Positions 1 to 64,000 of a stretch of DNA of 64,000 bases are shown here, piece after piece. A model generated the notes under the pieces. That model made no database searches, was not told the origin of the DNA, and was given only the letters and a program-made list of their open reading frames with translations. The DNA lies in NCBI RefSeq assembly GCF_900182745.1, contig NZ_FXTY01000004.1, positions 186,001-250,000 on the forward strand. The letters run 5' to 3'. This stretch comes from Shimia sagamensis (lineage in GTDB: Bacteria; Pseudomonadota; Alphaproteobacteria; Rhodobacterales; Rhodobacteraceae). The stretch's first letter is position 1, and each line of letters opens with the position of its first letter. A program made the position numbers and the translations under genes.

Positions 1-325
1 GCGGTTTGAGGACAGCATTGGGATTTTCCCGGAATTTATCGACGGCTACGGCATTTTGATCCTGCCCACAACGGGGCGCTATTTTGAGGTGCCATACCGC
101 AATCTTTTGCCTCAAGGCGTGAAGAACCTGATGATCTCAGGCCGCGCCACAGCCGGGCATAAGGTGGCCCATGCGGCGACGCGTAATATGGCGTGCTGTG
201 CCGTGATTGGGCAGGGGGCTGGCGTGGCAGCAGCGCTGAGCGTGCAGCAGGGGCGGGCGCTGGAAGCGTTGAATATCACGGATATCCAAGTGGAACTGGT
301 CCGACAGGGTGCGCGGGTGCACTAA
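1..325 (+). CDS. FAD-dependent oxidoreductase, C-terminal fragment
   Basis: The reading frame is open from base 2 to a TAA at 323-325; the N-terminal part lies outside the window. The visible 107 residues contain a YFEVPYRNLLPQGVKNL stretch, then a SGRATAGHKVAH segment and a GQGAGVAAAL segment. This order matches the C-terminal FAD-binding end of the FAD_oxidored family, where the last glycine-rich stretch completes the FAD site. Substrate and partners cannot be told from the fragment. No terminator is obvious in the 68 bases before the convergent MarR gene. Confidence 0.75.
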   Translation, partial: RFEDSIGIFPEFIDGYGILILPTTGRYFEVPYRNLLPQGVKNLMISGRATAGHKVAHAATRNMACCAVIGQGAGVAAALSVQQGRALEALNITDIQVELVRQGARVH

Positions 326-393
326 AGCGCCAAAATGCGCCAGTGTTGTATCGTTGCGGCCATAAGGGAGTAGGGCATGTGGGGAGCGGCCGT

Positions 394-936
394 TTAGGCT
401 GGTTCTTGCTCGTGGCAAATTTGTTCGGCCTCGACCGGCTCCAGCGGCAGTTGCAGAAGATTGCAATACGGCATGCTCTGTTTCTGCTGATGGTGACGAC
501 AGGTCTTGCACACCCCAAACGCCTTGCCGCCGTTTTTTGTGAGCAAGGAAATCAACGTATTGGTTAAAGTTTGCTCCAGGGATTTCTGCTCGTCTTCGGG
601 GAGATCTGAGAGCATCGGGTCGAGCGCGGCTGGGTGCAGCGCGGCGCGAGTGCCTTCCTGGGTGAGATCATAGGATATCGACCTCTTATCGGTTTCTGAT
701 CTGTTTTCGGACAGATATCCCTTTCGATCCAGTGCTTTGAGTGTCTGAGACATCGTGCCTCGTGTGGTTCCGAGGTATTCGGCGACATGGGACGGCGAGC
801 GCGAAAACCGATTGGCGCGGGAGAGATACTTCAGCGCAGAAACCTGTGCCGGGTTGAGGTCTCCATGCCACGTTTGGGACGCGTTGAGGCGGGCCAATCG
901 AACGATGAGTTCGCGGATAAGAACGTCTTTGGTCAT
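394..936 (-). CDS. MarR family regulator with C-terminal four-Cys tail
   Basis: A 180-residue winged-helix regulator. Residues about 25-115 carry the MarR fold, with recognition-helix region HVAEYLGTTRGTMSQTLKALDRKGYL split over two motifs and a wing with the usual D-K-R (SETDKRSISY). The family's normal length is about 140; here a tail adds CKTCRHH, then a YC and finally ICHE, giving a C-x2-C...C...CH pattern that could bind a metal or Fe-S cluster or act as a thiol switch. I recall similar tails in other proteobacterial MarR proteins, but their ligand is not known to me. The gene is divergent from a secreted-protein gene, and paired palindromes lie between them, so autoregulation and control of that neighbour are likely. 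Confidence 0.85.
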   Translation of the reverse strand: MTKDVLIRELIVRLARLNASQTWHGDLNPAQVSALKYLSRANRFSRSPSHVAEYLGTTRGTMSQTLKALDRKGYLSENRSETDKRSISYDLTQEGTRAALHPAALDPMLSDLPEDEQKSLEQTLTNTLISLLTKNGGKAFGVCKTCRHHQQKQSMPYCNLLQLPLEPVEAEQICHEQEPA

Positions 937-942
937 ACGCCC

Positions 943-987
943 AGTGTAGCGAGTCGAAACTACACTTGCAATAATAGCGAGTCGCTA
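943..987. promoter_or_regulatory. Paired palindromic operator between marR and secreted-protein gene
   Basis: An inverted repeat AGTGTAG...CTACACT spans 943-966. A second near-perfect palindrome, TAGCGAGTCGCTA, lies at 975-987. The 10-mer TAGCGAGTCG occurs in both (947-956 and 975-984), 28 bases apart. Two related sites this close to the MarR start codon (936) and upstream of the divergent gene (1025) suggest binding by the MarR protein. This is inference from position and symmetry. Confidence 0.6.
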
Positions 988-1024
988 CTAGATGTCGGAT
1001 CGTTGATATCCAATGGAGACCAAA

Positions 1025-1768
1025 ATGTTCAGACCTATTTTACTCAGCGCTGTTTCCGGCGTTTTCGCTTCCGCTGCACTTGCTGGAGGCAACCACGCCA
1101 CCCATCAGGCCGACGCTGTAACCTCAGAAGCCAAAGTTGGTGTCGTTGAGGCCTTTGATATCCTCGCGGCGCATGTTCATCGCTCAGGCAACACAGTGAC
1201 TTTCCACATGACCACGAATGGTATCGCTGGCGCAGATAAACCGGCCGTCAATGGGGCTGTTGGCGGGGCAGATGTCTGGTCTTATGTGTGGCCAACATCT
1301 CTTGATCCCAGCGTTGTGGGATTTGATGAAGGGGCGGGCATTCTGGCGATGGCCGCGACCAGCCATCCAGACTTTGACGACACGCCGCTGTACGATGAAA
1401 ATCTTGATGGGGACACTGGCAATGACGGCGGGGTGTGGCACAGTCACTGGGTGGTGTTAGCGCCCACAGAAGCTTGTGGAGAAGGAGCTCTTGCCGTGAA
1501 GGACATTCCCGAGGGTGCAACACCAAACCTGCCAGCAACTTGGCCAGGATTTCCGATTTTGCTGGACAGTCCTGGTTTCACGCCAGTGTTTGATGGACCC
1601 GAGATTACCGTGAACGCCGCGATTATGGGCGGTGCAGAAGGCGCGTCCTATGATGGGGTGACTGCCGCGCTTCGCGTGAATGAAAGTGTGCACGCACCGC
1701 TGCTTTGTGTGACGGATGTGTTTGACGTAGCCTCTGGTGACCTATCCTTGCCTGGACGGGTCGACTAA
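1025..1768 (+). CDS. Secreted protein of unknown function
   Basis: The start at 1025 is chosen because GGAG at 1015-1018 is six bases upstream; an earlier ATG at 1013 overlaps that ribosome site. The 247-residue product begins with a signal peptide (MFRPILLSAVSGVFASAALA, then GG). The mature part has two cysteines far apart (ACGEG and LLCVTD), a WHSHWVVL segment that could bind a metal through its histidines, and acidic runs such as DENLDGDTGNDGG. I do not recognise the family. Its divergence from a Cys-tailed MarR gene with a shared operator suggests it responds to the signal sensed by that regulator. Confidence 0.75.
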   Translation: MFRPILLSAVSGVFASAALAGGNHATHQADAVTSEAKVGVVEAFDILAAHVHRSGNTVTFHMTTNGIAGADKPAVNGAVGGADVWSYVWPTSLDPSVVGFDEGAGILAMAATSHPDFDDTPLYDENLDGDTGNDGGVWHSHWVVLAPTEACGEGALAVKDIPEGATPNLPATWPGFPILLDSPGFTPVFDGPEITVNAAIMGGAEGASYDGVTAALRVNESVHAPLLCVTDVFDVASGDLSLPGRVD

Positions 1769-1770
1769 TC

Positions 1771-1806
1771 AAAAAGCCGCGCATTTCAGGGAGACGCGCG
1801 GCTTTC
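1771..1806 (+). terminator. Intrinsic terminator
   Basis: A ten-base perfect stem (1773-1782 with 1796-1805; AAAGCCGCGC) directly follows the stop codon at 1768. The stem ends in A and T runs, so it can end transcription from both sides: the secreted-protein gene on the plus strand and the serine hydrolase on the minus strand. Confidence 0.8.
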
Positions 1807-1827
1807 CATTTGGGTTTTCCAGACGCC

Positions 1828-2994
1828 TTACCCGCCCGCTGTTTCGGCGATCTCTCGGAACAAGGCGATGTTGCCATCTGTCACGCCGCTTTCCTTGAAT
1901 TTGCGGTCGGCGGAGTTCACCGCGATCACCACGCCGTGGGGGCGGTTGATGTAGATGTATTGGCCGTAAACGCCGATGCCGAAGAACTCGCCTTCACGCG
2001 GGTCTTTGGGCATCCACCATTGGTAGCCATAGTGCAGCTTGCCTTCTTTGGTGTTGGCGCTGGGCACGGTGGCAGCGGCAAGCCAGTCTGCGGGGACCAC
2101 TTGTGCACCGTTATACTCACCGTTTTGCAAGACCATCTGACCAAAACGAGCATAATCGCGGGTGCGGATGTTGAGACCGCCCAGCACAAAAGCCACGCCT
2201 TCGCCGTCGGTGACGTAGAGAGGGCTCTGCTCGTAGCCAAGTTTGGTGATGATTTTGTCGGACAGCAATTCGGGGATAGAACGGCCGGTGGCGCCTCGGA
2301 TGATCATGCCCAACACATGGGTATCTATCGACACGTATTGGAACTGTTTGCCGGGTTCGACAAACGTTTCGGTGAGGCCAGCAGCAAAGCCGTCCATGGT
2401 GCCGCCCATGGCAAGTACGCGGCCCATGCGATTGATATCACTTTTGAAATCGAGGTAGTCCTCGTCAAAGGTCACGCCGGAGGACATCTGCAACACGTTG
2501 AGCACGCTGGCGCCATCATAGGCAGTGCCTTTGAGCAGCGGCACATAGGTGGTGACCTGTTCGTTGATGTCGATGAGGCCTTCGGAAATCACAATGCCCA
2601 TCAGGGATGACAGGTAGGATTTGGCCACGGACCAGCTGATCCGCAGGTCTTCGGGTGCGGTGTCCTGATAGTAGCTTTCGTGCACTTTTTGCCCGTCTTT
2701 GAGCACCACCATGCCGGTCACCGTGCGGTCTTTGGCCCAAGCGTTAAAGCTGGCGGGCATGGTCATATCGGTGCCGTTGGGCAGCACGCTGACCGGGGTG
2801 TCACCTTTGTCTATCTCGGTGGCGAGGAACAGCGTGTCCATGTTGGAGAAGTTGGAGATAATCTTCTCCTCTGAAAACAAAGAGTTCACGGCCAGAAGGC
2901 GGGTGATTTCTTCGCGTTTGAGTGCGTAGACCGAAAGCGCGGCCAGGATCAGCATCAAAAAAATGCGGCCAAGCCATTTTCCAAAGGTGCGCAT
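1828..2994 (-). CDS. Beta-lactamase-family serine hydrolase (NylB/class C-like), membrane-anchored
   Basis: A 388-residue protein with an N-terminal hydrophobic segment (about residues 9-25) that probably anchors it to the inner membrane facing the periplasm. The catalytic SxxK motif is S122-V-A-K125 and the second motif is Y220-V-S within PGKQFQYVSID, as in class C beta-lactamase-related esterases and 6-aminohexanoate-dimer hydrolases. Hence it probably hydrolyses an ester or amide; true beta-lactam resistance is less likely. About 70 bases separate it from the DUF2332 gene upstream on the same strand. Confidence 0.8.
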   Translation of the reverse strand: MRTFGKWLGRIFLMLILAALSVYALKREEITRLLAVNSLFSEEKIISNFSNMDTLFLATEIDKGDTPVSVLPNGTDMTMPASFNAWAKDRTVTGMVVLKDGQKVHESYYQDTAPEDLRISWSVAKSYLSSLMGIVISEGLIDINEQVTTYVPLLKGTAYDGASVLNVLQMSSGVTFDEDYLDFKSDINRMGRVLAMGGTMDGFAAGLTETFVEPGKQFQYVSIDTHVLGMIIRGATGRSIPELLSDKIITKLGYEQSPLYVTDGEGVAFVLGGLNIRTRDYARFGQMVLQNGEYNGAQVVPADWLAAATVPSANTKEGKLHYGYQWWMPKDPREGEFFGIGVYGQYIYINRPHGVVIAVNSADRKFKESGVTDGNIALFREIAETAGG

Positions 2995-3066
2995 GTGTTG
3001 GGGTCCCCTCCCTAGAATTGTTGAACGGAGTTGAGCATTAAGCAGCGGTGGGCGGCAACGGTGACG

Positions 3067-4104
3067 TTAGGGGAGCTTGGTGGGAGCGTCCCATTCTACC
3101 CAACGGCCGTGGAAGTCAGCACGCCCTAAGTGGAGCGTGTGGTTGCCGGGCCAAAGGCGCAGGGTGAGCGCGGCACCGTGGGTGTTGTCGTCGGCCTCGT
3201 AAGACAACCAAGCGAGCGGCGTGGCCTCGGTGGCTTGCGCACCGGCGGCATCCATCAAGGCAGTGCCGTGGTTTTGGCGCTCCTCAGGAAAATACTGCCA
3301 AGCCACGGTGGAGTAGATCATGTGCAGCTCATCAGTTTTAGGAGCGGCAAGGCGATGCTCCAACCAAGTGATGGCGTCTTCCTGGTCGAGCTCTGCGGTG
3401 TTGAGCGCGATGGCGGCTTGGGTGCGGAGCAGGCGCTCTTCTTGGTCGGCCCAAAGGTAACTTTGCAAACGCAGGGCGTCGTCGGGATCTGCGCTGTTGA
3501 GCGGGTTGAGATCCACACCCCGGCGGTTGGCAATTGTCAGGTCGGTTTGTGGTGGGAACGGGCCGGTCCAGCTGGGCGACAGTGTAACAGGACTTTGCGG
3601 TCCATAACCGTCGCCAACAGCGAGATGGAACTGATCAAACATCAGGTTTAGACCGGCGGAGGCGCCCAGCTCGGAGAGTTTGATCGGCAGCCCAATGTGG
3701 TTGGTAAGCAAGTGGGCGGTGGCGATCAGAACGGCGGAACGGCGCACTTCGTTGGTTTGCGGCGCGTGGGTGATCCAATTGGTGAGAAAGGTGTCATGGG
3801 TGTGTAGGGCAGCGAGCGTGGCCTCAAGCAGCGCCGCGTCACTGGCGTGATGGGGCGGGTAGGCTGCGGTGAGGCCCGCGTCTTTGTTTTGTAGCACCAA
3901 AGCGTGCAGGCCACCGGCGATGCGCAGCGGCAGGCTGTGGCCTTTGGGACTAATGTCGCCTGCAAAAGTCGCGCATTTGGCGGCGAGCCTTGTGTCCTCT
4001 GGCCAATGTTCGGCCAGAACACGAAGCAGCCGCCCCATGAAGGGGCTGTCCAAAGCCTCGCAGCTGTTCGCTTGCGATAGAAATGCAGTGCGCAGGGCGC
4101 TCAA
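3067..4104 (-). CDS. DUF2332 family protein
   Basis: 345 residues, matching DUF2332 along the whole length: the TNEVRRSAVL segment, the ELGASAGLNLMFDQF segment (like the glycine-rich loop of a Rossmann methyltransferase), the RRGVDLNPLNSADP segment and the STVAWQYFP segment are typical. The function of the family is not established; the loop suggests binding of a nucleotide or SAM. The start is a TTG that overlaps the pth stop codon (TTGA), which implies translational coupling; the first ATG would remove the conserved first 22 residues. Confidence 0.8.
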   Translation of the reverse strand: MSALRTAFLSQANSCEALDSPFMGRLLRVLAEHWPEDTRLAAKCATFAGDISPKGHSLPLRIAGGLHALVLQNKDAGLTAAYPPHHASDAALLEATLAALHTHDTFLTNWITHAPQTNEVRRSAVLIATAHLLTNHIGLPIKLSELGASAGLNLMFDQFHLAVGDGYGPQSPVTLSPSWTGPFPPQTDLTIANRRGVDLNPLNSADPDDALRLQSYLWADQEERLLRTQAAIALNTAELDQEDAITWLEHRLAAPKTDELHMIYSTVAWQYFPEERQNHGTALMDAAGAQATEATPLAWLSYEADDNTHGAALTLRLWPGNHTLHLGRADFHGRWVEWDAPTKLP

Positions 4105-4817
4105 GAGAACTTGTCCATGAGTTTTTGCATGGCGCTGCGGGTGTCCTCGACGGGGGCTGCTTGAGGCTTTGCGTTGGCTTGCGGCTTCTCCGATTTGGCT
4201 TCCGGCTTGTCCTTGACGTTTGGATTGGCTTTGCCGGTGGAGGGGCGCGGTGGGTTCAGGCGCATGGCCACCGCGTTGGAGAATTTGGCGGTGTCGCCCT
4301 CCGCCAAATGGGCCGCGCCTTCAGAGATGCCACGCAACATGTCATCGAGCCAATCCTGATCCATCTTGTGAAAATCATGCAGCACATAGTGGCTGACCAA
4401 GTCTTTTCGGCCGGGGTGGCCGACTCCCATGCGCACCCGGCCATAAGCCTCGCCAATGTGCTGATGGATCGAGCGCAACCCGTTGTGACCGGCATGACCG
4501 CCGCCCGTTTTGTATTTCAGCTTGCCGGGTTTGAGATCGAGCTCATCATGAAAGACGACCACGTCATCCGGTGTGAGTTTGTAAAATCGCATGGCCTCAC
4601 CAACTGACTGCCCTGACAGGTTCATGAAGGTTTCAGGTTTCAGCAAAAGCACCTTTTCGCGGCCCAAACGACCTTCTGTGAGCGCGCCCTGGAATTTGCC
4701 TTTGAAAGGGGCAAAGCCGTGATCAGAGGCGATCTGATCCAGCGCCATAAAGCCGATGTTGTGGCGGTTCTGCGCGTATTTGGAGCCCGGGTTGCCGAGG
4801 CCTACAAAGAGTTTCAT
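4101..4817 (-). CDS. pth: Peptidyl-tRNA hydrolase
   Basis: Releases tRNA from peptidyl-tRNA that drops off ribosomes; cytoplasmic and normally essential. The start giving MKLFVGLGNPGSKYAQNRHN is chosen because this is the family N-terminus; a longer frame reaches 4862. The catalytic histidine lies in NRHNIGF, and the conserved FMNLSG, HDELDL and GGGHAGHNGLRS segments are all present. After about residue 190 comes a Pro/Lys/Ala-rich tail of nearly 50 residues, seen in other Rhodobacterales Pth proteins. In many relatives the ribosomal protein L25 gene lies just upstream; here a desaturase gene occupies that place. Confidence 0.95.
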   Translation of the reverse strand: MKLFVGLGNPGSKYAQNRHNIGFMALDQIASDHGFAPFKGKFQGALTEGRLGREKVLLLKPETFMNLSGQSVGEAMRFYKLTPDDVVVFHDELDLKPGKLKYKTGGGHAGHNGLRSIHQHIGEAYGRVRMGVGHPGRKDLVSHYVLHDFHKMDQDWLDDMLRGISEGAAHLAEGDTAKFSNAVAMRLNPPRPSTGKANPNVKDKPEAKSEKPQANAKPQAAPVEDTRSAMQKLMDKFS

Positions 4818-4877
4818 GTGGTCTGCTCGCGAAAGTTTCTGCGACGCAATATAGCTTTGCAAATGGCGAGAGGCAAA

Positions 4878-5975
4878 TCACTCGGTTGGGGTGCGGTCTT
4901 CGCCGTTACAGCGCGATAGGTGGTCTTGCTCGTGCAGTTTTAGGCGGCGCGAGGCGGTGAAATCCTGTTTTACGTGATCCCACCACGCGCCAAGGTAACT
5001 GCGCTCAGTCTCGGCAAAAAATACCTCTGGTGCGATACGGTGCAGGGCGGGTAGGCGGGTCCATGGCACGTTGGGAAACGAGTGGTGCTCGTTGTGGTAG
5101 CCGGTGTTGAACAGCAGCCAGTTGATGGGGCCGTAGAGGGAGCGTGTGGGGTTCACATCGTCATCGCCGGGATGTTCAGTGAGAGACTGGCCGAGGTTGG
5201 TAATGCCCAGCTTGCCAAGGAAGAAAGACAACGCCCACAGGTGATAAAGCAGCGCCCAAGGACCCAGCAGGAGCAACATAAGGCCGTTGGAAAGCGCAGA
5301 CACCACGATGTAGGGGCGCATTTCTGATGATGTGGCGGAGGTGCCGGTGAAACGAGGTTGGGGATCGCGCACGGGGCGACCGGAGGCTTTGGCGTAAAGC
5401 GGCGGCAAGATTTTATCTGCAATGAAGACGGAGCCAAGTGGCAGGGCGTGCAGGAACAGCGTCAATGCGGTGAGCAGTTTTTGCAGAACTGGATGGGTGC
5501 GGCCAATGGCAAAGCGGGCCTGCAAGGCACAAAGGTCTTCGTGTTCATAGTCGTTGTCATAATCCCCAACAAAGGGATGGTGGCTGGTGACGTGTTGGTG
5601 TTGGTAGGTGAGCTGCTTGCCGTAGGAGGTCAGGATAAACTCCAGCCCGAGATCAAAGGCGAGTTTGGGGGCGGGATCACGGAACACTAACTTGTGGCAG
5701 GTTTCGTGGATGAGGCTGGCAGCGGAATGGTAGATCAGCTGGCCAAGCACAAAGGCGGTGAGGCCAATCACCCAAAGTGGTTGATCAGAGACCAACCAGG
5801 CTGTGCTCCAGTGCACGGCGAGTAGTATGGGCAAGACCAAGGTTGTCAGCGGTTGCGTGCCGGAAAGCTCGGCGAGTTCCGGGTGGGCGGCCAAAGCTTC
5901 TTTGCGCATCTCGTTGTGGCGGCGCGATTGCGGGGAAATGCCTTTTGGGCGAGCAAGGGTTGGTGAAGTGGCCAT
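4878..5975 (-). CDS. Membrane fatty acid desaturase resembling sphingolipid delta-4 desaturase (DES1)
   Basis: 365 residues with several membrane segments and three histidine boxes that bind a di-iron centre: HETCH (90-94), HVTSHH (128-133) and HNEHH (294-298). The third box sits in SLYGPINWLLFNTGYHNEHHSFPNVPW (read as two overlapping segments), which is nearly the signature of eukaryotic dihydroceramide delta-4 desaturases, as is the final stretch with ending LKLHEQ. The N-terminal RRHNEMRKEALAAHPEL also matches that family's RRK...HPE start. The substrate may be a sphingoid or a normal acyl lipid; bacterial members are poorly studied. It is the first gene of the minus-strand group leading into pth. 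Confidence 0.8.
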   Translation of the reverse strand: MATSPTLARPKGISPQSRRHNEMRKEALAAHPELAELSGTQPLTTLVLPILLAVHWSTAWLVSDQPLWVIGLTAFVLGQLIYHSAASLIHETCHKLVFRDPAPKLAFDLGLEFILTSYGKQLTYQHQHVTSHHPFVGDYDNDYEHEDLCALQARFAIGRTHPVLQKLLTALTLFLHALPLGSVFIADKILPPLYAKASGRPVRDPQPRFTGTSATSSEMRPYIVVSALSNGLMLLLLGPWALLYHLWALSFFLGKLGITNLGQSLTEHPGDDDVNPTRSLYGPINWLLFNTGYHNEHHSFPNVPWTRLPALHRIAPEVFFAETERSYLGAWWDHVKQDFTASRRLKLHEQDHLSRCNGEDRTPTE

Positions 5976-6375
5976 AACAAACTTACAATCTGAAAAGTGT
6001 TGGTCCCACCCTGACGCTGACCTGTGGTGTGGTCAATGACGGGGTCCTCCCTCACCAAAATTATCCCGCCGCTCAGGCTCAAGGCTTGTCCTTGATCCCT
6101 TTCGCATCGCCATTGGAAACAAGAGAGATGGTGTGCGGATTTCCGCACAAAGCGGCAAGGCGACTGTGCGGGAAATCGCACGCAGGGCCAAGGTATGGCA
6201 GGCGACCCACACTAACTTGATGGTTTAACTGTTTGTAAAATCACGAAAATATCGAGTCGAAAATGCAAGCCTAAAGAAATTGTTGAGCGGGCTTCCGCCG
6301 ACAGTCACAGTTTTGTCATCAAACGTCCCAATTGGGGCGTTGGAGGATGACTGATTGTTCCTGGGAGGAAACGAC
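5976..6375. other. 400-base divergent intergenic region
   Basis: Lies between the start of the desaturase gene (minus) and that of dctP (plus). No credible ORF was seen. It holds the two tandem palindromes listed separately (6132-6181) and a ribosome-binding GGAGG at 6364-6368 for dctP. The 6230-6310 stretch is relatively A/T-rich and probably contains the dctP promoter, but I could not fix -35 and -10 boxes with confidence. Confidence 0.6.
6132..6181. promoter_or_regulatory. Tandem operator-like palindromes upstream of TRAP operon
   Basis: TGTGCGGA-TT-TCCGCACA (6132-6149) is a perfect 8-bp inverted repeat. A second, looser copy, GTGCG...CGCAC, lies at 6166-6181, with its centre about 33 bases away (three helical turns). 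They lie about 200 bases upstream of dctP and a similar distance from the desaturase start. Such pairs are usual for dimeric repressors or activators; no regulator gene is adjacent, so the protein is unknown. Confidence 0.5.
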
Positions 6376-7380
6376 ATGAAATTTTTGACCACCGCCGCCA
6401 CCGCGCTGGCGCTGACCGTAACTGGTGCAAGCTTTGCATCTGCGGCCTGCGACGAAGGCGAGATCGTTGTGAAGTTCAGCCACGTGACCAACACCGACAA
6501 GCACCCAAAAGGGATTGCTGCGTCGCTGCTGGAAAAGCGCGTGAACGAAGAGATGAATGGCGTGATGTGTATGGAAGTTTTCCCAAACTCCACGCTCTAT
6601 AATGACAACAAAGTGCTGGAAGCGATGTTGCAGGGCGACGTGCAACTGGCTGCTCCTTCTTTGTCCAAGTTCGAAAAGTTCACCAAACAGTTCCGTCTGT
6701 TTGACCTGCCGTTCATGTTCAAAGACGTGAATGCAGTGGACGCGTTCCAAGCGTCTGACAACGGCCAGGATCTTCTGAACAGCATGCAACGTCGCGGCCT
6801 GCAAGGTCTGGGCTACTGGCACAACGGCATGAAGCAGATGTCTGCAAATGTGCCGCTGAACGTTCCATCTGATGCCAACGGCCTGAAGTTCCGGGTTCAG
6901 TCCTCGGACGTGCTGGTTGCGCAGATGGAAGCCATGGGCGGCTCCCCGCAGAAGATGGCTTTCTCCGAAGTGTACGGCGCGCTACAGCAGGGTGTTGTGG
7001 ACGGTCAGGAAAACACCTGGTCCAACATCTACGGCAAGAAGTTCTTCGAAGTGCAGGACGGCGTGACCGAAACCAACCACGGCATTCTGGACTATCTGGT
7101 TGTGGCCTCTGTGGACTGGCTGGACAGCCTTCCAGAAGACGTACGCACACAGTTCATCACCATTTTCCAAGAAGTGACACACGTGCGCAACGCGGAATCC
7201 TATGCGGTGAACCAGGCGGCAAAACAGTCGATCATCGATGCCGGTGGCACCATCCGTACTTTGGATGGCGCAGCACGTGACGAATGGGTCAACACCATGA
7301 AGCCGGTTTGGGAGAAGTTCTCCGACGACGTAGGTCAGGAAAACATCGACGCAGCACAGGCGATCAACGCCTCCATGTAA
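6376..7380 (+). CDS. dctP: TRAP transporter substrate-binding protein (DctP family)
   Basis: Periplasmic binding protein of a tripartite ATP-independent transporter, which imports organic acids using a sodium gradient. The start at 6376 follows GGAGG by seven bases and gives a Sec signal peptide (MKFLTTAATALALT...ASA). The 334-residue protein shows the DctP hallmarks: the FSHVTNTDKHPKG start, the FDLPFMFKD segment, the GLKFRVQSSDVLV segment with the arginine that binds the carboxylate, and the GVVDGQENTWSNI segment. It resembles the C4-dicarboxylate branch; the exact substrate is uncertain. It heads the dctPQM operon. Confidence 0.92.
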   Translation: MKFLTTAATALALTVTGASFASAACDEGEIVVKFSHVTNTDKHPKGIAASLLEKRVNEEMNGVMCMEVFPNSTLYNDNKVLEAMLQGDVQLAAPSLSKFEKFTKQFRLFDLPFMFKDVNAVDAFQASDNGQDLLNSMQRRGLQGLGYWHNGMKQMSANVPLNVPSDANGLKFRVQSSDVLVAQMEAMGGSPQKMAFSEVYGALQQGVVDGQENTWSNIYGKKFFEVQDGVTETNHGILDYLVVASVDWLDSLPEDVRTQFITIFQEVTHVRNAESYAVNQAAKQSIIDAGGTIRTLDGAARDEWVNTMKPVWEKFSDDVGQENIDAAQAINASM

Positions 7381-7407
7381 GCGCGACCTGAGCACTGATC
7401 AGACGAG

Positions 7408-7436
7408 AAGGGCAGGCGACAGTGCCTGCCCTTTTT
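7408..7436 (+). terminator. Intrinsic terminator between dctP and dctQ
   Basis: Stem AAGGGCAGGC (7408-7417) pairs with 7424-7433 around a six-base loop, followed by T5. It lies inside the operon, 28 bases after the dctP stop. Partial termination here would make more binding protein than permease, which fits the stoichiometry of TRAP systems. Confidence 0.85.
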
Positions 7437-7464
7437 GCAAGCACCATTAACTGGGGGACAAACC

Positions 7465-8175
7465 ATGCACCCGCGCCCGAGTGAAAATTTCACCGATCGC
7501 ATCGAAGAGACCGTTATTGCCCTAATCCTTGGGACAATGACCATGATCACTTTCATAAATGTGATTGTACGCAAGCTCTTCGCCAACGATCCGCCGTATT
7601 TTATTGAGCTTTTGAAACTGGAAAATATCGGCCTTTGGGGCGGTGAGTTGACCGTGTTTCTGTTTGGCTGGTTGTGCCTGTTGGGCGCGTCATATGCCGT
7701 CAAGAAAAATGCCCATCTTGGGGTGGATGCGGTGATCAACCTGTTTGGCACACCAACCCGTCGTCGGATTGCGGTTTTTGCCTCTGCGGTGTGCATCATC
7801 TATGCCGCATTGCTGCTCAAGGGATCTTGGGACTATTGGGCCAATTTTGCCAATCTGCCTGCTACGGAAGGTCGTTGGTTCCCTACTGGGTTCGAAGACA
7901 AGTTCCGAGGCAAAGGCTGGTATGAGGTCGAAAGTGTGCCCAATCCTGGCATGTTCAAATTCCTCGAAGATGTGTTCAACGAGGGAGAGCAGTACGAAAA
8001 GTTGCCGCGTTTGGTGCCTTATTTTGTGCTCCCCTTGTCCACGGCGCTTTTGCTGTTCCGATTTGTTCAGGCAGCAATGAAAGTGCGCGCCGGACAGCAG
8101 GATCGCTTGGTGGCTAGCCACGAAGTTGAAGATGAAATTCAAGAAATCCGCGAATTGCGGGGAGAGATGGACTGA
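7465..8175 (+). CDS. dctQ: TRAP transporter small permease (DctQ family)
   Basis: Small membrane subunit of the TRAP transporter, 236 residues with four predicted membrane segments. The first two are in the ETVIALILGTMTMITFINVI region and after the conserved W-GGELTVFLFGWLCLLGASYAV segment; AHLGVDAV follows, as in the family. An unusually long loop (about residues 130-180, rich in Trp, Phe and charged residues) lies between segments three and four; the usual family length is about 160-190. The start at 7465 is preceded by GGGGG. Its stop overlaps the dctM start (ATGA), so the permease subunits are translationally coupled. Confidence 0.9.
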   Translation: MHPRPSENFTDRIEETVIALILGTMTMITFINVIVRKLFANDPPYFIELLKLENIGLWGGELTVFLFGWLCLLGASYAVKKNAHLGVDAVINLFGTPTRRRIAVFASAVCIIYAALLLKGSWDYWANFANLPATEGRWFPTGFEDKFRGKGWYEVESVPNPGMFKFLEDVFNEGEQYEKLPRLVPYFVLPLSTALLLFRFVQAAMKVRAGQQDRLVASHEVEDEIQEIRELRGEMD

Positions 8176-9569
8176 TGGAAGTTGCTATTCTCTTTATCCT
8201 AATTGTGGGCCTCATGTTGTTGGGGGTGCCTATTGCCGCCAGCCTTGGCATGTCCTCAATATTGTTCCTGCTGGTGTTCTCTGACAGCTCGTTGGCGTCG
8301 GTGGCACAAACTCTGTTTGCCGCCTTTGAAGGGCATGCGACATTGTTGGCGATCCCGTTCTTCATTTTGGCCAGCTCCTTTATGTCCACCGGCGGTGTGG
8401 CGCAGCGCATCATTCGCTTCTCGATTGCCTGTGTTGGGCATTTGCGCGGCGGACTCGCAATTGCCGGTGTGTTTGCCTGCATGTTGTTTGCAGCGCTGTC
8501 CGGCTCGTCACCTGCGACCGTTGTGGCCATTGGCTCCATTGTGATCGCGGCGATGCGTCAGGCTGGCTATTCCAAAGAGTTTGCTGCGGGCGTGATCTGT
8601 AACGCGGGCACATTGGGCATCCTTATCCCACCCTCAATTGTGATGGTTGTTTATGCGGCCGCGGTTGAAGTGTCGGTGGGACGGATGTTCCTTGCAGGTG
8701 TGATCCCTGGCCTGATGGCGGGATTGATGTTGATGATTGCCATCTATGTGATGGCACGCGCTCGCAACATGCCCAAGGGCGAATGGGCTGGGTGGCGTGA
8801 AATTGGCGGCTCGTTCCGTGATGCAGCCTGGGGCTTGGGTCTGATTGTCATCATCATGGTGGGCATCTACGGTGTTCCCGGTCTGACCAAGGCAATTTTC
8901 ACCCCCACCGAGGCCGCTGCGGTGGCGGCAGTTTATGCCTTCCTGATTGCCAACTTCATCTATCGCGACATGGGACCGCTGACCGATAAGGCATCGGGAA
9001 ACAAGATCAGTTTGTTGAAAAAGCCGCAAGCTCTGGCAACGGCATGGGTACACAAGGACACTCGCCACACCTTGTTTGAGGCCGGAAAGCTGACCATCAC
9101 ACTGATGTTCGTGATCGCCAACGCGCTGATCCTAAAACATGTTCTGACCGACGAGCAGGTGCCGCAACATGTGGCCAATGCGATGTTGTCAGCTGGCTTT
9201 GGTCCGGTGATGTTCCTGATTGTGGTCAATGTGATCCTGCTGATTGGTGGTCAATTTATGGAGCCGTCGGGATTGTTGGTGATTGTGGCGCCATTGGTGT
9301 TCCCGATTGCCATCGAGCTGGGCATTGATCCGATCCACTTGGGAATCATCATGGTGGTAAACATGGAGATCGGGATGATCACGCCGCCGGTTGGGCTCAA
9401 CCTGTTTGTGACCTCTGGCGTGGCTGGCATGCCAATGATGTCTGTGGTGCGCGCAGCCCTTCCTTTCCTGGGTGTGCTGTTCATCTTCCTGATCATGGTG
9501 ACCTATATTCCGTGGATTTCCACAGTGTTGCCTAACGCTGTCATGGGACCTGAGATCATTACCAATTAG
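8175..9569 (+). CDS. dctM: TRAP transporter large permease (DctM family)
   Basis: The 464-residue membrane subunit that carries the transport pathway, with about 12 hydrophobic segments. Family signatures are present: GVPIAASLGMSS near the start, FALSGSSPATVVAIG-like segment (AALSGSSPATVVAIG), the GTLGILIPPSIVMVVYA segment and the EIGMITPPVGLNLFV segment. A loop near residues 265-300 is longer than in most DctM proteins. It ends the dctPQM operon and is followed by a terminator at 9621. Confidence 0.95.
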   Translation: MEVAILFILIVGLMLLGVPIAASLGMSSILFLLVFSDSSLASVAQTLFAAFEGHATLLAIPFFILASSFMSTGGVAQRIIRFSIACVGHLRGGLAIAGVFACMLFAALSGSSPATVVAIGSIVIAAMRQAGYSKEFAAGVICNAGTLGILIPPSIVMVVYAAAVEVSVGRMFLAGVIPGLMAGLMLMIAIYVMARARNMPKGEWAGWREIGGSFRDAAWGLGLIVIIMVGIYGVPGLTKAIFTPTEAAAVAAVYAFLIANFIYRDMGPLTDKASGNKISLLKKPQALATAWVHKDTRHTLFEAGKLTITLMFVIANALILKHVLTDEQVPQHVANAMLSAGFGPVMFLIVVNVILLIGGQFMEPSGLLVIVAPLVFPIAIELGIDPIHLGIIMVVNMEIGMITPPVGLNLFVTSGVAGMPMMSVVRAALPFLGVLFIFLIMVTYIPWISTVLPNAVMGPEIITN

Positions 9570-9620
9570 ACAAGCGGATAAGCGGCGCGCTTTTGCGCTG
9601 CTATTCAGATATGTTGAGAG

Positions 9621-9653
9621 GCGACGCTCCAGTTTGGGGCGTCGTTTCTTTTT
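9621..9653 (+). terminator. Intrinsic terminator after dctM
   Basis: CGACGC (9622-9627) pairs with GCGTCG (9639-9644), with extra CC/GG pairs inside, followed by TTTCTTTTT. It ends the dctPQM operon ahead of the convergent methyltransferase gene. Confidence 0.8.
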
Positions 9654-9685
9654 GTGGGTATCGCAAGAGTTTTGCTGAGAGCGGT

Positions 9686-10301
9686 TCAGGCGCGGGTGGC
9701 GATGTAGCCACAGCTGGTGCGGCTGGGTGGGCCTTTGGAGAAAGGCACGACCTGGATGTTGGTGAAACCTGTTTCCGCAAGCATCTTGTGGACCTGATGG
9801 GGGGGCGAAGGCCTTGTGACCCCAGCGCCAGCGCACCAGCGCCGTGCACCAATGCGGTTTGCTGACCGATAAGGCGATTTGGCCACCGAAGCGCAGGCGG
9901 CTGGCGAACCAGCTTAGGCCTTCTTGGGGTGTGTCGAGATGCTCGATCACATGGGCGGAAAGCAGCAGGTCGCAGTGGTCTTGAGGAATGGCGGTGCTGC
10001 CGAGGATATCTTGGTGAAATGTTGTGTTGGGCACAGAAGTGAAGTTTTTGCGAGCTTGGGTCAGCATCTCGTCGGAGCTGTCAAGCATGTGAAGCGCGTT
10101 GTGAGGCTGGTTGGTTTTGAGCCATGCCTGTGCCAGCGCGCCGGTGCCGCAGCCTGCGTCCAGAACCGTTGGTTTGATTGCTGTCGCAGGCAGGGCCGCG
10201 ATGAGTTCGTCGTAGGCGGCGGGGTAGCCAAGGCGCGTGATGTCGCTGTGCCAGAGGTGGGAAAACCGGGCATATAGCGAAGAGAGCGGCGCCTTGGCCA
10301 T
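9686..10301 (-). pseudogene. SAM-dependent methyltransferase, frameshifted in a homopolymer
   Basis: Begins as a class I methyltransferase: the SAM-binding motif is VLDAGCGTGALAQAW, followed by MLDSSDEML and the LLLSAHVIEHLD segment. The frame is lost at a run of seven G (plus strand 9799-9805): before it the protein reads WGHKAFAPP, and the expected C-terminus (HQVHKMLAETGFTNIQVVPF, ending IATRA) is in the next frame, stopping at 9686. Six G would restore one protein of about 204 residues. This may be a true inactivation, slippage-prone expression or a sequencing error in a homopolymer. It lies five bases from tpiA on the same strand. Confidence 0.8.
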
Positions 10302-10305
10302 GGAA

Positions 10306-11049
10306 TCAGGCCGCGTCGAGTGCCGTGATGATGGCAGAAAAATCGCTGGCCTTCAGGCTGGCGCCACCAACAAGCGCGCCGTCGACGTTGGACACAGCAA
10401 AGATTTCTTCGGCGTTGCCCGGTTTCACGGATCCGCCGTAGAGCAGCGGCACAGTGCGGCCGACACCTTCGCCAAAGCGGCGCTCCAGACGCATGCGCAT
10501 GAAGTCATGCACCTCGCCGATCTGGCTCATGGTGGGGACTTTGCCGGTGCCGATGGCCCAGATTGGCTCATAAGCCACCACCAGATTTTCGCCGGTTGCG
10601 CCGTCGGGAATGGACCCCGCGAGTTGGCCGCCGATGATGTCCAGCGTGTTGTCGGCTTCGCGCTCGGACAGGCTTTCACCTACGCAGATTACGGTGACAA
10701 GACCCGCGTCCCAAGCAGTTTTCGCTTTGCTACGCACGTCTTCGTCGCGCTCATTGTGGTCTTCGCGGCGCTCGGAATGACCGAGGATCACATAGGAGGC
10801 GCCGGCATCTTTCAGCATGTCCGCAGCAACGTCGCCAGTATGGGCACCGCTGGTGCTGGCATGGCAGTCCTGCCCGCCGAGGGCCACGTTTCCTGCCACG
10901 CTTTTGGCGCGGGAGATCAGTGTGGATGGAGGGCAGATAAGGATGTCGGTGCTGTCTGATGTGGAAAGCGCAGCGAGTGCCTGAAGCTCAGCCAAAGCGG
11001 CGGCGGAGCCGTTCATTTTCCAATTGCCTGCTGCCAATTTGCGTCGCAT
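10306..11049 (-). CDS. tpiA: Triosephosphate isomerase
   Basis: Interconverts dihydroxyacetone phosphate and glyceraldehyde 3-phosphate in glycolysis and gluconeogenesis. The 247-residue protein has the catalytic lysine in AAGNWKMNG, the histidine in ILGHSERR, the glutamate in [14 protein letters not shown] and the phosphate-binding [12 protein letters not shown] segment. The ATG at 11049 is chosen over a GTG one codon earlier; AAGGGGC precedes it. Confidence 0.97.
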
Positions 11050-11121
11050 CACGAGCCCCTTTTCAATGAATTGTGTTGGTTGGCAAAGTCATGCGGGGGG
11101 AGACGGCCTAGGTCAAGGCCG

Positions 11122-11520
11122 TCACGTCAATTTTGGTGCGCCGTTTGCCGCAACCTGTTCTGTCAGCTCGTCCATATCTTTGAATTTGATGGATTCGCCA
11201 CAGCCACAAGCATCCGATACATTGGGGTTGTTGAACTTAAAGCCGCTTTCCAGCAGCGAGACCTCGTAGTCAATTTCAGTGCCAAACAGGAACATCTGCG
11301 CCATTGGCGCAATCATAACTACAGCGCCGTCTGTCTCGACAATCTCGTCATGCGGATCGCGGTCGGTCACGTAGTCCATGGTGTATTCCATGCCTGCGCA
11401 GCCGCCTTTTTTCACGCCAATGCGCAGGCCAGCGTGGCCTTCTTTGTCCATCAGCCGGGCGATCTGTTTGATCGCCGCAGGCGTCATGGTTAGCGCTTGT
11501 TTTCCCGGAATGCCAAACAT
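11122..11520 (-). CDS. Iron-sulfur cluster assembly accessory protein (HesB/IscA/SufA family)
   Basis: An A-type carrier that takes Fe-S clusters from the scaffold to target proteins. At 132 residues it is slightly longer than IscA. The three cluster-binding cysteines are in GGCAGMEY and near the C-terminus in DACGCGES. The N-terminal MTPAAIKQI segment is also typical. The gene lies 28 bases after a DUF59 gene on the same strand, an arrangement found at the end of alphaproteobacterial suf operons; SufA is therefore likelier than IscA. Confidence 0.92.
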   Translation of the reverse strand: MFGIPGKQALTMTPAAIKQIARLMDKEGHAGLRIGVKKGGCAGMEYTMDYVTDRDPHDEIVETDGAVVMIAPMAQMFLFGTEIDYEVSLLESGFKFNNPNVSDACGCGESIKFKDMDELTEQVAANGAPKLT

Positions 11521-11548
11521 CGACTTTCCTTTCTAACCTATTGAAAGG

Positions 11549-11923
11549 TTACATGAAGCCCAATTCAAGTCGAGCTTCGTCGCTCATCATTTCCATGCCC
11601 CAAGGCGGCTGCCAAACAAGTGCAACATCGACGGTGCGCACGCCGCCAACGCCGGCAATGGCCTCTTGGACCCAGCCTGGCATTTCACCGGCCACAGGGC
11701 AACCGGGTGCGGTCAAGCTCATGGTCACGTTTACGTCGTTTTCTGCGTTGATCTCAATCGTGTAGATCAGGCCGAGGTCATAGATATTGACCGGAATTTC
11801 CGGATCATAAACGCTGCGGCAGGCCTCTACGAGCTGCTCATGCAAAGGGTGATCCACGCTGGACGGCGTGATCAGCGGAGTGCCTTCTACGGGATCGGAG
11901 CTTGGATCGGGGGCCTGTGTCAT
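11549..11923 (-). CDS. DUF59/MIP18-like SUF system protein (SufT-like)
   Basis: A 124-residue protein with a DUF59 domain: VYDPEIPVNIYDLGLIY, then the TAPGCPVAGEMPGWV segment with the conserved cysteine and the VALVWQPPWGMEMMSDEAR-type end. The family works in Fe-S cluster assembly or insertion, and members in alphaproteobacteria sit in suf operons. The start at 11923 is preceded by AGGAC; a longer frame to 11971 lacks conserved residues and a ribosome site. It is followed by the SufA-like gene, so the two are probably co-transcribed. Confidence 0.88.
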   Translation of the reverse strand: MTQAPDPSSDPVEGTPLITPSSVDHPLHEQLVEACRSVYDPEIPVNIYDLGLIYTIEINAENDVNVTMSLTAPGCPVAGEMPGWVQEAIAGVGGVRTVDVALVWQPPWGMEMMSDEARLELGFM

Positions 11924-12000
11924 GCTGTGTCCTGCAATATTCCTGAGCTTTTCATATAGGAAAACTTGCAAGCGGCGTCCAGAGGGGGAGGTGAGCGAAA

Positions 12001-12051
12001 TTGGCGCATCGGTATTGCGTCTGTATCGCGGCTGTTTTGCGGAGGTGTAAA
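12001..12051. repeat. Dispersed ~51-bp repeat, copy 1
   Basis: The segment shares about 40 of 51 positions with 37954-38004, including CGGTATTGCGTCTGT (12009 onward) and CTGTTTTGCGG. It lies in the non-coding stretch between nfeD and the DUF59 gene. In this copy the terminal inverted repeat has decayed. See the finding on this element. Confidence 0.7.
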
Positions 12052-12121
12052 AAGAGGTTTGGGAAGAAGGAATTTGGCGCCTTTGCCAAAGCAGCGAGGC
12101 CCGCAGGCCCCGCTGTAAAAA

Positions 12122-12397
12122 TCAATCATTGATGTCGTGATTGAAAGTTTTCACTTGGCCTTTGGGTAAGGCAAAGACCCGACGCATCACCAGCCAAGCA
12201 ATGAGACTTAGGGCTGCAAACACCAAAAGGATCATCGGGACCGACAAGAGTTGCAAAGGCCCAAGTAAGGCAAGCCCAACCAAGGCTGCACCAACGGCGA
12301 AGCCAAGGAAGATGAAGCCAGGTGCCAGAACTTCGAGAATGGCCAGCACCAGAGCGGCCGCAAGCCAGACCCACCAGGTTGTCAGAAGGTCTGCCAT
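12122..12397 (-). CDS. NfeD-like membrane protein
   Basis: A short (91-residue) NfeD family protein with membrane segments at about 8-28 and 30-70 (VLAILEVLAPGFIFLGFAVGAA, in part) and a short charged C-terminus. It lacks the C-terminal OB domain of larger NfeD proteins, being of the YbbK-partner type. It starts four bases after the stop of the SPFH gene; NfeD and SPFH/stomatin proteins work as pairs in membrane domain organisation or protein quality control. Confidence 0.88.
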   Translation of the reverse strand: MADLLTTWWVWLAAALVLAILEVLAPGFIFLGFAVGAALVGLALLGPLQLLSVPMILLVFAALSLIAWLVMRRVFALPKGQVKTFNHDIND

Positions 12398-12401
12398 CGC
12401 G

Positions 12402-13286
12402 TTACCCTTTCAACAGTTTAAAGGCGTCGCCAAAGGCCTCAAGCGCAGCGGCTGGCAGGACAATGGTTTGTTTGCCGTCGCCGTTGCCAAGCGCGTTGAG
12501 CGCCTCAACTTGTTTCAACGCCACTTGGTATTGTGCTGCTTCAATGCCGTTTTCTTTGATGGCTTTGGCAACCACTTCGGTGGCGTAGGCTTCGGCGTCG
12601 GCACTGATGCGGCGGGCTTTGGCGATTTGCTCTGCGGCATAGAGTTCTGCGTCAGCTTGCAGTTCCACAGCACGCTTTGTGCCTTCGGCCTCTGTTACCT
12701 GAGCGCGGCGGGCGCGTTCGGCGTTGAGCTGTTGCAACATGGCGTCGCGGGTGGCTTGGTCGAGGTTCACGTCGAGGATTTCGGCGCGGGTCACTTCGAT
12801 GCCCCAGTCGTCCACTGCGGTTTCGACACTGGCTTGGATGGAATCGATCAAGCTGGCCCGGTTGGACTGCACCTCATCGAGGTCCATTTTACCAATGTTG
12901 GCACGTACAATACCGGCCACGGTGGTCGAGATGGCGCCGTCCACGTCACGGATGCGGTAAACGGTCTTTTCCGGCTCCAGAATGCGGTAGAAGACGGAGG
13001 TGTCAATCTGCACCAGCACGTTGTCTTTGGTGATCGCGTCTTGGGTGGCGTTGGGCAGCTGGCGCTCCAAAATGGAGATCTGGTGGCGCACCACGTCCAG
13101 AAACGGCACCACAAAGTTGATGCCAGGCCCAAGCACCGAGTGCAGGCGTCCAAAGCGTTCCACCACGTGTTTTTCCGATTGCGGCACAATGCGCACGCCT
13201 TTCAGAACCACAACGATCAGGAATACTGCGGCCAGTAGGATGACGATGTTTTCAGATAGTAACGAGAAGATCAGGTCTTCGTTCAT
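12402..13286 (-). CDS. qmcA: SPFH/band 7 (stomatin-like) membrane protein, QmcA-like
   Basis: 294 residues: an N-terminal membrane anchor (about 9-28), the SPFH domain (about 30-200; [17 protein letters not shown] start, [15 protein letters not shown]) and an Ala/Glu/Lys-rich coiled coil (about 200-265; [18 protein letters not shown]) that drives oligomer formation. These proteins form large assemblies that organise membrane domains and modulate membrane proteases such as FtsH. It is transcribed with the NfeD-like gene just downstream. Confidence 0.9.
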
Positions 13287-13417
13287 TATGCTCTCTCCCC
13301 AGAAAGTGTTTGTTATCTATGGGTTGGAATATGGCCACGCAGGCGTGTTTTACAAGTTACATTGTTCGGCGTAAGGAGGGGGAAATTTTGCGCAAACTCC
13401 CCGATGTAAGGTCTCAG

Positions 13418-14548
13418 ATGTCTGAAAAGTTCTCGTTTTCGCTGCATGCCACCGATGGCAAAGCCCGTACCGGGGTGATCAACACGCCACGGGGAGACAT
13501 TCGCACACCAGCGTTTATGCCGGTGGGCACCGCGGCCACCGTGAAAGCGATGATGCCGGAGAGTGTACGCGCAACCGGGGCGGACATTCTGCTGGGCAAC
13601 ACCTACCACTTGATGCTGCGGCCTACCGCCGAGCGGATTGATCGCTTGGGCGGGCTGCACAAGTTCATGAACTGGGACCGTCCCATTCTGACGGACAGTG
13701 GTGGGTTTCAGGTGATGAGCCTCGCTGAATTGCGCAAGCTGACCGAGAAAGGCGTGACGTTTAAGAGCCACATTGATGGATCCAAACACTCGCTGACGCC
13801 GGAACGCTCGATGGAGATCCAGAAGCTGTTGGGCAGTGACATTGTCATGTGTTTTGATGAATGCCCGGCGTTGCCTGCGGATCGGGACCGGATTGCGGAA
13901 AGCATGCGGCTGTCGATGCGTTGGGCGCAGCGCTCGCGCGATGCATTTGGGGATCGGCCGGGGCACGCGCTGTTTGGCATTCAGCAGGGCGGGCTGGAGC
14001 AGGACTTCCGTGAGGAATCTGCTGAAGCACTCAAAGAAATTGGCTTTGAAGGCTACGCGGTTGGTGGATTGGCCGTGGGTGAGGGCCAAGAGAAGATGTT
14101 TGGTTGCCTTGATTTTGCGCCTGACATGTTGCCGGTGGATAAGCCGCGTTATCTGATGGGCGTGGGTAAGCCGGATGACATCGTGGGTGCGGTGAAGCGT
14201 GGCATCGACATGATGGACTGTGTGCTGCCAAGCCGGTCTGGTCGGACAGGGCAAGTGTTTACCCGTCATGGCGTAGTGAATATCAAAAACGCGCGCCATG
14301 CGGATGATCCGCGTCCGTTGGATGAAAACTGCACTTGTCCGGCGTGCTCCAACTATTCGCGCGGCTACCTGCATCACGTGTTCCGAAGCAACGAGATGAT
14401 CTCCGGCATGCTGCTGACATGGCACAACCTGCATTACTTCCAAGAGATCATGCAAGGCATGCGCGACGCGATTACTGCGGGCACGTTTGACGCTTGGGAA
14501 GCAGAGTTCCATGCGCAGCGCGCGCAAGGCGATATTGAGCGGCTGTAG
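13418..14548 (+). CDS. tgt: Queuine tRNA-ribosyltransferase (tRNA-guanine transglycosylase)
   Basis: Exchanges guanine-34 in GUN anticodons for preQ1 during queuosine synthesis. The 376-residue protein has one catalytic aspartate in [13 protein letters not shown] and the other in the [17 protein letters not shown] segment, and the zinc ligands [16 protein letters not shown]. The start at 13418 is preceded by AAGG at 13408-13411; the frame is open further upstream without family similarity. Its tRNA substrates include the two tRNA-Asp(GTC) genes in this window. Confidence 0.96.
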
Positions 14549-14614
14549 ACAACATGTTTTAGAGGCACTCGCCATATGGTGGTGCTTTTCGCTGTGTAAA
14601 AAAAAGGAAGCTGA

Positions 14615-15307
14615 ACGCGCGCTCTGTTAAAACTCCCAATTGCTGTCGCAGGAATAGCTTTTGTCGTTTCCGCTTGCATGAGTTCTGAACCCGTTACCCA
14701 GGGTAGCCGAGGGCCCAGCTTACAAGTTCTTGCGTCGAAAGGGTTCTACCAGAAGGGAGGCGACATCCGGTTTCTAGATCAGGGGCTGGCGTCAAAAGTT
14801 GTTTCCACTTCCGTACTCTTTATCGCCGGTTCCAACAAAAACCACAGGGCGCAAGGGAACGTGGTCTATTTTGACGCGACGGTTGGAACTCAACCATCCG
14901 GGTTTCAAGGTGCAGAATTGATCTCGGATCGGGCCTTTGCAAATTGGTCCAAAGAAGACCTAGCTGCGGTGCATGGTGACATCCAATCACGAAAAACGAG
15001 CCAAAAGGTTCAAACGCTCGCGATGCAGACTGCGCAAGTATCGATTTGTGCCTCCGGGACTGTGGCTCTAGACGATCGTGTTGTGCGAGAAAATGTGCCG
15101 CTCAGTGCAGCAGAAAGCGCACGTGTTCAAAGTGCGCTTGGAGGCGACTTGGACAACCTTCTGGGCAAGACACAACAGGAACTGGATCAGGCAGGCATCG
15201 GCTATTTGGGTAAACGGGAAACACGCGTTGTGCCAAATTTACGCTATGTGACCCACCGCCGGTCTGGTGAAAATATGGCAAAGCTGCGCCTGAAGTGCGT
15301 GTATTGA
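14615..15307 (+). CDS. Predicted lipoprotein, apparent ACG start
   Basis: The first ATG (14678) is preceded in frame by a complete lipoprotein signal: RALLKLPIAVAGIAFVVSAC, whose last four residues V-S-A-C form a lipobox. An in-frame TGA at 14612 limits the frame, leaving ACG (14615), CTG (14624) or the ATG as starts. The ribosome site AGGA (14605-14608) is six bases before the ACG, ideal spacing, but 15 and 69 bases from the others. So translation probably starts at ACG, or an ATG has been mutated or misread. The mature 209-residue part is of unknown family and contains one further cysteine in SICASGT and another near the end. Confidence 0.65.
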   Translation, partial: TRALLKLPIAVAGIAFVVSACMSSEPVTQGSRGPSLQVLASKGFYQKGGDIRFLDQGLASKVVSTSVLFIAGSNKNHRAQGNVVYFDATVGTQPSGFQGAELISDRAFANWSKEDLAAVHGDIQSRKTSQKVQTLAMQTAQVSICASGTVALDDRVVRENVPLSAAESARVQSALGGDLDNLLGKTQQELDQAGIGYLGKRETRVVPNLRYVTHRRSGENMAKLRLKCVY

Positions 15308-15376
15308 TGTGCCAAGCAGCTGCGGCTGTGGCGTGATGCAAGGGCAATGATTTTGCGTTTCCAAGGAGTTAAAACC

Positions 15377-15928
15377 ATGAAACGGTTTTTGATGGCAATT
15401 GCCGCAGCCGCTCTGGTGCCTGTTACGGCAGTGGCGGATGGGTTTTGCGGGGTCAGTGATCCGGCGGTGGTCTATGAGCGTCTGGCGGGCAGTTGGGTGC
15501 GCGAAGGCAGCACATCTGTGGAGGGCAGTGTGACCTCCTTTGTGCGGCCGGCTCGGATGTTTGCCACTGAGATTGACAAGGATGGTCAGTATTACTCCGG
15601 CTTTGTGGACAGCCTCATGGGCGAAAAGGTTGCGCTGACATGGGCAGCGCCGAAACCTTATGATGTGGACCGCGTGGATGACGTGCTGGACACCACGGGC
15701 CGTGAGGATTTGGCGGATCTGTTGAGTGACACGCACTGCGGACCGGAGGCATTGCCGCAGTTGCAAATAGTGTTGCCAGAGTTTGAGAGTGGGATATCGG
15801 TGTTTGGCACGATCACCTTGGTGCCGTATTTTGACAACCGCGTGCTTGAGATTTCGGAAGTGACCCTCAAGAGCGACGAGACGGTGCTTTTCATGACCGA
15901 AACGGTGTTGTTGCGTCCTGCGGAGTGA
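15377..15928 (+). CDS. Secreted protein of unknown function
   Basis: 183 residues with a Sec signal peptide (MKRFLMAIAAAALVPVTAVA, then DGFCG). AAGGAG at 15363-15368 fixes the start. The mature protein has two cysteines (GFCGVSD and DTHCGPEAL) that could form a disulfide bond in the periplasm. The remainder is acidic and predicted to be mostly beta strand. I do not recognise the family. It follows the lipoprotein gene by 69 bases on the same strand and precedes the lon promoter. Confidence 0.75.
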   Translation: MKRFLMAIAAAALVPVTAVADGFCGVSDPAVVYERLAGSWVREGSTSVEGSVTSFVRPARMFATEIDKDGQYYSGFVDSLMGEKVALTWAAPKPYDVDRVDDVLDTTGREDLADLLSDTHCGPEALPQLQIVLPEFESGISVFGTITLVPYFDNRVLEISEVTLKSDETVLFMTETVLLRPAE

Positions 15929-16232
15929 TGGCGGGCAGGGTGCTCTTCAAATTGGCCGGCTGAGAGAGCTGTAGCAGCGCGGCATTTCCGTCTCGGTTGA
16001 TTTGCCTGCGCGTGACACCCTGAACACAGCGCGTGTCGGCAAATAATTTGTCTTCTACACCGTTTCCCGCCTTGTTCCTCACGTTCTGTAAAGGCATTGT
16101 GTGGTCCAACCAACAAAACGCCGTTGAAAGCGGGGACGAGGCACCCCAAATCAATAAGCCGAGGAAACGGAGAGCGATCATACGGTTGCCACAAGTGGGA
16201 CCAGCGTCGCTTTGCTAGAACAAGGAAAACTC
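15929..16232. other. Intergenic region upstream of lon
   Basis: About 300 bases with no credible gene. The downstream third contains the heat-shock-like promoter at 16124-16151. The upstream two thirds show no strong hairpin with a T run and no ORF that I can support. Confidence 0.6.
16124..16151 (+). promoter_or_regulatory. Sigma-32 (RpoH)-type promoter of lon
   Basis: TTGAAA at 16124-16129 and CCCCAAAT at 16144-16151, separated by 14 bases, match the heat-shock sigma factor pattern (CTTGAAA, 13-15 bases, CCCCATNT) with one difference in the -10 box. The lon start codon is 82 bases downstream. Lon is a classical member of this regulon. Confidence 0.8.
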
Positions 16233-18635
16233 ATGCAAGAGCCCCTCAACACATCTTATCCTGTGCTGCCGCTGCGCGACATTGTGGTATTCCCACATAT
16301 GATTGTGCCGCTGTTTGTTGGCCGGGAAAAGTCGGTCCGCGCGCTTGAAGAGGTGATGGCCGACGACAAGCAGATTCTGCTGTCCAGTCAGGTCGATCCT
16401 GCTGACGACGATCCAGATTTTGACGGCATCTATCGCACTGGCGTTTTGGCCAATGTGCTGCAGCTTTTGAAGCTGCCTGATGGCACCGTAAAAGTGCTGG
16501 TAGAAGGTCAGAGCCGTGTGACCATCACCGACTTTGTGGAAAACGACGATTACTTTGAAGCCTGTGCCGAACATCTGGACGAAATGCCGGGTGATGCCGC
16601 CACCATCGAAGCGCTGCTGCGCTCTGTTGGCGACGAATTCGAGCGCTATTCCAAAGTCAAAAAGAACATCCCAGAAGAAGCTCTGAGCGCGGTGGAAGAT
16701 GCCAGCGAGCCTGCGCGTCTGGCCGATCTTGTGGCTGGCCATCTGGGCATTGAGGTGAACGAGAAGCAAGAGCTTCTGGAAACCCTGTCCGTAAGCGAGC
16801 GCCTGGAGAAGGTCTACGGCCTGATGCAGGGCGAGATGAGCGTGCTGAAGGTCGAGAAGAAGATCAAGACGCGCGTGAAATCGCAAATGGAGAAGACTCA
16901 GCGCGAGTACTATTTGAATGAGCAGATGAAGGCCATTCAGAAAGAACTTGGCGACGGCGAAGAGGGCGAAGGTGAGATTGCCGAGCTCGAAGAAAAAATC
17001 GGCAAGACCAAGCTGTCCAAAGAGGCCAAGGAGAAGGCTGAGGGTGAGCTGAAGAAGCTCAAAAACATGAGCCCGATGTCCGCGGAAGCCACCGTTGTGC
17101 GCAACTATCTGGATTGGATGCTGTCCATTCCGTGGGGCAAACGTGGGCGCGTGAAGAAAGACCTGGGCAAGGCGCAAGAGGTTCTGGACACGGATCACTA
17201 TGGTCTGGAGAAGGTCAAAGAGCGCATTGTTGAGTACCTTGCGGTACAGCAGCGCTCCAGCAAGCTCAAAGGGCCAATCATGTGCCTTGTGGGCCCTCCT
17301 GGTGTGGGTAAAACCTCGCTGGGTAAGTCTGTGGCCAAAGCGACGGGTCGTGAATTCATTCGCATCAGCCTTGGCGGCGTGCGTGATGAAAGCGAGATCC
17401 GTGGTCACCGTCGGACGTACATTGGCTCTATGCCGGGTAAGATCATTCAGGCGCTGAAAAAAGCCAAAACCACCAACCCGCTGATCCTGCTCGATGAAAT
17501 CGACAAGATGGGTCAGGATTTCCGGGGTGATCCGGCGTCAGCCATGCTTGAGGTGCTTGACCCTGAGCAGAACAGCACCTTTGTGGATCACTATCTTGAG
17601 GTGGAATACGATCTGTCCAACGTGATGTTCCTGACCACAGCGAACTCCTACAACATGCCGGGGCCATTGCTGGACCGGATGGAGATCATTCCGCTGGCCG
17701 GGTACACCGAAGATGAGAAGCGCGAGATTGCGCGTCAGCACTTAATCGACAAGCAGGTCAAAAACCACGGTCTGAAGAAAGGTGAGTTCGAGGTATCGGA
17801 TGAAGCGCTTCAAGAGATTGTGCGCACCTATACCCGCGAGGCAGGTGTGCGGAACCTTGAGCGTGAGTTGGCCAAATTGACTCGGAAAGCAGTCACAAAG
17901 ATTGTGAAAGGCGAAGAAGAGGCTGTCTCGGTGACGCCAGAGAATCTGGATGATTTCCTGGGTGTGAAGAAGTTCCGCTACGGGCTTGCTGAGGACGAAA
18001 ATCAGGTGGGTGTTGTCACCGGTCTGGCTTGGACATCTGTTGGCGGTGATCTGCTGCACATCGAAGGCTTGAAGTTGCCTGGTAAAGGCCGCATGAAGAC
18101 CACCGGTAAGCTGGGCGATGTGATGAAGGAATCGATTGATGCTGCGTCTTCTTATGTGCGCTCGATCAGCCCAAAAATTGGTGTGAAGCCAACCGTCTTT
18201 GACAAGATCGACATCCACGTGCACGTGCCTGATGGCGCAACACCAAAAGATGGCCCATCCGCGGGTCTGGCGATGGTGACGTCAATTGTGTCTGTGCTGA
18301 CCGGGATTCCGGTGCGCAAAGACATTGCGATGACCGGTGAGGTGAGCTTGCGCGGTAATGCAATGCCAATTGGTGGCCTGAAAGAGAAACTGCTCGCGGC
18401 TTTGCGGGGCGGTATCAAGACGGTGCTGATCCCAGAAGAAAACGAAAAGGACCTCGCAGAGATCCCAGACAATGTGAAAGACGGGCTGGAAATTATCCCA
18501 GTCAAACATGTGTCTGAGGTGTTGAAGCTGGCACTGACCGAAGAGCCTGAAGCGATTGAGTGGGACGAAGCTGCGGAAGAAGCGGCGGCTGCGAAGCTCA
18601 AGAAAGAAGAGGCAGCGGGCGCGACTGCGCACTGA
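16233..18635 (+). CDS. lon: ATP-dependent protease Lon
   Basis: An 800-residue cytoplasmic protease that degrades misfolded and selected regulatory proteins. Domain order: N-terminal substrate-binding domain (from YPVLPLRDIVVFPHM), coiled coil (about 190-290), AAA+ module with Walker A GPPGVGKTSLGKS (about 353-365) and Walker B ILLDEIDKMG, then the protease domain with Ser676 in PKDGPSAG and the catalytic lysine in the GGLKEKLLAA segment. The ATG at 16233 has AAGGA upstream; a TTG seven codons earlier is less likely. A heat-shock-type promoter lies upstream and a strong terminator follows. Confidence 0.98.
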   Translation: MQEPLNTSYPVLPLRDIVVFPHMIVPLFVGREKSVRALEEVMADDKQILLSSQVDPADDDPDFDGIYRTGVLANVLQLLKLPDGTVKVLVEGQSRVTITDFVENDDYFEACAEHLDEMPGDAATIEALLRSVGDEFERYSKVKKNIPEEALSAVEDASEPARLADLVAGHLGIEVNEKQELLETLSVSERLEKVYGLMQGEMSVLKVEKKIKTRVKSQMEKTQREYYLNEQMKAIQKELGDGEEGEGEIAELEEKIGKTKLSKEAKEKAEGELKKLKNMSPMSAEATVVRNYLDWMLSIPWGKRGRVKKDLGKAQEVLDTDHYGLEKVKERIVEYLAVQQRSSKLKGPIMCLVGPPGVGKTSLGKSVAKATGREFIRISLGGVRDESEIRGHRRTYIGSMPGKIIQALKKAKTTNPLILLDEIDKMGQDFRGDPASAMLEVLDPEQNSTFVDHYLEVEYDLSNVMFLTTANSYNMPGPLLDRMEIIPLAGYTEDEKREIARQHLIDKQVKNHGLKKGEFEVSDEALQEIVRTYTREAGVRNLERELAKLTRKAVTKIVKGEEEAVSVTPENLDDFLGVKKFRYGLAEDENQVGVVTGLAWTSVGGDLLHIEGLKLPGKGRMKTTGKLGDVMKESIDAASSYVRSISPKIGVKPTVFDKIDIHVHVPDGATPKDGPSAGLAMVTSIVSVLTGIPVRKDIAMTGEVSLRGNAMPIGGLKEKLLAALRGGIKTVLIPEENEKDLAEIPDNVKDGLEIIPVKHVSEVLKLALTEEPEAIEWDEAAEEAAAAKLKKEEAAGATAH

Positions 18636-18657
18636 GTGTTTCTAGGTTGAGGATAGG

Positions 18658-18688
18658 AAGGCGCGTCGAGAGATCGGCGCGCCTTTTT
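18658..18688 (+). terminator. Intrinsic terminator after lon
   Basis: AAGGCGCG (18658-18665) pairs with CGCGCCTT (18678-18685) and is followed by a T run. It separates lon from the convergent SDR gene. Confidence 0.88.
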
Positions 18689-18696
18689 GTTTGAGT

Positions 18697-19464
18697 TCAG
18701 ACTGGGGGCAATCCAAGTACGGCGCGGCCTTCGTTGGTTTTTAGCGAAAAATCCTGTCCGGCGTAGGTCTTCCCCTCCGGGCCGCAGAGGTAGGCGATGG
18801 CCTGCGCAACCCACTCCGCGGGGATGTGCGTGTCAGGGGGCAGCTGGCTGACTGGATTGATGCCTGACGCTTTGATGGTGGCCATCATGTCGGTGGCGAC
18901 GGTGCCGGGGCTGAGGCCGACTACGGTCACGCCAGCTTCTGCGTTTTCTTTGTGTGCGATTCCGGTGAGGCGCACCAACGCGGCTTTGGAGGCGCAGTAG
19001 TGGGACCAGCCTTCGAGAAAGGAATTGGCGGCGCCAGACGAGATGTTGATGATGGTGCCTGCGCCTTGGGTGCGCATAATGGGCAGGGCGTAACGCAGCC
19101 CGTGATAGACGCCCTTGACGTTCACATCGATAACTTTGGACCATGCGGCCGGGTCACTGTCAGCCAGGGTCGTGATCGGATCGATCAGACCGGCGTTGTT
19201 GACCAGTACATCAAGGCTGCCGAAGTTGTCGGCTGCGGTGGTGATCAGGTGTTGAACAGCGGTAGCGTCGGCCACATCACAAGGGAGCGCGAGGGCTGAG
19301 AGGCCGTTGTCGCGCAGTTCTTGGGCCAGGTGAGCGACGGTGTTTTCGGACCGCGCGGCGAGAACAACATTGGCGCCTTGCGCCGCAAGGTGGCGGGCGG
19401 TGGTCGCGCCAATGCCGCGGCTGGCACCGGTGATGATGGCGGTTTTTCCAGTCAGGTTGGTCAT
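18697..19464 (-). CDS. Short-chain dehydrogenase/reductase
   Basis: A 255-residue NAD(P)-dependent oxidoreductase of the classical SDR fold. The cofactor motif is TGASRGIGATTA near residue 14, followed by NNAG in DVLVNNAGL; the catalytic serine is in NISSGAAN and the Tyr-Lys pair in HYCASKAAL. The AARSE segment after strand two suggests NADP preference. The substrate is unknown. It is divergent from a LysR gene 90 bases away, which probably controls it. Confidence 0.92.
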   Translation of the reverse strand: MTNLTGKTAIITGASRGIGATTARHLAAQGANVVLAARSENTVAHLAQELRDNGLSALALPCDVADATAVQHLITTAADNFGSLDVLVNNAGLIDPITTLADSDPAAWSKVIDVNVKGVYHGLRYALPIMRTQGAGTIINISSGAANSFLEGWSHYCASKAALVRLTGIAHKENAEAGVTVVGLSPGTVATDMMATIKASGINPVSQLPPDTHIPAEWVAQAIAYLCGPEGKTYAGQDFSLKTNEGRAVLGLPPV

Positions 19465-19554
19465 TGAGGTCTCCTTCTATGCAAACGGAATAGGCCGTGG
19501 GGAGACTGCCAGAAATGACTGGATTGACAGGTATGTCGTGCGTATTTTGCATGA

Positions 19555-20451
19555 ATGGACGTGAGAGATTTGAATTTAGCGCTGTTGGTGCAAGCGCAGG
19601 GCAGTATCGCCGGCGCTGCGCGGGTGTTGGACTTGGACCCCTCGTCGGTGTCGCGCAGCTTATCAGCCTTGGAGGCCGAGCTAGGCGTGCGGCTGTTTCA
19701 TCGGACAACGCGAAAACTGTCGACGACGGAAGAAGGTGCAGCTTTTTTGCGGCGGGTGGGGCCATTGGTGGAAGAGATGCAAGCAGCAGCGCAGGACGCG
19801 GTGGGCACGCGGCAGCAGCCTACTGGTACCTTGCGGATGACGGCGTCTGTGGCCTTCGCGAGTCAGAAGATAGTGCCGGTTTTGCCTGCGTTTGCGGAGC
19901 GGTATCCGGAGATTTCCGTTGAGGTGATCAGCAGTGATGCCAATTTGGATTTGGTGGAGCAGGGAATCGATTTGGCGGTGCGGTTGGCGCCTGCACCGAA
20001 AGGGGATTTGGTGTGTTCGAAGCTTATGACAACGCGCTATCACTTGGTGGCAAGCCCAGCCTACTTAGAGCGTCGGGGAGCTGTAGAGACGCTCAACGAT
20101 CTGTGTGACCATGACTGTTTGCGCTATGCGTTGCCGGGGATCAGCAATGTGTGGCGGTTTCGGGGGACGGGCACTACGTCTTTAGATGTAAACGTGACTG
20201 GGCGGCATAAATTCTCCAATGCGCTGGCGCTTTTGGAGGCAGCGCGACAGGGGTTAGGGGTGGCCTTGTTGGCGGATTGGTTGGTCACACAGGATTTGGC
20301 TGACGGGCGATTGATCGAGCTGTGTATGGACCATATCGGCACAATGACCGAGTTTGAGACAGCAGCGTACTTGCTATTTCCGAACCGTTCCTACCTGCCA
20401 GAGAAAACCCGAGTCATGATCGAGTTTTTGAAAGAGAGTTTTGGCGCATAG
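19555..20451 (+). CDS. LysR family transcriptional regulator
   Basis: 298 residues: an N-terminal helix-turn-helix (AQGSIAGAARVLDLDPSSVSRSLSALE over about residues 15-41) and a LysR substrate-binding domain from about residue 90 (GTLRMTASVAFASQKIVP). The domain resembles the AaeR/DsdC-like group that often sits beside oxidoreductase genes. It is transcribed divergently from the SDR gene, the usual arrangement for a LysR activator and its target. A terminator shared with the nrdJ transcript follows. Confidence 0.92.
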   Translation: MDVRDLNLALLVQAQGSIAGAARVLDLDPSSVSRSLSALEAELGVRLFHRTTRKLSTTEEGAAFLRRVGPLVEEMQAAAQDAVGTRQQPTGTLRMTASVAFASQKIVPVLPAFAERYPEISVEVISSDANLDLVEQGIDLAVRLAPAPKGDLVCSKLMTTRYHLVASPAYLERRGAVETLNDLCDHDCLRYALPGISNVWRFRGTGTTSLDVNVTGRHKFSNALALLEAARQGLGVALLADWLVTQDLADGRLIELCMDHIGTMTEFETAAYLLFPNRSYLPEKTRVMIEFLKESFGA

Positions 20452-20454
20452 GGC

Positions 20455-20482
20455 AAAAAAATGGGGGGTCAAAAGACCCCCC
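20455..20482. terminator. Bidirectional terminator between lysR and nrdJ operon
   Basis: GGGGGGTC (20463-20470) and GACCCCCC (20475-20482) form an eight-base stem with an AAAA loop. On the minus strand the stem is followed by seven T, making it a strong terminator for the nrdJ transcript. The 186 bases from here to 20668 contain further GC-rich hairpins (for example GGGGGCC/GGCCCCC near 20613-20630) but no gene I can support. Confidence 0.85.
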
Positions 20483-20668
20483 AGTTTCGCCATTCAGGCT
20501 CACTCTATAATTACCGCTCGATGTTTTTTGCCTGCGGCCTGAATGTCGTCGGAGCGAGCGCACCCGCTCCGTGGAACGCCACTGCCTAATCTTAGGGACG
20601 GCAGCGGAGTATGTCGTCGGGGGCCGAGGCCCCCTACCCAGGTCCCCCCGGGATCTTGTCATTACCGA

Positions 20669-20866
20669 TCAGGAGCTTTTGCGTGACGCAAAGAGCGCGT
20701 GTTCGGCGTAATCGTCGTTGGCCGCCTGCGGGGCAGGGGCGCTTTTGTCTGCGTCGCCACGCACCTTGCGGGCCCAGTCTCCGCTGATGCGGATGGTGCC
20801 CACCAGCGTGTCATTGGCGGTTTGGCTTTGATCGTCGTTAGACGGAAGGCTTCTGCTCTTCGTCAC
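20669..20866 (-). CDS. Small hypothetical protein downstream of nrdJ
   Basis: A polar protein of about 65 residues, lysine- and serine-rich at its start and with a PAPQAANDDYAEHALF segment near its end. No family is recognised. It begins directly after nrdJ. AAGGAG overlaps the nrdJ stop; the ATG at 20872 touches this site with no spacer, whereas a GTG two codons later (20866) has six bases, so the GTG is preferred. The central IRISGDWARKVR segment looks like a conserved core. Co-transcription suggests a link to ribonucleotide reduction, but this is inference. Confidence 0.65.
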   Translation of the reverse strand: MTKSRSLPSNDDQSQTANDTLVGTIRISGDWARKVRGDADKSAPAPQAANDDYAEHALFASRKSS

Positions 20867-20876
20867 AGTCATCTCC

Positions 20877-23800
20877 TTAGCTACAGCCCGAGGTGGCGCC
20901 GCAGGTGTTGCATTTCATACAGGTGCCGTTGCGCACCAAAGTGTAGTTGCCGCAGTCACCACAAGGATCGCCCTCGTAGCCTTGCATTTTGGCTTTGGCG
21001 CGCTCGTTCATCGGTGGTGAGACCGCTGTGACGGAGGCGCTAGGTGCCATGTCTGATACGGCCGCGCCAGTGGTTTCCGGCACCAAAGTTGTCAGATTTT
21101 TGACAGCATCGGAGTTATCCACAGAAATGTTGCCGCCGCCGTTCAAAACCACCAGTTCTTGGGGCAGGCGTTTACGCAGATACCCGGTGGAGGAGATCTG
21201 TTTTAGAACCTCAAGCGAACGAGAGGCGGCGGTGTCAGACAGCTCGGATACGTTGGACACGCCTTCTTCCTCGCCACGTCCAACATCGTCAAACGTGGTG
21301 CCTTCTGGCTTGATATGCGCAAGGTCGGTACGGTCGAGGTAAGACACGGCCAATTCGCGGAAAATATAGTCGAGGATCGAGGTGGCGTTTTTGATGCTGT
21401 CGTTGCCCTGCACCATGCCCGCGGGCTCAAACTTGGTGAAGGTGAAGGCGTCGACAAATTCTTCGAGCGGCACGCCGTATTGCAGCCCTACTGAGACGGC
21501 AATGGCGAAGTTGTTCATCATCGCGCGAAAGCCAGCACCTTCCTTGTGCATGTCGATGAAGATTTCACCCAAGGAGCCGTCCGAGTATTCGCCGGTGCGC
21601 AGGTAGACCTTGTGGCCGCCCACAACAGCTTTTTGGGTGTAGCCTTTGCGGCGCTCCGGCATTTTCTCGCGACCACGGGCCACTTCTTTGACAATGATTT
21701 TCTCGACGATCTTCTCGGCCAATACCTGCGCCTTTTCGGTCATGGACCCAGATTCGAGCACTTCGGCGGCGTCTTCGTCGTCCTCTACCAGTGCAGCAGC
21801 CAGAGGTTGGGACAGTTTGGAGCCATCACGGTAGAGCGCGTTGGCTTTGATGCCGAGCGACCAAGAGAGCTCATAGGCGTTTTGGCAATCCTCGATGGTG
21901 GCATCATTGGGCATGTTGATTGTTTTGGAGATCGCGCCGGAGATGAAGGACTGCGCGGCGGCCATCATGGTGATGTGGCTGTCCACAGACAGGTAGCGTT
22001 TGCCTTTTTTGCCGCACGGGTTGGCACAGTCAAAGATGTGATAATGTTCTTCCTTGAGGTGTGGCGCACCTTCCAAGGTCATGGTGCCGCAGACATGGTC
22101 GTTGGCGAGATCGATGTCAGCTTTGGTGTAGCCCAAGTGGCCAAGCAATTCGAAGGCTGGATCATTGAGCTTCTCTGACGGAATGCCCAAAACATTGGTG
22201 CAGAACTCTTCGCCTAGGGTCCATTGGTTGAACACAAAGCGGATGTCGAAGGCAGAGCCAAGTGCAGCCTCGATTTTCTCGATTTCGTTGGTGGTGAAAC
22301 CGTGACCAATCAGGGACGTGTGGTTGATGCCCGGCGCGTTGCCGATGGTGCCATGACCCACTGCGTAAGACACAATCTCTTCGATCTGAGCGGAGGAATA
22401 GCCGAGGCCTTCAAGCGCTGCAGGAACGGAGCGGTTGATGATTTTGAAGTAGCCACCGCCGGCGAGCTTTTTGAACTTCACCAGCGCAAAGTCCGGCTCA
22501 ATCCCTGTGGTGTCACAATCCATCACCAGACCAATGGTGCCGGTTGGAGCAATCACCGAGGTCTGTGCGTTGCGGTAACCGTTTTTCTCACCCAGCTCGA
22601 GGGCTTCGTCCCATGCGGATTTGGCCAGCTCAACCAGCATTTGGTCGGGGCAGTTTTCTGCGTCCAGTGGCACTGGTTTGACTGCGAGACCTTCGTAACC
22701 GGAAGTCAGGCCTTGAGCGGCACGGCGGTGATTGCGGATCACGCGCAGCATGTGTTGGCTGTTGCGGGCGTAGCCGTCAAAGGCGCCCAGTTCGCCAGCC
22801 ATTTCAGCGGAGGTGGCATAAGCCACGCCGGTCATCAATGCGGTGAGAGTTCCACCAAGGGCGCGGCCTTCTACAGAGTTGTAGCCGTGTCCCATGGTCA
22901 TCAGCAGCCCACCGATGTTGGCGTATCCGAGACCCAACGTGCGGAAATCATAGCTGCGTTGGGCAATTTCTTTGGATGGGAACTGCGCCATGGTGACGGA
23001 GATTTCCAGCGTCACGGTCCAAAGACGTGTCGCGTGCATGTAATCTTCGGCCTGGAATTCACCGTCTTTCAGGAAGGACAGCAGATTCATGGAAGCGAGG
23101 TTACAAGCGGTGTCGTCGAGGAACATGTACTCGGAACACGGGTTGGACCCACGGATTTCACCGTCTTCCGGGCAGGTGTGCCAGGCGTTGACCGTGTCGT
23201 GGTACTGAATGCCTGGATCGGCGCAGGCCCAGGCGGCGTGGCCGACATCTTCCCAAAGATCACGGGCTTTGATGGTTTTGGCCACTTTGCCGTCGGTGCG
23301 GCGGATCAGCTCCCAATCGTCGTCATTCTCAACGGCCTTCAAAAAGGCGTCCGTGACGCGGATCGAGTTGTTGGAGTTTTGGCCTGAGACAGATGCGTAA
23401 GCCTCCGAATCCCAGTCGGTGTCGTAAGTTGGGAACTCGATACTGGCGTAGCCCTGTTTGGCATAGTCCAGCACGCGCTTAATGTAAGTCTCTGGGATCA
23501 TGACCTTTTTGGCGTCGCGGATCGCGGACTTCAGGCCGTCGTTGGTTTTGGCGTCGTAGGCGTCTGCCTCAGCACCGTCCCAAGCTTTAATGGCGGCAAA
23601 AATGCCGTTGAGCTTTTGCTCGTGCATCTTGGAGCCGGCCACGATGGACGCAACCTTCTGCTCCTCTTTGACCTTCCAGTTGATGTATTCTTCGATGTCC
23701 GGGTGGTCTGCGTCAACAATCACCATCTTGGCGGCGCGACGGGTGGTGCCGCCAGATTTGATGGCACCCGCGGCGCGGTCGCCAATTTTCAGGAAGCCCA

Positions 23801-24542
23801 TGAGGCCGGAGGATTTGCCGCCACCTGAGAGAGATTCGCCATCAGCTCGCAGCGAGCTGAAGTTGGTGCCGGTGCCGGAGCCGTATTTGAACAGGCGGGC
23901 TTCGCGGACCCAAAGATCCATGATGCCGCCGTCACCCACCAGATCATCGGCCACGGACTGAATGAAGCAGGCGTGGGGTTGTGGGTGTTCGTACGCGGAT
24001 TTTGACTTGGTCAGTTTGCCACTTTTGTAGTCGACATAGTAGTGCCCCTGTGATGGTCCATCGATGCCATAGGCCCAGTGCAGGCCAGTATTGAACCATT
24101 GTGGCGAGTTGGGTGCGGCGCGCTGGGTCGCCAGCATGTAGCGCATTTCGTCAAAATAGGCGCGGGCGTCATCTTCAGAAGAGAAATAGCCGCCTTTCCA
24201 GCCCCAATAGGTCCAGGCCCCGGCGAGACGGTCAAACACCTGTTTGGCGCTGATCTCGCTGCCGATGGCCACGTCATCATTGGCAGGGACCGAGCGCCAC
24301 AGGAATTCCGGGACGCCTTTTTCACGTACTTTGCGCAGCTTGGCAGGCACCCCAGCTTTGCGGAAGTATTTTTGGGCAATCACATCAGAGGCAACCTGAG
24401 ACCAAGTGGACGGGACTTCGATGTCAGCAAGGTGGAAGACAACGGTGCCGTCCGGATTGCGAATTTCAGATTCGGTGGTCACAAAATCCAGATCAGCGTA
24501 AGCGTCTTGTCCGGTCTTGGTGAAGCGTCGTTGAATCTTCAT
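20877..24542 (-). CDS. nrdJ: Adenosylcobalamin-dependent (class II) ribonucleotide reductase
   Basis: Makes deoxyribonucleotides with or without oxygen, using coenzyme B12 to form the radical. About 1221 residues. The substrate site includes the [21 protein letters not shown] region, with radical-site residues in NPCSE and the [21 protein letters not shown] segment. The C-terminus carries [21 protein letters not shown] (split), a four-Cys zinc-ribbon-like tail, and ends in a GCS stretch likely serving as the redox-active thiol arm. The start giving [15 protein letters not shown] matches the family; an ATG three codons earlier (24551) is also possible. No class I or III reductase gene is in this window. 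Confidence 0.97.
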
Positions 24543-24736
24543 GCCTGTCATCGTCCCCAATGCCAAAGTGTCTCATGGTGCACGTTCTGTGCGGTTTGCG
24601 GTGCTGCCATTTTGAACCCTTGGAGCGATGGGCGGACCAGCAGGCAAAGGGATACCGAGGCGCAAACGCGCTGCGTTTGTCGCTGACTCAGGCCCAAAGG
24701 GGCATTTGACAGAGTTTGTCCCTGCTACCTTGGTCG

Positions 24737-24752
24737 CCACTATATCTAGTGG
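24737..24752 (-). promoter_or_regulatory. NrdR box upstream of nrdJ
   Basis: CCACTATATCTAGTGG is a near-perfect palindrome and matches the NrdR repressor consensus (acaCwAtATaTwGtgt). NrdR senses ATP/dATP through its ATP-cone and represses ribonucleotide reductase genes. The site is about 195 bases upstream of the nrdJ start. A second box, usual about 31 bases away, is not obvious. Confidence 0.75.
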
Positions 24753-25072
24753 GTTTTCTCGGCTGCTGCCACAAACTGGCGTATCGGCCCCTAAAGGGTC
24801 AACGGATTTATTTACCAAAAATCAGGATTTTTCCTGTTGACGGAAAGGGGGCGGCGGCGACTCGCCTAAAGGCTGCGATTCCTCCACAGGGGCGTTTAGA
24901 GACCGTTAATATTGGTTAATTCCTCTAAACGTTTGAAAAAAGGCGTTTCTGCTTTGGGGCGAGGGCAGGGGAGGGAGTTATCCACAATATTTAGCAGCGT
25001 GCAGACATTTCTGTGGAAAATGTTGGGGGAGATTGATGTGCATCTTTTGCAACGGTGATCATCAAATACAAC

Positions 25073-25106
25073 AATGGGGCGAATCGCGCCCTGCGATCGC
25101 CCCATT
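25073..25106 (-). terminator. Hairpin after phaZ
   Basis: AATGGGGCGA (25073-25082) pairs perfectly with TCGCCCCATT (25097-25106). On the minus strand it lies 29 bases beyond the phaZ stop and is followed by a T-rich but interrupted stretch, so it is a probable, perhaps weak, terminator. Confidence 0.6.
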
Positions 25107-25134
25107 TGTGTGCGGAGGTTGCGGATCTGCTGGT

Positions 25135-26418
25135 TTAGGCCGCGGTGTTTTTGTTTGCGGCCTTGCGCGGCGCGGTTTTTTGGGGCGCCTTTGCGTTGGC
25201 GTCGATGAATTCCAGCACCAGCGGGCGGATGTTGTTGCGCCAGCTTTTGCCCGCGAAAATGCCGTAGTGACCTGCGCCTAGTTCAACGTGGCTGGCTTTT
25301 TTGCTGTCAGGCAGGCCGGTGCAGAGATCCAGTGCGGCGATACATTGGCCTGGTGCGGTGATGTCGTCTTTGGCACCTTCGACGGATTTCACTGCCACGG
25401 TGGTGATTTTGCCGATATCAACCTTGCGGCCCGCAACTACAAATTCGTTGTTGGCGATTTCACCGTTTTTGAACAGACGTTCCACGGTGGAGAGGTAGAA
25501 TTCCGCAGTCATATCCATTACGGCCAAATATTCGTCATAGAATCGGTTGTGCGCGTCGTGATCGGAGGCTTCGCCCCGGGATACACGCATGATCTGGTCG
25601 TTAAACGCCTTTGAGTGACGTTCCCCGTTCATCGACATGAAGGACGAAAGCTGCAACAGGCCGGGGTAGACCATGCGTCCGACGCCCGGGTGTTTGAAGC
25701 CAACCCGCTGGATCATGGTTTCTTCAAGCTGCCCCATGGTGACGCGGTGGCCAAAGTCGGTGACCTCAGTTGCGGCGGCGTTTGGATCAATTGGGCCGCC
25801 GATCAGAGTGAGGGAGCGCGGCTGGGCTTCGGGATCTTCCTCGGCCAAATAGGCGGTGGCAGCCAATGTGAGCGGGGCAGGCTGGCACACGGCGATCACA
25901 TGGGTGTCGGGGCCAAGTTCCTTCATAAAATCAACAAGGTAGAGGGTGTAATCTTCCACATCAAACTTGCCTTCGGACACAGGGATGTCACGCGCGTTAT
26001 GCCAATCGGTGATGTAGACTTCGCAATCGGCAATCAGGCTTTTCACGGTGGAGCGCAACAGGGTGGCGTAGTGACCGGACATCGGAGCAACCAGCATAAC
26101 CTTGCGCTTCATTGGCTTGCGGCCGGACACTTCAAAATGGATCAAATCGCCAAAGGGACGTTCGATCACGGTGTTGATGTTGACGATGTGGTCTTTGCCA
26201 TCTTCGCAGGTGAAGCTGTCGATACCCCAATCGGGCTTCACAACCATGCGTTGGAAGGCGCGTTCGGTGACTTCGCCCCAAGCCGCCATCCACTGCAATC
26301 CCGGGTTAGGGACCAATGCGAAGGCCGGGTATGACGCCATGGCGCTGGCGGTCGCGCCCAACCATTGGTTGGTGTTCCGCATTGTTTCCATCAGGTCGTA
26401 CGTGGCCATGTATCGCAT
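25135..26418 (-). CDS. phaZ: Intracellular poly(3-hydroxybutyrate) depolymerase
   Basis: Degrades stored PHB granules to 3-hydroxybutyrate units. The 427-residue protein has an alpha/beta-hydrolase core; the lipase-like box has cysteine as nucleophile (VIAVCQPAP, about residue 178), typical of intracellular PhaZ. The C-terminal histidine is in ELGAGHYGIFAG, the usual end motif, followed by a Lys/Ala-rich tail. The start at 26418 (MRYMATYDLMETMR) has AGGACGAAG upstream. It is divergent from phaC, with a PhaR operator between them. Confidence 0.95.
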   Translation of the reverse strand: MRYMATYDLMETMRNTNQWLGATASAMASYPAFALVPNPGLQWMAAWGEVTERAFQRMVVKPDWGIDSFTCEDGKDHIVNINTVIERPFGDLIHFEVSGRKPMKRKVMLVAPMSGHYATLLRSTVKSLIADCEVYITDWHNARDIPVSEGKFDVEDYTLYLVDFMKELGPDTHVIAVCQPAPLTLAATAYLAEEDPEAQPRSLTLIGGPIDPNAAATEVTDFGHRVTMGQLEETMIQRVGFKHPGVGRMVYPGLLQLSSFMSMNGERHSKAFNDQIMRVSRGEASDHDAHNRFYDEYLAVMDMTAEFYLSTVERLFKNGEIANNEFVVAGRKVDIGKITTVAVKSVEGAKDDITAPGQCIAALDLCTGLPDSKKASHVELGAGHYGIFAGKSWRNNIRPLVLEFIDANAKAPQKTAPRKAANKNTAA

Positions 26419-26491
26419 GTGCTTCGTCCTATCGTTTGGGGTATGCACCCTGTGTTTTCCCCAGTAATATTGAGGGGGCGCTTGGTTAATG

Positions 26492-26502
26492 CTGCACAGC
26501 AG
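26492..26502. promoter_or_regulatory. PhaR operator between phaZ and phaC
   Basis: CTGC-ACA-GCAG matches the CTGC-N3/4-GCAG motif known for PhaR of Paracoccus. It is 25 bases upstream of the phaC start and 74 bases upstream of phaZ, placed so that PhaR could control both. Confidence 0.75.
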
Positions 26503-26526
26503 CGACATTAGGGCGGATAGGTTAAT

Positions 26527-28320
26527 ATGACAACAAATGAGACTGAATCTGGCGAAAAAATGGACCGCCTGAACGCGAATTTGGCAAAAGTTGAAGCATT
26601 GTCGTTGCGATTAACCGAAGTTCTTGGGCGACGTAAGCCATTGAGAGATGAGCTAAATTCCCCCGAACCTGAAGTATTCATGAACGCTGCCAGTGCCTAT
26701 TGGCAGGCGATGGTCGACAACCCCGGAAAAGTTATCGAAAACCAGCTCGATCTGTGGAGTAAGTCGGTTAAATCCTTTGTGGACGCACAGAATATCATGC
26801 TTAAGGGGCAGTTTTCTGCACCGCAGGATGAGACGCCGACAGACCGGCGATTCTCTCATCCAATGTGGAAATCGCACCCCTATTTCAATCTGCTCAAACA
26901 GCAGTACATGCGCAATTCTGAGGCGATCAAAGCGGCTGTTGGCGAGCTTGAAGGACTGGCTCCCAAAGACAAGCAGAGGATCGAATATTTCTCCAATCAG
27001 ATTGTCGACATGATGTCGCCAACCAATTTTTTGGGCACAAATCCCGATGCGTTGGAACGAGCGGTGGAGACCGAAGGTCAGTCATTGATTGATGGGTTGC
27101 AGAACATGATCTCTGATCTGGAAGCCAACAACGGTGAACTCTTGGTGAAGCTGGCCGACGAGGATGCCTTTGAGATTGGCCGCAACATTGCGACAGCGCC
27201 AGGCAAGGTGGTGTTCCGCAACCGGATGTTCGAGCTTTTGCAGTTCTCGCCGACCACCGACACAGTGCATGAAGTCCCGCTGATCATCTTTCCGCCCTGG
27301 ATCAACAAATACTACATTTTGGACCTCAAAGAGCAGAACAGCCTGATCCGTTGGTGTGTGGCGCAAGGCTACACGGTGTTTGTGGTGAGCTGGGTCAATC
27401 CGGATCTGTCCCATGCGGATGTGGGGCTGGATGACTATATTGAGGAGGGGTTCCTTGAGGCGATCGCTCAGGTCAAAGGCATCACCAAACAGAAACAGGT
27501 GAATGCTGTTGGTTATTGTATTGCAGGGACCACGCTGCATTTGACGTTGTCGTTGATGAAGCAGCGCGGTGATACGTCGGTCAAGTCGGCGACGTTCTTC
27601 ACGACGCTGACGGATTTTTCCGATCAAGGAGAATTCACACCGTTTTTGCAGGATGATTTTATCGACGGCATTGATGATGAGATCGAGGAGTTTGGCATTC
27701 TGCGTTCCTTTATCATGCAGCGCACGTTCAGTTTCCTGCGGTCCAATGATTTGATCTACGGTCCCGCGATCAAGAGTTATTTCATGGGCGAGGCGCCCCC
27801 TGCCTTTGATCTGCTCTATTGGAACGGCGATGGCTCGGGCCTGCCGGGCAAGATGGCGCATCAATATTTGCGTGAGCTGTGCCAAGCCAACAAATTTGTC
27901 GGCGAGGGCGTCGAACTGTGTGGCACAACGCTCAAGATCAGCGAAGTGGATGTGCCAATTTGTTCTGTAACTTGTGAAACGGATCACATTGCACGGTGGA
28001 AAGACTGTTATCACGGGTTCCAGCAGACCAAGAGCCGGTCCAAGACCTTTATTGTATCTCAGTCAGGTCACATCGCCGGGATTGTGAATCCGCCGAGCAA
28101 AAAGAAGTACGGCCACTACACCAATACCGACCTGAAAGGGAGCGCTGCGGACTGGATGAATGGCGCAACCTTCCAAGAGGGGTCCTGGTGGCCGCGTTGG
28201 GATGGCTGGCTATCCAAAAAATCGGGCAAAAAGATCGCTGCGCGGCAACCCGGGGATGAATCACATCCAACGCTTGGTGAGGCTCCAGGCAGTTATGTCC
28301 TGAAAAAAGCTTATAAATAA
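26527..28320 (+). CDS. phaC: Class I poly(R)-hydroxyalkanoate synthase
   Basis: Polymerises 3-hydroxybutyryl-CoA at the granule surface. The 597-residue length fits class I. The lipase-like box is GYCIAGT with catalytic Cys331; the aspartate is in SVTCETDHIARW and the histidine in SQSGHIAGIVNPP. The N-terminal half (residues 1-200) is the usual less conserved region ending in RNRMFELLQFSP. It is divergent from phaZ and followed by phaP and phaR, forming one PHB metabolism cluster. Confidence 0.97.
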   Translation: MTTNETESGEKMDRLNANLAKVEALSLRLTEVLGRRKPLRDELNSPEPEVFMNAASAYWQAMVDNPGKVIENQLDLWSKSVKSFVDAQNIMLKGQFSAPQDETPTDRRFSHPMWKSHPYFNLLKQQYMRNSEAIKAAVGELEGLAPKDKQRIEYFSNQIVDMMSPTNFLGTNPDALERAVETEGQSLIDGLQNMISDLEANNGELLVKLADEDAFEIGRNIATAPGKVVFRNRMFELLQFSPTTDTVHEVPLIIFPPWINKYYILDLKEQNSLIRWCVAQGYTVFVVSWVNPDLSHADVGLDDYIEEGFLEAIAQVKGITKQKQVNAVGYCIAGTTLHLTLSLMKQRGDTSVKSATFFTTLTDFSDQGEFTPFLQDDFIDGIDDEIEEFGILRSFIMQRTFSFLRSNDLIYGPAIKSYFMGEAPPAFDLLYWNGDGSGLPGKMAHQYLRELCQANKFVGEGVELCGTTLKISEVDVPICSVTCETDHIARWKDCYHGFQQTKSRSKTFIVSQSGHIAGIVNPPSKKKYGHYTNTDLKGSAADWMNGATFQEGSWWPRWDGWLSKKSGKKIAARQPGDESHPTLGEAPGSYVLKKAYK

Positions 28321-28341
28321 CAGGATATTGAAAGGTTTTTG

Positions 28342-28381
28342 CTGCGCTGCAGCAAAAAATACTTGAAATGCTGCGGTGCAG
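28342..28381 (+). promoter_or_regulatory. Two PhaR operators upstream of phaP
   Basis: CTGC-GCT-GCAG (28342-28352) and CTGC-GGT-GCAG (28371-28381) are two exact CTGC-N3-GCAG sites with centres 29 bases apart. The first also forms the middle of a hairpin with ten-base arms (28336-28345 and 28349-28358). They lie about 85-120 bases before phaP, as expected for PhaR repression that is lifted when PhaR moves to PHB granules. Confidence 0.85.
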
Positions 28382-28464
28382 AATGCATATTCATTCCTGA
28401 GACTAGAAACGCAGCCCATACTCCTCCTCATCACGGGCTGTCATTTGTTTAAGGAACTATACCA

Positions 28465-28911
28465 ATGGCAAAAGCGACACAGGACATGACCGCAATGTTC
28501 AAAGACGTATTGGGTGCATTCCCGGTTGATACAACAGCATTTGAAGGCGCTTTCAAAAACTCCGCAGCGCTGAACGAGAAGCTGACCACTGTTGCGCTGG
28601 GCGCGGCTGAAAAGTCATCTGAGATCTCCACCAAGTGGACCAAAGACACTCTGGCGAAGCTGGGTGACATGACCAAAGCCAAAGAAGATCCAGCGGATTA
28701 CGCCAAAGCGATGACCGATTTTGCGTCCGCACAGGCTGAAGTTGCTGCAGAAAACATGGCTGCGTTTGCTGAAGTTGCGAAAAAAGTTCAGATGGAAACT
28801 GTTGAGCTGCTGATGTCTGCTGGCAAAGAAGCTTCTGAGGAAGCAACCGCCGCTGTGAAAAAGGCCACAAACGACGTGTCCGCAGCCGCAAAAAAAGCGA
28901 CTTCCAAGTAA
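28465..28911 (+). CDS. phaP: Phasin (PHB granule-associated protein)
   Basis: A 148-residue amphipathic helical protein that coats PHB granules and controls their number and size. It is rich in Ala, Lys and Glu, has no cysteine, and shows long helices with coiled-coil character (about 20-140), ending in an Ala/Lys-rich AAKKATSK tail. AAGGA at 28451-28455 marks a strong ribosome site. Two PhaR operators precede it and a strong terminator follows, so it is expressed as its own highly regulated unit. Confidence 0.93.
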   Translation: MAKATQDMTAMFKDVLGAFPVDTTAFEGAFKNSAALNEKLTTVALGAAEKSSEISTKWTKDTLAKLGDMTKAKEDPADYAKAMTDFASAQAEVAAENMAAFAEVAKKVQMETVELLMSAGKEASEEATAAVKKATNDVSAAAKKATSK

Positions 28912-28961
28912 GAAAAGCCGCAACTCGGTACCCTTATCCTCCCTGAGGGTGCAGATTGCGT

Positions 28962-28991
28962 GAGCGGGCTTTATGCCCGCTCTTTCTTTTT
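28962..28991 (+). terminator. Intrinsic terminator after phaP
   Basis: GAGCGGGC (28962-28969) pairs with GCCCGCTC (28975-28982), loop TTTAT region, then TTTCTTTTT. It separates phaP from phaR. Two CTGCAG hexamers (28995-29000 and 29016-29021) follow and might contribute to PhaR autoregulation. Confidence 0.88.
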
Positions 28992-29047
28992 GTGCTGCAG
29001 TCGCATAGGCTTTTTCTGCAGCGCGCAAAACATTTGGGGAGAATGAC

Positions 29048-29599
29048 GTGGGCGAAGACACCAAACCACTGCTGATCAAACGCTACGCCAGCCGGCGGCT
29101 CTACAATACAGAGACCAGTGACTATGTCACATTGGAGGATATTGCCGGTTTCATTCGATCCGGCCGCGAAGTCCAGATCATCGATCTAAAAAGCGGGGAT
29201 GATCTGACCCGCCAGTACCTGCTTCAAATCATTGCAGAACATGAGAGTCGCGGTGAGAATGTTTTGCCTGTGAATGTGCTCAACGATCTGGTGCGCGCTT
29301 ATACAACTCAGGCAACTTCGATGGTTCCCCAATTCTTGCAGACTTCTTTTGACATGCTGCGTGACAGCCAAGAAAAAGTTATGGAAAGCATGGGCACCGG
29401 TATGGCAATGCCGGGTCTGGAAGCGATGCAGGCGCAGCAAGAAGCTTTCATGAAGGCAATGACCGGCGGCGTGGCTTGGCCGGGAGGCGCTGCACCCGGT
29501 GCTGAGAAAGAAGAAGCAGCCAGTGGTGACGGCGAAGATCTCGACGACATCAAGAAGCAGTTGGCCGAATTGCAGGACAAACTGTCCAAGTTGAAGTAA
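29048..29599 (+). CDS. phaR: PHB synthesis repressor PhaR
   Basis: A 183-residue regulator that binds DNA at phaP-type operators and also binds PHB, so that polymer synthesis relieves repression. The N-terminal domain (LLIKRYASRRLYNTETSDYVTL and the following DIAGFIRSGREVQIID) is the PHB/PHA accumulation regulator domain; the C-terminal half is Met/Gln-rich, then acidic, and ends in a short coiled coil (DDIKKQLAELQDKLSKLK). The start is a GTG with GGGGA eight bases upstream; an ATG five bases earlier is out of frame. Confidence 0.95.
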   Translation: MGEDTKPLLIKRYASRRLYNTETSDYVTLEDIAGFIRSGREVQIIDLKSGDDLTRQYLLQIIAEHESRGENVLPVNVLNDLVRAYTTQATSMVPQFLQTSFDMLRDSQEKVMESMGTGMAMPGLEAMQAQQEAFMKAMTGGVAWPGGAAPGAEKEEAASGDGEDLDDIKKQLAELQDKLSKLK

Positions 29600-29628
29600 C
29601 AACTCTCCGCAGTTTTAATTCAGTTTAA

Positions 29629-29651
29629 GTGGCGCGCATTTAGTGCGCCAC
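29629..29651 (+). terminator. Hairpin after phaR (weak)
   Basis: GTGGCGC (29629-29635) pairs with GCGCCAC (29645-29651), 30 bases after the phaR stop. No T run follows, so function as an intrinsic terminator is doubtful. The stretch from here to 29757 contains a direct repeat of TTACCTGT near 29690-29708 and presumably the promoter of the HU-like gene. Confidence 0.35.
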
Positions 29652-29757
29652 CGGTGTCTGGCGACCAGATATTGTGGGAAATTAACGATTTACCTGTCTT
29701 TTACCTGTTGCGCTCGCTATGCTGGTGTTGTTGAGCAGACCAGTGAGGTAGAAAGCC

Positions 29758-30195
29758 ATGGCTAAGGCTCCCGCAACGACGCGCAAGAGCGCGTCCAGCA
29801 GTAAGACGCGTGCGCGCGCAACCACGTCCCGCAAAACCAGCACCAGCTTGAAAGAGATTGCAGAGGCGGCGGAGCCGACTCCTTCGGTTGTGGCCGAGGG
29901 GCCAACGGAGGACGGCGGTTTGGATCTCATGCGCAAGAAAGAACTCATTGAAGCGGCTGTCCTGCGAGCTGGCGTGAAGAAGCGTGACGCCAAGCCAGCT
30001 ATTGAGGCGGCACTTTCAATCATCGGGGAAACCCTCACGTCGGGGCGCGGTTTGAACATGCCTGGTCTTGGCAAAGTGAAAGTGCAAAACAGCAAAGAGT
30101 TGGAAGATGTGCAGGTGGTGAATCTGCGGCTGCGACGTAAAACTGGCGAAGCCGAAGAAACTGTCAAAGAGGGGCTTGCAGAGCCTGCGGAGTGA
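29758..30195 (+). CDS. HU-family DNA-binding protein with basic N-terminal extension
   Basis: 145 residues. The C-terminal two thirds (from about residue 58, MRKKELIEAAVLRAGVKK) has the HU/IHF fold; the DNA-contacting arm is short and altered (RGLNMPGLGKVKVQNSKE replaces the usual G-F-G-F-x-R segment). The first 35 residues are a Lys/Arg/Ser/Thr/Ala-rich tail resembling histone H1-like extensions. The tail plus the divergent arm set it apart from standard 90-residue HU. It probably acts as a nucleoid-associated protein. The ATG at 29758 has GAGG upstream. Confidence 0.85.
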   Translation: MAKAPATTRKSASSSKTRARATTSRKTSTSLKEIAEAAEPTPSVVAEGPTEDGGLDLMRKKELIEAAVLRAGVKKRDAKPAIEAALSIIGETLTSGRGLNMPGLGKVKVQNSKELEDVQVVNLRLRRKTGEAEETVKEGLAEPAE

Positions 30196-30213
30196 GTTTA
30201 GAAGGCGCGCACC

Positions 30214-30289
<76 letters not shown>

Positions 30290-30298
30290 TTAATTTCG

Positions 30299-30336
30299 CG
30301 GGCGCTCCCTTAAGTGGTTGAGCGCCCGTTTCTTTT
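30299..30336 (+). terminator. Terminator after tRNA-Val copy 1
   Basis: CGGGCGCTC (30299-30307) pairs with GAGCGCCCG (30320-30328), then TTTCTTTT. It ends the tRNA transcript just before the convergent GlxA-type gene. Confidence 0.85.
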
Positions 30337-30344
30337 ACGGTGTG

Positions 30345-31346
30345 TTACCCGTGTCCGGCAGAGAACCGGTGAGGTGAAATGCCGTAGGTTTCGCGGAATC
30401 GTTTTGAGAAATTTCCAGCGGACTCATATCCACAGGCTATCGCCACATCGACAACCGGCATGTCGGTCTCAGCCAGTAAGATACGGGCGCGTTGCAAGCG
30501 CAGGTCTTGAAGGAAGCGTTTTGGGGTGGTGTTGAGGTGCGTCTTGAAGAGTCGCTCCATCTGGCGGCGGGAGACGCCGAGGCCGCGCGCCACCTGATCG
30601 AGGTCGATCGACTCTTCAAGATTCTCTTCAAAGTGCGCGATGATCTTGACTAGCTTGTCGTTGCGGTTGCCTATCACCGCGGCGGTCGAGCTTTGCTGAC
30701 GGTCGGTCTCTGAGCGCTGTACTGTGTGGAGGCACATATTGAGCACGGCCCGGGCGAGCGGCGCTCCGTGGCGGTCGTAGATCAGCTTCAGGAACAGGTC
30801 CATGGCCGCGACCCCACCACCGCAGGTCATGATGCGATCATCAATCGCATAGAGCTGTTCTAGCGGGTCCAGGGTTGGGTACATCTCCCGAAAAGGGGTG
30901 ATGTTCTCCCAATGCAGGGTGAAGTCTTTGCCTTCAAGGATGCCTGCCTTGGCTAAAGTGAATGCCCCGGTGCACAAGCCCCCAACCCGGCGGCCGGTGC
31001 GCCATTGATGGCGAATCCAATCGCCCACTTTGGCTGTGGCCGCGCGCTCCGGTTCTACCCCGGAGCAAACAAAGACGCAGGCGTTGGTGGGAGTGTCGCC
31101 AAGCTGCGCGTCGATGCCTATTTCGATTCCATTGGAGCAGCGCACGTTTTCGCCGGTTTCCGACATGGTGGTCCATGTGTAGAGAATCTGTCCGGTGAGC
31201 TGGTTTGCGATGCGCAAGGTCTCCACGGCAGAGGTAAACGCCAACATTGAAAGATTCGGCTGCAGCGCGAATACAATAGGATCAGGAGATTCTACTGCAT
31301 CAACAGCAACGTGGGCGACGCCCTTGGGCACAATTGGATCGGGCAT
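30345..31346 (-). CDS. GlxA/AraC family transcriptional regulator
   Basis: 333 residues: an N-terminal DJ-1/PfpI-like domain (about 20-190; GLCTGAFTLAKAGIL holds the nucleophile-elbow-like cysteine) and a C-terminal AraC DNA-binding domain (about 225-330; two helix-turn-helices, ending in GYESAGNFSKRFRETYGISPHRF). Relatives in alphaproteobacteria and pseudomonads control carnitine, glycine betaine or amino acid use. No obvious catabolic target is adjacent: the gene is enclosed by two identical tRNA-Val genes. Confidence 0.92.
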   Translation of the reverse strand: MPDPIVPKGVAHVAVDAVESPDPIVFALQPNLSMLAFTSAVETLRIANQLTGQILYTWTTMSETGENVRCSNGIEIGIDAQLGDTPTNACVFVCSGVEPERAATAKVGDWIRHQWRTGRRVGGLCTGAFTLAKAGILEGKDFTLHWENITPFREMYPTLDPLEQLYAIDDRIMTCGGGVAAMDLFLKLIYDRHGAPLARAVLNMCLHTVQRSETDRQQSSTAAVIGNRNDKLVKIIAHFEENLEESIDLDQVARGLGVSRRQMERLFKTHLNTTPKRFLQDLRLQRARILLAETDMPVVDVAIACGYESAGNFSKRFRETYGISPHRFSAGHG

Positions 31347-31463
31347 GGGGTGGTCATTTCCCTTTTTTTTGGGCCACCCTATGAGGAAGTTCGGTTAGAC
31401 GCAAAGAAAGTTCATAAAGGGGGCTTGCATGTGCCCGCGGTAGGGTCTAAATCCCCGCCTACC

Positions 31464-31539
<76 letters not shown>

Positions 31540-31665
31540 TTTCCCTCTACCAGCGCCAAAATTCCGAGAGCTTCTAGAGGCGCTCTCAGTTGCAAATTTC
31601 CAAGTGATGTTGACCAAATTGAGTGTTTGGCCGGGTTGGCTATTGTTTTTTACATGCTCGGGAAC

Positions 31666-31692
31666 AAAAAAAGCGATCCCCGAAGGGACCGC
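31666..31692 (-). terminator. Terminator after small lipoprotein gene
   Basis: On the minus strand GCGGTCCC-TTCG-GGGATCGC forms an eight-base stem with one G-T pair and a stable TTCG loop, followed by seven T. It lies 27 bases beyond the lipoprotein stop. Confidence 0.85.
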
Positions 31693-31718
31693 CCGAAATT
31701 CCAGTCAGTGGCTGAAAT

Positions 31719-31910
31719 TTAGCCAGCAGTTGCCGGTGCGCAAACCAGGGCGCCGGAGTCTGTGGTCAGCAGGTCGTAACCGGCCATACAGCTTGCGTTG
31801 CCGCGTTTGTCAAAATCAGGCTGAGCGTAAACCGGGGTAGGCTCTTCTTGCTGAGAACACGCAGCAAGAGTGATACCGGCAACACACAGGGCAGCATAAA
31901 GTGGTTTCAT
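31719..31910 (-). CDS. Small lipoprotein of unknown function
   Basis: 63 residues: a lipoprotein signal MKPLYAALCVAGITLAAC with lipobox L-A-A-C, so a mature chain of about 46 residues anchored to a membrane. It contains two further cysteines (ASCMAGYD and ALVCAPA) that could form a disulfide. A strong terminator follows directly. I do not recognise the family. Reading-frame length is short, but signal, terminator and spacing together support a real gene. Confidence 0.78.
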   Translation of the reverse strand: MKPLYAALCVAGITLAACSQQEEPTPVYAQPDFDKRGNASCMAGYDLLTTDSGALVCAPATAG

Positions 31911-32146
31911 CGGGTTATTCCTTCAAAGGTAATTGAATCAAGTAAGCACATCTAATCACAAAAAATTCAGCGCGCAAAGCACTCTACGCGGGAGTCTGCC
32001 AATGAAGAAACCCCTGTGGTGAATGGCCAACATTACGCTTCGGAAAATTTCTTCGATTTTCGTGCGGATATCCGCTTGACGCGCCAGAGCACTCGGCATA
32101 AACCACGCCACACGCTGAACGGCATACGCCAGACAGCAGGTAGTGA

Positions 32147-32223
32147 GCGGTTGTAGCTCAGTTGGTTAGAGTACCGGCCTGTCACGCCGGGGGTCGCGGG
32201 TTCGAGCCCCGTCAACCGCGCCA
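32147..32223 (+). tRNA. tRNA-Asp (GTC), copy 1
   Basis: A 77-base cloverleaf with encoded CCA. Acceptor GCGGTTG/CAACCGC; anticodon stem CCGGC/GCCGG around CTGTCAC, anticodon GTC (aspartate). An identical copy lies 61 bases downstream. No protein-coding gene was seen in the roughly 236 bases before it. Confidence 0.97.
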
Positions 32224-32284
32224 CACTACCAACCCAAGTCCTGGGCCTTCGGGAATGGACACGCCGAAAGGCGAAGATATATGC

Positions 32285-32361
32285 GCGGTTGTAGCTCAGT
32301 TGGTTAGAGTACCGGCCTGTCACGCCGGGGGTCGCGGGTTCGAGCCCCGTCAACCGCGCCA
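32285..32361 (+). tRNA. tRNA-Asp (GTC), copy 2
   Basis: Identical to 32147-32223 from acceptor to CCA; anticodon GTC. The two copies form a direct tandem pair. The tRNA transcript probably ends at the bidirectional terminator at 32436-32463. Confidence 0.97.
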
Positions 32362-32435
32362 CTTCTTCCTCCCCTAAACAGAGATGATGAATTGGTTCCG
32401 CGCATACTATCTTTGCGTGGAATTTTGGTAGAATC

Positions 32436-32463
32436 AAAAAACGCGCCCATTGAGGCGCGTTTT
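32436..32463. terminator. Bidirectional terminator between tRNA-Asp and M20 peptidase gene
   Basis: AAAACGCGCC (32438-32447) pairs with GGCGCGTTTT (32454-32463), loop CATTGA region. T runs exist on both strands (six T on the minus strand), so it can end both convergent transcripts. Confidence 0.88.
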
Positions 32464-32487
32464 GTGATTTCTAGCCTTCTCAAAGGG

Positions 32488-33861
32488 TTAGTTGGAGAGT
32501 GCCGCCAGGATTCGCGCCCAAGAGCGGGTGCCTTTGTGGAAGCTCTCCACATTGTATTTCTCATTGGGAGAGTGGATTTGGTCGTCGTCGCGGCCAAAGC
32601 CAATCAGCATCGAATCCATGTTCAGCATCTCTTTGAAGAAGCCAGCGATCGGGATGGAGCCTCCGCAGCCGACATAGGCTGCAGGACGGGGCCACTCGTC
32701 ACTGAGCGCAATGCGCGCCTTTTCAAAAGCAGGGTCTTCGATCGACATTTGTGAGGCGGTGGAGCCTTTTTCGGAGCGGTACTCCACGGTGAACCCGTCT
32801 GGCAGGCGGCTTTCGAGGTGCGCGCGGAAGCTTGCGCGGATCTTGTCCGGATCTTGCTGGCCCACGAGGCGGAAAGATAGCTTGGCAGAGGCTTGTGACG
32901 GCAAAACGGTTTTGAAGCCGTCACCAGTGTAACCACCCCAGATTCCATTCACGTCACAGGTTGGACGGGACCAGATTTGTTCCAGCGGCGTGCGGTCTTG
33001 CTCGCCGGCTGGGGATTTCAAGCCCACATCGCCAAGGTAGATGCCGTGATCGAAATTCAAGCCCTGCCACTGCGCACGGATGTCGTCAGCCAATTCAGGC
33101 ACGTCGTTATAAAATCCATCCAATGTCACCGCGCCGGTGTCGTCATGTAGGTCGGCCAAGATACCGCTCAGTACACGGATTGGGTTCATGGCTATGCCGC
33201 CATACATTCCGGAGTGCAAATCGCGGCTTGGTCCGGTGATGGTGAAATCTTCGGCGAGTAAGCCGCGCAGCATGGTGGTGATCGCGGGGACGGCGCTTTC
33301 AAACAGGCCGGTGTCACAAATCAGGGCAATGTCGCAGCTCAACTCCTCAGCATTTTCCTTGAGGAACGGCACAAGACTTGGGGAGCCGGACTCTTCTTCG
33401 CCTTCAAACAGGAAGGTGATTTTGCAGGGCAGGGAGCCATGTTCGGATTTCCAGGCACGGCAGGCTTCCACAAAGGTCATCAACTGACCTTTATCATCAG
33501 ATGCACCGCGTGCGCGGATCACTTGGCCGGCGTCTGTATCTTCCAACGCAGGGTCAAAAGGGTCCCGGTCCCACAGCTCCAGCGGGTCAACCGGCTGCAC
33601 GTCATAGTGGCCGTAAAACAAAATGTGTGGTCCGGGGCCATCCACATGGCCAACAACCATTGGGTGGCCGGTTGTGGGACGTTTTTGTGCATCAATGCCA
33701 AGGCTTTGCAACTCATTGACCAGCCAATCCGCAGCAGCGTCCACATCGGTGTCAAACGCCGGGTCGGTCGAAATGGATTTTATGCGCAACAAGTCGAATA
33801 GGCGCTCCAACGCCTCTGGCATGTTTTGGTCGATGCGGGCGAGAACGGGATCAAGCGTCAT
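32488..33861 (-). CDS. M20 family metallopeptidase (dipeptidase-like)
   Basis: 457 residues, full length for the M20 dipeptidase group (CNDP-like). Metal-binding residues: the histidine in GHYDVQPVDP, the aspartate in GASDDKGQ, the glutamate pair in FEGEEESGSP, and a C-terminal histidine in DDQIHSPNEKYN. The dimerisation domain is in the middle (about 200-330). It probably cleaves dipeptides or related amides in the cytoplasm; no signal peptide is present. GGAGG lies just before the start. Confidence 0.93.
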   Translation of the reverse strand: MTLDPVLARIDQNMPEALERLFDLLRIKSISTDPAFDTDVDAAADWLVNELQSLGIDAQKRPTTGHPMVVGHVDGPGPHILFYGHYDVQPVDPLELWDRDPFDPALEDTDAGQVIRARGASDDKGQLMTFVEACRAWKSEHGSLPCKITFLFEGEEESGSPSLVPFLKENAEELSCDIALICDTGLFESAVPAITTMLRGLLAEDFTITGPSRDLHSGMYGGIAMNPIRVLSGILADLHDDTGAVTLDGFYNDVPELADDIRAQWQGLNFDHGIYLGDVGLKSPAGEQDRTPLEQIWSRPTCDVNGIWGGYTGDGFKTVLPSQASAKLSFRLVGQQDPDKIRASFRAHLESRLPDGFTVEYRSEKGSTASQMSIEDPAFEKARIALSDEWPRPAAYVGCGGSIPIAGFFKEMLNMDSMLIGFGRDDDQIHSPNEKYNVESFHKGTRSWARILAALSN

Positions 33862-33940
33862 GAAAGCCTCCTTTAGGTGCGACGATTTGCAGGGACCGTA
33901 TCACCCCAAGTCCGACTGTCCAGACTCGCTCTTTCACAGT

Positions 33941-33954
33941 TTGATCGATATCAA
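33941..33954. promoter_or_regulatory. FNR/FnrL box upstream of hemA
   Basis: TTGATCGATATCAA is a perfect match to the FNR consensus TTGAT-N4-ATCAA. It lies 125 bases upstream of the hemA start and 80 bases upstream of the divergent peptidase gene. In Rhodobacter, hemA is a known target of the oxygen-sensing regulator FnrL. Confidence 0.85.
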
Positions 33955-34078
33955 TGTGCAAAAGATGTATCATTTGGTAGCCATTGCCGAAAACGCGACA
34001 GATCACTAAAAGAGCGCCAATACCCAGAGGGGGTGTTGCGACGCCAGGTCGCCCGGACCGGGAAGAAGGAAAGCCACT

Positions 34079-35302
34079 GTGGATTATACTGCGAAGCTAG
34101 ATACCGCACTCACACGTCTTCATGACGAGGGGCGCTATCGCACGTTCATTGATATCGAGCGTAAGCAAGGCCATTTCCCACATGCCACTTGGACCCGCCC
34201 TGATGGCGAAGCGCAGCCAATTACCGTGTGGTGCGGCAACGACTACCTTGGCATGGGGCAACATCCAGTTGTGCTTGAGGCGATGCACGAAGCGGTGGAT
34301 GCCACCGGTGCGGGTTCCGGCGGGACGCGCAATATTTCCGGCACGACGGTGTATCACAAGCGTCTGGAAGCCGAGATTGCAGACTTGCATGGCAAAGAAT
34401 CAGCTCTGCTTTTTACCAGCGCCTACATCGCAAATGATGCAACTTTAAGTACTTTGCCAAAGCTCTTCCCTGGATTGATCATCTATTCGGACGAGTTGAA
34501 CCACGCCTCGATGATTGAAGGTGTGCGCCGCAACGGCGGGGCAAAACGCATCTTCAAACACAACGATGTGGCGCATCTGCGGGAACTTCTGGAAGCAGAT
34601 GATCCGGCGGCACCGAAGTTGATTGCCTTTGAATCGGTCTACTCGATGGACGGCGATTTTGGTCCAATTGAAGCGCTTTGTGATCTGGCCGACGAATTTG
34701 GCGCGCTGACCTATATTGATGAGGTGCACGCGGTGGGTATGTATGGCCCGCGCGGTGGTGGCGTGACCGAGCGTGACAATCTTGCGCATCGCATCGACAT
34801 CATCAATGGCACTTTGGCAAAAGCCTATGGTGTGATGGGGGGATACATCGCAGCGTCGGCGAAAATGTGTGATGCAGTAAGGTCTTATGCACCGGGTTTC
34901 ATCTTTACCACCTCGCTTCCGCCAGCCGTAGCTGCTGGGGCCGCGGCCTCTGTTGCACATCTGAAGAACGATCAGGCGCTGCGTGATCTGCACCAAACCC
35001 AGGCGCAGATTCTGAAGTTGCGTTTGAAAGGCTTGGGTCTGCCAATCATTGATCATGGCAGCCATATTGTACCGGTGATTGTAGGCAATCCTGTGCACAC
35101 AAAGGTGCTGTCTGATCATCTGTTGGAAGACTACGGCATCTATGTTCAGCCGATCAATTTCCCGACGGTCCCGCGTGGCACTGAGCGGCTACGATTCACA
35201 CCCTCGCCGGTGCATGGACCCAAGGAAATTGATGCCCTTGTGAGTGCGATGGACGCCCTTTGGAGCCACTGTGCGCTGAATCGTGCCGATATGGCGGGGT
35301 AA
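34079..35302 (+). CDS. hemA: 5-aminolevulinate synthase
   Basis: Condenses glycine with succinyl-CoA to 5-aminolevulinate, the first step of tetrapyrrole synthesis in alphaproteobacteria (Shemin pathway); it feeds haem and, via the corrin ring, the B12 needed by NrdJ. The 407-residue PLP enzyme has its cofactor lysine at position 248 ([13 protein letters not shown]), the same number as in the Rhodobacter enzyme; [12 protein letters not shown], the [11 protein letters not shown] loop and the [11 protein letters not shown] segment are typical. The start is a GTG with AAGGA eight bases upstream. An FNR box lies upstream. Confidence 0.97.
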
Positions 35303-35412
35303 GATGACTTCTTAGTGTAGAAACCCTTGTTTGTGTTATATTCATTCCCAACAAGGGGATCGGTTCGAATCGGGGACTTTCAGGACCGGCGATGCAATAA
35401 GAGGCCAGTGGG

Positions 35413-36630
35413 ATGATCGGGCGCAGATTCAAGCGCAATACCGAAGCGGTAGACGAAGGCCCGAAAGGGTACGACGATTTTGACGTGCAACTTGGCGACA
35501 TGATGCGCGGCGAACGAGCGACTTTGGGGAAGTCGCTCTTGGATGTGCAGCGCGAGTTGCGTATCCGAGCAAGCTATGTGGCTGCAATCGAAAATTGCGA
35601 CCCGTCAGCCTTCGAAACCCCAGGATTTATTGCTGGATATGTGCGGTCTTACGCACGTTACCTTGGAATGGACCCGGAACAGACGTTCAGCCTCTTCTGT
35701 GCGGAGAGTGGTTTCACCACGGCGCACGGCATGTCGGCGGAGGCATCTGGCGTACGCAAGGCTGAGCCAATTGCCCCAGCCATGACCGGTCATGATCCGT
35801 TCTCTTCCTCAAACACGCCGTTTACTCCGATGCGGGAGTCGTTGCTGTCTCGGGTAGAGATGCGTGCCGTGGGCTCCTCGCTAGTACTGGTCGCGTTGAT
35901 TGCGGGGATTGGCTACGGCGGTTGGTCGGTTTTGAATGAAATTCAACGGGTTACCTTGGCGCCAGTGGAGCAGTCTCCGGTTGTGCTAAGTGATCTCGAT
36001 CCTCTGGATGGGGCAGGGCGGGCGCCTGTTGCGCCGTCGCAGACAGAAGCCACAACTGACGTGGCAACCGCTGGAGCAGGAGTATTTGCCCCGTCTGATG
36101 CGTTGGACCGTTTGTATCGTCCGCAAGCGCTGGATGTGCCGGTGTTGGTGGCGCGGGATGCACCAATTTCGCAGCTGAACCCGAACAACGTTGGGGTTTT
36201 TACGCCTGAACTTCCCACAGCTGTTGCAATGACTTCTCCTGTTGCGGACACGTTGCCGGTGCCAAAGGTGATTGAAGACGATGCGCCAGAGCTGGTGCTC
36301 ATGGCGGTGCGGCCTGCTTGGGTGCGCGTACGTGCAGCGGATGGCTCTGTTTTGTTTGAAAAAATTCTCGATGCAGGTGAAGAGTATGTGCTTCCCGCCA
36401 CTGAAGAGCCGCCGACACTGCGGGCCGGCATGTCGGGTTCCGTGTACTTCAAGGTGAACGGTGAGCTGTATGGACCGGCCGGTGAAGGCACTGGGACGGT
36501 GCGAAATCTCGCGTTGGCCACTGATGCGCTGAAAGAAAGTTTTGCGGTGGCGGATTTGAGCGATGATCCGGAATTGGCAAAGATCGTGGCTTTGGCTGCG
36601 GCGCAGAATGTGGTGATTTCGGACGAGTGA
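35413..36630 (+). CDS. RodZ-like protein: HTH domain, membrane segment, DUF4115
   Basis: 405 residues in bitopic arrangement: a cytoplasmic Xre-type helix-turn-helix (about 25-95; GKSLLDVQRELRIRASYVAAIE), a linker, one membrane segment (about 150-172), a Pro/Ala/Thr-rich periplasmic stretch and a C-terminal DUF4115 beta domain (about 295-380; VRPAWVRVRAADGSVLFEKIL). This is the RodZ plan, linking the MreB skeleton to the cell-wall elongation machinery. It lies just upstream of ispG, as in many proteobacteria. A terminator separates the two genes. Confidence 0.88.
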   Translation: MIGRRFKRNTEAVDEGPKGYDDFDVQLGDMMRGERATLGKSLLDVQRELRIRASYVAAIENCDPSAFETPGFIAGYVRSYARYLGMDPEQTFSLFCAESGFTTAHGMSAEASGVRKAEPIAPAMTGHDPFSSSNTPFTPMRESLLSRVEMRAVGSSLVLVALIAGIGYGGWSVLNEIQRVTLAPVEQSPVVLSDLDPLDGAGRAPVAPSQTEATTDVATAGAGVFAPSDALDRLYRPQALDVPVLVARDAPISQLNPNNVGVFTPELPTAVAMTSPVADTLPVPKVIEDDAPELVLMAVRPAWVRVRAADGSVLFEKILDAGEEYVLPATEEPPTLRAGMSGSVYFKVNGELYGPAGEGTGTVRNLALATDALKESFAVADLSDDPELAKIVALAAAQNVVISDE

Positions 36631-36667
36631 TCTGCTGCCAAAAGCAGAAAGAATTCAAATGGTTAGA

Positions 36668-36696
36668 AAGAGCGCCCTTGAGGCGCTCTTTGTCTG
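36668..36696 (+). terminator. Intrinsic terminator after the rodZ-like gene
   Basis: AAGAGCGCC (36668-36676) pairs with GGCGCTCTT (36682-36690), followed by TTGTCT. The T run is short, so read-through into ispG is possible. Confidence 0.75.
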
Positions 36697-36778
36697 TGCG
36701 CCATCGCGCATTGCTCCTTTTCCCGTATCGGAATAGACAGACAACAAACCCATCTCCGCTGTGGCGAAAGGCCTTGAT

Positions 36779-37906
36779 ATGTCGATGAATCACATCCGCC
36801 CTTGGCGCAACATCGAGCGCCGCAAATCCCGTCAGATCATGGTGGGCAATGTGCCGGTTGGGGGCGATGCGCCAATTGCGGTGCAGACCATGACCAACAC
36901 TGACAGCGGTGACGTGAAAGCCACGCTGGGTCAGGTGTTGGCAGCCGCAGAAGCAGGTGCCGATATTGTACGCATCTCAGCACCGGATGTGGCGGCGACT
37001 AAGGCGCTGAAAGAAATCACAAAAGAGAGCCCGGTTCCGATCGTGGCGGACATCCATTTCCACTACAAGCGCGCGATTGAGGCGGCGGAGGCCGGGGCGG
37101 CCTGTTTGCGGATCAACCCGGGCAATATCGGGGATGAGAAGCGGGTCAAGGAAGTCATCAAAGCGGCCAAGGATCATGGCTGTTCGATCCGCATTGGGGT
37201 TAACGGCGGAAGTCTGGAAAAACACCTGCTCGACAAATACGGTGAGCCGTGCCCGGATGCGATGGTTGAGAGTGGTCTCGATCACATTAAGATATTGCAA
37301 GATAACGATTTTCACGAGTTCAAGATTTCCGTGAAAGCGTCTGATGTCTTCATGTCGGCGGCGGCCTATCAAATCCTTGCGAACGCCACGGATGCACCGA
37401 TTCACCTTGGCATCACCGAGGCTGGTGGCTTTGTCAGCGGGACTATCAAGTCTGCAATTGGCCTTGGACAGCTGTTGTGGATGGGAATTGGCGATACGCT
37501 GCGCGTCAGCCTAAGTGCTGATCCGGTGGAAGAGGTGAAAGTTGGCTTTGAGATCCTCAAGAGCCTTGGTCTGCGCCATCGTGGGGTGAATATCATCAGT
37601 TGTCCAAGCTGTGCGCGGCAAGGGTTTGATGTGATTAAGACCGTGGAAACATTGGAAAATCGCCTTGCGCATATCCATACCCCTTTGAGCCTGTCGATCA
37701 TCGGTTGCGTGGTGAACGGGCCGGGCGAAGCACTGATGACAGATGTCGGTTTCACCGGTGGTGGGGCTGGATCTGGCATGGTCTACCTAGCTGGGAAGCA
37801 AAGCCACAAAATGTCCAACGAGGCGATGGTGGAGCACATCATTGAAGAAGTGGAAAAGAAGGTGGCAGCGATCCAGGCTGCGGAGGCGGCTGACGCGGCG
37901 GAGTGA
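36779..37906 (+). CDS. ispG: 4-hydroxy-3-methylbut-2-enyl diphosphate synthase
   Basis: Penultimate step of the MEP isoprenoid pathway; a cytoplasmic [4Fe-4S] enzyme, a client of the Fe-S assembly genes found at 11-12 kb. The 375-residue protein has the TIM-barrel part (from [31 protein letters not shown]) and the cluster cysteines in [10 protein letters not shown] and GCVVNGPGE, with the partner glutamate in the second motif. The ATG at 36779 has AAGG upstream; a GTG six codons earlier lacks one. Confidence 0.96.
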
Positions 37907-37953
37907 TCCACTTCTGCAATCGAATCAAAGATTAACGGCAAAGACGGGCTGAT

Positions 37954-38004
37954 TTGGCACGTCGGTATTGCGTCTGTTTCACGACTGTTTTGCGGTGGTG
38001 CCAA
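37954..38004. repeat. Dispersed ~51-bp repeat, copy 2, with terminal inverted repeat
   Basis: Shares about 40 of 51 positions with 12001-12051. In this copy the ends are a perfect inverted repeat, TTGGCAC (37954-37960) and GTGCCAA (37998-38004). The conserved middle holds CGGTATTGCGTCTGT and CTGTTTTGCGG. It lies in the short gap between the convergent ispG and dsbA-like genes. No ORF in it is credible. Confidence 0.75.
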
Positions 38005-38026
38005 TTTTTGGATGTGGCACATTGGG

Positions 38027-38090
38027 GCACCGCCCGTTGCGCAACGGGCGGTGCAACGCAAAACACCGCAACGGCGGGCGCTGCGGTGTT
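38027..38090. terminator. Two GC-rich hairpins between ispG and the DsbA-like gene
   Basis: 38027-38054 is a perfect 28-base palindrome (two arms of 14, starting GCACCGCCCGTTGC). A second hairpin follows, AACACCGCA (38062-38070) with TGCGGTGTT (38082-38090). They lie between convergent genes, 24 bases from the DsbA-like stop, and probably stop transcription from both sides, although T runs are short. Confidence 0.65.
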
Positions 38091-38113
38091 AAACTGTGGT
38101 GTTGGCCGATGGA

Positions 38114-38869
38114 TTAGCCGCGCTTGTCTTTCACAATTGCCCGCATGCCTTTCAGAGGCACATAGCCGCGCACCATCTCGTCATGGAAGACAAAGCTAGG
38201 TGTGCCGGTGATGTTCAGGTCGCGGGCGAGGGCGCGTGTGGTGGCGATCTCTTTTTCCACCTCTGGTGCGTCCATGTGATCGAGGATCATGTCGGAATCA
38301 AAACCCAGGCCTTTGGCCAGTTTGCGCAGGGATTTTTCAGTTACGTCCCCGCGCATTTTGATCAGCGTGTCCGCTGCCAATTTGTAAGCCTCATCGCCGA
38401 GCTTCTGTTTCACAGAGATGGCAAAGCGGGAGCTGAGGTCGCTGGCTTCGCCAAGGATTGGGTATTCTTTGACGATGATGCGGATGTTGCCGTCACTTTT
38501 GAGCAGTTCGGCCACCTCATCGTGGGCTTTGCGGCAGTAGCCGCAGCGGTAGTCAACAAATTCAACAATGGTGATGTCACCTTCGAGGTTGCCGCCGACG
38601 TAGCTGTAGCCGTCGTCAAACAGGCGATCCGCGTTGGCGGTCACAAGGTCAAAGTCGGCAGTGGCCTGGGCTGACGCGTTGCGCTCTTCCAGCACGGCGA
38701 CGGCTTCCATGATCACTTCGGGATTTTCCAGAAGATAGGCGCGGACTTCGGCGCGGAAGGCTTCGCGGTCATCATCAGACAGTTTGTCGATGTCAAAGGC
38801 CAGTGCAGGGGTGACAGCAAGGGCAAGTGCCAGTGCACTGGTGGCCAGTTTGGTTGTGAGTTTGCTCAT
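38114..38869 (-). CDS. DsbA family thiol:disulfide protein
   Basis: 251 residues with a signal peptide (MSKLTTKLATSALALALAVTPALA, ending before FDID). The active site is CGYC in VDYRCGYCRKAH and the cis-proline is in TGTPSFVF, as in DsbA/DsbG/BdbD relatives such as Com1-like proteins. An N-terminal helical segment (about 30-85) precedes the thioredoxin fold. It acts in periplasmic disulfide formation or isomerisation. It follows the M48 protease gene by only ten bases on the same strand, so both are likely co-transcribed for envelope quality control. Confidence 0.93.
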   Translation of the reverse strand: MSKLTTKLATSALALALAVTPALAFDIDKLSDDDREAFRAEVRAYLLENPEVIMEAVAVLEERNASAQATADFDLVTANADRLFDDGYSYVGGNLEGDITIVEFVDYRCGYCRKAHDEVAELLKSDGNIRIIVKEYPILGEASDLSSRFAISVKQKLGDEAYKLAADTLIKMRGDVTEKSLRKLAKGLGFDSDMILDHMDAPEVEKEIATTRALARDLNITGTPSFVFHDEMVRGYVPLKGMRAIVKDKRG

Positions 38870-38879
38870 GAATGTGTCC

Positions 38880-40226
38880 TCATTTTTTCTTGGTGCGGCG
38901 TTTTACTGCACGCGCGATGTCGTCTGCCCTACGGAAGGCACTGGAGCCTTGCGGCAAGCGGGCCATGGCCCGTTGGGCGTGGATTTCTGCGTCGTCCAAT
39001 CGGTTGGCGAGCGCGTAACGTTCTGCAGCCAGAAGAGAGGCCATGCCGTGTTGGTTGGTTTGGGCATAAGCCGTGCCAAGGTCGCGTAACACGCGGGCAT
39101 CGCGAAAGTCCCGTGCACGGGCGGCCTCAAGATACTGCAGGGCTTCGTTGGGACGGTTTACGGTCAGCAAGGCGCGCCCCAAGCCGCCAAGGATCAGCGC
39201 ATTGGAGGGCGCGAGATCAGCAGCTTCCTTGTAGGCCGCGACAGCGTTTTGAAATTGGCGACTTTCCAGCAGGATTTGGCCTTTGAGCTCGTAGTAGTAT
39301 GGATCGCCGGGGCGGGCGGCGAGCGCCTGATTGATGTGGGAGATCGCCTTGGACGCGTTTTGCTGGCGGTGGTAGGCCACAGCGAGGCGCATGTGTCGCA
39401 CGTCTTCGGCGGTGCTTTCCTGATACCGCGACAGGGTCCATTTGGTGGGGCGCAGGAAAGCGGTGGTTTTGCCGCGCGCGCGATCATACCAGTAGTCCAG
39501 CTCCGGTTGTGGTTTTGCGGTCCCTGCATAAGCGGTGACAAAGCGCTCCATGGCGCGCAGGCGATCTCGGGTCAGCGGGTGGGAGCGCATGTAGGGATCT
39601 TGGCGGGAGGTGGCCAGCAACTCTTGGCCTTCAAACAAACGGTGCACCTCCAACGTGCCAGACGGGTCAATGCCAGCGCTGGCCAGATAGCGGATGCCGG
39701 ATTGGTCGGCGGAGGATTCTTCGGCGCGTGTGTGGGCGAGAAATTGTCGCAGGGCGGAACTTTGGGTGCCAAATGCAAGCGCCGCGCCAACGTCGCCACG
39801 TCCTGAGGCTGCGGCCGCTGCCAAACCCAGCGCAAGGCCAAGCCCGGCGGCGGTGCGGGCCGAATCAAGGTTGGCCATGCGCCGCGCAATGTGACCGTTG
39901 GCGATGTGGGCGGCTTCGTGAGCGATCACGGATTGCAGCATTTCCGGCGTGTTCATACGCATGATCATGCCGGAGTTGATAAAAATATGGCCATGGTCGA
40001 GTACAAAGGCGTTCAAACCCTGGTCATCGACCATCAGAATTTTGATGTTGTCGCCAAGGCCAGCCGCATAGAGCACAGGGGCTGCCATGCGTTGCAGGGC
40101 GTGTTCGATGTCCGGATCGCGCAGCAGAGACACAGCATGAGCGGCAGTTGAGGTTCCGACAAGCGCACAAGCCGCCAGCAGCGTGACGACGCGGGCGCGC
40201 AAAGCGGTGATTGACGGCGCCGTCAT
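38880..40226 (-). CDS. M48 family metalloprotease with TPR repeats (BepA/YfgC-like)
   Basis: Periplasmic protease-chaperone involved in outer membrane protein assembly in relatives. The zinc site is HEAAH in SVIAHEAAHIANGHIARR, with the third ligand glutamate in RAEESSADQSG. The C-terminal third is made of TPR repeats (about 290-430). A signal peptide is present. Two starts are possible: 40226 (MTAPSITALRARV) with a distant GAGG, or 40244 (MRFHREM) without a visible ribosome site; I prefer the former. The gene is divergent from and close to the aminotransferase start at 40268. Confidence 0.92.
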   Translation of the reverse strand: MTAPSITALRARVVTLLAACALVGTSTAAHAVSLLRDPDIEHALQRMAAPVLYAAGLGDNIKILMVDDQGLNAFVLDHGHIFINSGMIMRMNTPEMLQSVIAHEAAHIANGHIARRMANLDSARTAAGLGLALGLAAAAASGRGDVGAALAFGTQSSALRQFLAHTRAEESSADQSGIRYLASAGIDPSGTLEVHRLFEGQELLATSRQDPYMRSHPLTRDRLRAMERFVTAYAGTAKPQPELDYWYDRARGKTTAFLRPTKWTLSRYQESTAEDVRHMRLAVAYHRQQNASKAISHINQALAARPGDPYYYELKGQILLESRQFQNAVAAYKEAADLAPSNALILGGLGRALLTVNRPNEALQYLEAARARDFRDARVLRDLGTAYAQTNQHGMASLLAAERYALANRLDDAEIHAQRAMARLPQGSSAFRRADDIARAVKRRTKKK

Positions 40227-40267
40227 TTCGCGGTGAAACCTCATGGGCGACAATAGGAACGAATTTG

Positions 40268-41419
40268 ATGCGGACTTCAAGGCGTGGGGCGGTTGATCCC
40301 TTTATTGTGATGGATGTGATGGAAGCGGCGCGTCAGGCCGAGGCGGACGGGCGCCACATTATCCATATGGAAGTGGGGCAGCCCGGCACGGCAGCACCGG
40401 AGGGCGCTCGCAAAGCGCTGACCGAGGCAATGGCAGATGACGCGATGGGCTACACGGTTGCCTTGGGGCTGCCTGCGCTGCGGGCGCGGATCGCACAGCT
40501 TTACGGCGAATGGTATAATGTGGATCTTGATCCGAGCCGGGTGATTGTCACGCCGGGCTCGTCGGGTGCATTCTTGCTGGCGTTCAGCGCGTTGTTTGAT
40601 GCGGGCGAACGTGTGGCGATTGGGGCGCCGGGCTATCCAAGCTATCGGCAGATTCTGAAGGCGCTGAGTTTGCAGCCGCTGGATGTGCAGACCGCCCCGG
40701 AGAACCGGCTGCAGCCGGTGCCGGATGATCTGCGGAGTTTGGATTTTGAGGGGCTGATGGTGGCCTCACCTGCCAACCCCACCGGCACAATGCTTGATAG
40801 TGCCGCGATGGGTTCATTGATCGATCTGTGTCGTGAGAAAGACGCGGCGTTTATCAGTGACGAGATTTACCACGGCATTGAATATGAGGCGAAGGCAGTC
40901 ACAGCCCTGGAACTCACGGATGAGTGTTATGTGATCAACAGCTTCTCCAAATATTTCAGCATGACCGGTTGGCGGGTTGGTTGGATGGTGGTGCCGGACG
41001 ATCACGTGCGCAAGATCGAGCGGTTGGCGCAGAATATGTTCATTTGTGCGTCTCATCCAAGCCAGGTCGCAGCTTTGGCAGCGATGGATTGTACGGAAGA
41101 GCTTGAGGCCAATATGGTGGTCTACCGTGCCAATCGGGCGATGATGGCGGAGGGGCTGCCCAAAGCGGGATTCAGCGAGTTTGCGCCGCCGGACGGAGCG
41201 TTTTATTTCTACGTGGATGTGAGTGCCTTTACCCAGGACAGTCGCGCTTTTGCCCGCGAGATTTTGGACGAGGCAGGCGTGGCGGTGACACCGGGGATGG
41301 ACTTCGATCCGGTCAGGGGCCATCAGACGCTGCGGTTCTCTTATGCGCGCAGCACTGCCGATATTGAGGAAGGTTTGGCGCGGCTGAAGATGTTCATGGC
41401 TGCGCGCGGATTTGTGTAA
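40268..41419 (+). CDS. Pyridoxal phosphate-dependent aminotransferase, class I/II
   Basis: 383 residues, fold type I. The PLP lysine is in NSFSKYFSMTGWRVGW; the GYPSYRQ and SPANPTGTMLD segments and the C-terminal arginine region LRFSYARS are typical of the aspartate aminotransferase superfamily (subgroup I-gamma-like). The amino donor is not evident. AGGAA is eight bases before the ATG. A structured repeat lies 15 bases after its stop. Confidence 0.93.
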   Translation: MRTSRRGAVDPFIVMDVMEAARQAEADGRHIIHMEVGQPGTAAPEGARKALTEAMADDAMGYTVALGLPALRARIAQLYGEWYNVDLDPSRVIVTPGSSGAFLLAFSALFDAGERVAIGAPGYPSYRQILKALSLQPLDVQTAPENRLQPVPDDLRSLDFEGLMVASPANPTGTMLDSAAMGSLIDLCREKDAAFISDEIYHGIEYEAKAVTALELTDECYVINSFSKYFSMTGWRVGWMVVPDDHVRKIERLAQNMFICASHPSQVAALAAMDCTEELEANMVVYRANRAMMAEGLPKAGFSEFAPPDGAFYFYVDVSAFTQDSRAFAREILDEAGVAVTPGMDFDPVRGHQTLRFSYARSTADIEEGLARLKMFMAARGFV

Positions 41420-41433
41420 GGCGTGACGGCAGA

Positions 41434-41493
41434 GGGGCGTTGCCCCCGTCGCCAATAGGCGACTCCCCCAGGATATTTGGGGAATGAGAATGC
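41434..41493 (+). repeat. Structured 3'-end repeat, copy A
   Basis: Begins with a hairpin GGGGC-GTT-GCCCC (41434-41446), then a second hairpin GTCGCC-AATA-GGCGAC (41448-41463), then CCCCCAGGATATTTGGGG and GAATGAGAATGC. The same plan and 3' sequence occur at 51765-51828. It directly follows the aminotransferase gene. Confidence 0.75.
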
Positions 41494-41568
41494 ACGGCGT
41501 GGCGGTGGGCGGCGGGCTGGTGTAGGCTGTGGCCAAACAAGACGCGCAACAGCGGGCAGGGCGGCAAC

Positions 41569-42798
41569 ATGAGCAGAGTATTTTGGGCCTTTATTGTGGC
41601 GCTTTGGGCTGGTTTGGCCGTGGCGCAGGAGCGGGAGTTTTCGGCGCTGGCACGGTTGGATCGCGCGGAGAGTGGCTTGTCGGACGGCCGGCGCGGCGCG
41701 GCAGAATTGACGTTGAGCCTGAGCCAAGGTGTGCCTTGGCGGGTGTTTACGTTGGATGATCCACGTCGTGTGGTGCTGGATTTCAAAGAGATTGATTGGG
41801 AAGATCTGACCGCGGAGGCGCTTGGCGCGGTGGATGGCGTGGAGGCGGTGCGTTTTGGGACGTATCGCCCCGGCTGGAGCCGCATGGTGCTGGATTTGGC
41901 GCGGCCGTTTGCGGTGGAGAGCGCGGGCATGACCGTGACCGAAGCCACCGGGCACGCACAGTTGAAATTGGTGTTGGTGCCAAGCGACACGTTGGCTTTT
42001 GCCAAGGCGGCGGGTGCACCGCATGATCCGCGCTGGGATTTGCCGGAGCCTGCGGACACAGCAGCGGTTGCGCGGGAGGCGCGGCCGGATTGGGCGCCAA
42101 CTGTGGTGGTGATTGATCCAGGCCACGGCGGCATTGATCCGGGGGCGGAGCGGGAAGGTGCGCAGGAGAAAGACCTGATGCTGTTGTTTGCGCGGGAGTT
42201 GCGCGATGTGCTGCGGCGCGCCGGTGGATTTGAGGTTGTGCTGACACGGGACGCAGATGCGTTTGTCTCGCTGGAAGGTCGGGTGGCGATTGCCCATCAG
42301 GCGCAGGCGGATGTGTTTATCTCGCTGCATGCGGACAGTTTGAGCCAGGGCAATGCCAAAGGTGCGACGGTTTATACCTTGTCTGAAGAGGCCAGCGATA
42401 CCGCCTCAGCCTTGTTGGCGGAGCGGCATGATCGGGCGGATATATTGTCTGGTGTGGACCTGTCCGGCACGGATGACGAAGTGACCGATGTGTTGCTGGA
42501 TTTGGCGCGGTTGGAGACAGAGCCGCGCACGATGATGTTGGCGGAAACTTTGGTGAGTGCGTTGCAAGAAACCACCGTGAGATTGAACCGCAAGCCCTTG
42601 AGAACCGGTGGGTTTTCAGTGTTGAAAGCGGCAGATGTTCCGTCGGTGTTGGTGGAGTTGGGGTTCATGTCGAGCCAGCAGGATCTGGCCAATTTGCAGG
42701 ATGCGGGCTGGCGGGCAGCGATGGCGGCGGGGCTGCGAGACGGGTTGTTGGCCTGGGTTGTGGAAGACAAAGCAGCGCGTGCCTTAGTCAGGCAGTAG
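41569..42798 (+). CDS. N-acetylmuramoyl-L-alanine amidase (AmiC-like)
   Basis: Cuts the amide bond between muramic acid and the stem peptide during daughter-cell separation. 409 residues: signal peptide (about 1-19), AMIN domain for septal targeting (about 25-135) and a zinc Amidase_3 domain (about 175-395) with zinc ligands in VIDPGHGGIDPGA, the E of AQEKDLML region and SLHAD; the C-terminal VELGFMSSQQD carries the catalytic glutamate. In many Rhodobacterales this gene is next to the PBP1A and prfB genes; here they are separated by four inserted genes. Confidence 0.94.
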   Translation: MSRVFWAFIVALWAGLAVAQEREFSALARLDRAESGLSDGRRGAAELTLSLSQGVPWRVFTLDDPRRVVLDFKEIDWEDLTAEALGAVDGVEAVRFGTYRPGWSRMVLDLARPFAVESAGMTVTEATGHAQLKLVLVPSDTLAFAKAAGAPHDPRWDLPEPADTAAVAREARPDWAPTVVVIDPGHGGIDPGAEREGAQEKDLMLLFARELRDVLRRAGGFEVVLTRDADAFVSLEGRVAIAHQAQADVFISLHADSLSQGNAKGATVYTLSEEASDTASALLAERHDRADILSGVDLSGTDDEVTDVLLDLARLETEPRTMMLAETLVSALQETTVRLNRKPLRTGGFSVLKAADVPSVLVELGFMSSQQDLANLQDAGWRAAMAAGLRDGLLAWVVEDKAARALVRQ

Positions 42799-42914
42799 CG
42801 TGCAGATATAAGCGGAGCCTCGCTTGTTTGTCTGCGCTGGCGGGAAACCGCTTTCCTTTGATCCCGAGAATTTGTCGAGTGTCGCCAAATAGGCAGGCAC
42901 ATGAGGCAGACAGA

Positions 42915-43346
42915 ATGCAGGACACAGAGGCATTTCACGGAGCCAAACTGGCGCTTTTGACAGGGGGGCGGCTGGTCTCAATCCTGCGCGACAATGATCC
43001 TGAAATTCCTTATCCGGATATGTGGGATTTGCCTGGTGGTGGCCGTGAGGGCAGTGAGAGCCCCGAGGCCTGTGTACTGCGGGAATTGAAAGAAGAATTG
43101 GCGCTGTCGTTGGATGCGGCGGATTTGTTGTGGAAGCGTCAGTATGTCTCTGATCTGGATGGGAAATCCACAACTTGGTTTTTTGTCGCGGAGCTACCAG
43201 ATTTAGACATCAACCGCATTCGTCTGGGGGATGAGGGGCAGGCTTGGCGGATGCTGGATGTAGGGCGGTTTTTGCGAATGAGCAATGTCGTGCCGATGAT
43301 GCAGGACCGGCTTGGCGATTATATGACGGAACGGGTCGACGCGTAG
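42915..43346 (+). CDS. Nudix hydrolase
   Basis: 143 residues. The Nudix box is GGREGSESPEACVLRELKEE, matching G-x5-E-x7-R-E-U-x-E-E, which binds the divalent cation and the diphosphate. It probably hydrolyses a nucleotide diphosphate derivative linked to another moiety; the substrate cannot be told. The ATG at 42915 is preceded by GAGG. The gene lies in the four-gene group inserted between the amidase and PBP1A genes. Confidence 0.9.
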   Translation: MQDTEAFHGAKLALLTGGRLVSILRDNDPEIPYPDMWDLPGGGREGSESPEACVLRELKEELALSLDAADLLWKRQYVSDLDGKSTTWFFVAELPDLDINRIRLGDEGQAWRMLDVGRFLRMSNVVPMMQDRLGDYMTERVDA

Positions 43347-43441
43347 CGGGTGAGAAACCCGTTTTAGGGTGGCAGAAATGGGACATAAATTGTCACCTTA
43401 GGTCGTATCCCCACATGGAAACAACCCATGAGGAACGACAT

Positions 43442-44086
43442 ATGTCCAACACACCCACATCAGATCTGACACTTTACTTTGCCCCACGCACCCGCTCTTT
43501 TGCCGCGCTTTGGTTGCTGGAAGAACTGGGCGCACCGTATCAGCTCGAGAGCTTTGATTTTGCCACTGGGCGGCACAAGCAGGCGGATTATCTGGCGCTG
43601 AACCCGATGGGGAAAGTGCCTTTGGTGATGGACGGCGAGACACCTGTTCCTGAAACTGGCGCAATGGCGATTTACTTGGCAGATCGGTTTGGTGACGCGG
43701 GGCTGGCACCAGCGCCCACGGCGAACACGCGGGCGGCGTACTTGCGGTGGATGTTCTTTGCCAGCGCCATCATGGAGCCGGCCTTTGCGCAAAAACTGTT
43801 TGGCTGGGAGGCGTCAGCTGCCACCGTGGCTTGGGGCTCGTTTGAGCAGATGATGGACGTGTTGGCCGATGGGCTGGCCGAAGGGCCGTGGCTGCTTGGG
43901 GATACGTTCTCAGCGGCGGATGTGGTTGTCGGCAACAATTTGGTCTTTGGTCAGATGATTGGGATCATTCCAACAGATGGGCCGGTGGGCGAATATCTTG
44001 CACGTCTAAAAGCGCGGGAGGCGTTTCAGCGGGCTGAAGCGATTGAGCTGCGGGAAGGCGAGCGATTCCCGGTGGCTGCGGAGTAG
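43442..44086 (+). CDS. Glutathione S-transferase family protein
   Basis: 214 residues. N-terminal thioredoxin-like domain (about 8-85) with FAPRTRSFAALWLLEELG; the ALNPMGKVPLVMDG and PVPETGAMAIYLAD segments bind glutathione. The C-terminal helical domain has TFSAADVVVGNNL, the conserved capping box. It may detoxify electrophiles or act as a thiol transferase. GAGGA precedes the start; a terminator follows. It is 95 bases after the Nudix gene. Confidence 0.92.
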   Translation: MSNTPTSDLTLYFAPRTRSFAALWLLEELGAPYQLESFDFATGRHKQADYLALNPMGKVPLVMDGETPVPETGAMAIYLADRFGDAGLAPAPTANTRAAYLRWMFFASAIMEPAFAQKLFGWEASAATVAWGSFEQMMDVLADGLAEGPWLLGDTFSAADVVVGNNLVFGQMIGIIPTDGPVGEYLARLKAREAFQRAEAIELREGERFPVAAE

Positions 44087-44113
44087 AGCGGACAACGGAC
44101 GACTAGCAGGTTT

Positions 44114-44145
44114 GGGCGGCACCGTGTGTGCCGCCCTTATTTTGT
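44114..44145 (+). terminator. Intrinsic terminator after the GST gene
   Basis: GGGCGGCA (44114-44121) pairs with TGCCGCCC (44129-44136), followed by TTATTTTG. It separates the GST gene from the MarR-hydrolase pair. Confidence 0.85.
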
Positions 44146-44184
44146 TGATGGACGTGGCGCTGCATTGTGGGCTTATGCTCATAT

Positions 44185-44201
44185 TGACATTATACATGTC
44201 A
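44185..44201 (+). promoter_or_regulatory. Operator palindrome before marR-hydrolase operon
   Basis: TGACAT-TATAC-ATGTCA is a perfect six-base inverted repeat with a five-base spacer, ending eight bases before the MarR start codon. It overlaps possible promoter elements (TTGACA at 44184-44189). Autorepression by the MarR product is the simplest reading. Confidence 0.65.
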
Positions 44202-44208
44202 ACATGAC

Positions 44209-44670
44209 ATGCATGATGACATGGAAAAAACAGATAGCTTATACCGCCTGGTTTGGATGTCGCGCCCTTTGATGCAGGTTGCAGAACTTGCTGTGGAACA
44301 AGGGCTTGAGGGGAGCGGCCTGACAGTACGCATGCGCGCGGTGCTTGAAACCCTTCGTGAGCAGGGCGCGCTTCCGGTGCCGGAGATTGCGCGGCATTTG
44401 GAGATTCAACGGCAATACGTGCAGGTCATGGTCAATGAGACCTTGGCAGAAGGATTGACGGAGCAGCGCGCCAATCCACGTCATAAGAGATCGCCACTCC
44501 TGTCTCTGACAGCAAAAGGACAGGCCATGATTGATGAAGCGGTTCTGCGAGAGCGGCAATTGCTTGAGGCCATCGGAGATGAGTTTGGGGATCGAGAGGT
44601 CGAAACGGCGTTGGACGTGGTGATGCGCCTCACGGCGTGTTTGAAGGGTAAGACAGGTGTCGAATTATGA
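44209..44670 (+). CDS. MarR family transcriptional regulator
   Basis: 153 residues with the MarR winged-helix domain: recognition region ARHLEIQRQYVQVMVNETLAEGL and wing NPRHKRSPLLSLTAKG. Starts at 44209 (ATGCATGATGACATGG), with a second ATG four codons later; no clear ribosome site precedes either, so the message may be nearly leaderless. Its stop overlaps the start of the cysteine hydrolase gene (ATGA), which ties the regulator and the enzyme into one operon under the palindrome at 44185. Confidence 0.9.
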   Translation: MHDDMEKTDSLYRLVWMSRPLMQVAELAVEQGLEGSGLTVRMRAVLETLREQGALPVPEIARHLEIQRQYVQVMVNETLAEGLTEQRANPRHKRSPLLSLTAKGQAMIDEAVLRERQLLEAIGDEFGDREVETALDVVMRLTACLKGKTGVEL

Positions 44671-45287
44671 GTGTTGTGTATGTCGTTGGTGGTGTGATTG
44701 TGGCGGGGCTGCTGTGGCTTGTGACTGGAGTGGTACGGATTGGGGCGGTGAGCCGAGGCAAGGCGATTGAAACCCGTAGCGGCGAAGCCTTGTTGTTGAT
44801 TGACCTGCAATCGGTGTTCTGGGACGAGGGGCCTTACGCTGAGCCTGACAAACAAAAGGCTGCGGAGGTGATCCTTGATGAGGTCCAGCAGGCAAAAGCC
44901 AAGGGGCATCCGGTAGTGGCGTTGCGTCAGGAGTGGTCGTTGCCTGTGACCAAGGTGATTTCGTGGCTGACCATGAAGGGGCAGGGGATTGCGGGAACAC
45001 CTGGCACTGAAATCGCTGCGCCCTTTTTGGGACTGGCGGATCGGGAGGTGGTCAAGCGTGTTCAAGACGGGTTTGAAACCGGTGCTTTGGATGCATTGTT
45101 GGCGGAGCAGAACGTTGGTGCTCTTCGCATTGTAGGATTGGACCACAATTTTTGTGTGTTCAAGACTGCGTTGGCGGCCGCGCAGCGGGGGTATGGCGTG
45201 ACTGTTGTGAAAAACGGCACTCTGGCGGCGCACTCAATTGACAAGGCGCAGATGCAAATGAAAGAGCACGGGATTACACAACCCTAA
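44667..45287 (+). CDS. Isochorismatase-like cysteine hydrolase with N-terminal membrane anchor
   Basis: 206 residues. Residues 3-25 form a hydrophobic segment, unusual for this normally soluble family. The hydrolase core has the three catalytic positions: Asp in LLLIDLQSVF, Lys in REVVKRVQDGF and Cys in LDHNFCVFKTALAA. Family members hydrolyse isochorismate, nicotinamide or other amides; the substrate is unknown. With the N-terminus outside, the catalytic domain would be cytoplasmic; the reverse is also possible. It is translationally coupled to a MarR regulator. Confidence 0.88.
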   Translation: MSVVYVVGGVIVAGLLWLVTGVVRIGAVSRGKAIETRSGEALLLIDLQSVFWDEGPYAEPDKQKAAEVILDEVQQAKAKGHPVVALRQEWSLPVTKVISWLTMKGQGIAGTPGTEIAAPFLGLADREVVKRVQDGFETGALDALLAEQNVGALRIVGLDHNFCVFKTALAAAQRGYGVTVVKNGTLAAHSIDKAQMQMKEHGITQP

Positions 45288-45362
45288 CACCGGCCAGGCA
45301 ATGCAAGGTTTGGGCGCGGATGGCAAAACCACGCGCACATTTAACAATCGCAGCAAGGTGTT

Positions 45363-45391
45363 TTGACCCCGCCCAAGGGCCTCTATATAGA
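45363..45391 (+). promoter_or_regulatory. Sigma-70-type promoter of mrcA
   Basis: TTGACC (45363-45368) and TATAGA (45386-45391) are 17 bases apart, 36 bases before the start codon. The -10 box lies in a perfect 14-base palindrome, CCTCTATATAGAGG (45380-45393), that could be an operator. Confidence 0.6.
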
Positions 45392-45426
45392 GGGGCCTTA
45401 AGACGCGACTTCAGAAGGCCTCCAGC

Positions 45427-47979
45427 GTGATACGATTCATCCTTTCGTTCTTCGGTACCATTTTCACTTTTGTGACCATGGGCATTGCCGTTGTGGCGCT
45501 CTCTATTGGGGCGGTGTTCTGGATTTACGGCCAGGAGCTGCCCAGTCATGAGAGCCTGGCGCAGTACAAGCCGCCGACCATCAGCCGGATTTACTCGGGT
45601 GAGGGGCATATCATTGATGAATTTGCCAAAGAGCGCCGTCTGTTTGTGCCAGCGGATGAAATCCCGGATTTGGTGAAAGAGGCGTTTATTTCGGCGGAAG
45701 ACAAGAACTTCTACACCCACTCCGGCTATGACGCGCGAGGTATTGCGGCGGCGGCAGTGGAGGCGGTGCAGTCGCGTGGCTCCAACGTGCGCGGGGCGTC
45801 CACCATTACGCAACAGGTGATGAAGAACTTCCTGTTGTCCGGCGATCGGAAAATTGAGCGCAAAATCAAAGAGATCATCCTGGCGACGCGGGTGGAAGAC
45901 ACGCTGTCCAAAGATCAGATCCTTGAGCTGTATATGAACGAGATTTTCCTCGGGCAAAACTCTTACGGGGTCGCGGCGGCGGCACAGACGTATTTTAACA
46001 AGACGTTGGAAGAGTTGGCGCCACATGAGGCGGCAACCTTGGCGTCGATGCCCAAAGCGCCAGGTAAGTTTCATCCAGTGCGCAACAAAGAGCGCGTGAA
46101 GGCGCGGCGTGACTTTGTGCTCAAAGAGATGGCTGAGAACGGTGTGATCACGCAGGCCATTTATGAAAGCGAAAAAGAGTTGCCGCTGAAATCTGTTCAG
46201 AATGGCGACTATGAGAGCTATCGCACCACGCGGCCCCCACGAGATTACTTTACCGATGAAATCCGGCGTCAGTTGAGCCGTGACTTTGGCGAAGATGAGT
46301 TCTTCTCTGGCGGTATGGCGGTGCGCTCTACCGAAGATCCGGAAATGCAGGATGTGGCGGCAAAAGCGCTGCGTCGGGCGTTGGAAAAATATGACCGTTC
46401 GCGGGGCGTCTGGCGTGGCACGGGCGAAGTGCTGCCGGAAGAGGTTCTGGGGGATGAGGCGACTTGGCGCGAGGCGCTGGCCAATGTGTTGGTCCCACGG
46501 GATGTGGATCTTGAAGGCCAATGGCACCCGGCAGTGGTGCTGGAGGTTGGCAACAAAGACGTGCGTGTCGGCATCGAAGGCGTTGATGAGGACACGGACG
46601 GTCACTGGATTCCCGCCAAAGACGCGCAGTGGGCCCGTAAACGTCGCGAAGACGGTTCGCTGGCCAGTAAAGCCAAGGTGGCCGGGGATCTGGTCTCCAA
46701 AGGTGATGTGGTGCTGGTGCGGGCGATGACCAAGGACGACGATGGCAGCTTTATCCGCTGGACGTTGCGGCAGGTGCCGGAGGTGCAGGGCGGCTTTATG
46801 GCGATGGACGTGAACAACGGCCGTGTGATCGCCATGCAAGGTGGTTTCAGCTATCAGGACACGGTGTTTAACCGTGCGACACAGGCGAAACGTCAGCCAG
46901 GCTCAAGCTTTAAGCCGTTTGTGTATGCTTCGGCGCTGGACAGTGGCTATAGCCCTGCGACCATCGTGATTGACGCGCCAATTGAGATCAACACGCCTCA
47001 AGGTGTGTGGCGTCCGAAGAACTCGACCAACAAATTTTATGGCCCAACCCCGCTGCGGACCGGCATTGAAATGAGCCGGAACCTGATGACCATTCGTTTG
47101 GCACAGGAAGTTGGGATGGAAACCGTGGCACGCTATGCGGAGCGGTTTGGGGTCTACGACAACATGGGCGCGTTTCTGGCAAACTCGCTGGGTGCGGATG
47201 AAACCACGCTGTATCAGATGGTGGCGGCCTATGCGATGTTTGCCAATGGTGGCGAGCGTGTGGAGCCGACCTTGGTGGACCGCGTTCAGGACCGGTACGG
47301 TAAGACGATTTATCGCCACGATCAGCGCGCGTGCACGGATTGTCTGGACCCGTCTATTCCGGACAGCCGTGGGCCGCGGATTGTCACCAATCGTGAGCGG
47401 GTGATGGATGCGATCACCGCCTATCAGTTGACCTCGATGATGCAGGGCGTGGTTACGCGCGGCACAGCGAGCAGCCAGATCAAGCTGCCGGTGCCGGTGG
47501 CGGGCAAAACCGGGACCACCAACGAGGCCAAAGACGTGTGGTTTATTGGCTTTACCAGCAACATCGTCGCTGGCTGCTACATTGGTCATGACCGGCCCCG
47601 TCCTTTGGGCCGTGGCACCTATGGCGGTACAACGTGCGGGCCGGTGTTCCAAGAATTCATGGAAGAGGCGATCAAGAAATACGGTGGCGGGAAATTCCGC
47701 GTACCGCCGGGTGGCCACTTCATCAAAATCGACCGCTACACCGGTGCGCGGCTGGGCAATGATGCCAACGGGGCCACTGTGGTGGCGGAGTATTTCCGGG
47801 ATGGGGAAGAGCCAATTTTTGGGATCGCCTATGACGGTGGTTTTGCCATGGGCAGCAACCTGCCGCTTGTGGAAGAGGTGCAATCAGCTGGTCGTCAGGT
47901 GACCACATCCTCCGGCGGGACTGGGGTTGTGGGGCCAAAGGCGGACTTTGGAACCGTAAGTTCGGGTGGGTTGTACTAA
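45427..47979 (+). CDS. mrcA: Penicillin-binding protein 1A (bifunctional)
   Basis: Class A PBP that polymerises and cross-links peptidoglycan. 850 residues: membrane anchor (about 10-32), glycosyltransferase domain (about 55-235; EDKNFYTHSGYD with the catalytic glutamate and GASTITQQVMKNFLLS), an OB-like insert (about 340-430) and the transpeptidase with S in QPGSSFKPFVYAS, the S-x-N box SRN and KTGTTNEAKDVWF. The start is a GTG with AAGG eight bases upstream. A strong terminator follows. Confidence 0.97.
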   Translation: MIRFILSFFGTIFTFVTMGIAVVALSIGAVFWIYGQELPSHESLAQYKPPTISRIYSGEGHIIDEFAKERRLFVPADEIPDLVKEAFISAEDKNFYTHSGYDARGIAAAAVEAVQSRGSNVRGASTITQQVMKNFLLSGDRKIERKIKEIILATRVEDTLSKDQILELYMNEIFLGQNSYGVAAAAQTYFNKTLEELAPHEAATLASMPKAPGKFHPVRNKERVKARRDFVLKEMAENGVITQAIYESEKELPLKSVQNGDYESYRTTRPPRDYFTDEIRRQLSRDFGEDEFFSGGMAVRSTEDPEMQDVAAKALRRALEKYDRSRGVWRGTGEVLPEEVLGDEATWREALANVLVPRDVDLEGQWHPAVVLEVGNKDVRVGIEGVDEDTDGHWIPAKDAQWARKRREDGSLASKAKVAGDLVSKGDVVLVRAMTKDDDGSFIRWTLRQVPEVQGGFMAMDVNNGRVIAMQGGFSYQDTVFNRATQAKRQPGSSFKPFVYASALDSGYSPATIVIDAPIEINTPQGVWRPKNSTNKFYGPTPLRTGIEMSRNLMTIRLAQEVGMETVARYAERFGVYDNMGAFLANSLGADETTLYQMVAAYAMFANGGERVEPTLVDRVQDRYGKTIYRHDQRACTDCLDPSIPDSRGPRIVTNRERVMDAITAYQLTSMMQGVVTRGTASSQIKLPVPVAGKTGTTNEAKDVWFIGFTSNIVAGCYIGHDRPRPLGRGTYGGTTCGPVFQEFMEEAIKKYGGGKFRVPPGGHFIKIDRYTGARLGNDANGATVVAEYFRDGEEPIFGIAYDGGFAMGSNLPLVEEVQSAGRQVTTSSGGTGVVGPKADFGTVSSGGLY

Positions 47980-48011
47980 AAGCCGACATTTACATAATCT
48001 GAGAAGTTGGA

Positions 48012-48042
48012 ACGGAGGCCACTTGTGGTCTCCGTTTTTTTT
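48012..48042 (+). terminator. Intrinsic terminator after mrcA
   Basis: Stem of ten pairs (48012-48021 with 48026-48035, ACGGAG/CTCCGT at the base) followed by eight T. A very strong terminator. Confidence 0.9.
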
Positions 48043-48147
48043 GGATTGGACCTCGAGCGGGCGGCGAATTTGGGGACATTAACGCAGGGGAAAGACTTGG
48101 GTCTTATGAAAATGCGGGAACTATACAGCCTAGCAAGGACTCCTCCA

Positions 48148-48717
48148 ATGAAACGAACCACATTTGCGGTTTTGACCGCCCTAGCCGCGACACCAGTCGT
48201 TGCCAACGAATACGAGCCAGCAATGGCATCTTTCCTCGAAAACAGCATTCGTTCTTGGGCACATGATCCTTTGTTGGTCGCCGCCATCAAGGCGCAAAAC
48301 GAAACCACTGCCGGCTATGATCAAGCGACCATCGATCAGATGGACACCACTTGGCGTGCTGAAGTGGGCGCGGCTAGCACGCCAACCATCACCCCAGTAA
48401 TTGAGAACGCCGCGGCGGATTTCTTGCGCATGCAGGTAGAAAAGTCGGCTGGGCAGATCACCGAAGTTGTTATCATGGATTCGGTTGGTCTGAACGTTGC
48501 AGCCTCGGGTGTAAACTCCGACATGTGGCAAGGTGATGAAGCCAAATATCAGGACACGTATAGCGTTGGTCCGGATGCGTATCACTTCAGCGAAGTGGAA
48601 CTGGATGACTCGACTCGGACCTATCAAGTGCAGATATCTATGACCATTGTTGACCCTGATACGGGCGCAGGTATCGGCGCGCTGACGGTTGGTGTTGACG
48701 CTGAAACGCTGGAATAA
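48148..48717 (+). CDS. Periplasmic PDC/Cache-like sensor protein
   Basis: 189 residues: signal peptide (MKRTTFAVLTALAATPVVA) then a single PDC-like sensor domain. The ITEVVIMDSVGLNVAASG segment and the SDMWQGDEAKYQDTY segment are the two halves typical of such extracellular ligand-binding domains, here secreted on its own without membrane segments or signalling domain. AAGGA at 48135-48139 fixes the start. It is 48 bases before a chemoreceptor gene, so it may present a ligand to that receptor. Confidence 0.8.
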   Translation: MKRTTFAVLTALAATPVVANEYEPAMASFLENSIRSWAHDPLLVAAIKAQNETTAGYDQATIDQMDTTWRAEVGAASTPTITPVIENAAADFLRMQVEKSAGQITEVVIMDSVGLNVAASGVNSDMWQGDEAKYQDTYSVGPDAYHFSEVELDDSTRTYQVQISMTIVDPDTGAGIGALTVGVDAETLE

Positions 48718-48723
48718 ATTTAG

Positions 48724-48744
48724 GCGATCCCCTTGTGGGATCGC
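48724..48744 (+). terminator. Hairpin between the sensor protein and chemoreceptor genes
   Basis: GCGATCCC (48724-48731) pairs perfectly with GGGATCGC (48737-48744), then ATTCCTTTTT. The broken T run suggests partial termination, giving more periplasmic sensor than receptor. Confidence 0.65.
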
Positions 48745-48765
48745 ATTCCTTTTTGGGAGTAGATT

Positions 48766-50499
48766 ATGAGACTCTTTTCTCCGATTTTGGCGTTTTTTGA
48801 TAAGCTATCTGTGTTTCTGAAAGTGACTGTTTTGATTGTGGGGACGACATTGATCGTGGCCACAATGCTCACTGTGAAATCTCATCGGTTGGTCACGGAA
48901 TCCATTCAGAGCGGGTTGATGCAACTGGCTATGGAAGTGACTGGCTCGACCGCGGCAAATGCCAGTGGCGCGATACGATTTGCAGATACTGAGTCCGTGC
49001 AGGCTACTTTGGACACAGTGATTGAACGTGCAGAAGGACAAGCCGTCTACGCAGTTGCCTTGAATAAAGCAGGCGAAGCATTGGCGTTTTCCGGCACACA
49101 GGCTTCGGAGGTCCTCGCGGAAGCTGAATTATTGGGCAAACAGGCGCTGGAAAGCGGCGAGACGGTTCAGTCGGAAAGTGGTTACACCATTGCCGTACCT
49201 GCGCGCAGTGGCAAAGACGGTAGCAAGATTTCGGGCAGTGTAGCGATCATCTGGTCTCCGGATCAGGCATTGGCGCAAGCCAGAGAGGCCAATTTGCTCT
49301 CTATTGCCATCGCTGGCGCGGCATTCCTTGTGATGTGTACTTTATGTACTTGGGTCATCCGACGAGTTGTGTCCCTTCCACTGCAAGATGTCCGGCATGT
49401 GGTACGTGATATTGCTGACGGAAAGTATGACACGCCTGCAAAACACGTGGAACGCGGCGACGAGATTGGCGGGATTTCCCGTGCGGTTGATGGTCTAAAG
49501 GTGCAGCTTGCCGAAGCACATGAGGTGGAACAGGAACAGAAGCTGGCACAGCTGGAGCAGGACCGAGTGGTTGAAGCTCTGACCGCCGCGTTGCAGCGAC
49601 TGGCGGAAGGCGATTTGACTCATCCGATCAATCAGCAGTTTTCGCAAGGCTACGAACCACTGCGTGAGAACTACAACAACACGCTGGTGACGTTGGTTTC
49701 GATCATGGAAGCTGTCGTGGAAAACTCTCACCGCATTCGGAGCAGTTCCAAAGAGATTGGGGATTCCTCGACCTCTTTGGCGACCCGCACCGAAAGCCAA
49801 GCCTCCACGCTGGAGCAGACCGCCCATGCGATGGAAGAGTTGACCGCAAGTGTGAGTGCCGCTGCGGAAGGCGCCAAAGATGTAGAAACCATCGTCGCAG
49901 GCACCAAACAGACAGTGCTGGCCAGCGGTGAAGTGGTGAAACAGGCGGTGGATGCGATGTCGTTGATCCAGGCCTCGTCGGACAAAATCTCGCAGATTAT
50001 CTCGGTGATTGATGACATTTCGTTCCAGACCAACCTTCTGGCGTTGAATGCTGGTGTGGAAGCGGCGCGGGCCGGTGATGCCGGGCGTGGTTTTGCGGTT
50101 GTGGCCTCGGAAGTGCGGGCCTTGGCGCAGCGCTCGTCTGACTCGGCGTCTGAGATCAAAGAGCTGATCAACGAAAGTGCAACCCATGTGGACGAAGGCG
50201 TGACGCTTGTCGGCCGCACCGGGGACGAGCTGAATAAGATCATCAGCGGCGTTGCCACGGTATCTGAACGTGTGAGTGGCATTGCGGATGGCGCGGAACG
50301 TCAGGCCACCACCCTGACCGGCATCAACAAGGGTGTTGCTGAGTTGGATCGTGTGACCCAACAGAACGCAGCCATGGTGGAAGAGACCGCCGCGGCGAGC
50401 ACTGTGCTGCACAGTGATGCCAGTGAGTTGGCCTCTCAAGTGTCGGTGTTTAAGGTGACGTCAGACGATATCGGAAGCCAGGCTTCGCGGGCGGCCTAA
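48766..50499 (+). CDS. Methyl-accepting chemotaxis protein
   Basis: 577 residues: membrane segment (about 14-34), a periplasmic domain of about 140 residues, second membrane segment (about 178-199), HAMP domain (about 200-255), a second HAMP-like stretch (about 268-320; [15 protein letters not shown]) and the signalling domain (about 325-560) with hairpin tip [24 protein letters not shown] (in parts). No chemotaxis kinase or CheW gene is nearby. The preceding gene encodes a free periplasmic sensor domain. GGAG lies nine bases before the ATG. Confidence 0.94.
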
Positions 50500-50533
50500 A
50501 CGACACCACCTCTGACCATCAATGTTATGTAAC

Positions 50534-50561
50534 GCACGGCCGGCAAAGCGCCTGGCCGTGC
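50534..50561 (+). terminator. Hairpin after the chemoreceptor gene
   Basis: GCACGGCC (50534-50541) pairs with GGCCGTGC (50554-50561). No T run follows, so intrinsic termination is uncertain. Confidence 0.45.
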
Positions 50562-50629
50562 GTCGTCTCTTGCGGGGCAGGCGGGGCTGCGCTATCACCC
50601 TGATCTGACCCCATGAAAGGCCATTTCCC

Positions 50630-51757
50630 ATGCGCGCAGAAGCACAGAACACTGTCACAGAGATCGAAAAATCCCTGACCCTGTTGCGCCAGCGTTTGGA
50701 TTGGGAAACTGCGCCGTATCGGCTCGAAGAGTTCAACGCGCGGGTGGAAGATCCCAATTTGTGGGATGATGCGGCAGCGGCGCAAAAGCTGATGCGGGAA
50801 CGTCAAACCTTGGTGGACGCGATGGAGGTTGTGACATCCATCGAGACCGACCTGTCCGACAACATCGAGCTGATTGAATTGGGCGAGATGGAAGAGGATG
50901 ACGAGGTGGTGGCCGAGGCCGAAGAGGCGCTGAAGGCGTTGGCGGTAAAATCGGCGGAGAAAGAGTTGGAAGCCTTGCTGGATGGTGAGGCGGATGGCAA
51001 CGACACCTTCCTTGAGATCAACTCCGGCGCCGGCGGCACAGAGAGCTGCGACTGGGCCAGCATGTTGGCGCGGATGTATGTGCGCTGGGCGGAGAAAAAA
51101 GGCTACAAGGTCGAGCTTCAGGCAGAAAGCGCGGGCGAAGAAGCGGGTATCAAGTCCGCAGCATATAAGATTTCCGGGCACAACGCCTATGGCTGGTTGA
51201 AGTCAGAAAGCGGCGTGCACCGATTGGTGCGGATTTCGCCATTTGACAGCGCTGCCAAGCGGCATACGTCGTTTACCTCGGTGAAGGTCTATCCGGTGGT
51301 GGATGACAACATTGAGATTGAAGTGAACCCCGCCGACATCCGGATTGATACCTATCGCTCCTCTGGTGCTGGTGGTCAGCACGTGAACACCACCGACTCC
51401 GCGGTGCGGATCACTCACCACCCGACCGGGATTGTGGTGACCAGTTCTGAGAAATCGCAGCACCAGAACCGGGATATCGCCATGAAAGCGCTGAAGTCGC
51501 GGTTGTATCAGATCGAGTTGGACAAGCGCTCGGCGCTGGTGAACGAGGTGCATGAAAACGCGGGGGACGCGGGTTGGGGCAACCAGATCCGCTCTTATGT
51601 GTTGCAGCCTTATCAGATGGTGAAAGACCTGCGCACCAGCTTTGAGACCAGCGACACCAAAGGGGTGCTTGACGGTGATCTGGACGGGTTGATGGCGGCC
51701 ACGCTGGCGATGGATGTGGCGGGCATGAGCCGCGCGGATGCGCAGTCTGAGGACTAA
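50630..51757 (+). CDS. prfB: Peptide chain release factor 2
   Basis: Recognises UAA and UGA stop codons. 375 residues with the SPF codon-recognition motif ([12 protein letters not shown]) and the catalytic GGQ loop ([17 protein letters not shown]). The N-terminal coiled-coil domain is complete. The gene is one continuous frame: the programmed +1 frameshift with in-frame TGA known from enteric prfB is absent. A structured repeat begins eight bases after the stop. Confidence 0.97.
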
Positions 51758-51764
51758 GAAAGTG

Positions 51765-51828
51765 GGGGGCTTTGCCCCCGTCCCATCACGGATGTGACAC
51801 CCCCAGGATATTTTGGGAATGAGAATGC
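51765..51828 (+). repeat. Structured 3'-end repeat, copy B
   Basis: Hairpin GGGGGC-TTT-GCCCCC (51765-51779), then a second hairpin with arms at 51780-51787 and 51791-51798 (one mismatch), then CCCCCAGGATATTTTGGG and GAATGAGAATGC. The 3' part is nearly identical to 41434-41493, while the second hairpin differs in sequence but keeps its pairing. It directly follows prfB and may act as its terminator. Confidence 0.75.
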
Positions 51829-51925
51829 GGAAGCGCTGCACCGAAAGGTGGGGCGCTTTTTGTTTGGTGGAAAGCTTGTGTGATTAACCTGTTCATGATC
51901 CTCTTTGGCGGAGGAGGAACACGGT

Positions 51926-53353
51926 ATGGCGGAATTTCTGGAGTGGGATGCGGGCAAACTTGCTGCGGCGTTGCGGGGTGGTGATCTGAGCGCGGAGGCG
52001 GTGATGGTGGCGACTTTGGCGCGGGTTGAGGCGCGCAATCCGGCGGTGAATGCAATTGTCGATCTGCGCGATTCTGAGGTGTTGATGGCAGAGGCACGGA
52101 CGGCCGATTTGGTGCCGGTTGACGCGCGGGGAGCCTTGCACGGGGTGCCGATTGCGGTGAAAGCACTCGCCGATGTGAAGGACATGCGCACAACACAGGG
52201 CAGCCCGTTATTTGCAAACGCGATTGCAGAGAGCGACAGTGCTTTTGTCGCGCGGATGCGGGATGCCGGAGCAATATTTATTGGGAAGACCAATGTGCCG
52301 GAGTTTGGGCTGGGGTCACACAGTTATAATCCGGTGCATGGGGTGACACTGAACCCCTATGACGCAAGCCGCACAGCGGGTGGCAGTTCCGGTGGAGCGG
52401 GGGCGGCGTTGGCGATGAACATGGTGGCGCTGGCCGATGGCAGCGACATGATGGGCAGTCTGCGCAATCCGGCGGGCTGGAACAACGTCTATGGGTTTCG
52501 GCCCAGTTGGGGCGTGGTGCCCAAAGAGGTCGGTGCGGAGAGTTTCTGGCAGCAGTTGTCTACTATTGGCCCAATGGGGCGCAGCCCACGCGATTGTGCG
52601 CTGCTGTTGTCGGTGATGGCGGAGGCCGAACCCCGTGTACCGTTTAATATGCCGGCGCAGGACTGGACCTTGCCGGAAGCCTGTTCTGTTGCTGGTACGC
52701 GGGTTGGCTGGCTTGGGGACTGGGGCGGAGCGATGCCGATGGAAGACGGGATTTTGCCGCTTTGCGAGGACGGGCTCGACGTGCTGCGAGAGGCTGGCGC
52801 TGTGGTGGAGGATGTGGCGCCGCCGTTTGATGCGGAAGTCATGTTCCAAAGTTGGAGTGACTTGCGGGCCTTTGCATTGGCCGGCGAGCTGGCGGTTCTT
52901 TTTGAGGATGAGACCAAACGGGCGCGCTTGAAGTCCGCGGCTCAGTGGGAAATCAAAAGGGGCATGCAGATGTCTGCGATGGAATTGCATCACGCCACGC
53001 GGGTGCGCTCCAATTGGTTTGCGACAGTGGCAAAGCTGTTTGAGGCCTATGAGGTTTTGGTGCTGCCGGTCGCGCAAGTGTTTCCGTTTCCAGCCGAGTG
53101 GGAGTGGCCCAAGGAAATTGCGGGTGTGGAGATGGACACCTATCACCGTTGGATGCAGGTGGTTGTGCCTGCGAGCCTTTTGGGGTTGCCTACAATCAGC
53201 GTGCCGGTTGGGTTTAACGCGGCGGGTTTGCCTATGGGGATGCAGATGATTGGGGCCAAGGGCACAGATGCGCGGGTCTTGGAGATTGCCGAGGCCTACC
53301 ATGCCGCGACCCAGTGGCCGCATAAACGCCCACCACACATTCCAAATGCTTGA
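51926..53353 (+). CDS. Amidase (amidase signature family)
   Basis: 475 residues with the Ser-cisSer-Lys triad: lysine in GVPIAVKALADV, the cis-serine and nucleophile region in TAGGSSGGAGAALAMNM and GSDMMGSLRNPAGWNN. The substrate may be a small amide or amino acid amide; it lacks the usual gatCAB neighbours, so it is unlikely to be GatA. GAGGAGG lies just before the ATG at 51926. Confidence 0.92.
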   Translation: MAEFLEWDAGKLAAALRGGDLSAEAVMVATLARVEARNPAVNAIVDLRDSEVLMAEARTADLVPVDARGALHGVPIAVKALADVKDMRTTQGSPLFANAIAESDSAFVARMRDAGAIFIGKTNVPEFGLGSHSYNPVHGVTLNPYDASRTAGGSSGGAGAALAMNMVALADGSDMMGSLRNPAGWNNVYGFRPSWGVVPKEVGAESFWQQLSTIGPMGRSPRDCALLLSVMAEAEPRVPFNMPAQDWTLPEACSVAGTRVGWLGDWGGAMPMEDGILPLCEDGLDVLREAGAVVEDVAPPFDAEVMFQSWSDLRAFALAGELAVLFEDETKRARLKSAAQWEIKRGMQMSAMELHHATRVRSNWFATVAKLFEAYEVLVLPVAQVFPFPAEWEWPKEIAGVEMDTYHRWMQVVVPASLLGLPTISVPVGFNAAGLPMGMQMIGAKGTDARVLEIAEAYHAATQWPHKRPPHIPNA

Positions 53354-53410
53354 TTTAAGACAGCAAACCGGCTTTGATCGCGGAAGAGCGAGCAGGCGCA
53401 GGGAGGCCAA

Positions 53411-54286
53411 ATGTCTGAAGAGACTATTGAGGGCGCGGAGGAAAACCGCGGCCCTAGAAAACCCGTGAGCGAAACACAGCGTTCTGCGGCACGCAGCGAA
53501 AATGGCGAGCGCATTCACGGCGCGCCGCCTATGGGGGACGCGCGGATAAGTATGCTGGGCCAAGCGCTGAAGCTTGGTCTGCGGGATTTCGTACGCAAGC
53601 CGATGTACGGGATTGGGTTTGGACTGTTTTATGTGCTGGGCGGTTGGCTGATGACCTGGTTAACCGTGGCCAGCGGGCAGAGCTATTGGCTGACCTTTGC
53701 GGCGATTGGCTTCCCGCTTTTGGGGCCGTTTGCCGCCGTGGGGCTGTATGAGGTGTCGCTGCGGCTGGAACGCGGCTGGGAGATCAGCTGGCCACAAATT
53801 GCGGGTGTGGTCTGGCGGCAGAGTAAGCGACAATTGCCGTCGATTTGTGCGATCATCATCATTGTGTTTCTATTTTGGTTCTTCCTTGCACATATGATTT
53901 TTGCGCTGTTCCTGGGGCTGGCACCGATGACCAATGTGTCCAGTTCCTTTGAGATCTACACGACCACAAATGGCTTGGTGATGCTGTTGGTGGGGTCGAT
54001 TATTGGGTTCTTGTTTGCGCTTCTGCTTTACATGATCACGGTTTTATCACTGCCTTTGCTGCTGGATCGAGAGATTGATTTTGTGACTGCGATGATCACC
54101 AGCTTTGCTTATGTCCAGAACCATTTTGTGGTGATGTTGATGTGGGCGGCGATTGTGGCGGGCGTCACGTTTTTGGCGCTGCTGCCCGGGTTTCTCGGAT
54201 TGTTGATTTGCCTGCCGGTTCTGGGCCATGGCAGTTGGCATCTGTACGCGTTGATCAAAGCGGCGGGTGCAGAGGAAGCAAGCTGA
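53411..54286 (+). CDS. DUF2189 integral membrane protein
   Basis: 291 residues. A charged cytoplasmic N-terminus (about 1-50) is followed by six hydrophobic segments, beginning with FGLFYVLGGWLMTWL and AAIGFPLLGPFAAVGLYEVS. The GFPLLGPFAAVGLYEVSRR-like element and the GHGSWHLY end are typical of DUF2189. The function is not known. It is 57 bases after the amidase gene and 11 bases before the PPOX gene. Confidence 0.88.
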   Translation: MSEETIEGAEENRGPRKPVSETQRSAARSENGERIHGAPPMGDARISMLGQALKLGLRDFVRKPMYGIGFGLFYVLGGWLMTWLTVASGQSYWLTFAAIGFPLLGPFAAVGLYEVSLRLERGWEISWPQIAGVVWRQSKRQLPSICAIIIIVFLFWFFLAHMIFALFLGLAPMTNVSSSFEIYTTTNGLVMLLVGSIIGFLFALLLYMITVLSLPLLLDREIDFVTAMITSFAYVQNHFVVMLMWAAIVAGVTFLALLPGFLGLLICLPVLGHGSWHLYALIKAAGAEEAS

Positions 54287-54297
54287 GGACACCTAAA

Positions 54298-54948
54298 ATG
54301 CGTGAGTTGAAACCGGAGTTTCTGATTTCGGATGTGGCGGGGTTGCGGGAGGTGTTTAGAACGCCCAACCCGGAGTCGTTGTCGCAGAAGAAGTGCATTG
54401 ATCATTTGGACAAACACGCGCGCACGTTTATCGCGCGATCCCCGTTTTTGTGTTTGGGCACCCAGGCACTGGAGGGTCTGGCGGATGTCACACCGCGCGG
54501 GGATCCTGAGGGGTTTGTGAAGGTGCTGGATGCACGCACGCTGGTGATCCCGGAGCGGCCGGGGAACAATCGGATTGATAGCCTCATCAATATCGTGGCG
54601 AACCCAAATGTGGGGCTGATCTTTCTGGTACCCGGGTTTGATGAGACGCTGCGAGTGAATGGCACGGCGCAGGTGACCACGGACCCGGACATAATGGCGC
54701 TGATGGAGGTGCAGGAGCGCCTGCCGCGCGCGGCGATTGTGGTGTCGGTGAAAGAGGTGTTTTTGCACTGTGCCAAGGCATTTCGGCGCTCCAAGCTGTG
54801 GGAGCCCGCGTCGCAACAGGATCGGAGCGAGATGCCTTCACTGAGCAAGATGGTGCTGGATCAGAGCACTGGGGCGCCGGAGGATGCAGAGGAAATGGCA
54901 AAGCTCGATGCACAGCTTGAGGCGCGCTATCGAGAGACAATGTACTGA
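54298..54948 (+). CDS. PPOX-type FMN-dependent flavoprotein
   Basis: 216 residues, pyridoxamine 5'-phosphate oxidase-like split-barrel fold of the MSMEG_1061 group. The RTFIARSPFLCLGT start of the barrel, the RPGNNRIDSLINIVANPNVGLIFLVPGF middle (given as key segments RPGNNR and NPNVGLIF) and VKEVFLHCAKAF are characteristic. It probably binds FMN or a related flavin; the reaction is unknown. It is in the same direction as DUF2189. Confidence 0.88.
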   Translation: MRELKPEFLISDVAGLREVFRTPNPESLSQKKCIDHLDKHARTFIARSPFLCLGTQALEGLADVTPRGDPEGFVKVLDARTLVIPERPGNNRIDSLINIVANPNVGLIFLVPGFDETLRVNGTAQVTTDPDIMALMEVQERLPRAAIVVSVKEVFLHCAKAFRRSKLWEPASQQDRSEMPSLSKMVLDQSTGAPEDAEEMAKLDAQLEARYRETMY

Positions 54949-54957
54949 GGTGGTGCC

Positions 54958-55170
54958 TCATGCTTCACGGCCTGAGGCTTTGAGGCGCTGGTGTAGCGTT
55001 GACGCCTTGGCGTGGCCAATTTCGAGCGCATAAACGTAGGCTTGGGTGAGGAAGAAGCCTTGGGCTTCGGGGGTTTCCGCACCGGCTGCGGCTTCTTCGT
55101 AGAGCGTGACCAAAGCAGATTTGTCGCCTGCTGCGTGGGCGGCAAGCAGGCGGGTTTCTAGGCCATTCAT
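54958..55170 (-). CDS. Small helical protein coupled to Rieske oxygenase gene
   Basis: 70 residues, beginning MNGLETRLLAAHAAGD. The start is decided by an ATGA overlap with the Rieske stop codon; a longer frame to 55218 would run into that gene. It is alanine-rich and predicted to be all helical, resembling a single TPR-like helix pair (ALVTLYEEAAAGAETPEAQGF). No family is recognised. Coupling suggests it serves the oxygenase. Confidence 0.75.
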   Translation of the reverse strand: MNGLETRLLAAHAAGDKSALVTLYEEAAAGAETPEAQGFFLTQAYVYALEIGHAKASTLHQRLKASGREA

Positions 55171-56318
55171 GAGGCGCGGTGCGATTGCAGGCGGGCGGCC
55201 ACCCAGACGTGAAAGCAATGTGTGGGTGCATCCATGGCGGGGGAAAAACGACCGCCGTCAAAATGTGGTGCGGACCGGCCGCGCTGCATGCCTTCGACCA
55301 CAAAGATGTCCTCTTCGAACACCTGTTTCCATTGGGCGGCATTGCTGGAGCGCAGGGCGCCGTCTATGTCCTTGCTGGCGTAGTAGAGATGTACGTGCTC
55401 GCGGGTCTGGTTGTGGGCCAGTGGTTCCAGGATGATAGCAAAGGCGTGATCGCGCTGAGCACCGAGGAGCACGTTGGGGTAAAGAGCGACGTATTCGGCG
55501 CCTTGGTCCCAGAAGGTGGGCAGGTCCGCGAAGTCGGGGAAGGTTGCGCCGTCCTCAGACGTGAGTTGGCGGTAGACATGGGTGCCTTGGCCGGAGAATT
55601 GTTCAGGCTCAACAATGTTGTAGTGATCTTCCAGACGGGAATAGCTGTTGAGGCCGGGGTGTACCCAGGGCAGGTGGTAACTTTCACAGTAGTTTTCCAC
55701 CGCCAGTTTCCAGTTGGTGGCGACATCAAGCGTGAAGCGGCTGTCTCGACCGCCATGGATGTGCGGCTGGTCAAAATCTTGCCAGCGGGAGAGCAGGTCG
55801 GCGTGTTGCTCTTCAAAAGCAGGGGCGTCGCCGGTGATGTTGATGAAGATAATATCGTGCCAGATGTGAGAGCAGATTTCGATCAAACCAAGAGTTGAAC
55901 GGTCGATGTTGGGATCGGTGTTTTGGCCAGGGCCGCCGACGTGAGGCGTGGTGACGAGGCGTCCATCGGTGGCGTAGCACCAGGAATGGTATGGGCAGCG
56001 GATTGCGCCTTCGATCTTGCGCGGCTCGTCTACAAGGATCATGCCGCGGTGGCGGCAGACGTTGTTGAAGACGCGCACAACGCCATGCTTGTCGCGCAGC
56101 AACAGGAGGGGCATGCCAAGGAAAGTGAGCGGGACGGCATCACCAGGTTCAGGCACGTCGGAGGCGACCGCAAGGCCAGCCCAGGTGGATTTGAGAAGCG
56201 CGTCGGTCTCTTCTGAAAACACCTGTGGATCTGTGTAGTGAGTGTTGGGTAGACCATTTGCGCTGGCGACGGGGTGGCGCACGGCATCGAGAGGATCACT
56301 TGGCTTAAGGGGGGACAT
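55167..56318 (-). CDS. Rieske non-haem iron oxygenase, alpha subunit type
   Basis: 383 residues. The Rieske [2Fe-2S] ligands are CRHRGM and CPYHSWCY (about residues 85-108); the mononuclear iron site is in ENYCESYHLPWVHP. The layout resembles choline/glycine betaine/carnitine-type monooxygenases and aromatic ring hydroxylases. No reductase gene is adjacent. The start at 56318 gives MSPLKPSDPLDAVRHP; the longer frame overlaps the upstream regulator gene. It is followed by a coupled 70-residue protein and preceded by an HTH gene on the same strand. Confidence 0.92.
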   Translation of the reverse strand: MSPLKPSDPLDAVRHPVASANGLPNTHYTDPQVFSEETDALLKSTWAGLAVASDVPEPGDAVPLTFLGMPLLLLRDKHGVVRVFNNVCRHRGMILVDEPRKIEGAIRCPYHSWCYATDGRLVTTPHVGGPGQNTDPNIDRSTLGLIEICSHIWHDIIFINITGDAPAFEEQHADLLSRWQDFDQPHIHGGRDSRFTLDVATNWKLAVENYCESYHLPWVHPGLNSYSRLEDHYNIVEPEQFSGQGTHVYRQLTSEDGATFPDFADLPTFWDQGAEYVALYPNVLLGAQRDHAFAIILEPLAHNQTREHVHLYYASKDIDGALRSSNAAQWKQVFEEDIFVVEGMQRGRSAPHFDGGRFSPAMDAPTHCFHVWVAARLQSHRAS

Positions 56319-56410
56319 GGCGTGCTCCTGTGGCTGACAGGAGCACGGTAAACGGGAGAAAGCTGAAAGGTCCGGTCTGTCTGCGACAGAGAATGCCTTG
56401 GAAGCGCCGG

Positions 56411-57226
56411 TTAGGTCAAAGGTGTGTCCAGCATCAGTTGGCGCAGGTGGAACTCTGGTAAGTCCTCTGGTGCCACGTAGCCGGTTTGGCGGGCAATGTT
56501 CAGGATGTCGCGCAGTGGGGCATCCAGATGTTCGTAGACCATACGTGCGACGACCCGTCCCCGCAGAGTTTCGCGGGTTGGACGGGCGGCGTAGCCTGCC
56601 CAAAAGCCGTTGTTGAAGGCGGCAACGCGGCCCAAGTAATTAAACGACGCCGCCATATTGTATCTGTGAGCGACATTGATGGAGACGCCGTCTTCCTGGG
56701 CGGAGACGTAGCCCCGAAACTCCCGCAAAGGCCCATTGGTTGGAAGGCCATGTGTGCTCATGGCTTGGCGCGGTTCGTACCCTCGCAGAAAGGTGTATGG
56801 TCCGTCGCGGAAAATGTAGACCAAGCCCACTATGACCAAGTCGTTTTCGACAAAGCTTTTTCGAGAGAAACGGTAGAAGCCAGACGGGAAGGCGTCTTCG
56901 GTCAGGGTTTGCATTCCGCTGCCGACGTTGTTGGCGAGAAACGGATGGTTGAGCACGCCGGGGCGGGTATCGAGGCTCTCCAGCGGCTCCAGTAGAATGC
57001 GGGCATCGACATCGAAAAACCGGCAAATCAGATGCAGCACATCGGGCCGGGGAAAGCTCTCTCCGGATAGATATCTGTTGAATTGCGTGCGGTTGATTCC
57101 CAACTGCCGGCACAAATCGGAGACAGATCGGTACGGCGCGCAAAGCGCCCGCAGATTTCTCCCAAACATTCGACGTAGCTCTGCAGGATGCGTTTCGCTG
57201 GTCGATACAGTCTCGGGTTGTGGCAA
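56411..57226 (-). CDS. Xre-type HTH regulator with large C-terminal domain
   Basis: 271 residues. N-terminal helix-turn-helix (about 28-65): VSDLCRQLGINRTQFNRYLSGESFPRPD. The remaining 200 residues form an unrecognised, probably ligand-binding domain (FYRFSRKSFVENDLVIVGLVYIF region). The start is a TTG with GGAGAG six bases upstream; the first ATG is 19 codons later. It lies 92 bases upstream of the Rieske gene in the same direction and is its likely regulator. Confidence 0.85.
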   Translation of the reverse strand: MPQPETVSTSETHPAELRRMFGRNLRALCAPYRSVSDLCRQLGINRTQFNRYLSGESFPRPDVLHLICRFFDVDARILLEPLESLDTRPGVLNHPFLANNVGSGMQTLTEDAFPSGFYRFSRKSFVENDLVIVGLVYIFRDGPYTFLRGYEPRQAMSTHGLPTNGPLREFRGYVSAQEDGVSINVAHRYNMAASFNYLGRVAAFNNGFWAGYAARPTRETLRGRVVARMVYEHLDAPLRDILNIARQTGYVAPEDLPEFHLRQLMLDTPLT

Positions 57227-57475
57227 ATGGCTCTCCGGCTGTGTTTGTTATTGAAAGACTCGCAGAACGTGTGCAAACTCTCGGCGCGGTCACTTTAGAT
57301 GCTAATCAGCGTCACTGTGGCGCAAATTGGCACCAGCCTGCAAGAGCCCCGACACAAAAAGGGCCATGGGTTGAGGCCAAACTGACTGTAGGTTGGGGTA
57401 CGGAGTTTGGGTTGGCTGGATTTGAGGTCGGCCCGTTGGTGCACGGGACTTAACGAGTTCAGGGGAGGGAATGGA

Positions 57476-57874
57476 ATGAACGGGGTTGTGCTTTGGCATG
57501 ACAACACTGGTGGCACGGCAGTGATCTGGTGTGAGGACCACGCGGATTTGGCCTATTTTTCCGCCGAGACAGATGCGGGTGCTTTGGGGAGCGGCGCAGA
57601 GAAACTGGCGGCGGGCGATCTGGTGGTATTTGATGTTATGGTGATAGGGCGGCAGCGACGCGCGAGTAACCTGCGCAGGCTCGCGCCGGGGACGCCACTC
57701 GCGGATCACCTGTTGCAGGCGGCCATGGCCGTTGAAACCGGCGAGCTTGGGCGCGCCTTGCGGGCGGCTCTGCGTTTGCCCGAATGTGACAACCGTGCGG
57801 ACGGACCAGATGCCGCGAGCGAAACAGCCGAAGTCATTGATTGGAAAACGGCGCAGGCGCGCAAGGTTAGTTAG
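57476..57874 (+). CDS. Hypothetical protein with divergent cold-shock-like (OB) domain
   Basis: 132 residues. The first 70 align loosely with cold-shock proteins: GVVLWHDNTGGTAVI at the start, DLAYFSAE in place of D-V-F-V-H, and AAGDLVVFDVMVIGRQRRASNLRRL at the end, like the final strands of a cold-shock domain. The aromatic RNA-binding motifs RNP1/RNP2 are largely lost. The C-terminal 55 residues are helical. A strong terminator follows. Assignment to this fold is tentative. AGGGGAGGG precedes the ATG. Confidence 0.7.
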   Translation: MNGVVLWHDNTGGTAVIWCEDHADLAYFSAETDAGALGSGAEKLAAGDLVVFDVMVIGRQRRASNLRRLAPGTPLADHLLQAAMAVETGELGRALRAALRLPECDNRADGPDAASETAEVIDWKTAQARKVS

Positions 57875-57895
57875 CGCAGCATATCCAGACAAAAG

Positions 57896-57922
57896 AAAAG
57901 GGGCCACGCGGCCCCTTTTTTT
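57896..57922. terminator. Bidirectional terminator between OB-like gene and ilvN
   Basis: AAAAGGGGCC (57896-57905) pairs with GGCCCCTTTT (57910-57919), loop ACGC, with T runs on the plus strand and A-flanked on the other. It ends both convergent transcripts. Confidence 0.9.
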
Positions 57923-57942
57923 GAATGCAGTGGTGGCTTGCT

Positions 57943-58506
57943 TTATTCTGAGCCGCGCGACAAGGCAGCAACACCCGTGCGGGCCACTTCGACCAGGCCC
58001 AGAGGACGCATGAGGTCGGCAAAGGCATCGATCTTTCCAGGCGTGCCGGTCAGTTCAAACACAAAGCTTTCCAGCGTGCTGTCCACGGCATTGGCGCGGA
58101 AGATGTCTGCCAGACGCAGGGCCTCGACACGTTTGTCACCGGTGCCAGATACTTTGAACAAGGCCAATTCGCGTTCCACAGACGCGCCTTCGACGGTGAG
58201 GTCATGCACAGCATGTACGGGCACGATGCGGCCAAGTTGTGCTTTGATCTGTTCGATAACCTGCGGCGTGCCGGTGGTCACAACCGTGATACGCGATAGA
58301 TGGCCGGTGTGATCAACCTCAGCCACGGTCAGGCTTTCGATGTTGTAGCCACGACCGGCGAAGAGACCAATCACCCGTGCCAATACGCCGGGTTCGTTGT
58401 CCACAAGCACAGCGAGAGTGTGGGTTTCGACCTCGTCTGAGAAGTTGGGACGTAGGTTATAAGCGGAGTGGCTCGTGGAGCCTTTTTTGATTTTTAGAGC
58501 AGCCAT
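57943..58506 (-). CDS. ilvN: Acetolactate synthase small (regulatory) subunit
   Basis: 187 residues: an N-terminal ACT domain (about 28-100; LAVLVDNEPGVLARVIGLFAGRGYNIESL in part) that binds valine for feedback inhibition, then the C-terminal ALS small-subunit domain. It stimulates and regulates the large subunit encoded 11 bases upstream. GGAGAG lies before the ATG. It is often also named ilvH. Confidence 0.96.
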   Translation of the reverse strand: MAALKIKKGSTSHSAYNLRPNFSDEVETHTLAVLVDNEPGVLARVIGLFAGRGYNIESLTVAEVDHTGHLSRITVVTTGTPQVIEQIKAQLGRIVPVHAVHDLTVEGASVERELALFKVSGTGDKRVEALRLADIFRANAVDSTLESFVFELTGTPGKIDAFADLMRPLGLVEVARTGVAALSRGSE

Positions 58507-58517
58507 GATCTCTCTCC

Positions 58518-60272
58518 TTACACCATCACCGCGCCGCCGGCTTGAATAACGCCCTGCGTGCTGGCTTCGCCCAGAAGCATTTCGTTGTGTGGCTTGCCCG
58601 ACGGGATCATCGGGAAGCAGTTCTCGTGTTTTTCCACCAGACAGTCAAAGATCACCGGGCCGTCGTAGGTGATCATTTCCATGATCGCGTCGTCCAGATC
58701 ATCCGGATCAGAGCAGATGATGCCTTTTGCGCCAAAGGCTTCAGCCAGCTTCACAAAGTCAGGCAGGGCCTCGGACCAGCTGTGGCTGTAGCGTTCGCCG
58801 TGCAGCAGCTCCTGCCACTGACGCACCATGCCGAGGCGCTCGTTGTTCAGGATGAACTGCTTCACCGGCAGGCGGAATTGGATGGCAGTACCCATTTCCT
58901 GCATGTTCATCAGCCAAGACGCTTCGCCCGCCACGTTGATCACAAGGCTGTCGGGGTGCGCCACTTGCGCACCGATGGAGGCCGGAAAGCCATAGCCCAT
59001 GGTGCCGAGGCCTCCGGAGGTCATCCAGCGGTTGGGATCTTCAAAGCCCAAGTACTGTGCGGCCCACATTTGGTGCTGGCCGACTTCGGTGGTGATGTAG
59101 CGGTCATGCTCTTTGGTCAGCGCTTCAAGACGGGACAGGGCGTATTGCGGCTTGATGATCTTGCCTTCCTGAACGTATTTCAGGCACTCCACCTTGCGCC
59201 AATCGCTGATCTGGCTTTGCCAATTGGCAATTGCGTCGCGATTCACGGTGCGGCCGCGGGCTTTCCAGACTTTCAGGATGTCTGTCAGAACGCTTTCCAC
59301 GTCGCCCACAATCGGGATGTCCGCCTTGATCACCTTGTTGATCGAGGAAGGGTCGATGTCGATGTGTGCTTTGATCGAGTTCGGCGAAAACGCAGAAATC
59401 AGGCCGGTGATGCGGTCATCAAAACGTGCGCCGATGTTGATCATCAAATCGCAATCATGCATCGCCATATTGGCTTCATAAAGACCGTGCATACCCAGCA
59501 TGCCCAGCCAGTTTTCGCCAGACGCAGGATAGGCGCCAAGACCCATCAAGGTAGAGGTGATCGGAATGCCGGTGGCCTCCACCAGTTCGCGCAGCAGGGC
59601 GCTTGCTTTGGGGCCCGAGTTGATCACGCCGCCGCCGGTGTAAAACACCGGGCGTTCGGCTTTTTCCATCGCTTCCACCAGCTCATTGATGGCAGTGATG
59701 TCGCCTTTGGTTTCCGGCTGGTAAATGGTTGTGTCGGATTTCTCTGGCGCGGTGTAGGTGCCATTGGCAAATTGCACGTCTTTTGGAATGTCCACCAGCA
59801 CCGGACCGGGACGGCCGGATTGCGCGACGTGGAAAGCCTGGTGCAGGGTTTCTGCCAATGTATCCGTGTCTTTGGCCAGCCAGTTGTGCTTGGTGCAGGG
59901 GCGGGTGATACCCACGGTGTCCGCTTCCTGAAAAGCGTCAGAGCCAATCATGAAGGTTGGAACCTGGCCGGTCAGAACCACGATTGGGATCGAGTCCAGC
60001 AAGGCATCCGTCAGGCCGGTCACCGCGTTGGTGGCGCCGGGACCAGAGGTGACAAGCGCCACACCAACCTTGCCGGTGGAGCGGGCATAGCCCTCAGCCG
60101 CGTGTACCGCGCCTTGCTCGTGACGCACCAGAATGTGACGAATATCATTCTGCTGAAAAATCTCGTCGTAAATTGGTAGGACAGCCCCTCCGGGATAGCC
60201 AAAGACTGTGTCCACACCCTGATCCTTCAGGGCTTGAACTACCATTTTTGCTCCGGTCATCTGACGTGTCAT
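58518..60272 (-). CDS. ilvI: Acetolactate synthase large (catalytic) subunit
   Basis: ThDP-dependent condensation of two pyruvates, or pyruvate with 2-oxobutyrate, at the head of valine, leucine and isoleucine synthesis. 584 residues. The catalytic glutamate lies after VFGYPGGAVLPIYD in the RHEQGAVHAAEG segment; the ThDP/Mg motif is near the C-terminus (INVAGEASWLMNMQE, where the usual GDGSF is GEASW, a variation worth noting). The start MTRQMTGAKMVVQ is preceded by GGAG; ATGs at 60275 and 60296 are alternatives. Its expression is governed by an attenuator upstream. Confidence 0.95.
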   Translation of the reverse strand: MTRQMTGAKMVVQALKDQGVDTVFGYPGGAVLPIYDEIFQQNDIRHILVRHEQGAVHAAEGYARSTGKVGVALVTSGPGATNAVTGLTDALLDSIPIVVLTGQVPTFMIGSDAFQEADTVGITRPCTKHNWLAKDTDTLAETLHQAFHVAQSGRPGPVLVDIPKDVQFANGTYTAPEKSDTTIYQPETKGDITAINELVEAMEKAERPVFYTGGGVINSGPKASALLRELVEATGIPITSTLMGLGAYPASGENWLGMLGMHGLYEANMAMHDCDLMINIGARFDDRITGLISAFSPNSIKAHIDIDPSSINKVIKADIPIVGDVESVLTDILKVWKARGRTVNRDAIANWQSQISDWRKVECLKYVQEGKIIKPQYALSRLEALTKEHDRYITTEVGQHQMWAAQYLGFEDPNRWMTSGGLGTMGYGFPASIGAQVAHPDSLVINVAGEASWLMNMQEMGTAIQFRLPVKQFILNNERLGMVRQWQELLHGERYSHSWSEALPDFVKLAEAFGAKGIICSDPDDLDDAIMEMITYDGPVIFDCLVEKHENCFPMIPSGKPHNEMLLGEASTQGVIQAGGAVMV

Positions 60273-60309
60273 CATTCTCTCCGTTACCGACGACATTACT
60301 AGCTCACAC

Positions 60310-60345
60310 AAAAAAGCCCCCGCTTTTGAGCGAGGGCGCATGGGG
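60310..60345 (-). terminator. ilv attenuator: terminator overlapped by antiterminator arm
   Basis: On the minus strand GCCCTCGCT (60337-60329) pairs with AGCGGGGGC (60324-60316) with one G-T pair, followed by six T. The bases 60335-60344 can instead pair with 60371-60380 (ten perfect pairs, GGCGCATGGG/CCCATGCGCC), and these two foldings share 60335-60337, so only one can form. It lies 38 bases before the ilvI start. Confidence 0.88.
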
Positions 60346-60362
60346 TACCATTATGGTGTCCG

Positions 60363-60410
60363 TTACCGGCCCATGCGCCTTATTCCGACAATGACGACTA
60401 GCCTTGGCAT
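60363..60410 (-). CDS. ilvL: ilv leader peptide
   Basis: A 15-codon ORF on the minus strand encodes MPRLVVIVGIRRMGR and then TAA. Six of 15 residues are branched-chain (L-V-V-I-V in a row, then I). GAGGA lies eight to nine bases before the ATG. Stalling at the L-V-V-I-V codons (about 60401-60387) would leave 60371-60380 free to form the antiterminator, preventing termination when branched-chain amino acids are scarce. Too short for normal gene finding, but position, codon content and RNA folding agree. Confidence 0.85.
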   Translation of the reverse strand: MPRLVVIVGIRRMGR

Positions 60411-60455
60411 CGTGTATGTCCTCAAGTGGGGTTACTTAATGTGTTCGGATCGGAC

Positions 60456-60482
60456 CTTATGACTGCTGCATCGCGGCGTCAA
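60456..60482 (-). promoter_or_regulatory. Possible ilv promoter
   Basis: On the minus strand TTGACG (60482-60477) and CATAAG (60461-60456) are 15 bases apart, about 45 bases before the leader peptide start. The spacing is short, so this is tentative. Confidence 0.4.
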
Positions 60483-60573
60483 CCGCGAAATCCAAAGAAA
60501 AACACCGCTCCGGGCATAAATTCTTTTCATTTGTTGCGTTGGGGTGTCGATTTGTGAAATTTGAGGAAATAAA

Positions 60574-60951
60574 TTGAGCAAATTCGGTTTAAAACAGATC
60601 ACACCGTTCCTTCCCTGCAGCACTTTGGCACGGCAAATTTCGTTTTATTGCGAAGCTCTGGGGCTTGAAGTTGGATTTGCGGCCGAAAACTATGCGTTTT
60701 TGCAATGTGGAGCGGTGGCGGTGCGCTTGATTGAGGTGGATCCCGGCAATGATCTGAAAGGCCGGGAGACGTCCCATTATATCGACGTCAAAGACATCGA
60801 TGCATTGTTTGCGGATATGCAGGAAGCATTGAGCGGTTTGCCGGACGAACGGGTGCGGGCACCCTTTGATCAGCCATACGGACAGCGGGAATTCCACGTG
60901 TTGGAAAACGACGGGAATTTGGTGTTCTTTGGGGAGGCGATAGCGGCTTAA
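60574..60951 (+). CDS. VOC (glyoxalase/bleomycin resistance-like) family protein
   Basis: 125 residues with one pair of beta-alpha-beta-beta-beta units: PFLPCSTLARQISFYCEALGLEV at the start and a C-terminal half ending FHVLENDGNLVFFGE, where the glutamate is the expected metal ligand. It resembles bleomycin-binding proteins but a glyoxalase-like or binding role is equally possible. The start is TTG with GAGGA eight bases upstream. Its last four bases overlap the end of the convergent response regulator gene. Confidence 0.88.
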   Translation: MSKFGLKQITPFLPCSTLARQISFYCEALGLEVGFAAENYAFLQCGAVAVRLIEVDPGNDLKGRETSHYIDVKDIDALFADMQEALSGLPDERVRAPFDQPYGQREFHVLENDGNLVFFGEAIAA

Positions 60952-61598
60952 AGCCCGACGCCGGTGCCTTGCAGGACGCCGTGTTCCATGGCGTAGCGGG
61001 TGAGGCCGGCTGTGGAGGAGATACCCAGTTTGCGTTTGATGTTTTTGCGGTGGGTTTCCACGGTGCGCACCGAGATATTGAGCTCGTTGGCCACTTCTTT
61101 GTTGGACTTGCCCTGTGCCAGTTGCAGCAGTACGGTTTGCTCGCGGCTGGTGAGCGGTTCGCGTGCACCATCCTCTGACGGCTCAAGCGAGCCTTTGGCG
61201 CCGGTACAAAGGTATTTCTTGCCATTCATTACGGCATCAATGGCGGTTTTGATTTCGTCAGTGGGCACGTCTTTGAGCACATAGCCCATCGCGCCGTGGC
61301 TTAGCGCGGTGGAAATGTATTCGGGGCTGTCGTGCATCGACAGGATCAACACGCGCAGGTCAGGGTCCAGCTCCAGCAGCATCTCGGTGGCTGTAAGCCC
61401 GCCGATCTCCGGCATATTGAGATCCATCAGCACCACATCCGGTTTCAGTAAAGGCAACTGGTCTACCGCCTCGCGACCGTTGGAGAGGGTGCCGACCACG
61501 GTGATGTCGTCATAGCTTTCCAAAATGGATTCGATGCCCTCGGCCACCATGGGGTGATCGTCGACAATCATCACTTTGATGGTTGTGTCTGAGGTCAT
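60948..61598 (-). CDS. LuxR-type response regulator
   Basis: 216 residues: receiver domain with phosphoacceptor Asp59 (VVLMDLNMP), acidic pair in IVDDHP and the lysine in GYVLKDVP; C-terminal LuxR/NarL helix-turn-helix (LTSREQTVLLQLAQGKSNKEVANELNISVRTVETHRKNI, in segments). Its start overlaps the stop of the histidine kinase gene (ATGA), so the two are co-translated. It most likely controls the divergent TRAP system. Confidence 0.95.
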   Translation of the reverse strand: MTSDTTIKVMIVDDHPMVAEGIESILESYDDITVVGTLSNGREAVDQLPLLKPDVVLMDLNMPEIGGLTATEMLLELDPDLRVLILSMHDSPEYISTALSHGAMGYVLKDVPTDEIKTAIDAVMNGKKYLCTGAKGSLEPSEDGAREPLTSREQTVLLQLAQGKSNKEVANELNISVRTVETHRKNIKRKLGISSTAGLTRYAMEHGVLQGTGVGL

Positions 61599-63022
61599 GC
61601 GCTGGCCTTTCGGGTCTTGTCGTTGCCCTCGGTCTCGGGCGTCAGGATGTGACTTAGCGGGACTTCTGCCACAATCACGGTGCCGGAGCGAGAGGAGAAT
61701 ATGCGTAAGGTGCCGTCGAGTTGCTCCACGCGTTCCTGCATATTGCGCAGGCCGAGACCTCCTCGGGCAGAAGCGTCCCTCTCTTGTGGCAAGCCTTTGC
61801 CATTGTCCGCGATGCGCAAAGTTGCGCCTTTTTTATGGCCGCGCACGTCAATGGAGACGGTAGTGGCCCCCGCGTGGCGCTCGATGTTGGTCAGGGCTTC
61901 CTGGGCGATGCGATAGAGCGCGATCTTGGCATCCTGATCCAGGCGGTTGCGGAACACCACCGTGTTAAAATGCGTTTCAATGCCGGTGCGGGCTGAGAAG
62001 TCGTCGGTCAAGGCCTTGAGGGCGGGGCCGAGGCCGAGGTCATCCAAAACGCCCGGGCGCAGGTCGCGGGAAATGCGGCGGACTTCCTGAATGGCACCAG
62101 AAAGATGAGCGACGCCTTTATCCAGCGACTCCAATCCACGGTCGTCGCCGTTTTTGAGGCGACGTGTGGCGCTGTCGAGTGCGTAGCGCACGCCTACGAG
62201 AAGTTGCGAGATACCGTCGTGCAATTCACGCGCGACCCGGCCGCGTTCTTCTTCCTGGGCATCAAATACCCGTTGGGTCAGAGCCTTGAGTTTGGCATCT
62301 GCCAAGCGTCGTTCGCGCACGGTGATGAAGAAGCCGGACAGAAACACCAGAGTCAGGCAAGCCACGGTGATCACAAGAATATAGAAAGACGTGCGTTGCA
62401 CCCGCTCTTCCACTTCAGCGCGGGCGGCGGCGACGCTTTCTAGCACATCATCAATAAAGATGCCGGTGCCAACTGCCCACTGCCAGTCCTGCAACCCGAC
62501 CACATAGGTGACCATGCGAGCGGTTTCGAGAGTGGAGGGTTTGGCCCAGTCAAAACTGTGATAGCCGCCGCCGGAGCGGGCGATTTCGATGAGGGGGTCG
62601 GTGATTTCGGTGCCGTTGAGGTCGGTGAGGCCACGCCAGTTTTTGCCAATCAGGTAGGTTTGACGCGGGCTAACGAGGTTGTTGCCGTCATAGTCAAAAA
62701 CAAAGAAATAGCCGTCCTGACCATAGAGCATGGAGGACAGGATTTGGGTAACTGCAAGTTTGGCCTTGTAGTCATCCGGGGCAGCGCGACCGTAGATGTT
62801 GATGAAAGCGGTGCGAGCAATCGAGATGTAGTTTTTGAGCTCCGCTTTTTTGGCTTCGATGAGCTGCGCCTCAAGGGCGCGGATCTCTCGATCAGCCAAT
62901 TGCCGGGATTGGTTGGCCACCAGCACGGAAATGCCCGCAACCGCCAAGAGCAAAGGCACGGTTGCCAGCAGAAACAGCTTCTGACCGTAAGACAGTCGCA
63001 GGAAGGGCCAAATGGGTCGCAT
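61595..63022 (-). CDS. Sensor histidine kinase with periplasmic single Cache domain
   Basis: 475 residues: membrane segment (about 16-36), periplasmic sCache_2 domain (about 40-205; DGYFFVFDYDGNNLVSP), second membrane segment (about 212-234), HisKA_3 dimerisation domain with His268 in ARELHDGISQLL, and HATPase domain (N box QEALTNIERHA, G boxes ADNGKGLP and GGLGLRNM). Such Cache domains bind small organic acids. It is divergent from a TRAP binding protein gene 250 bases away, a common sensor-transporter pairing. Confidence 0.95.
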   Translation of the reverse strand: MRPIWPFLRLSYGQKLFLLATVPLLLAVAGISVLVANQSRQLADREIRALEAQLIEAKKAELKNYISIARTAFINIYGRAAPDDYKAKLAVTQILSSMLYGQDGYFFVFDYDGNNLVSPRQTYLIGKNWRGLTDLNGTEITDPLIEIARSGGGYHSFDWAKPSTLETARMVTYVVGLQDWQWAVGTGIFIDDVLESVAAARAEVEERVQRTSFYILVITVACLTLVFLSGFFITVRERRLADAKLKALTQRVFDAQEEERGRVARELHDGISQLLVGVRYALDSATRRLKNGDDRGLESLDKGVAHLSGAIQEVRRISRDLRPGVLDDLGLGPALKALTDDFSARTGIETHFNTVVFRNRLDQDAKIALYRIAQEALTNIERHAGATTVSIDVRGHKKGATLRIADNGKGLPQERDASARGGLGLRNMQERVEQLDGTLRIFSSRSGTVIVAEVPLSHILTPETEGNDKTRKASA

Positions 63023-63149
63023 GTTCGATTCGTTACGGAAGTTTGGTGACGAATCATAGGTCAGAATCGACTTCGTTATCGCTAACGGCTCCGTGAGCGG
63101 AAAATTAACTTTCCAAATTGGTCCGGATTTTTGGCCATTTGGTCGGTTT

Positions 63150-63180
63150 CTACGCGGTAGTGGGTATTTCCTCTACGTAG
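63150..63180. promoter_or_regulatory. Paired palindromes upstream of TRAP binding protein gene
   Basis: CTACGCGGTAG (63150-63160) and CTACGTAG (63173-63180) are both symmetric, each preceded by TTTC or TTTCCT. Their centres are about 21.5 bases apart (two helical turns), 92-122 bases before the dctP-type start. They are candidate sites for the neighbouring LuxR-type response regulator. Confidence 0.5.
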
Positions 63181-63271
63181 GGGCAGGGCTAGGCTCGCCG
63201 CACTTCAACGATCCGCTTGGAGTCTCTGGAGGGAGACCTGAGCTGAACAAAATTCTGGGAGGAAGACCTAC

Positions 63272-64000
63272 ATGGATCGTCGTTCTTTTCTAAAGACGTC
63301 TGCACTCGGCGGCACAGCAGCCGCAGCCACCACTTTGGCGGCACCCGCATTTGCTTCTGGCAAGCGCACACTGACAATGGTGACATCCTGGGGCCGTGGC
63401 CTCGCAGGTGTTTTTGACGCGGCACAGCACGCGGCAGACACCATCACCGCAATGTCTGACGGCAACTTGACCGTTGAGATCAAAGCGGCTGGCGAACTGG
63501 TTGGCGCATTTGAAGTATTTGACGCCGTGACCGCTGGTCAGGCTGATATGTACCACGCAGCTGACTACTACTTCACCGGTCAGCACCCTGCGTACCAGTA
63601 TTTCACCGCAGCTCCGTTTGGTATGACCGCTCAGGAGATGATGAACTGGTATCACCACGGCGACGGTCTGGCGCTGCATGATGAGCTGGGCGAAATCTTC
63701 GGCCTGAAATCCTTCCTGGCGGGTAACACCGGTGCACAGGCGGGTGGCTGGTTCTCCAAAGAGATCAACGGTCCGGAAGACTTCCAAGGTCTGAAATTCC
63801 GTATGCCTGGCATGGGCGGTCAAGCGCTCGGCAAAATGGGCGCATCCGTTCAGAACCTTCCAGGTTCCGAAGTGTACCAAGCGCTGGCGTCTGGCGCCAT
63901 CGACGGTACCGAGTGGATTGGTCCTTGGGCTGATGAAAAAGCTGGTTTCCAGGAAATCACCAAGTTCTACTACACAGCGGGTTTCCACGAGCCAGGTGCT
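63272..64000 (+). CDS. TRAP transporter substrate-binding protein, TakP-like, 5' part
   Basis: Open to the window end (243 codons visible). The start at 63272 follows GGAGG by nine bases. The twin-arginine signal MDRRSFLKTSALGG means export in folded form by the Tat system. The TMVTSWGRGLAGVFDAAQ start, the AADYYFTGQHPAYQYF and GNTGAQAGGWFSKEIN segments and EWIGPWADEKAGF match the TakP group, which binds 2-oxo acids through a sodium site. It is probably the first gene of a second TRAP operon, divergent from a two-component system. Confidence 0.92.
   Translation, partial: MDRRSFLKTSALGGTAAAATTLAAPAFASGKRTLTMVTSWGRGLAGVFDAAQHAADTITAMSDGNLTVEIKAAGELVGAFEVFDAVTAGQADMYHAADYYFTGQHPAYQYFTAAPFGMTAQEMMNWYHHGDGLALHDELGEIFGLKSFLAGNTGAQAGGWFSKEINGPEDFQGLKFRMPGMGGQALGKMGASVQNLPGSEVYQALASGAIDGTEWIGPWADEKAGFQEITKFYYTAGFHEPGA

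Follow-up and report, generated by a model that had tools for sequence, protein, structure and literature searches.

In the enteric ilvGMEDA and ilvBN operons, ribosome-mediated attenuation uses a longer leader with four regions and a protector stem, which forces termination if translation of the leader fails. The element described here shares with these operons a leader rich in Leu, Val and Ile codons, an antiterminator and a terminator, but it has only 15 codons, its stop codon lies inside the antiterminator, the overlap between the helices is small and no protector stem was found. Among Alphaproteobacteria, attenuation of the ilvBN (ilvIH) operon of Caulobacter crescentus, with tandem Ile and Val codons in the leader, is reported in the excerpted text of PMC4117421, which cites Tarleton 1994; as here, that excerpt concerns an alphaproteobacterial acetolactate synthase operon with an Ile/Val leader and an intrinsic terminator. 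The same operon is under leader control in Corynebacterium (ilvBNC), but in a different phylum, according to excerpts of two papers (PMC11857589, PMC10272879), the title of the first naming a three-hairpin model. The trpL leader of Sinorhizobium, with 14 residues, is a similarly short alphaproteobacterial attenuator leader, but excerpts describe it as a Trp leader with a leaderless start, whose RNA and peptide are reported to act in trans (PMC10117765, PMC7298713). Attenuators that hop between genes are discussed in an excerpt of PMC2965389. Among the matches listed in a search of open-licence literature, we found no account of the present element in Rhodobacterales, which does not imply that it is unpublished, and no leader peptide described before a CflA-type gene.

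The window, that is, the whole stretch of 64,000 nucleotides of DNA of the marine bacterium Shimia sagamensis that was analysed, contains the following features of the ilvI-ilvN operon and its upstream region, all of them on the minus strand:

60482-60477 and 60461-60456, minus strand: promoter-like hexamers TTGACG and CATAAG, spaced by 15 bases, read from the sequence
60423-60419, minus strand: putative ribosome binding site GAGGA, 8 bases 5' of the leader ATG, read from the sequence
60410-60363, minus strand: leader ORF MPRLVVIVGIRRMGR, 15 codons plus TAA (ATG 60410-60408, TAA 60365-60363), from sequence and conservation
60401-60387, minus strand: regulatory codons CTA GTC GTC ATT GTC, positions -12 to -8 from the stop
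60379-60370, minus strand: 5' arm of antiterminator P1, GGCGCATGGG, from sequence and comparison
60344-60335, minus strand: 3' arm of antiterminator P1, CCCATGCGCC, from sequence and comparison
60360..60369, minus strand: P2 hairpin CCG-GUAA-CGG, nested in P1, with the stop codon in its loop
60347..60357, minus strand: small hairpin P3, ACC-AUAAU-GGU, not kept in all relatives
60335..60337, minus strand: bases common to P1 and the terminator, from comparison
60337-60316, minus strand: intrinsic terminator stem-loop, 8 pairs including one G-U, plus a possible U-A
60315-60310, minus strand: six-T tract of the terminator, from sequence
58518..60275, minus strand: ilvI, acetolactate synthase large subunit (NF006581, 1121 bits, cut-off 974)
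57943..58506, minus strand: ilvN/ilvH, acetolactate synthase small subunit (NF008864, 221 bits, cut-off 119)

Upstream of the operon there is thus a short, putatively translated leader with a ribosome binding site and with consecutive codons for the end products of the operon, and a putative intrinsic terminator precedes the first structural gene. Most of this agrees with the original prediction, which had named a 15-residue minus-strand ORF with an upstream GAGGA and an L-V-V-I-V run, as well as a terminator at 60337-60316 followed by six T; all of these are present in the sequence, and the ilvI and small-subunit genes that it placed downstream are borne out by NCBIfam. The ten-pair stem it proposed is real and its 3' arm lies where predicted, but the 5' arm, given as 60380-60371, is in fact shifted by one base. 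The likeness to the geometry of enteric ilv operons does not hold: an enteric-type protector stem was not found, as folding of the whole leader without a ribosome favours P1, which is predicted to form, and weakens the base of the terminator.

Several other observations concern the surroundings of the element. The window's IlvI is 99% identical to that of a Shimia MAG, its nearest named relative. A response regulator gene (60948-61598) lies near ilvI, and its closest family is MctR, at 277 bits and below the cut-off of 300. An ATG inside the 3' arm of P1 (60341-60339) is in frame with ilvI and would give a 607-residue ORF; since the length of the open frame differs among relatives, this ATG is probably not a start codon. 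The hexamers TTGACG and CATAAG resemble the promoter consensus; in the stretch kept upstream of the leader ATG, C[AC]TA[AG] is present in 88 and TTGAC in 95 of 106 relatives, with both in 77.

We then compared the upstream regions of ilvI at 110 loci, 30 from related genomes and 80 named, which are related to one another and include some genomes in both sets. The motif was recognized by pattern in 106 loci, of which 100 are non-identical around the switch, and by eye in two more with a changed P2 (L027 and L030); one locus (L069) is truncated by the end of its contig and appears degenerate, and one (L098, Nereida) has no attenuator upstream of ilvI. The covariance model R1, built from 66 of these loci, matches 260 of 295 family genomes at E<=0.01, some of them weakly, and R2 matches 128 of 149 at E<=1e-6; both counts are of the element irrespective of the gene that follows, and they include a few copies before an MFS gene. 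In a sample of the phylum, 13 of 299 genomes match at E<=1e-5, and all of them belong to the Rhodobacteraceae, the family of the window. On these counts (106 of 110 loci, and the R1 and R2 matches in the family) a chance feature was rejected. The original prediction named a lack of conservation in close relatives as one ground for its refutation; in these, leader length and the Leu/Val/Ile codons are conserved upstream of ilvI, and the helices show compensatory pair changes. An Rfam search of window positions 59000-61500 gave no match at the element at E up to 5, with two weak matches elsewhere.

Some individual genomes deserve mention. In Nereida sp. MMG025 (L098), the response regulator gene upstream of ilvI is kept, with the same protein end as that of 60948-61598, and the whole attenuator is absent, possibly through a natural deletion. 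In genome G072, ilvI occurs twice and both copies are preceded by an attenuator (L213 and L305). The second match of genome G174 (L215/L306, on G174:C6) is a decayed-looking attenuator in which the stop codon is missing from its usual position; the stretches examined contain neither ilvI nor an MFS gene. Three loci of the window's family (L162, L165 and L166) have divergent leaders that R2 missed or scored weakly. Among 13 ilvI upstream regions of other families inspected by eye (L149-L161), a leader is clearly present in one, L154 (MTTQLVLIRQPLSGRD); its P1 differs, and its stop codon lies in a hairpin loop. A second copy in the window's own genome was rejected, as R1 gives a single match there at E<=0.01 under stricter filters.

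We based the codon counts on 105 leaders, namely those of the ilvI set without L070, whose frame stops at the edge of P1. The start codon lies 15 codons 5' of the leader stop in 103 of 105 relatives. Leu, Val or Ile codons occupy positions -12, -11, -10, -9 and -8 in 104, 104, 104, 99 and 99 of the 105 leaders, and the neighbouring positions -13 and -7 in just 12 and 4. Moreover, rare codons are frequent in this block: at -12, 69 of 80 Leu codons are CTA, and at -10 and -8 GTA accounts for 55 of 94 and 60 of 88 Val codons. In 32 window ORFs picked mechanically, which represent one genome only, the background is 40 CTA among 1328 Leu codons and 84 GTA among 1062 Val codons. The window's own leader has no rare GTA, as its Val codons are all GTC.

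The same cassette was also found before a gene of a different kind. Outside the family, 11 members of the class gave strong R1 matches (L124-L134, E 8.4e-6 or better), most of the 57 R1 matches in the class being weak (E 1e-4 to 1e-2). None of the 11 has ilvI in the 1.5 kb fetched downstream, and all 11 have an MFS gene there; the MFS protein of L124 fits TIGR00710, Bcr/CflA efflux, with 217 bits (cut-off 200.9). R2 matches 19 of 385 genomes of the class at E<=1e-4, comprising 5 from the family, 11 with an MFS gene and 3 chance terminators. These last (L195-L197) are weak matches with neither ilvI nor an MFS gene in the fetched stretch and were rejected as members. In the order to which genome G464 belongs, R2 matches 9 of 17 genomes; these 9 come from three genera, and in all of them the match precedes an MFS gene. 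Within the window's family, 20 further loci picked for weak or second matches comprise 15 with ilvI, 4 with an MFS gene and 1 with neither. Two of four plasmid records, pP14_b of Phaeobacter piscinae and pTB1 of Roseobacter denitrificans OCh 114, carry the attenuator before an MFS gene, and no such attenuator was found in the other two, from Agrobacterium and Mesorhizobium.

Altogether the attenuators preceding an MFS gene are L124-L134, L198-L205, L214, L216-L218, L233 and L234. In these 25 leaders, Leu, Val or Ile stands at -10, -9 and -8 in 17, 22 and 21 cases, Val alone accounting for 17, 18 and 21; the numbers are 13 at -11 and only 5 at -12. The MFS cassette agrees with the one before ilvI in the length and register of its leader and in P1, P2 and terminator, and we therefore read the two as homologous. 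No Rfam match at gathering scores was obtained at the element in seven of these loci (L124-L126, L216, L218, L233 and L234). The ilvI upstream regions of 11 MFS-bearing genomes (L168-L178) show no Leu/Val/Ile leader by eye, and in the window's genome the fetched locus of the nearest MFS homolog (50% identity) has no R2 match even at E<=10. On the Agrobacterium and Mesorhizobium plasmids, the MFS relatives (54-56% identity) have a TPP riboswitch upstream instead (L235:2824-2940, 74.6 bits; L236:1824-1940, 75.4 bits). TPP is the cofactor of acetolactate synthase.

Folding of the lone window sequence is unremarkable (z -1.46, with 17 of 200 shuffles folding equally well); support for the helices comes from comparison. 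In the 66-sequence ilvI alignment P1 is near-invariant: 6 of 9 pairs never vary, a two-sided change occurs in one of the nine, and 10 stem columns are identical in all 66 sequences. The conservation of the P1 sequence exceeds the needs of pairing. As P1 hardly varies in this set, support for the helix was drawn from a wider sampling. An alignment of 96 sequences, including the 25 MFS loci, has two-sided changes in 14 of 18 pairs (52 such cells, against 11.9 in shuffles), and a second alignment of 62 further rows, made up of 59 full-length loci and 3 short extra matches with the downstream gene checked for L295 only, has them in 8 of 18 pairs (23 cells, against 6.9); both were aligned to a model holding the same structure, which favours that structure, and the shuffles ignore relatedness. 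Compensatory changes appear in P1, P2 and the terminator alike. Not every member has a perfect P1: among the 96 sequences, three of the pairs are broken 9, 11 and 19 times.

The stop codon lies within the hairpin loop in 104 of 106 ilvI loci, compared with a mean of 34 and a maximum of 47 in controls in which the next 14 bases were shuffled. A G precedes the stop codon and an A ends it in 103 of 106 ilvI loci. A strict GNRA tetraloop rule was rejected, because TAG, with which no GNRA loop can form, is the stop codon in 12 of the 25 MFS leaders.

Taken together, these features make it very probable that the window holds a ribosome-mediated transcription attenuator of the ilvI-ilvN operon. The control by Leu/Val/Ile codons that had been proposed is strongly supported, with leader length, codon positions and both helices conserved. 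The comparison supports the leader, the codons, the helices and the shared bases; we infer that the ribosome stalls, that the terminator base is clamped and that the operon responds to amino acid supply. During a shortage of charged Leu-, Val- or Ile-tRNA, the ribosome would stall at codons -12 to about -9 and free the bases just past its footprint, whereupon P1 could form with P2 nested inside. The outer two or three pairs of P1 would then hold the first bases of the terminator stem, so that closure of the terminator would stop short of the U tract and RNA polymerase would continue into ilvI. With charged tRNAs available, the ribosome would reach the stop codon in the P2 loop, in the middle of the antiterminator, where it would block P1, so that the terminator closes and transcription ends.

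We simulated the ribosome by folding at 30 C with its footprint and all RNA upstream of it removed. With an assumed footprint of 10 bases past the A site, P1 is uncovered with codons -12 to -9 in that site; codon -8 there leaves the outer pairs covered, and codon -7 and later ones block P1; with 12 bases the covering step comes one codon earlier. In the simulation, the Leu/Val/Ile block thus ends where P1 becomes covered, and with assumed footprints of 9, 10 and 12 bases the stall site frees the antiterminator and finished translation blocks it. P1 is also predicted to form without any ribosome (inner pair 0.96 over 100 sequences, below 0.5 only in L084 and L108), and at 0.93-0.96, with a weaker terminator base, when about 75 bases before the stop are included. 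An untranslated leader is therefore predicted to give read-through and not super-attenuation.

How P1 acts on the terminator is less straightforward. The original prediction held that P1 excludes the terminator through three shared bases. In the window three bases are indeed shared (60337-60335), of which the first two, 60337 and 60336, belong to both helices in almost every relative and 60335 in 35 of 70 ilvI loci examined, so that two are conserved in general; the competition is visible, but in equilibrium folding the exclusion is only partial. With a footprint of 10 bases, a stalled ribosome and P1 free, the bottom pair of the terminator forms at 0.62-0.72 and the fifth pair at no less than 0.96. 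In stalled-ribosome folding the two shared P1 pairs form at 0.20-0.29 only. With the ribosome at the stop codon, the bottom and fifth pairs both reach 0.98-0.99. To speak of an excluded terminator is thus too strong, as the core stays at or above 0.96 with P1 formed. The outcome also depends on how much upstream RNA is included: when folding covers the entire leader, starting 75 bases 5' of the stop codon, without a ribosome, the shared P1 pairs form at 0.60-0.64, the bottom terminator pair at 0.36 and the fifth at 0.81, and without the U tract, omitted because it is still inside the polymerase at the time of decision, the values are 0.38-0.53, 0.46 and 0.87.

The compatibility of P1 with the terminator core would suit a scheme in which P1 and P2 are no base-sharing antiterminator at all and the ribosome acts otherwise, for example through its distance to RNA polymerase or an exposed site for a pause or a factor. 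The junction between the two helices makes this unlikely. The arms of P1 and the terminator abut without insertion in 95 of 96 sequences (the exception is L217), and in 93 of 95 (L223 left out) the two bases at the junction are each able to pair in either helix. The shared base 69 is pairable in both helices in 153 of 155 sequences. It is A in three sequences; in L214, an MFS locus, and in L279, whose downstream gene was not checked, both partners are U, two cases in which the shared base and its partners have changed together, and in L222 only the terminator partner is U. From the sequences, direct competition between P1 and the terminator is limited to two or three bases, though evolution supports it. 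We take a clamp on the base of the terminator to be the probable switch. In the transcription complex the last terminator pairs must also pay for melting of the RNA-DNA hybrid, and holding two bases there may therefore suffice.

Whole-leader folding also showed that a AAGGAGCC-like ribosome binding region can pair with the GGCUUUUUU end of the terminator, as in L037, with a mean pairing of the U tract to upstream RNA of 0.44. This may be a trivial match of purines to pyrimidines, or it may hide the leader start in the read-through RNA.

Two further explanations place the signal elsewhere. The near-invariant bases of P1, with its identical stem columns, and the recurrence of nearly the same sequence before an unrelated MFS gene are what one would expect if P1 and P2 were bound by a protein or a small molecule in the manner of a riboswitch, with the leader codons merely adding to the control. 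We consider this very unlikely, as codon identity is the strongest positional signal, the codon block and the edge of P1 fit a ribosome footprint, the P1 sequence drifts in distant members, partly with compensation, and Rfam gave no match. Even less probable is an arrest of the ribosome by the leader peptide itself, of the TnaC type, which the C-terminus RMGR, kept in most of the ilvI set, would suit, but this end is conserved as nucleotides (CGC in 103 and ATG in 105 of 105 leaders), is lost in L070 and elsewhere changed with compensating RNA changes, and differs in the MFS leaders. In L064 and L068 (GCACATGGG and CCCATGTGC), in L075, L027 and L030 and in the group with CCTG-TAA-CAGG, the peptide end is altered and the pairing retained; in L070 the leader ends five codons early at a TAG on the edge of P1 (MATLVVIVGT), with P1 intact and a second stop still in the P2 loop. 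These changed or lost ends with pairing kept indicate that the RNA is constrained and not the peptide end, and a constraint on the peptide end as the main driver was rejected. The L070 sequence may be taken as a natural hint that the end of the peptide is dispensable.

The attenuator before ilvI is genuine and well conserved, and of a known kind with an uncommon layout. Most sampled genomes of this large family conserve it and Rfam has no model for it, so that its annotation is already feasible. The layout, unlike that of the textbook attenuator, predicts read-through when the leader is not translated. The occurrence of the cassette before a Bcr/CflA-type MFS gene is the less expected part and would surprise a specialist. 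We tentatively suggest, as a reading somewhat more open to doubt than to belief, that the element is a mobile, sequence-constrained module, tuned to Leu, Val and Ile before ilvI in Rhodobacterales and mainly to Val before the MFS gene in other Alphaproteobacteria and on roseobacter plasmids. The cassette gives a regulatory clue to the substrate of a family named only by drug efflux: if the suggestion is true, a transporter annotated for multidrug efflux would serve to provide valine. It would do so through uptake of valine itself or of a precursor, or else through the removal of some compound by which the cell is starved of valine.
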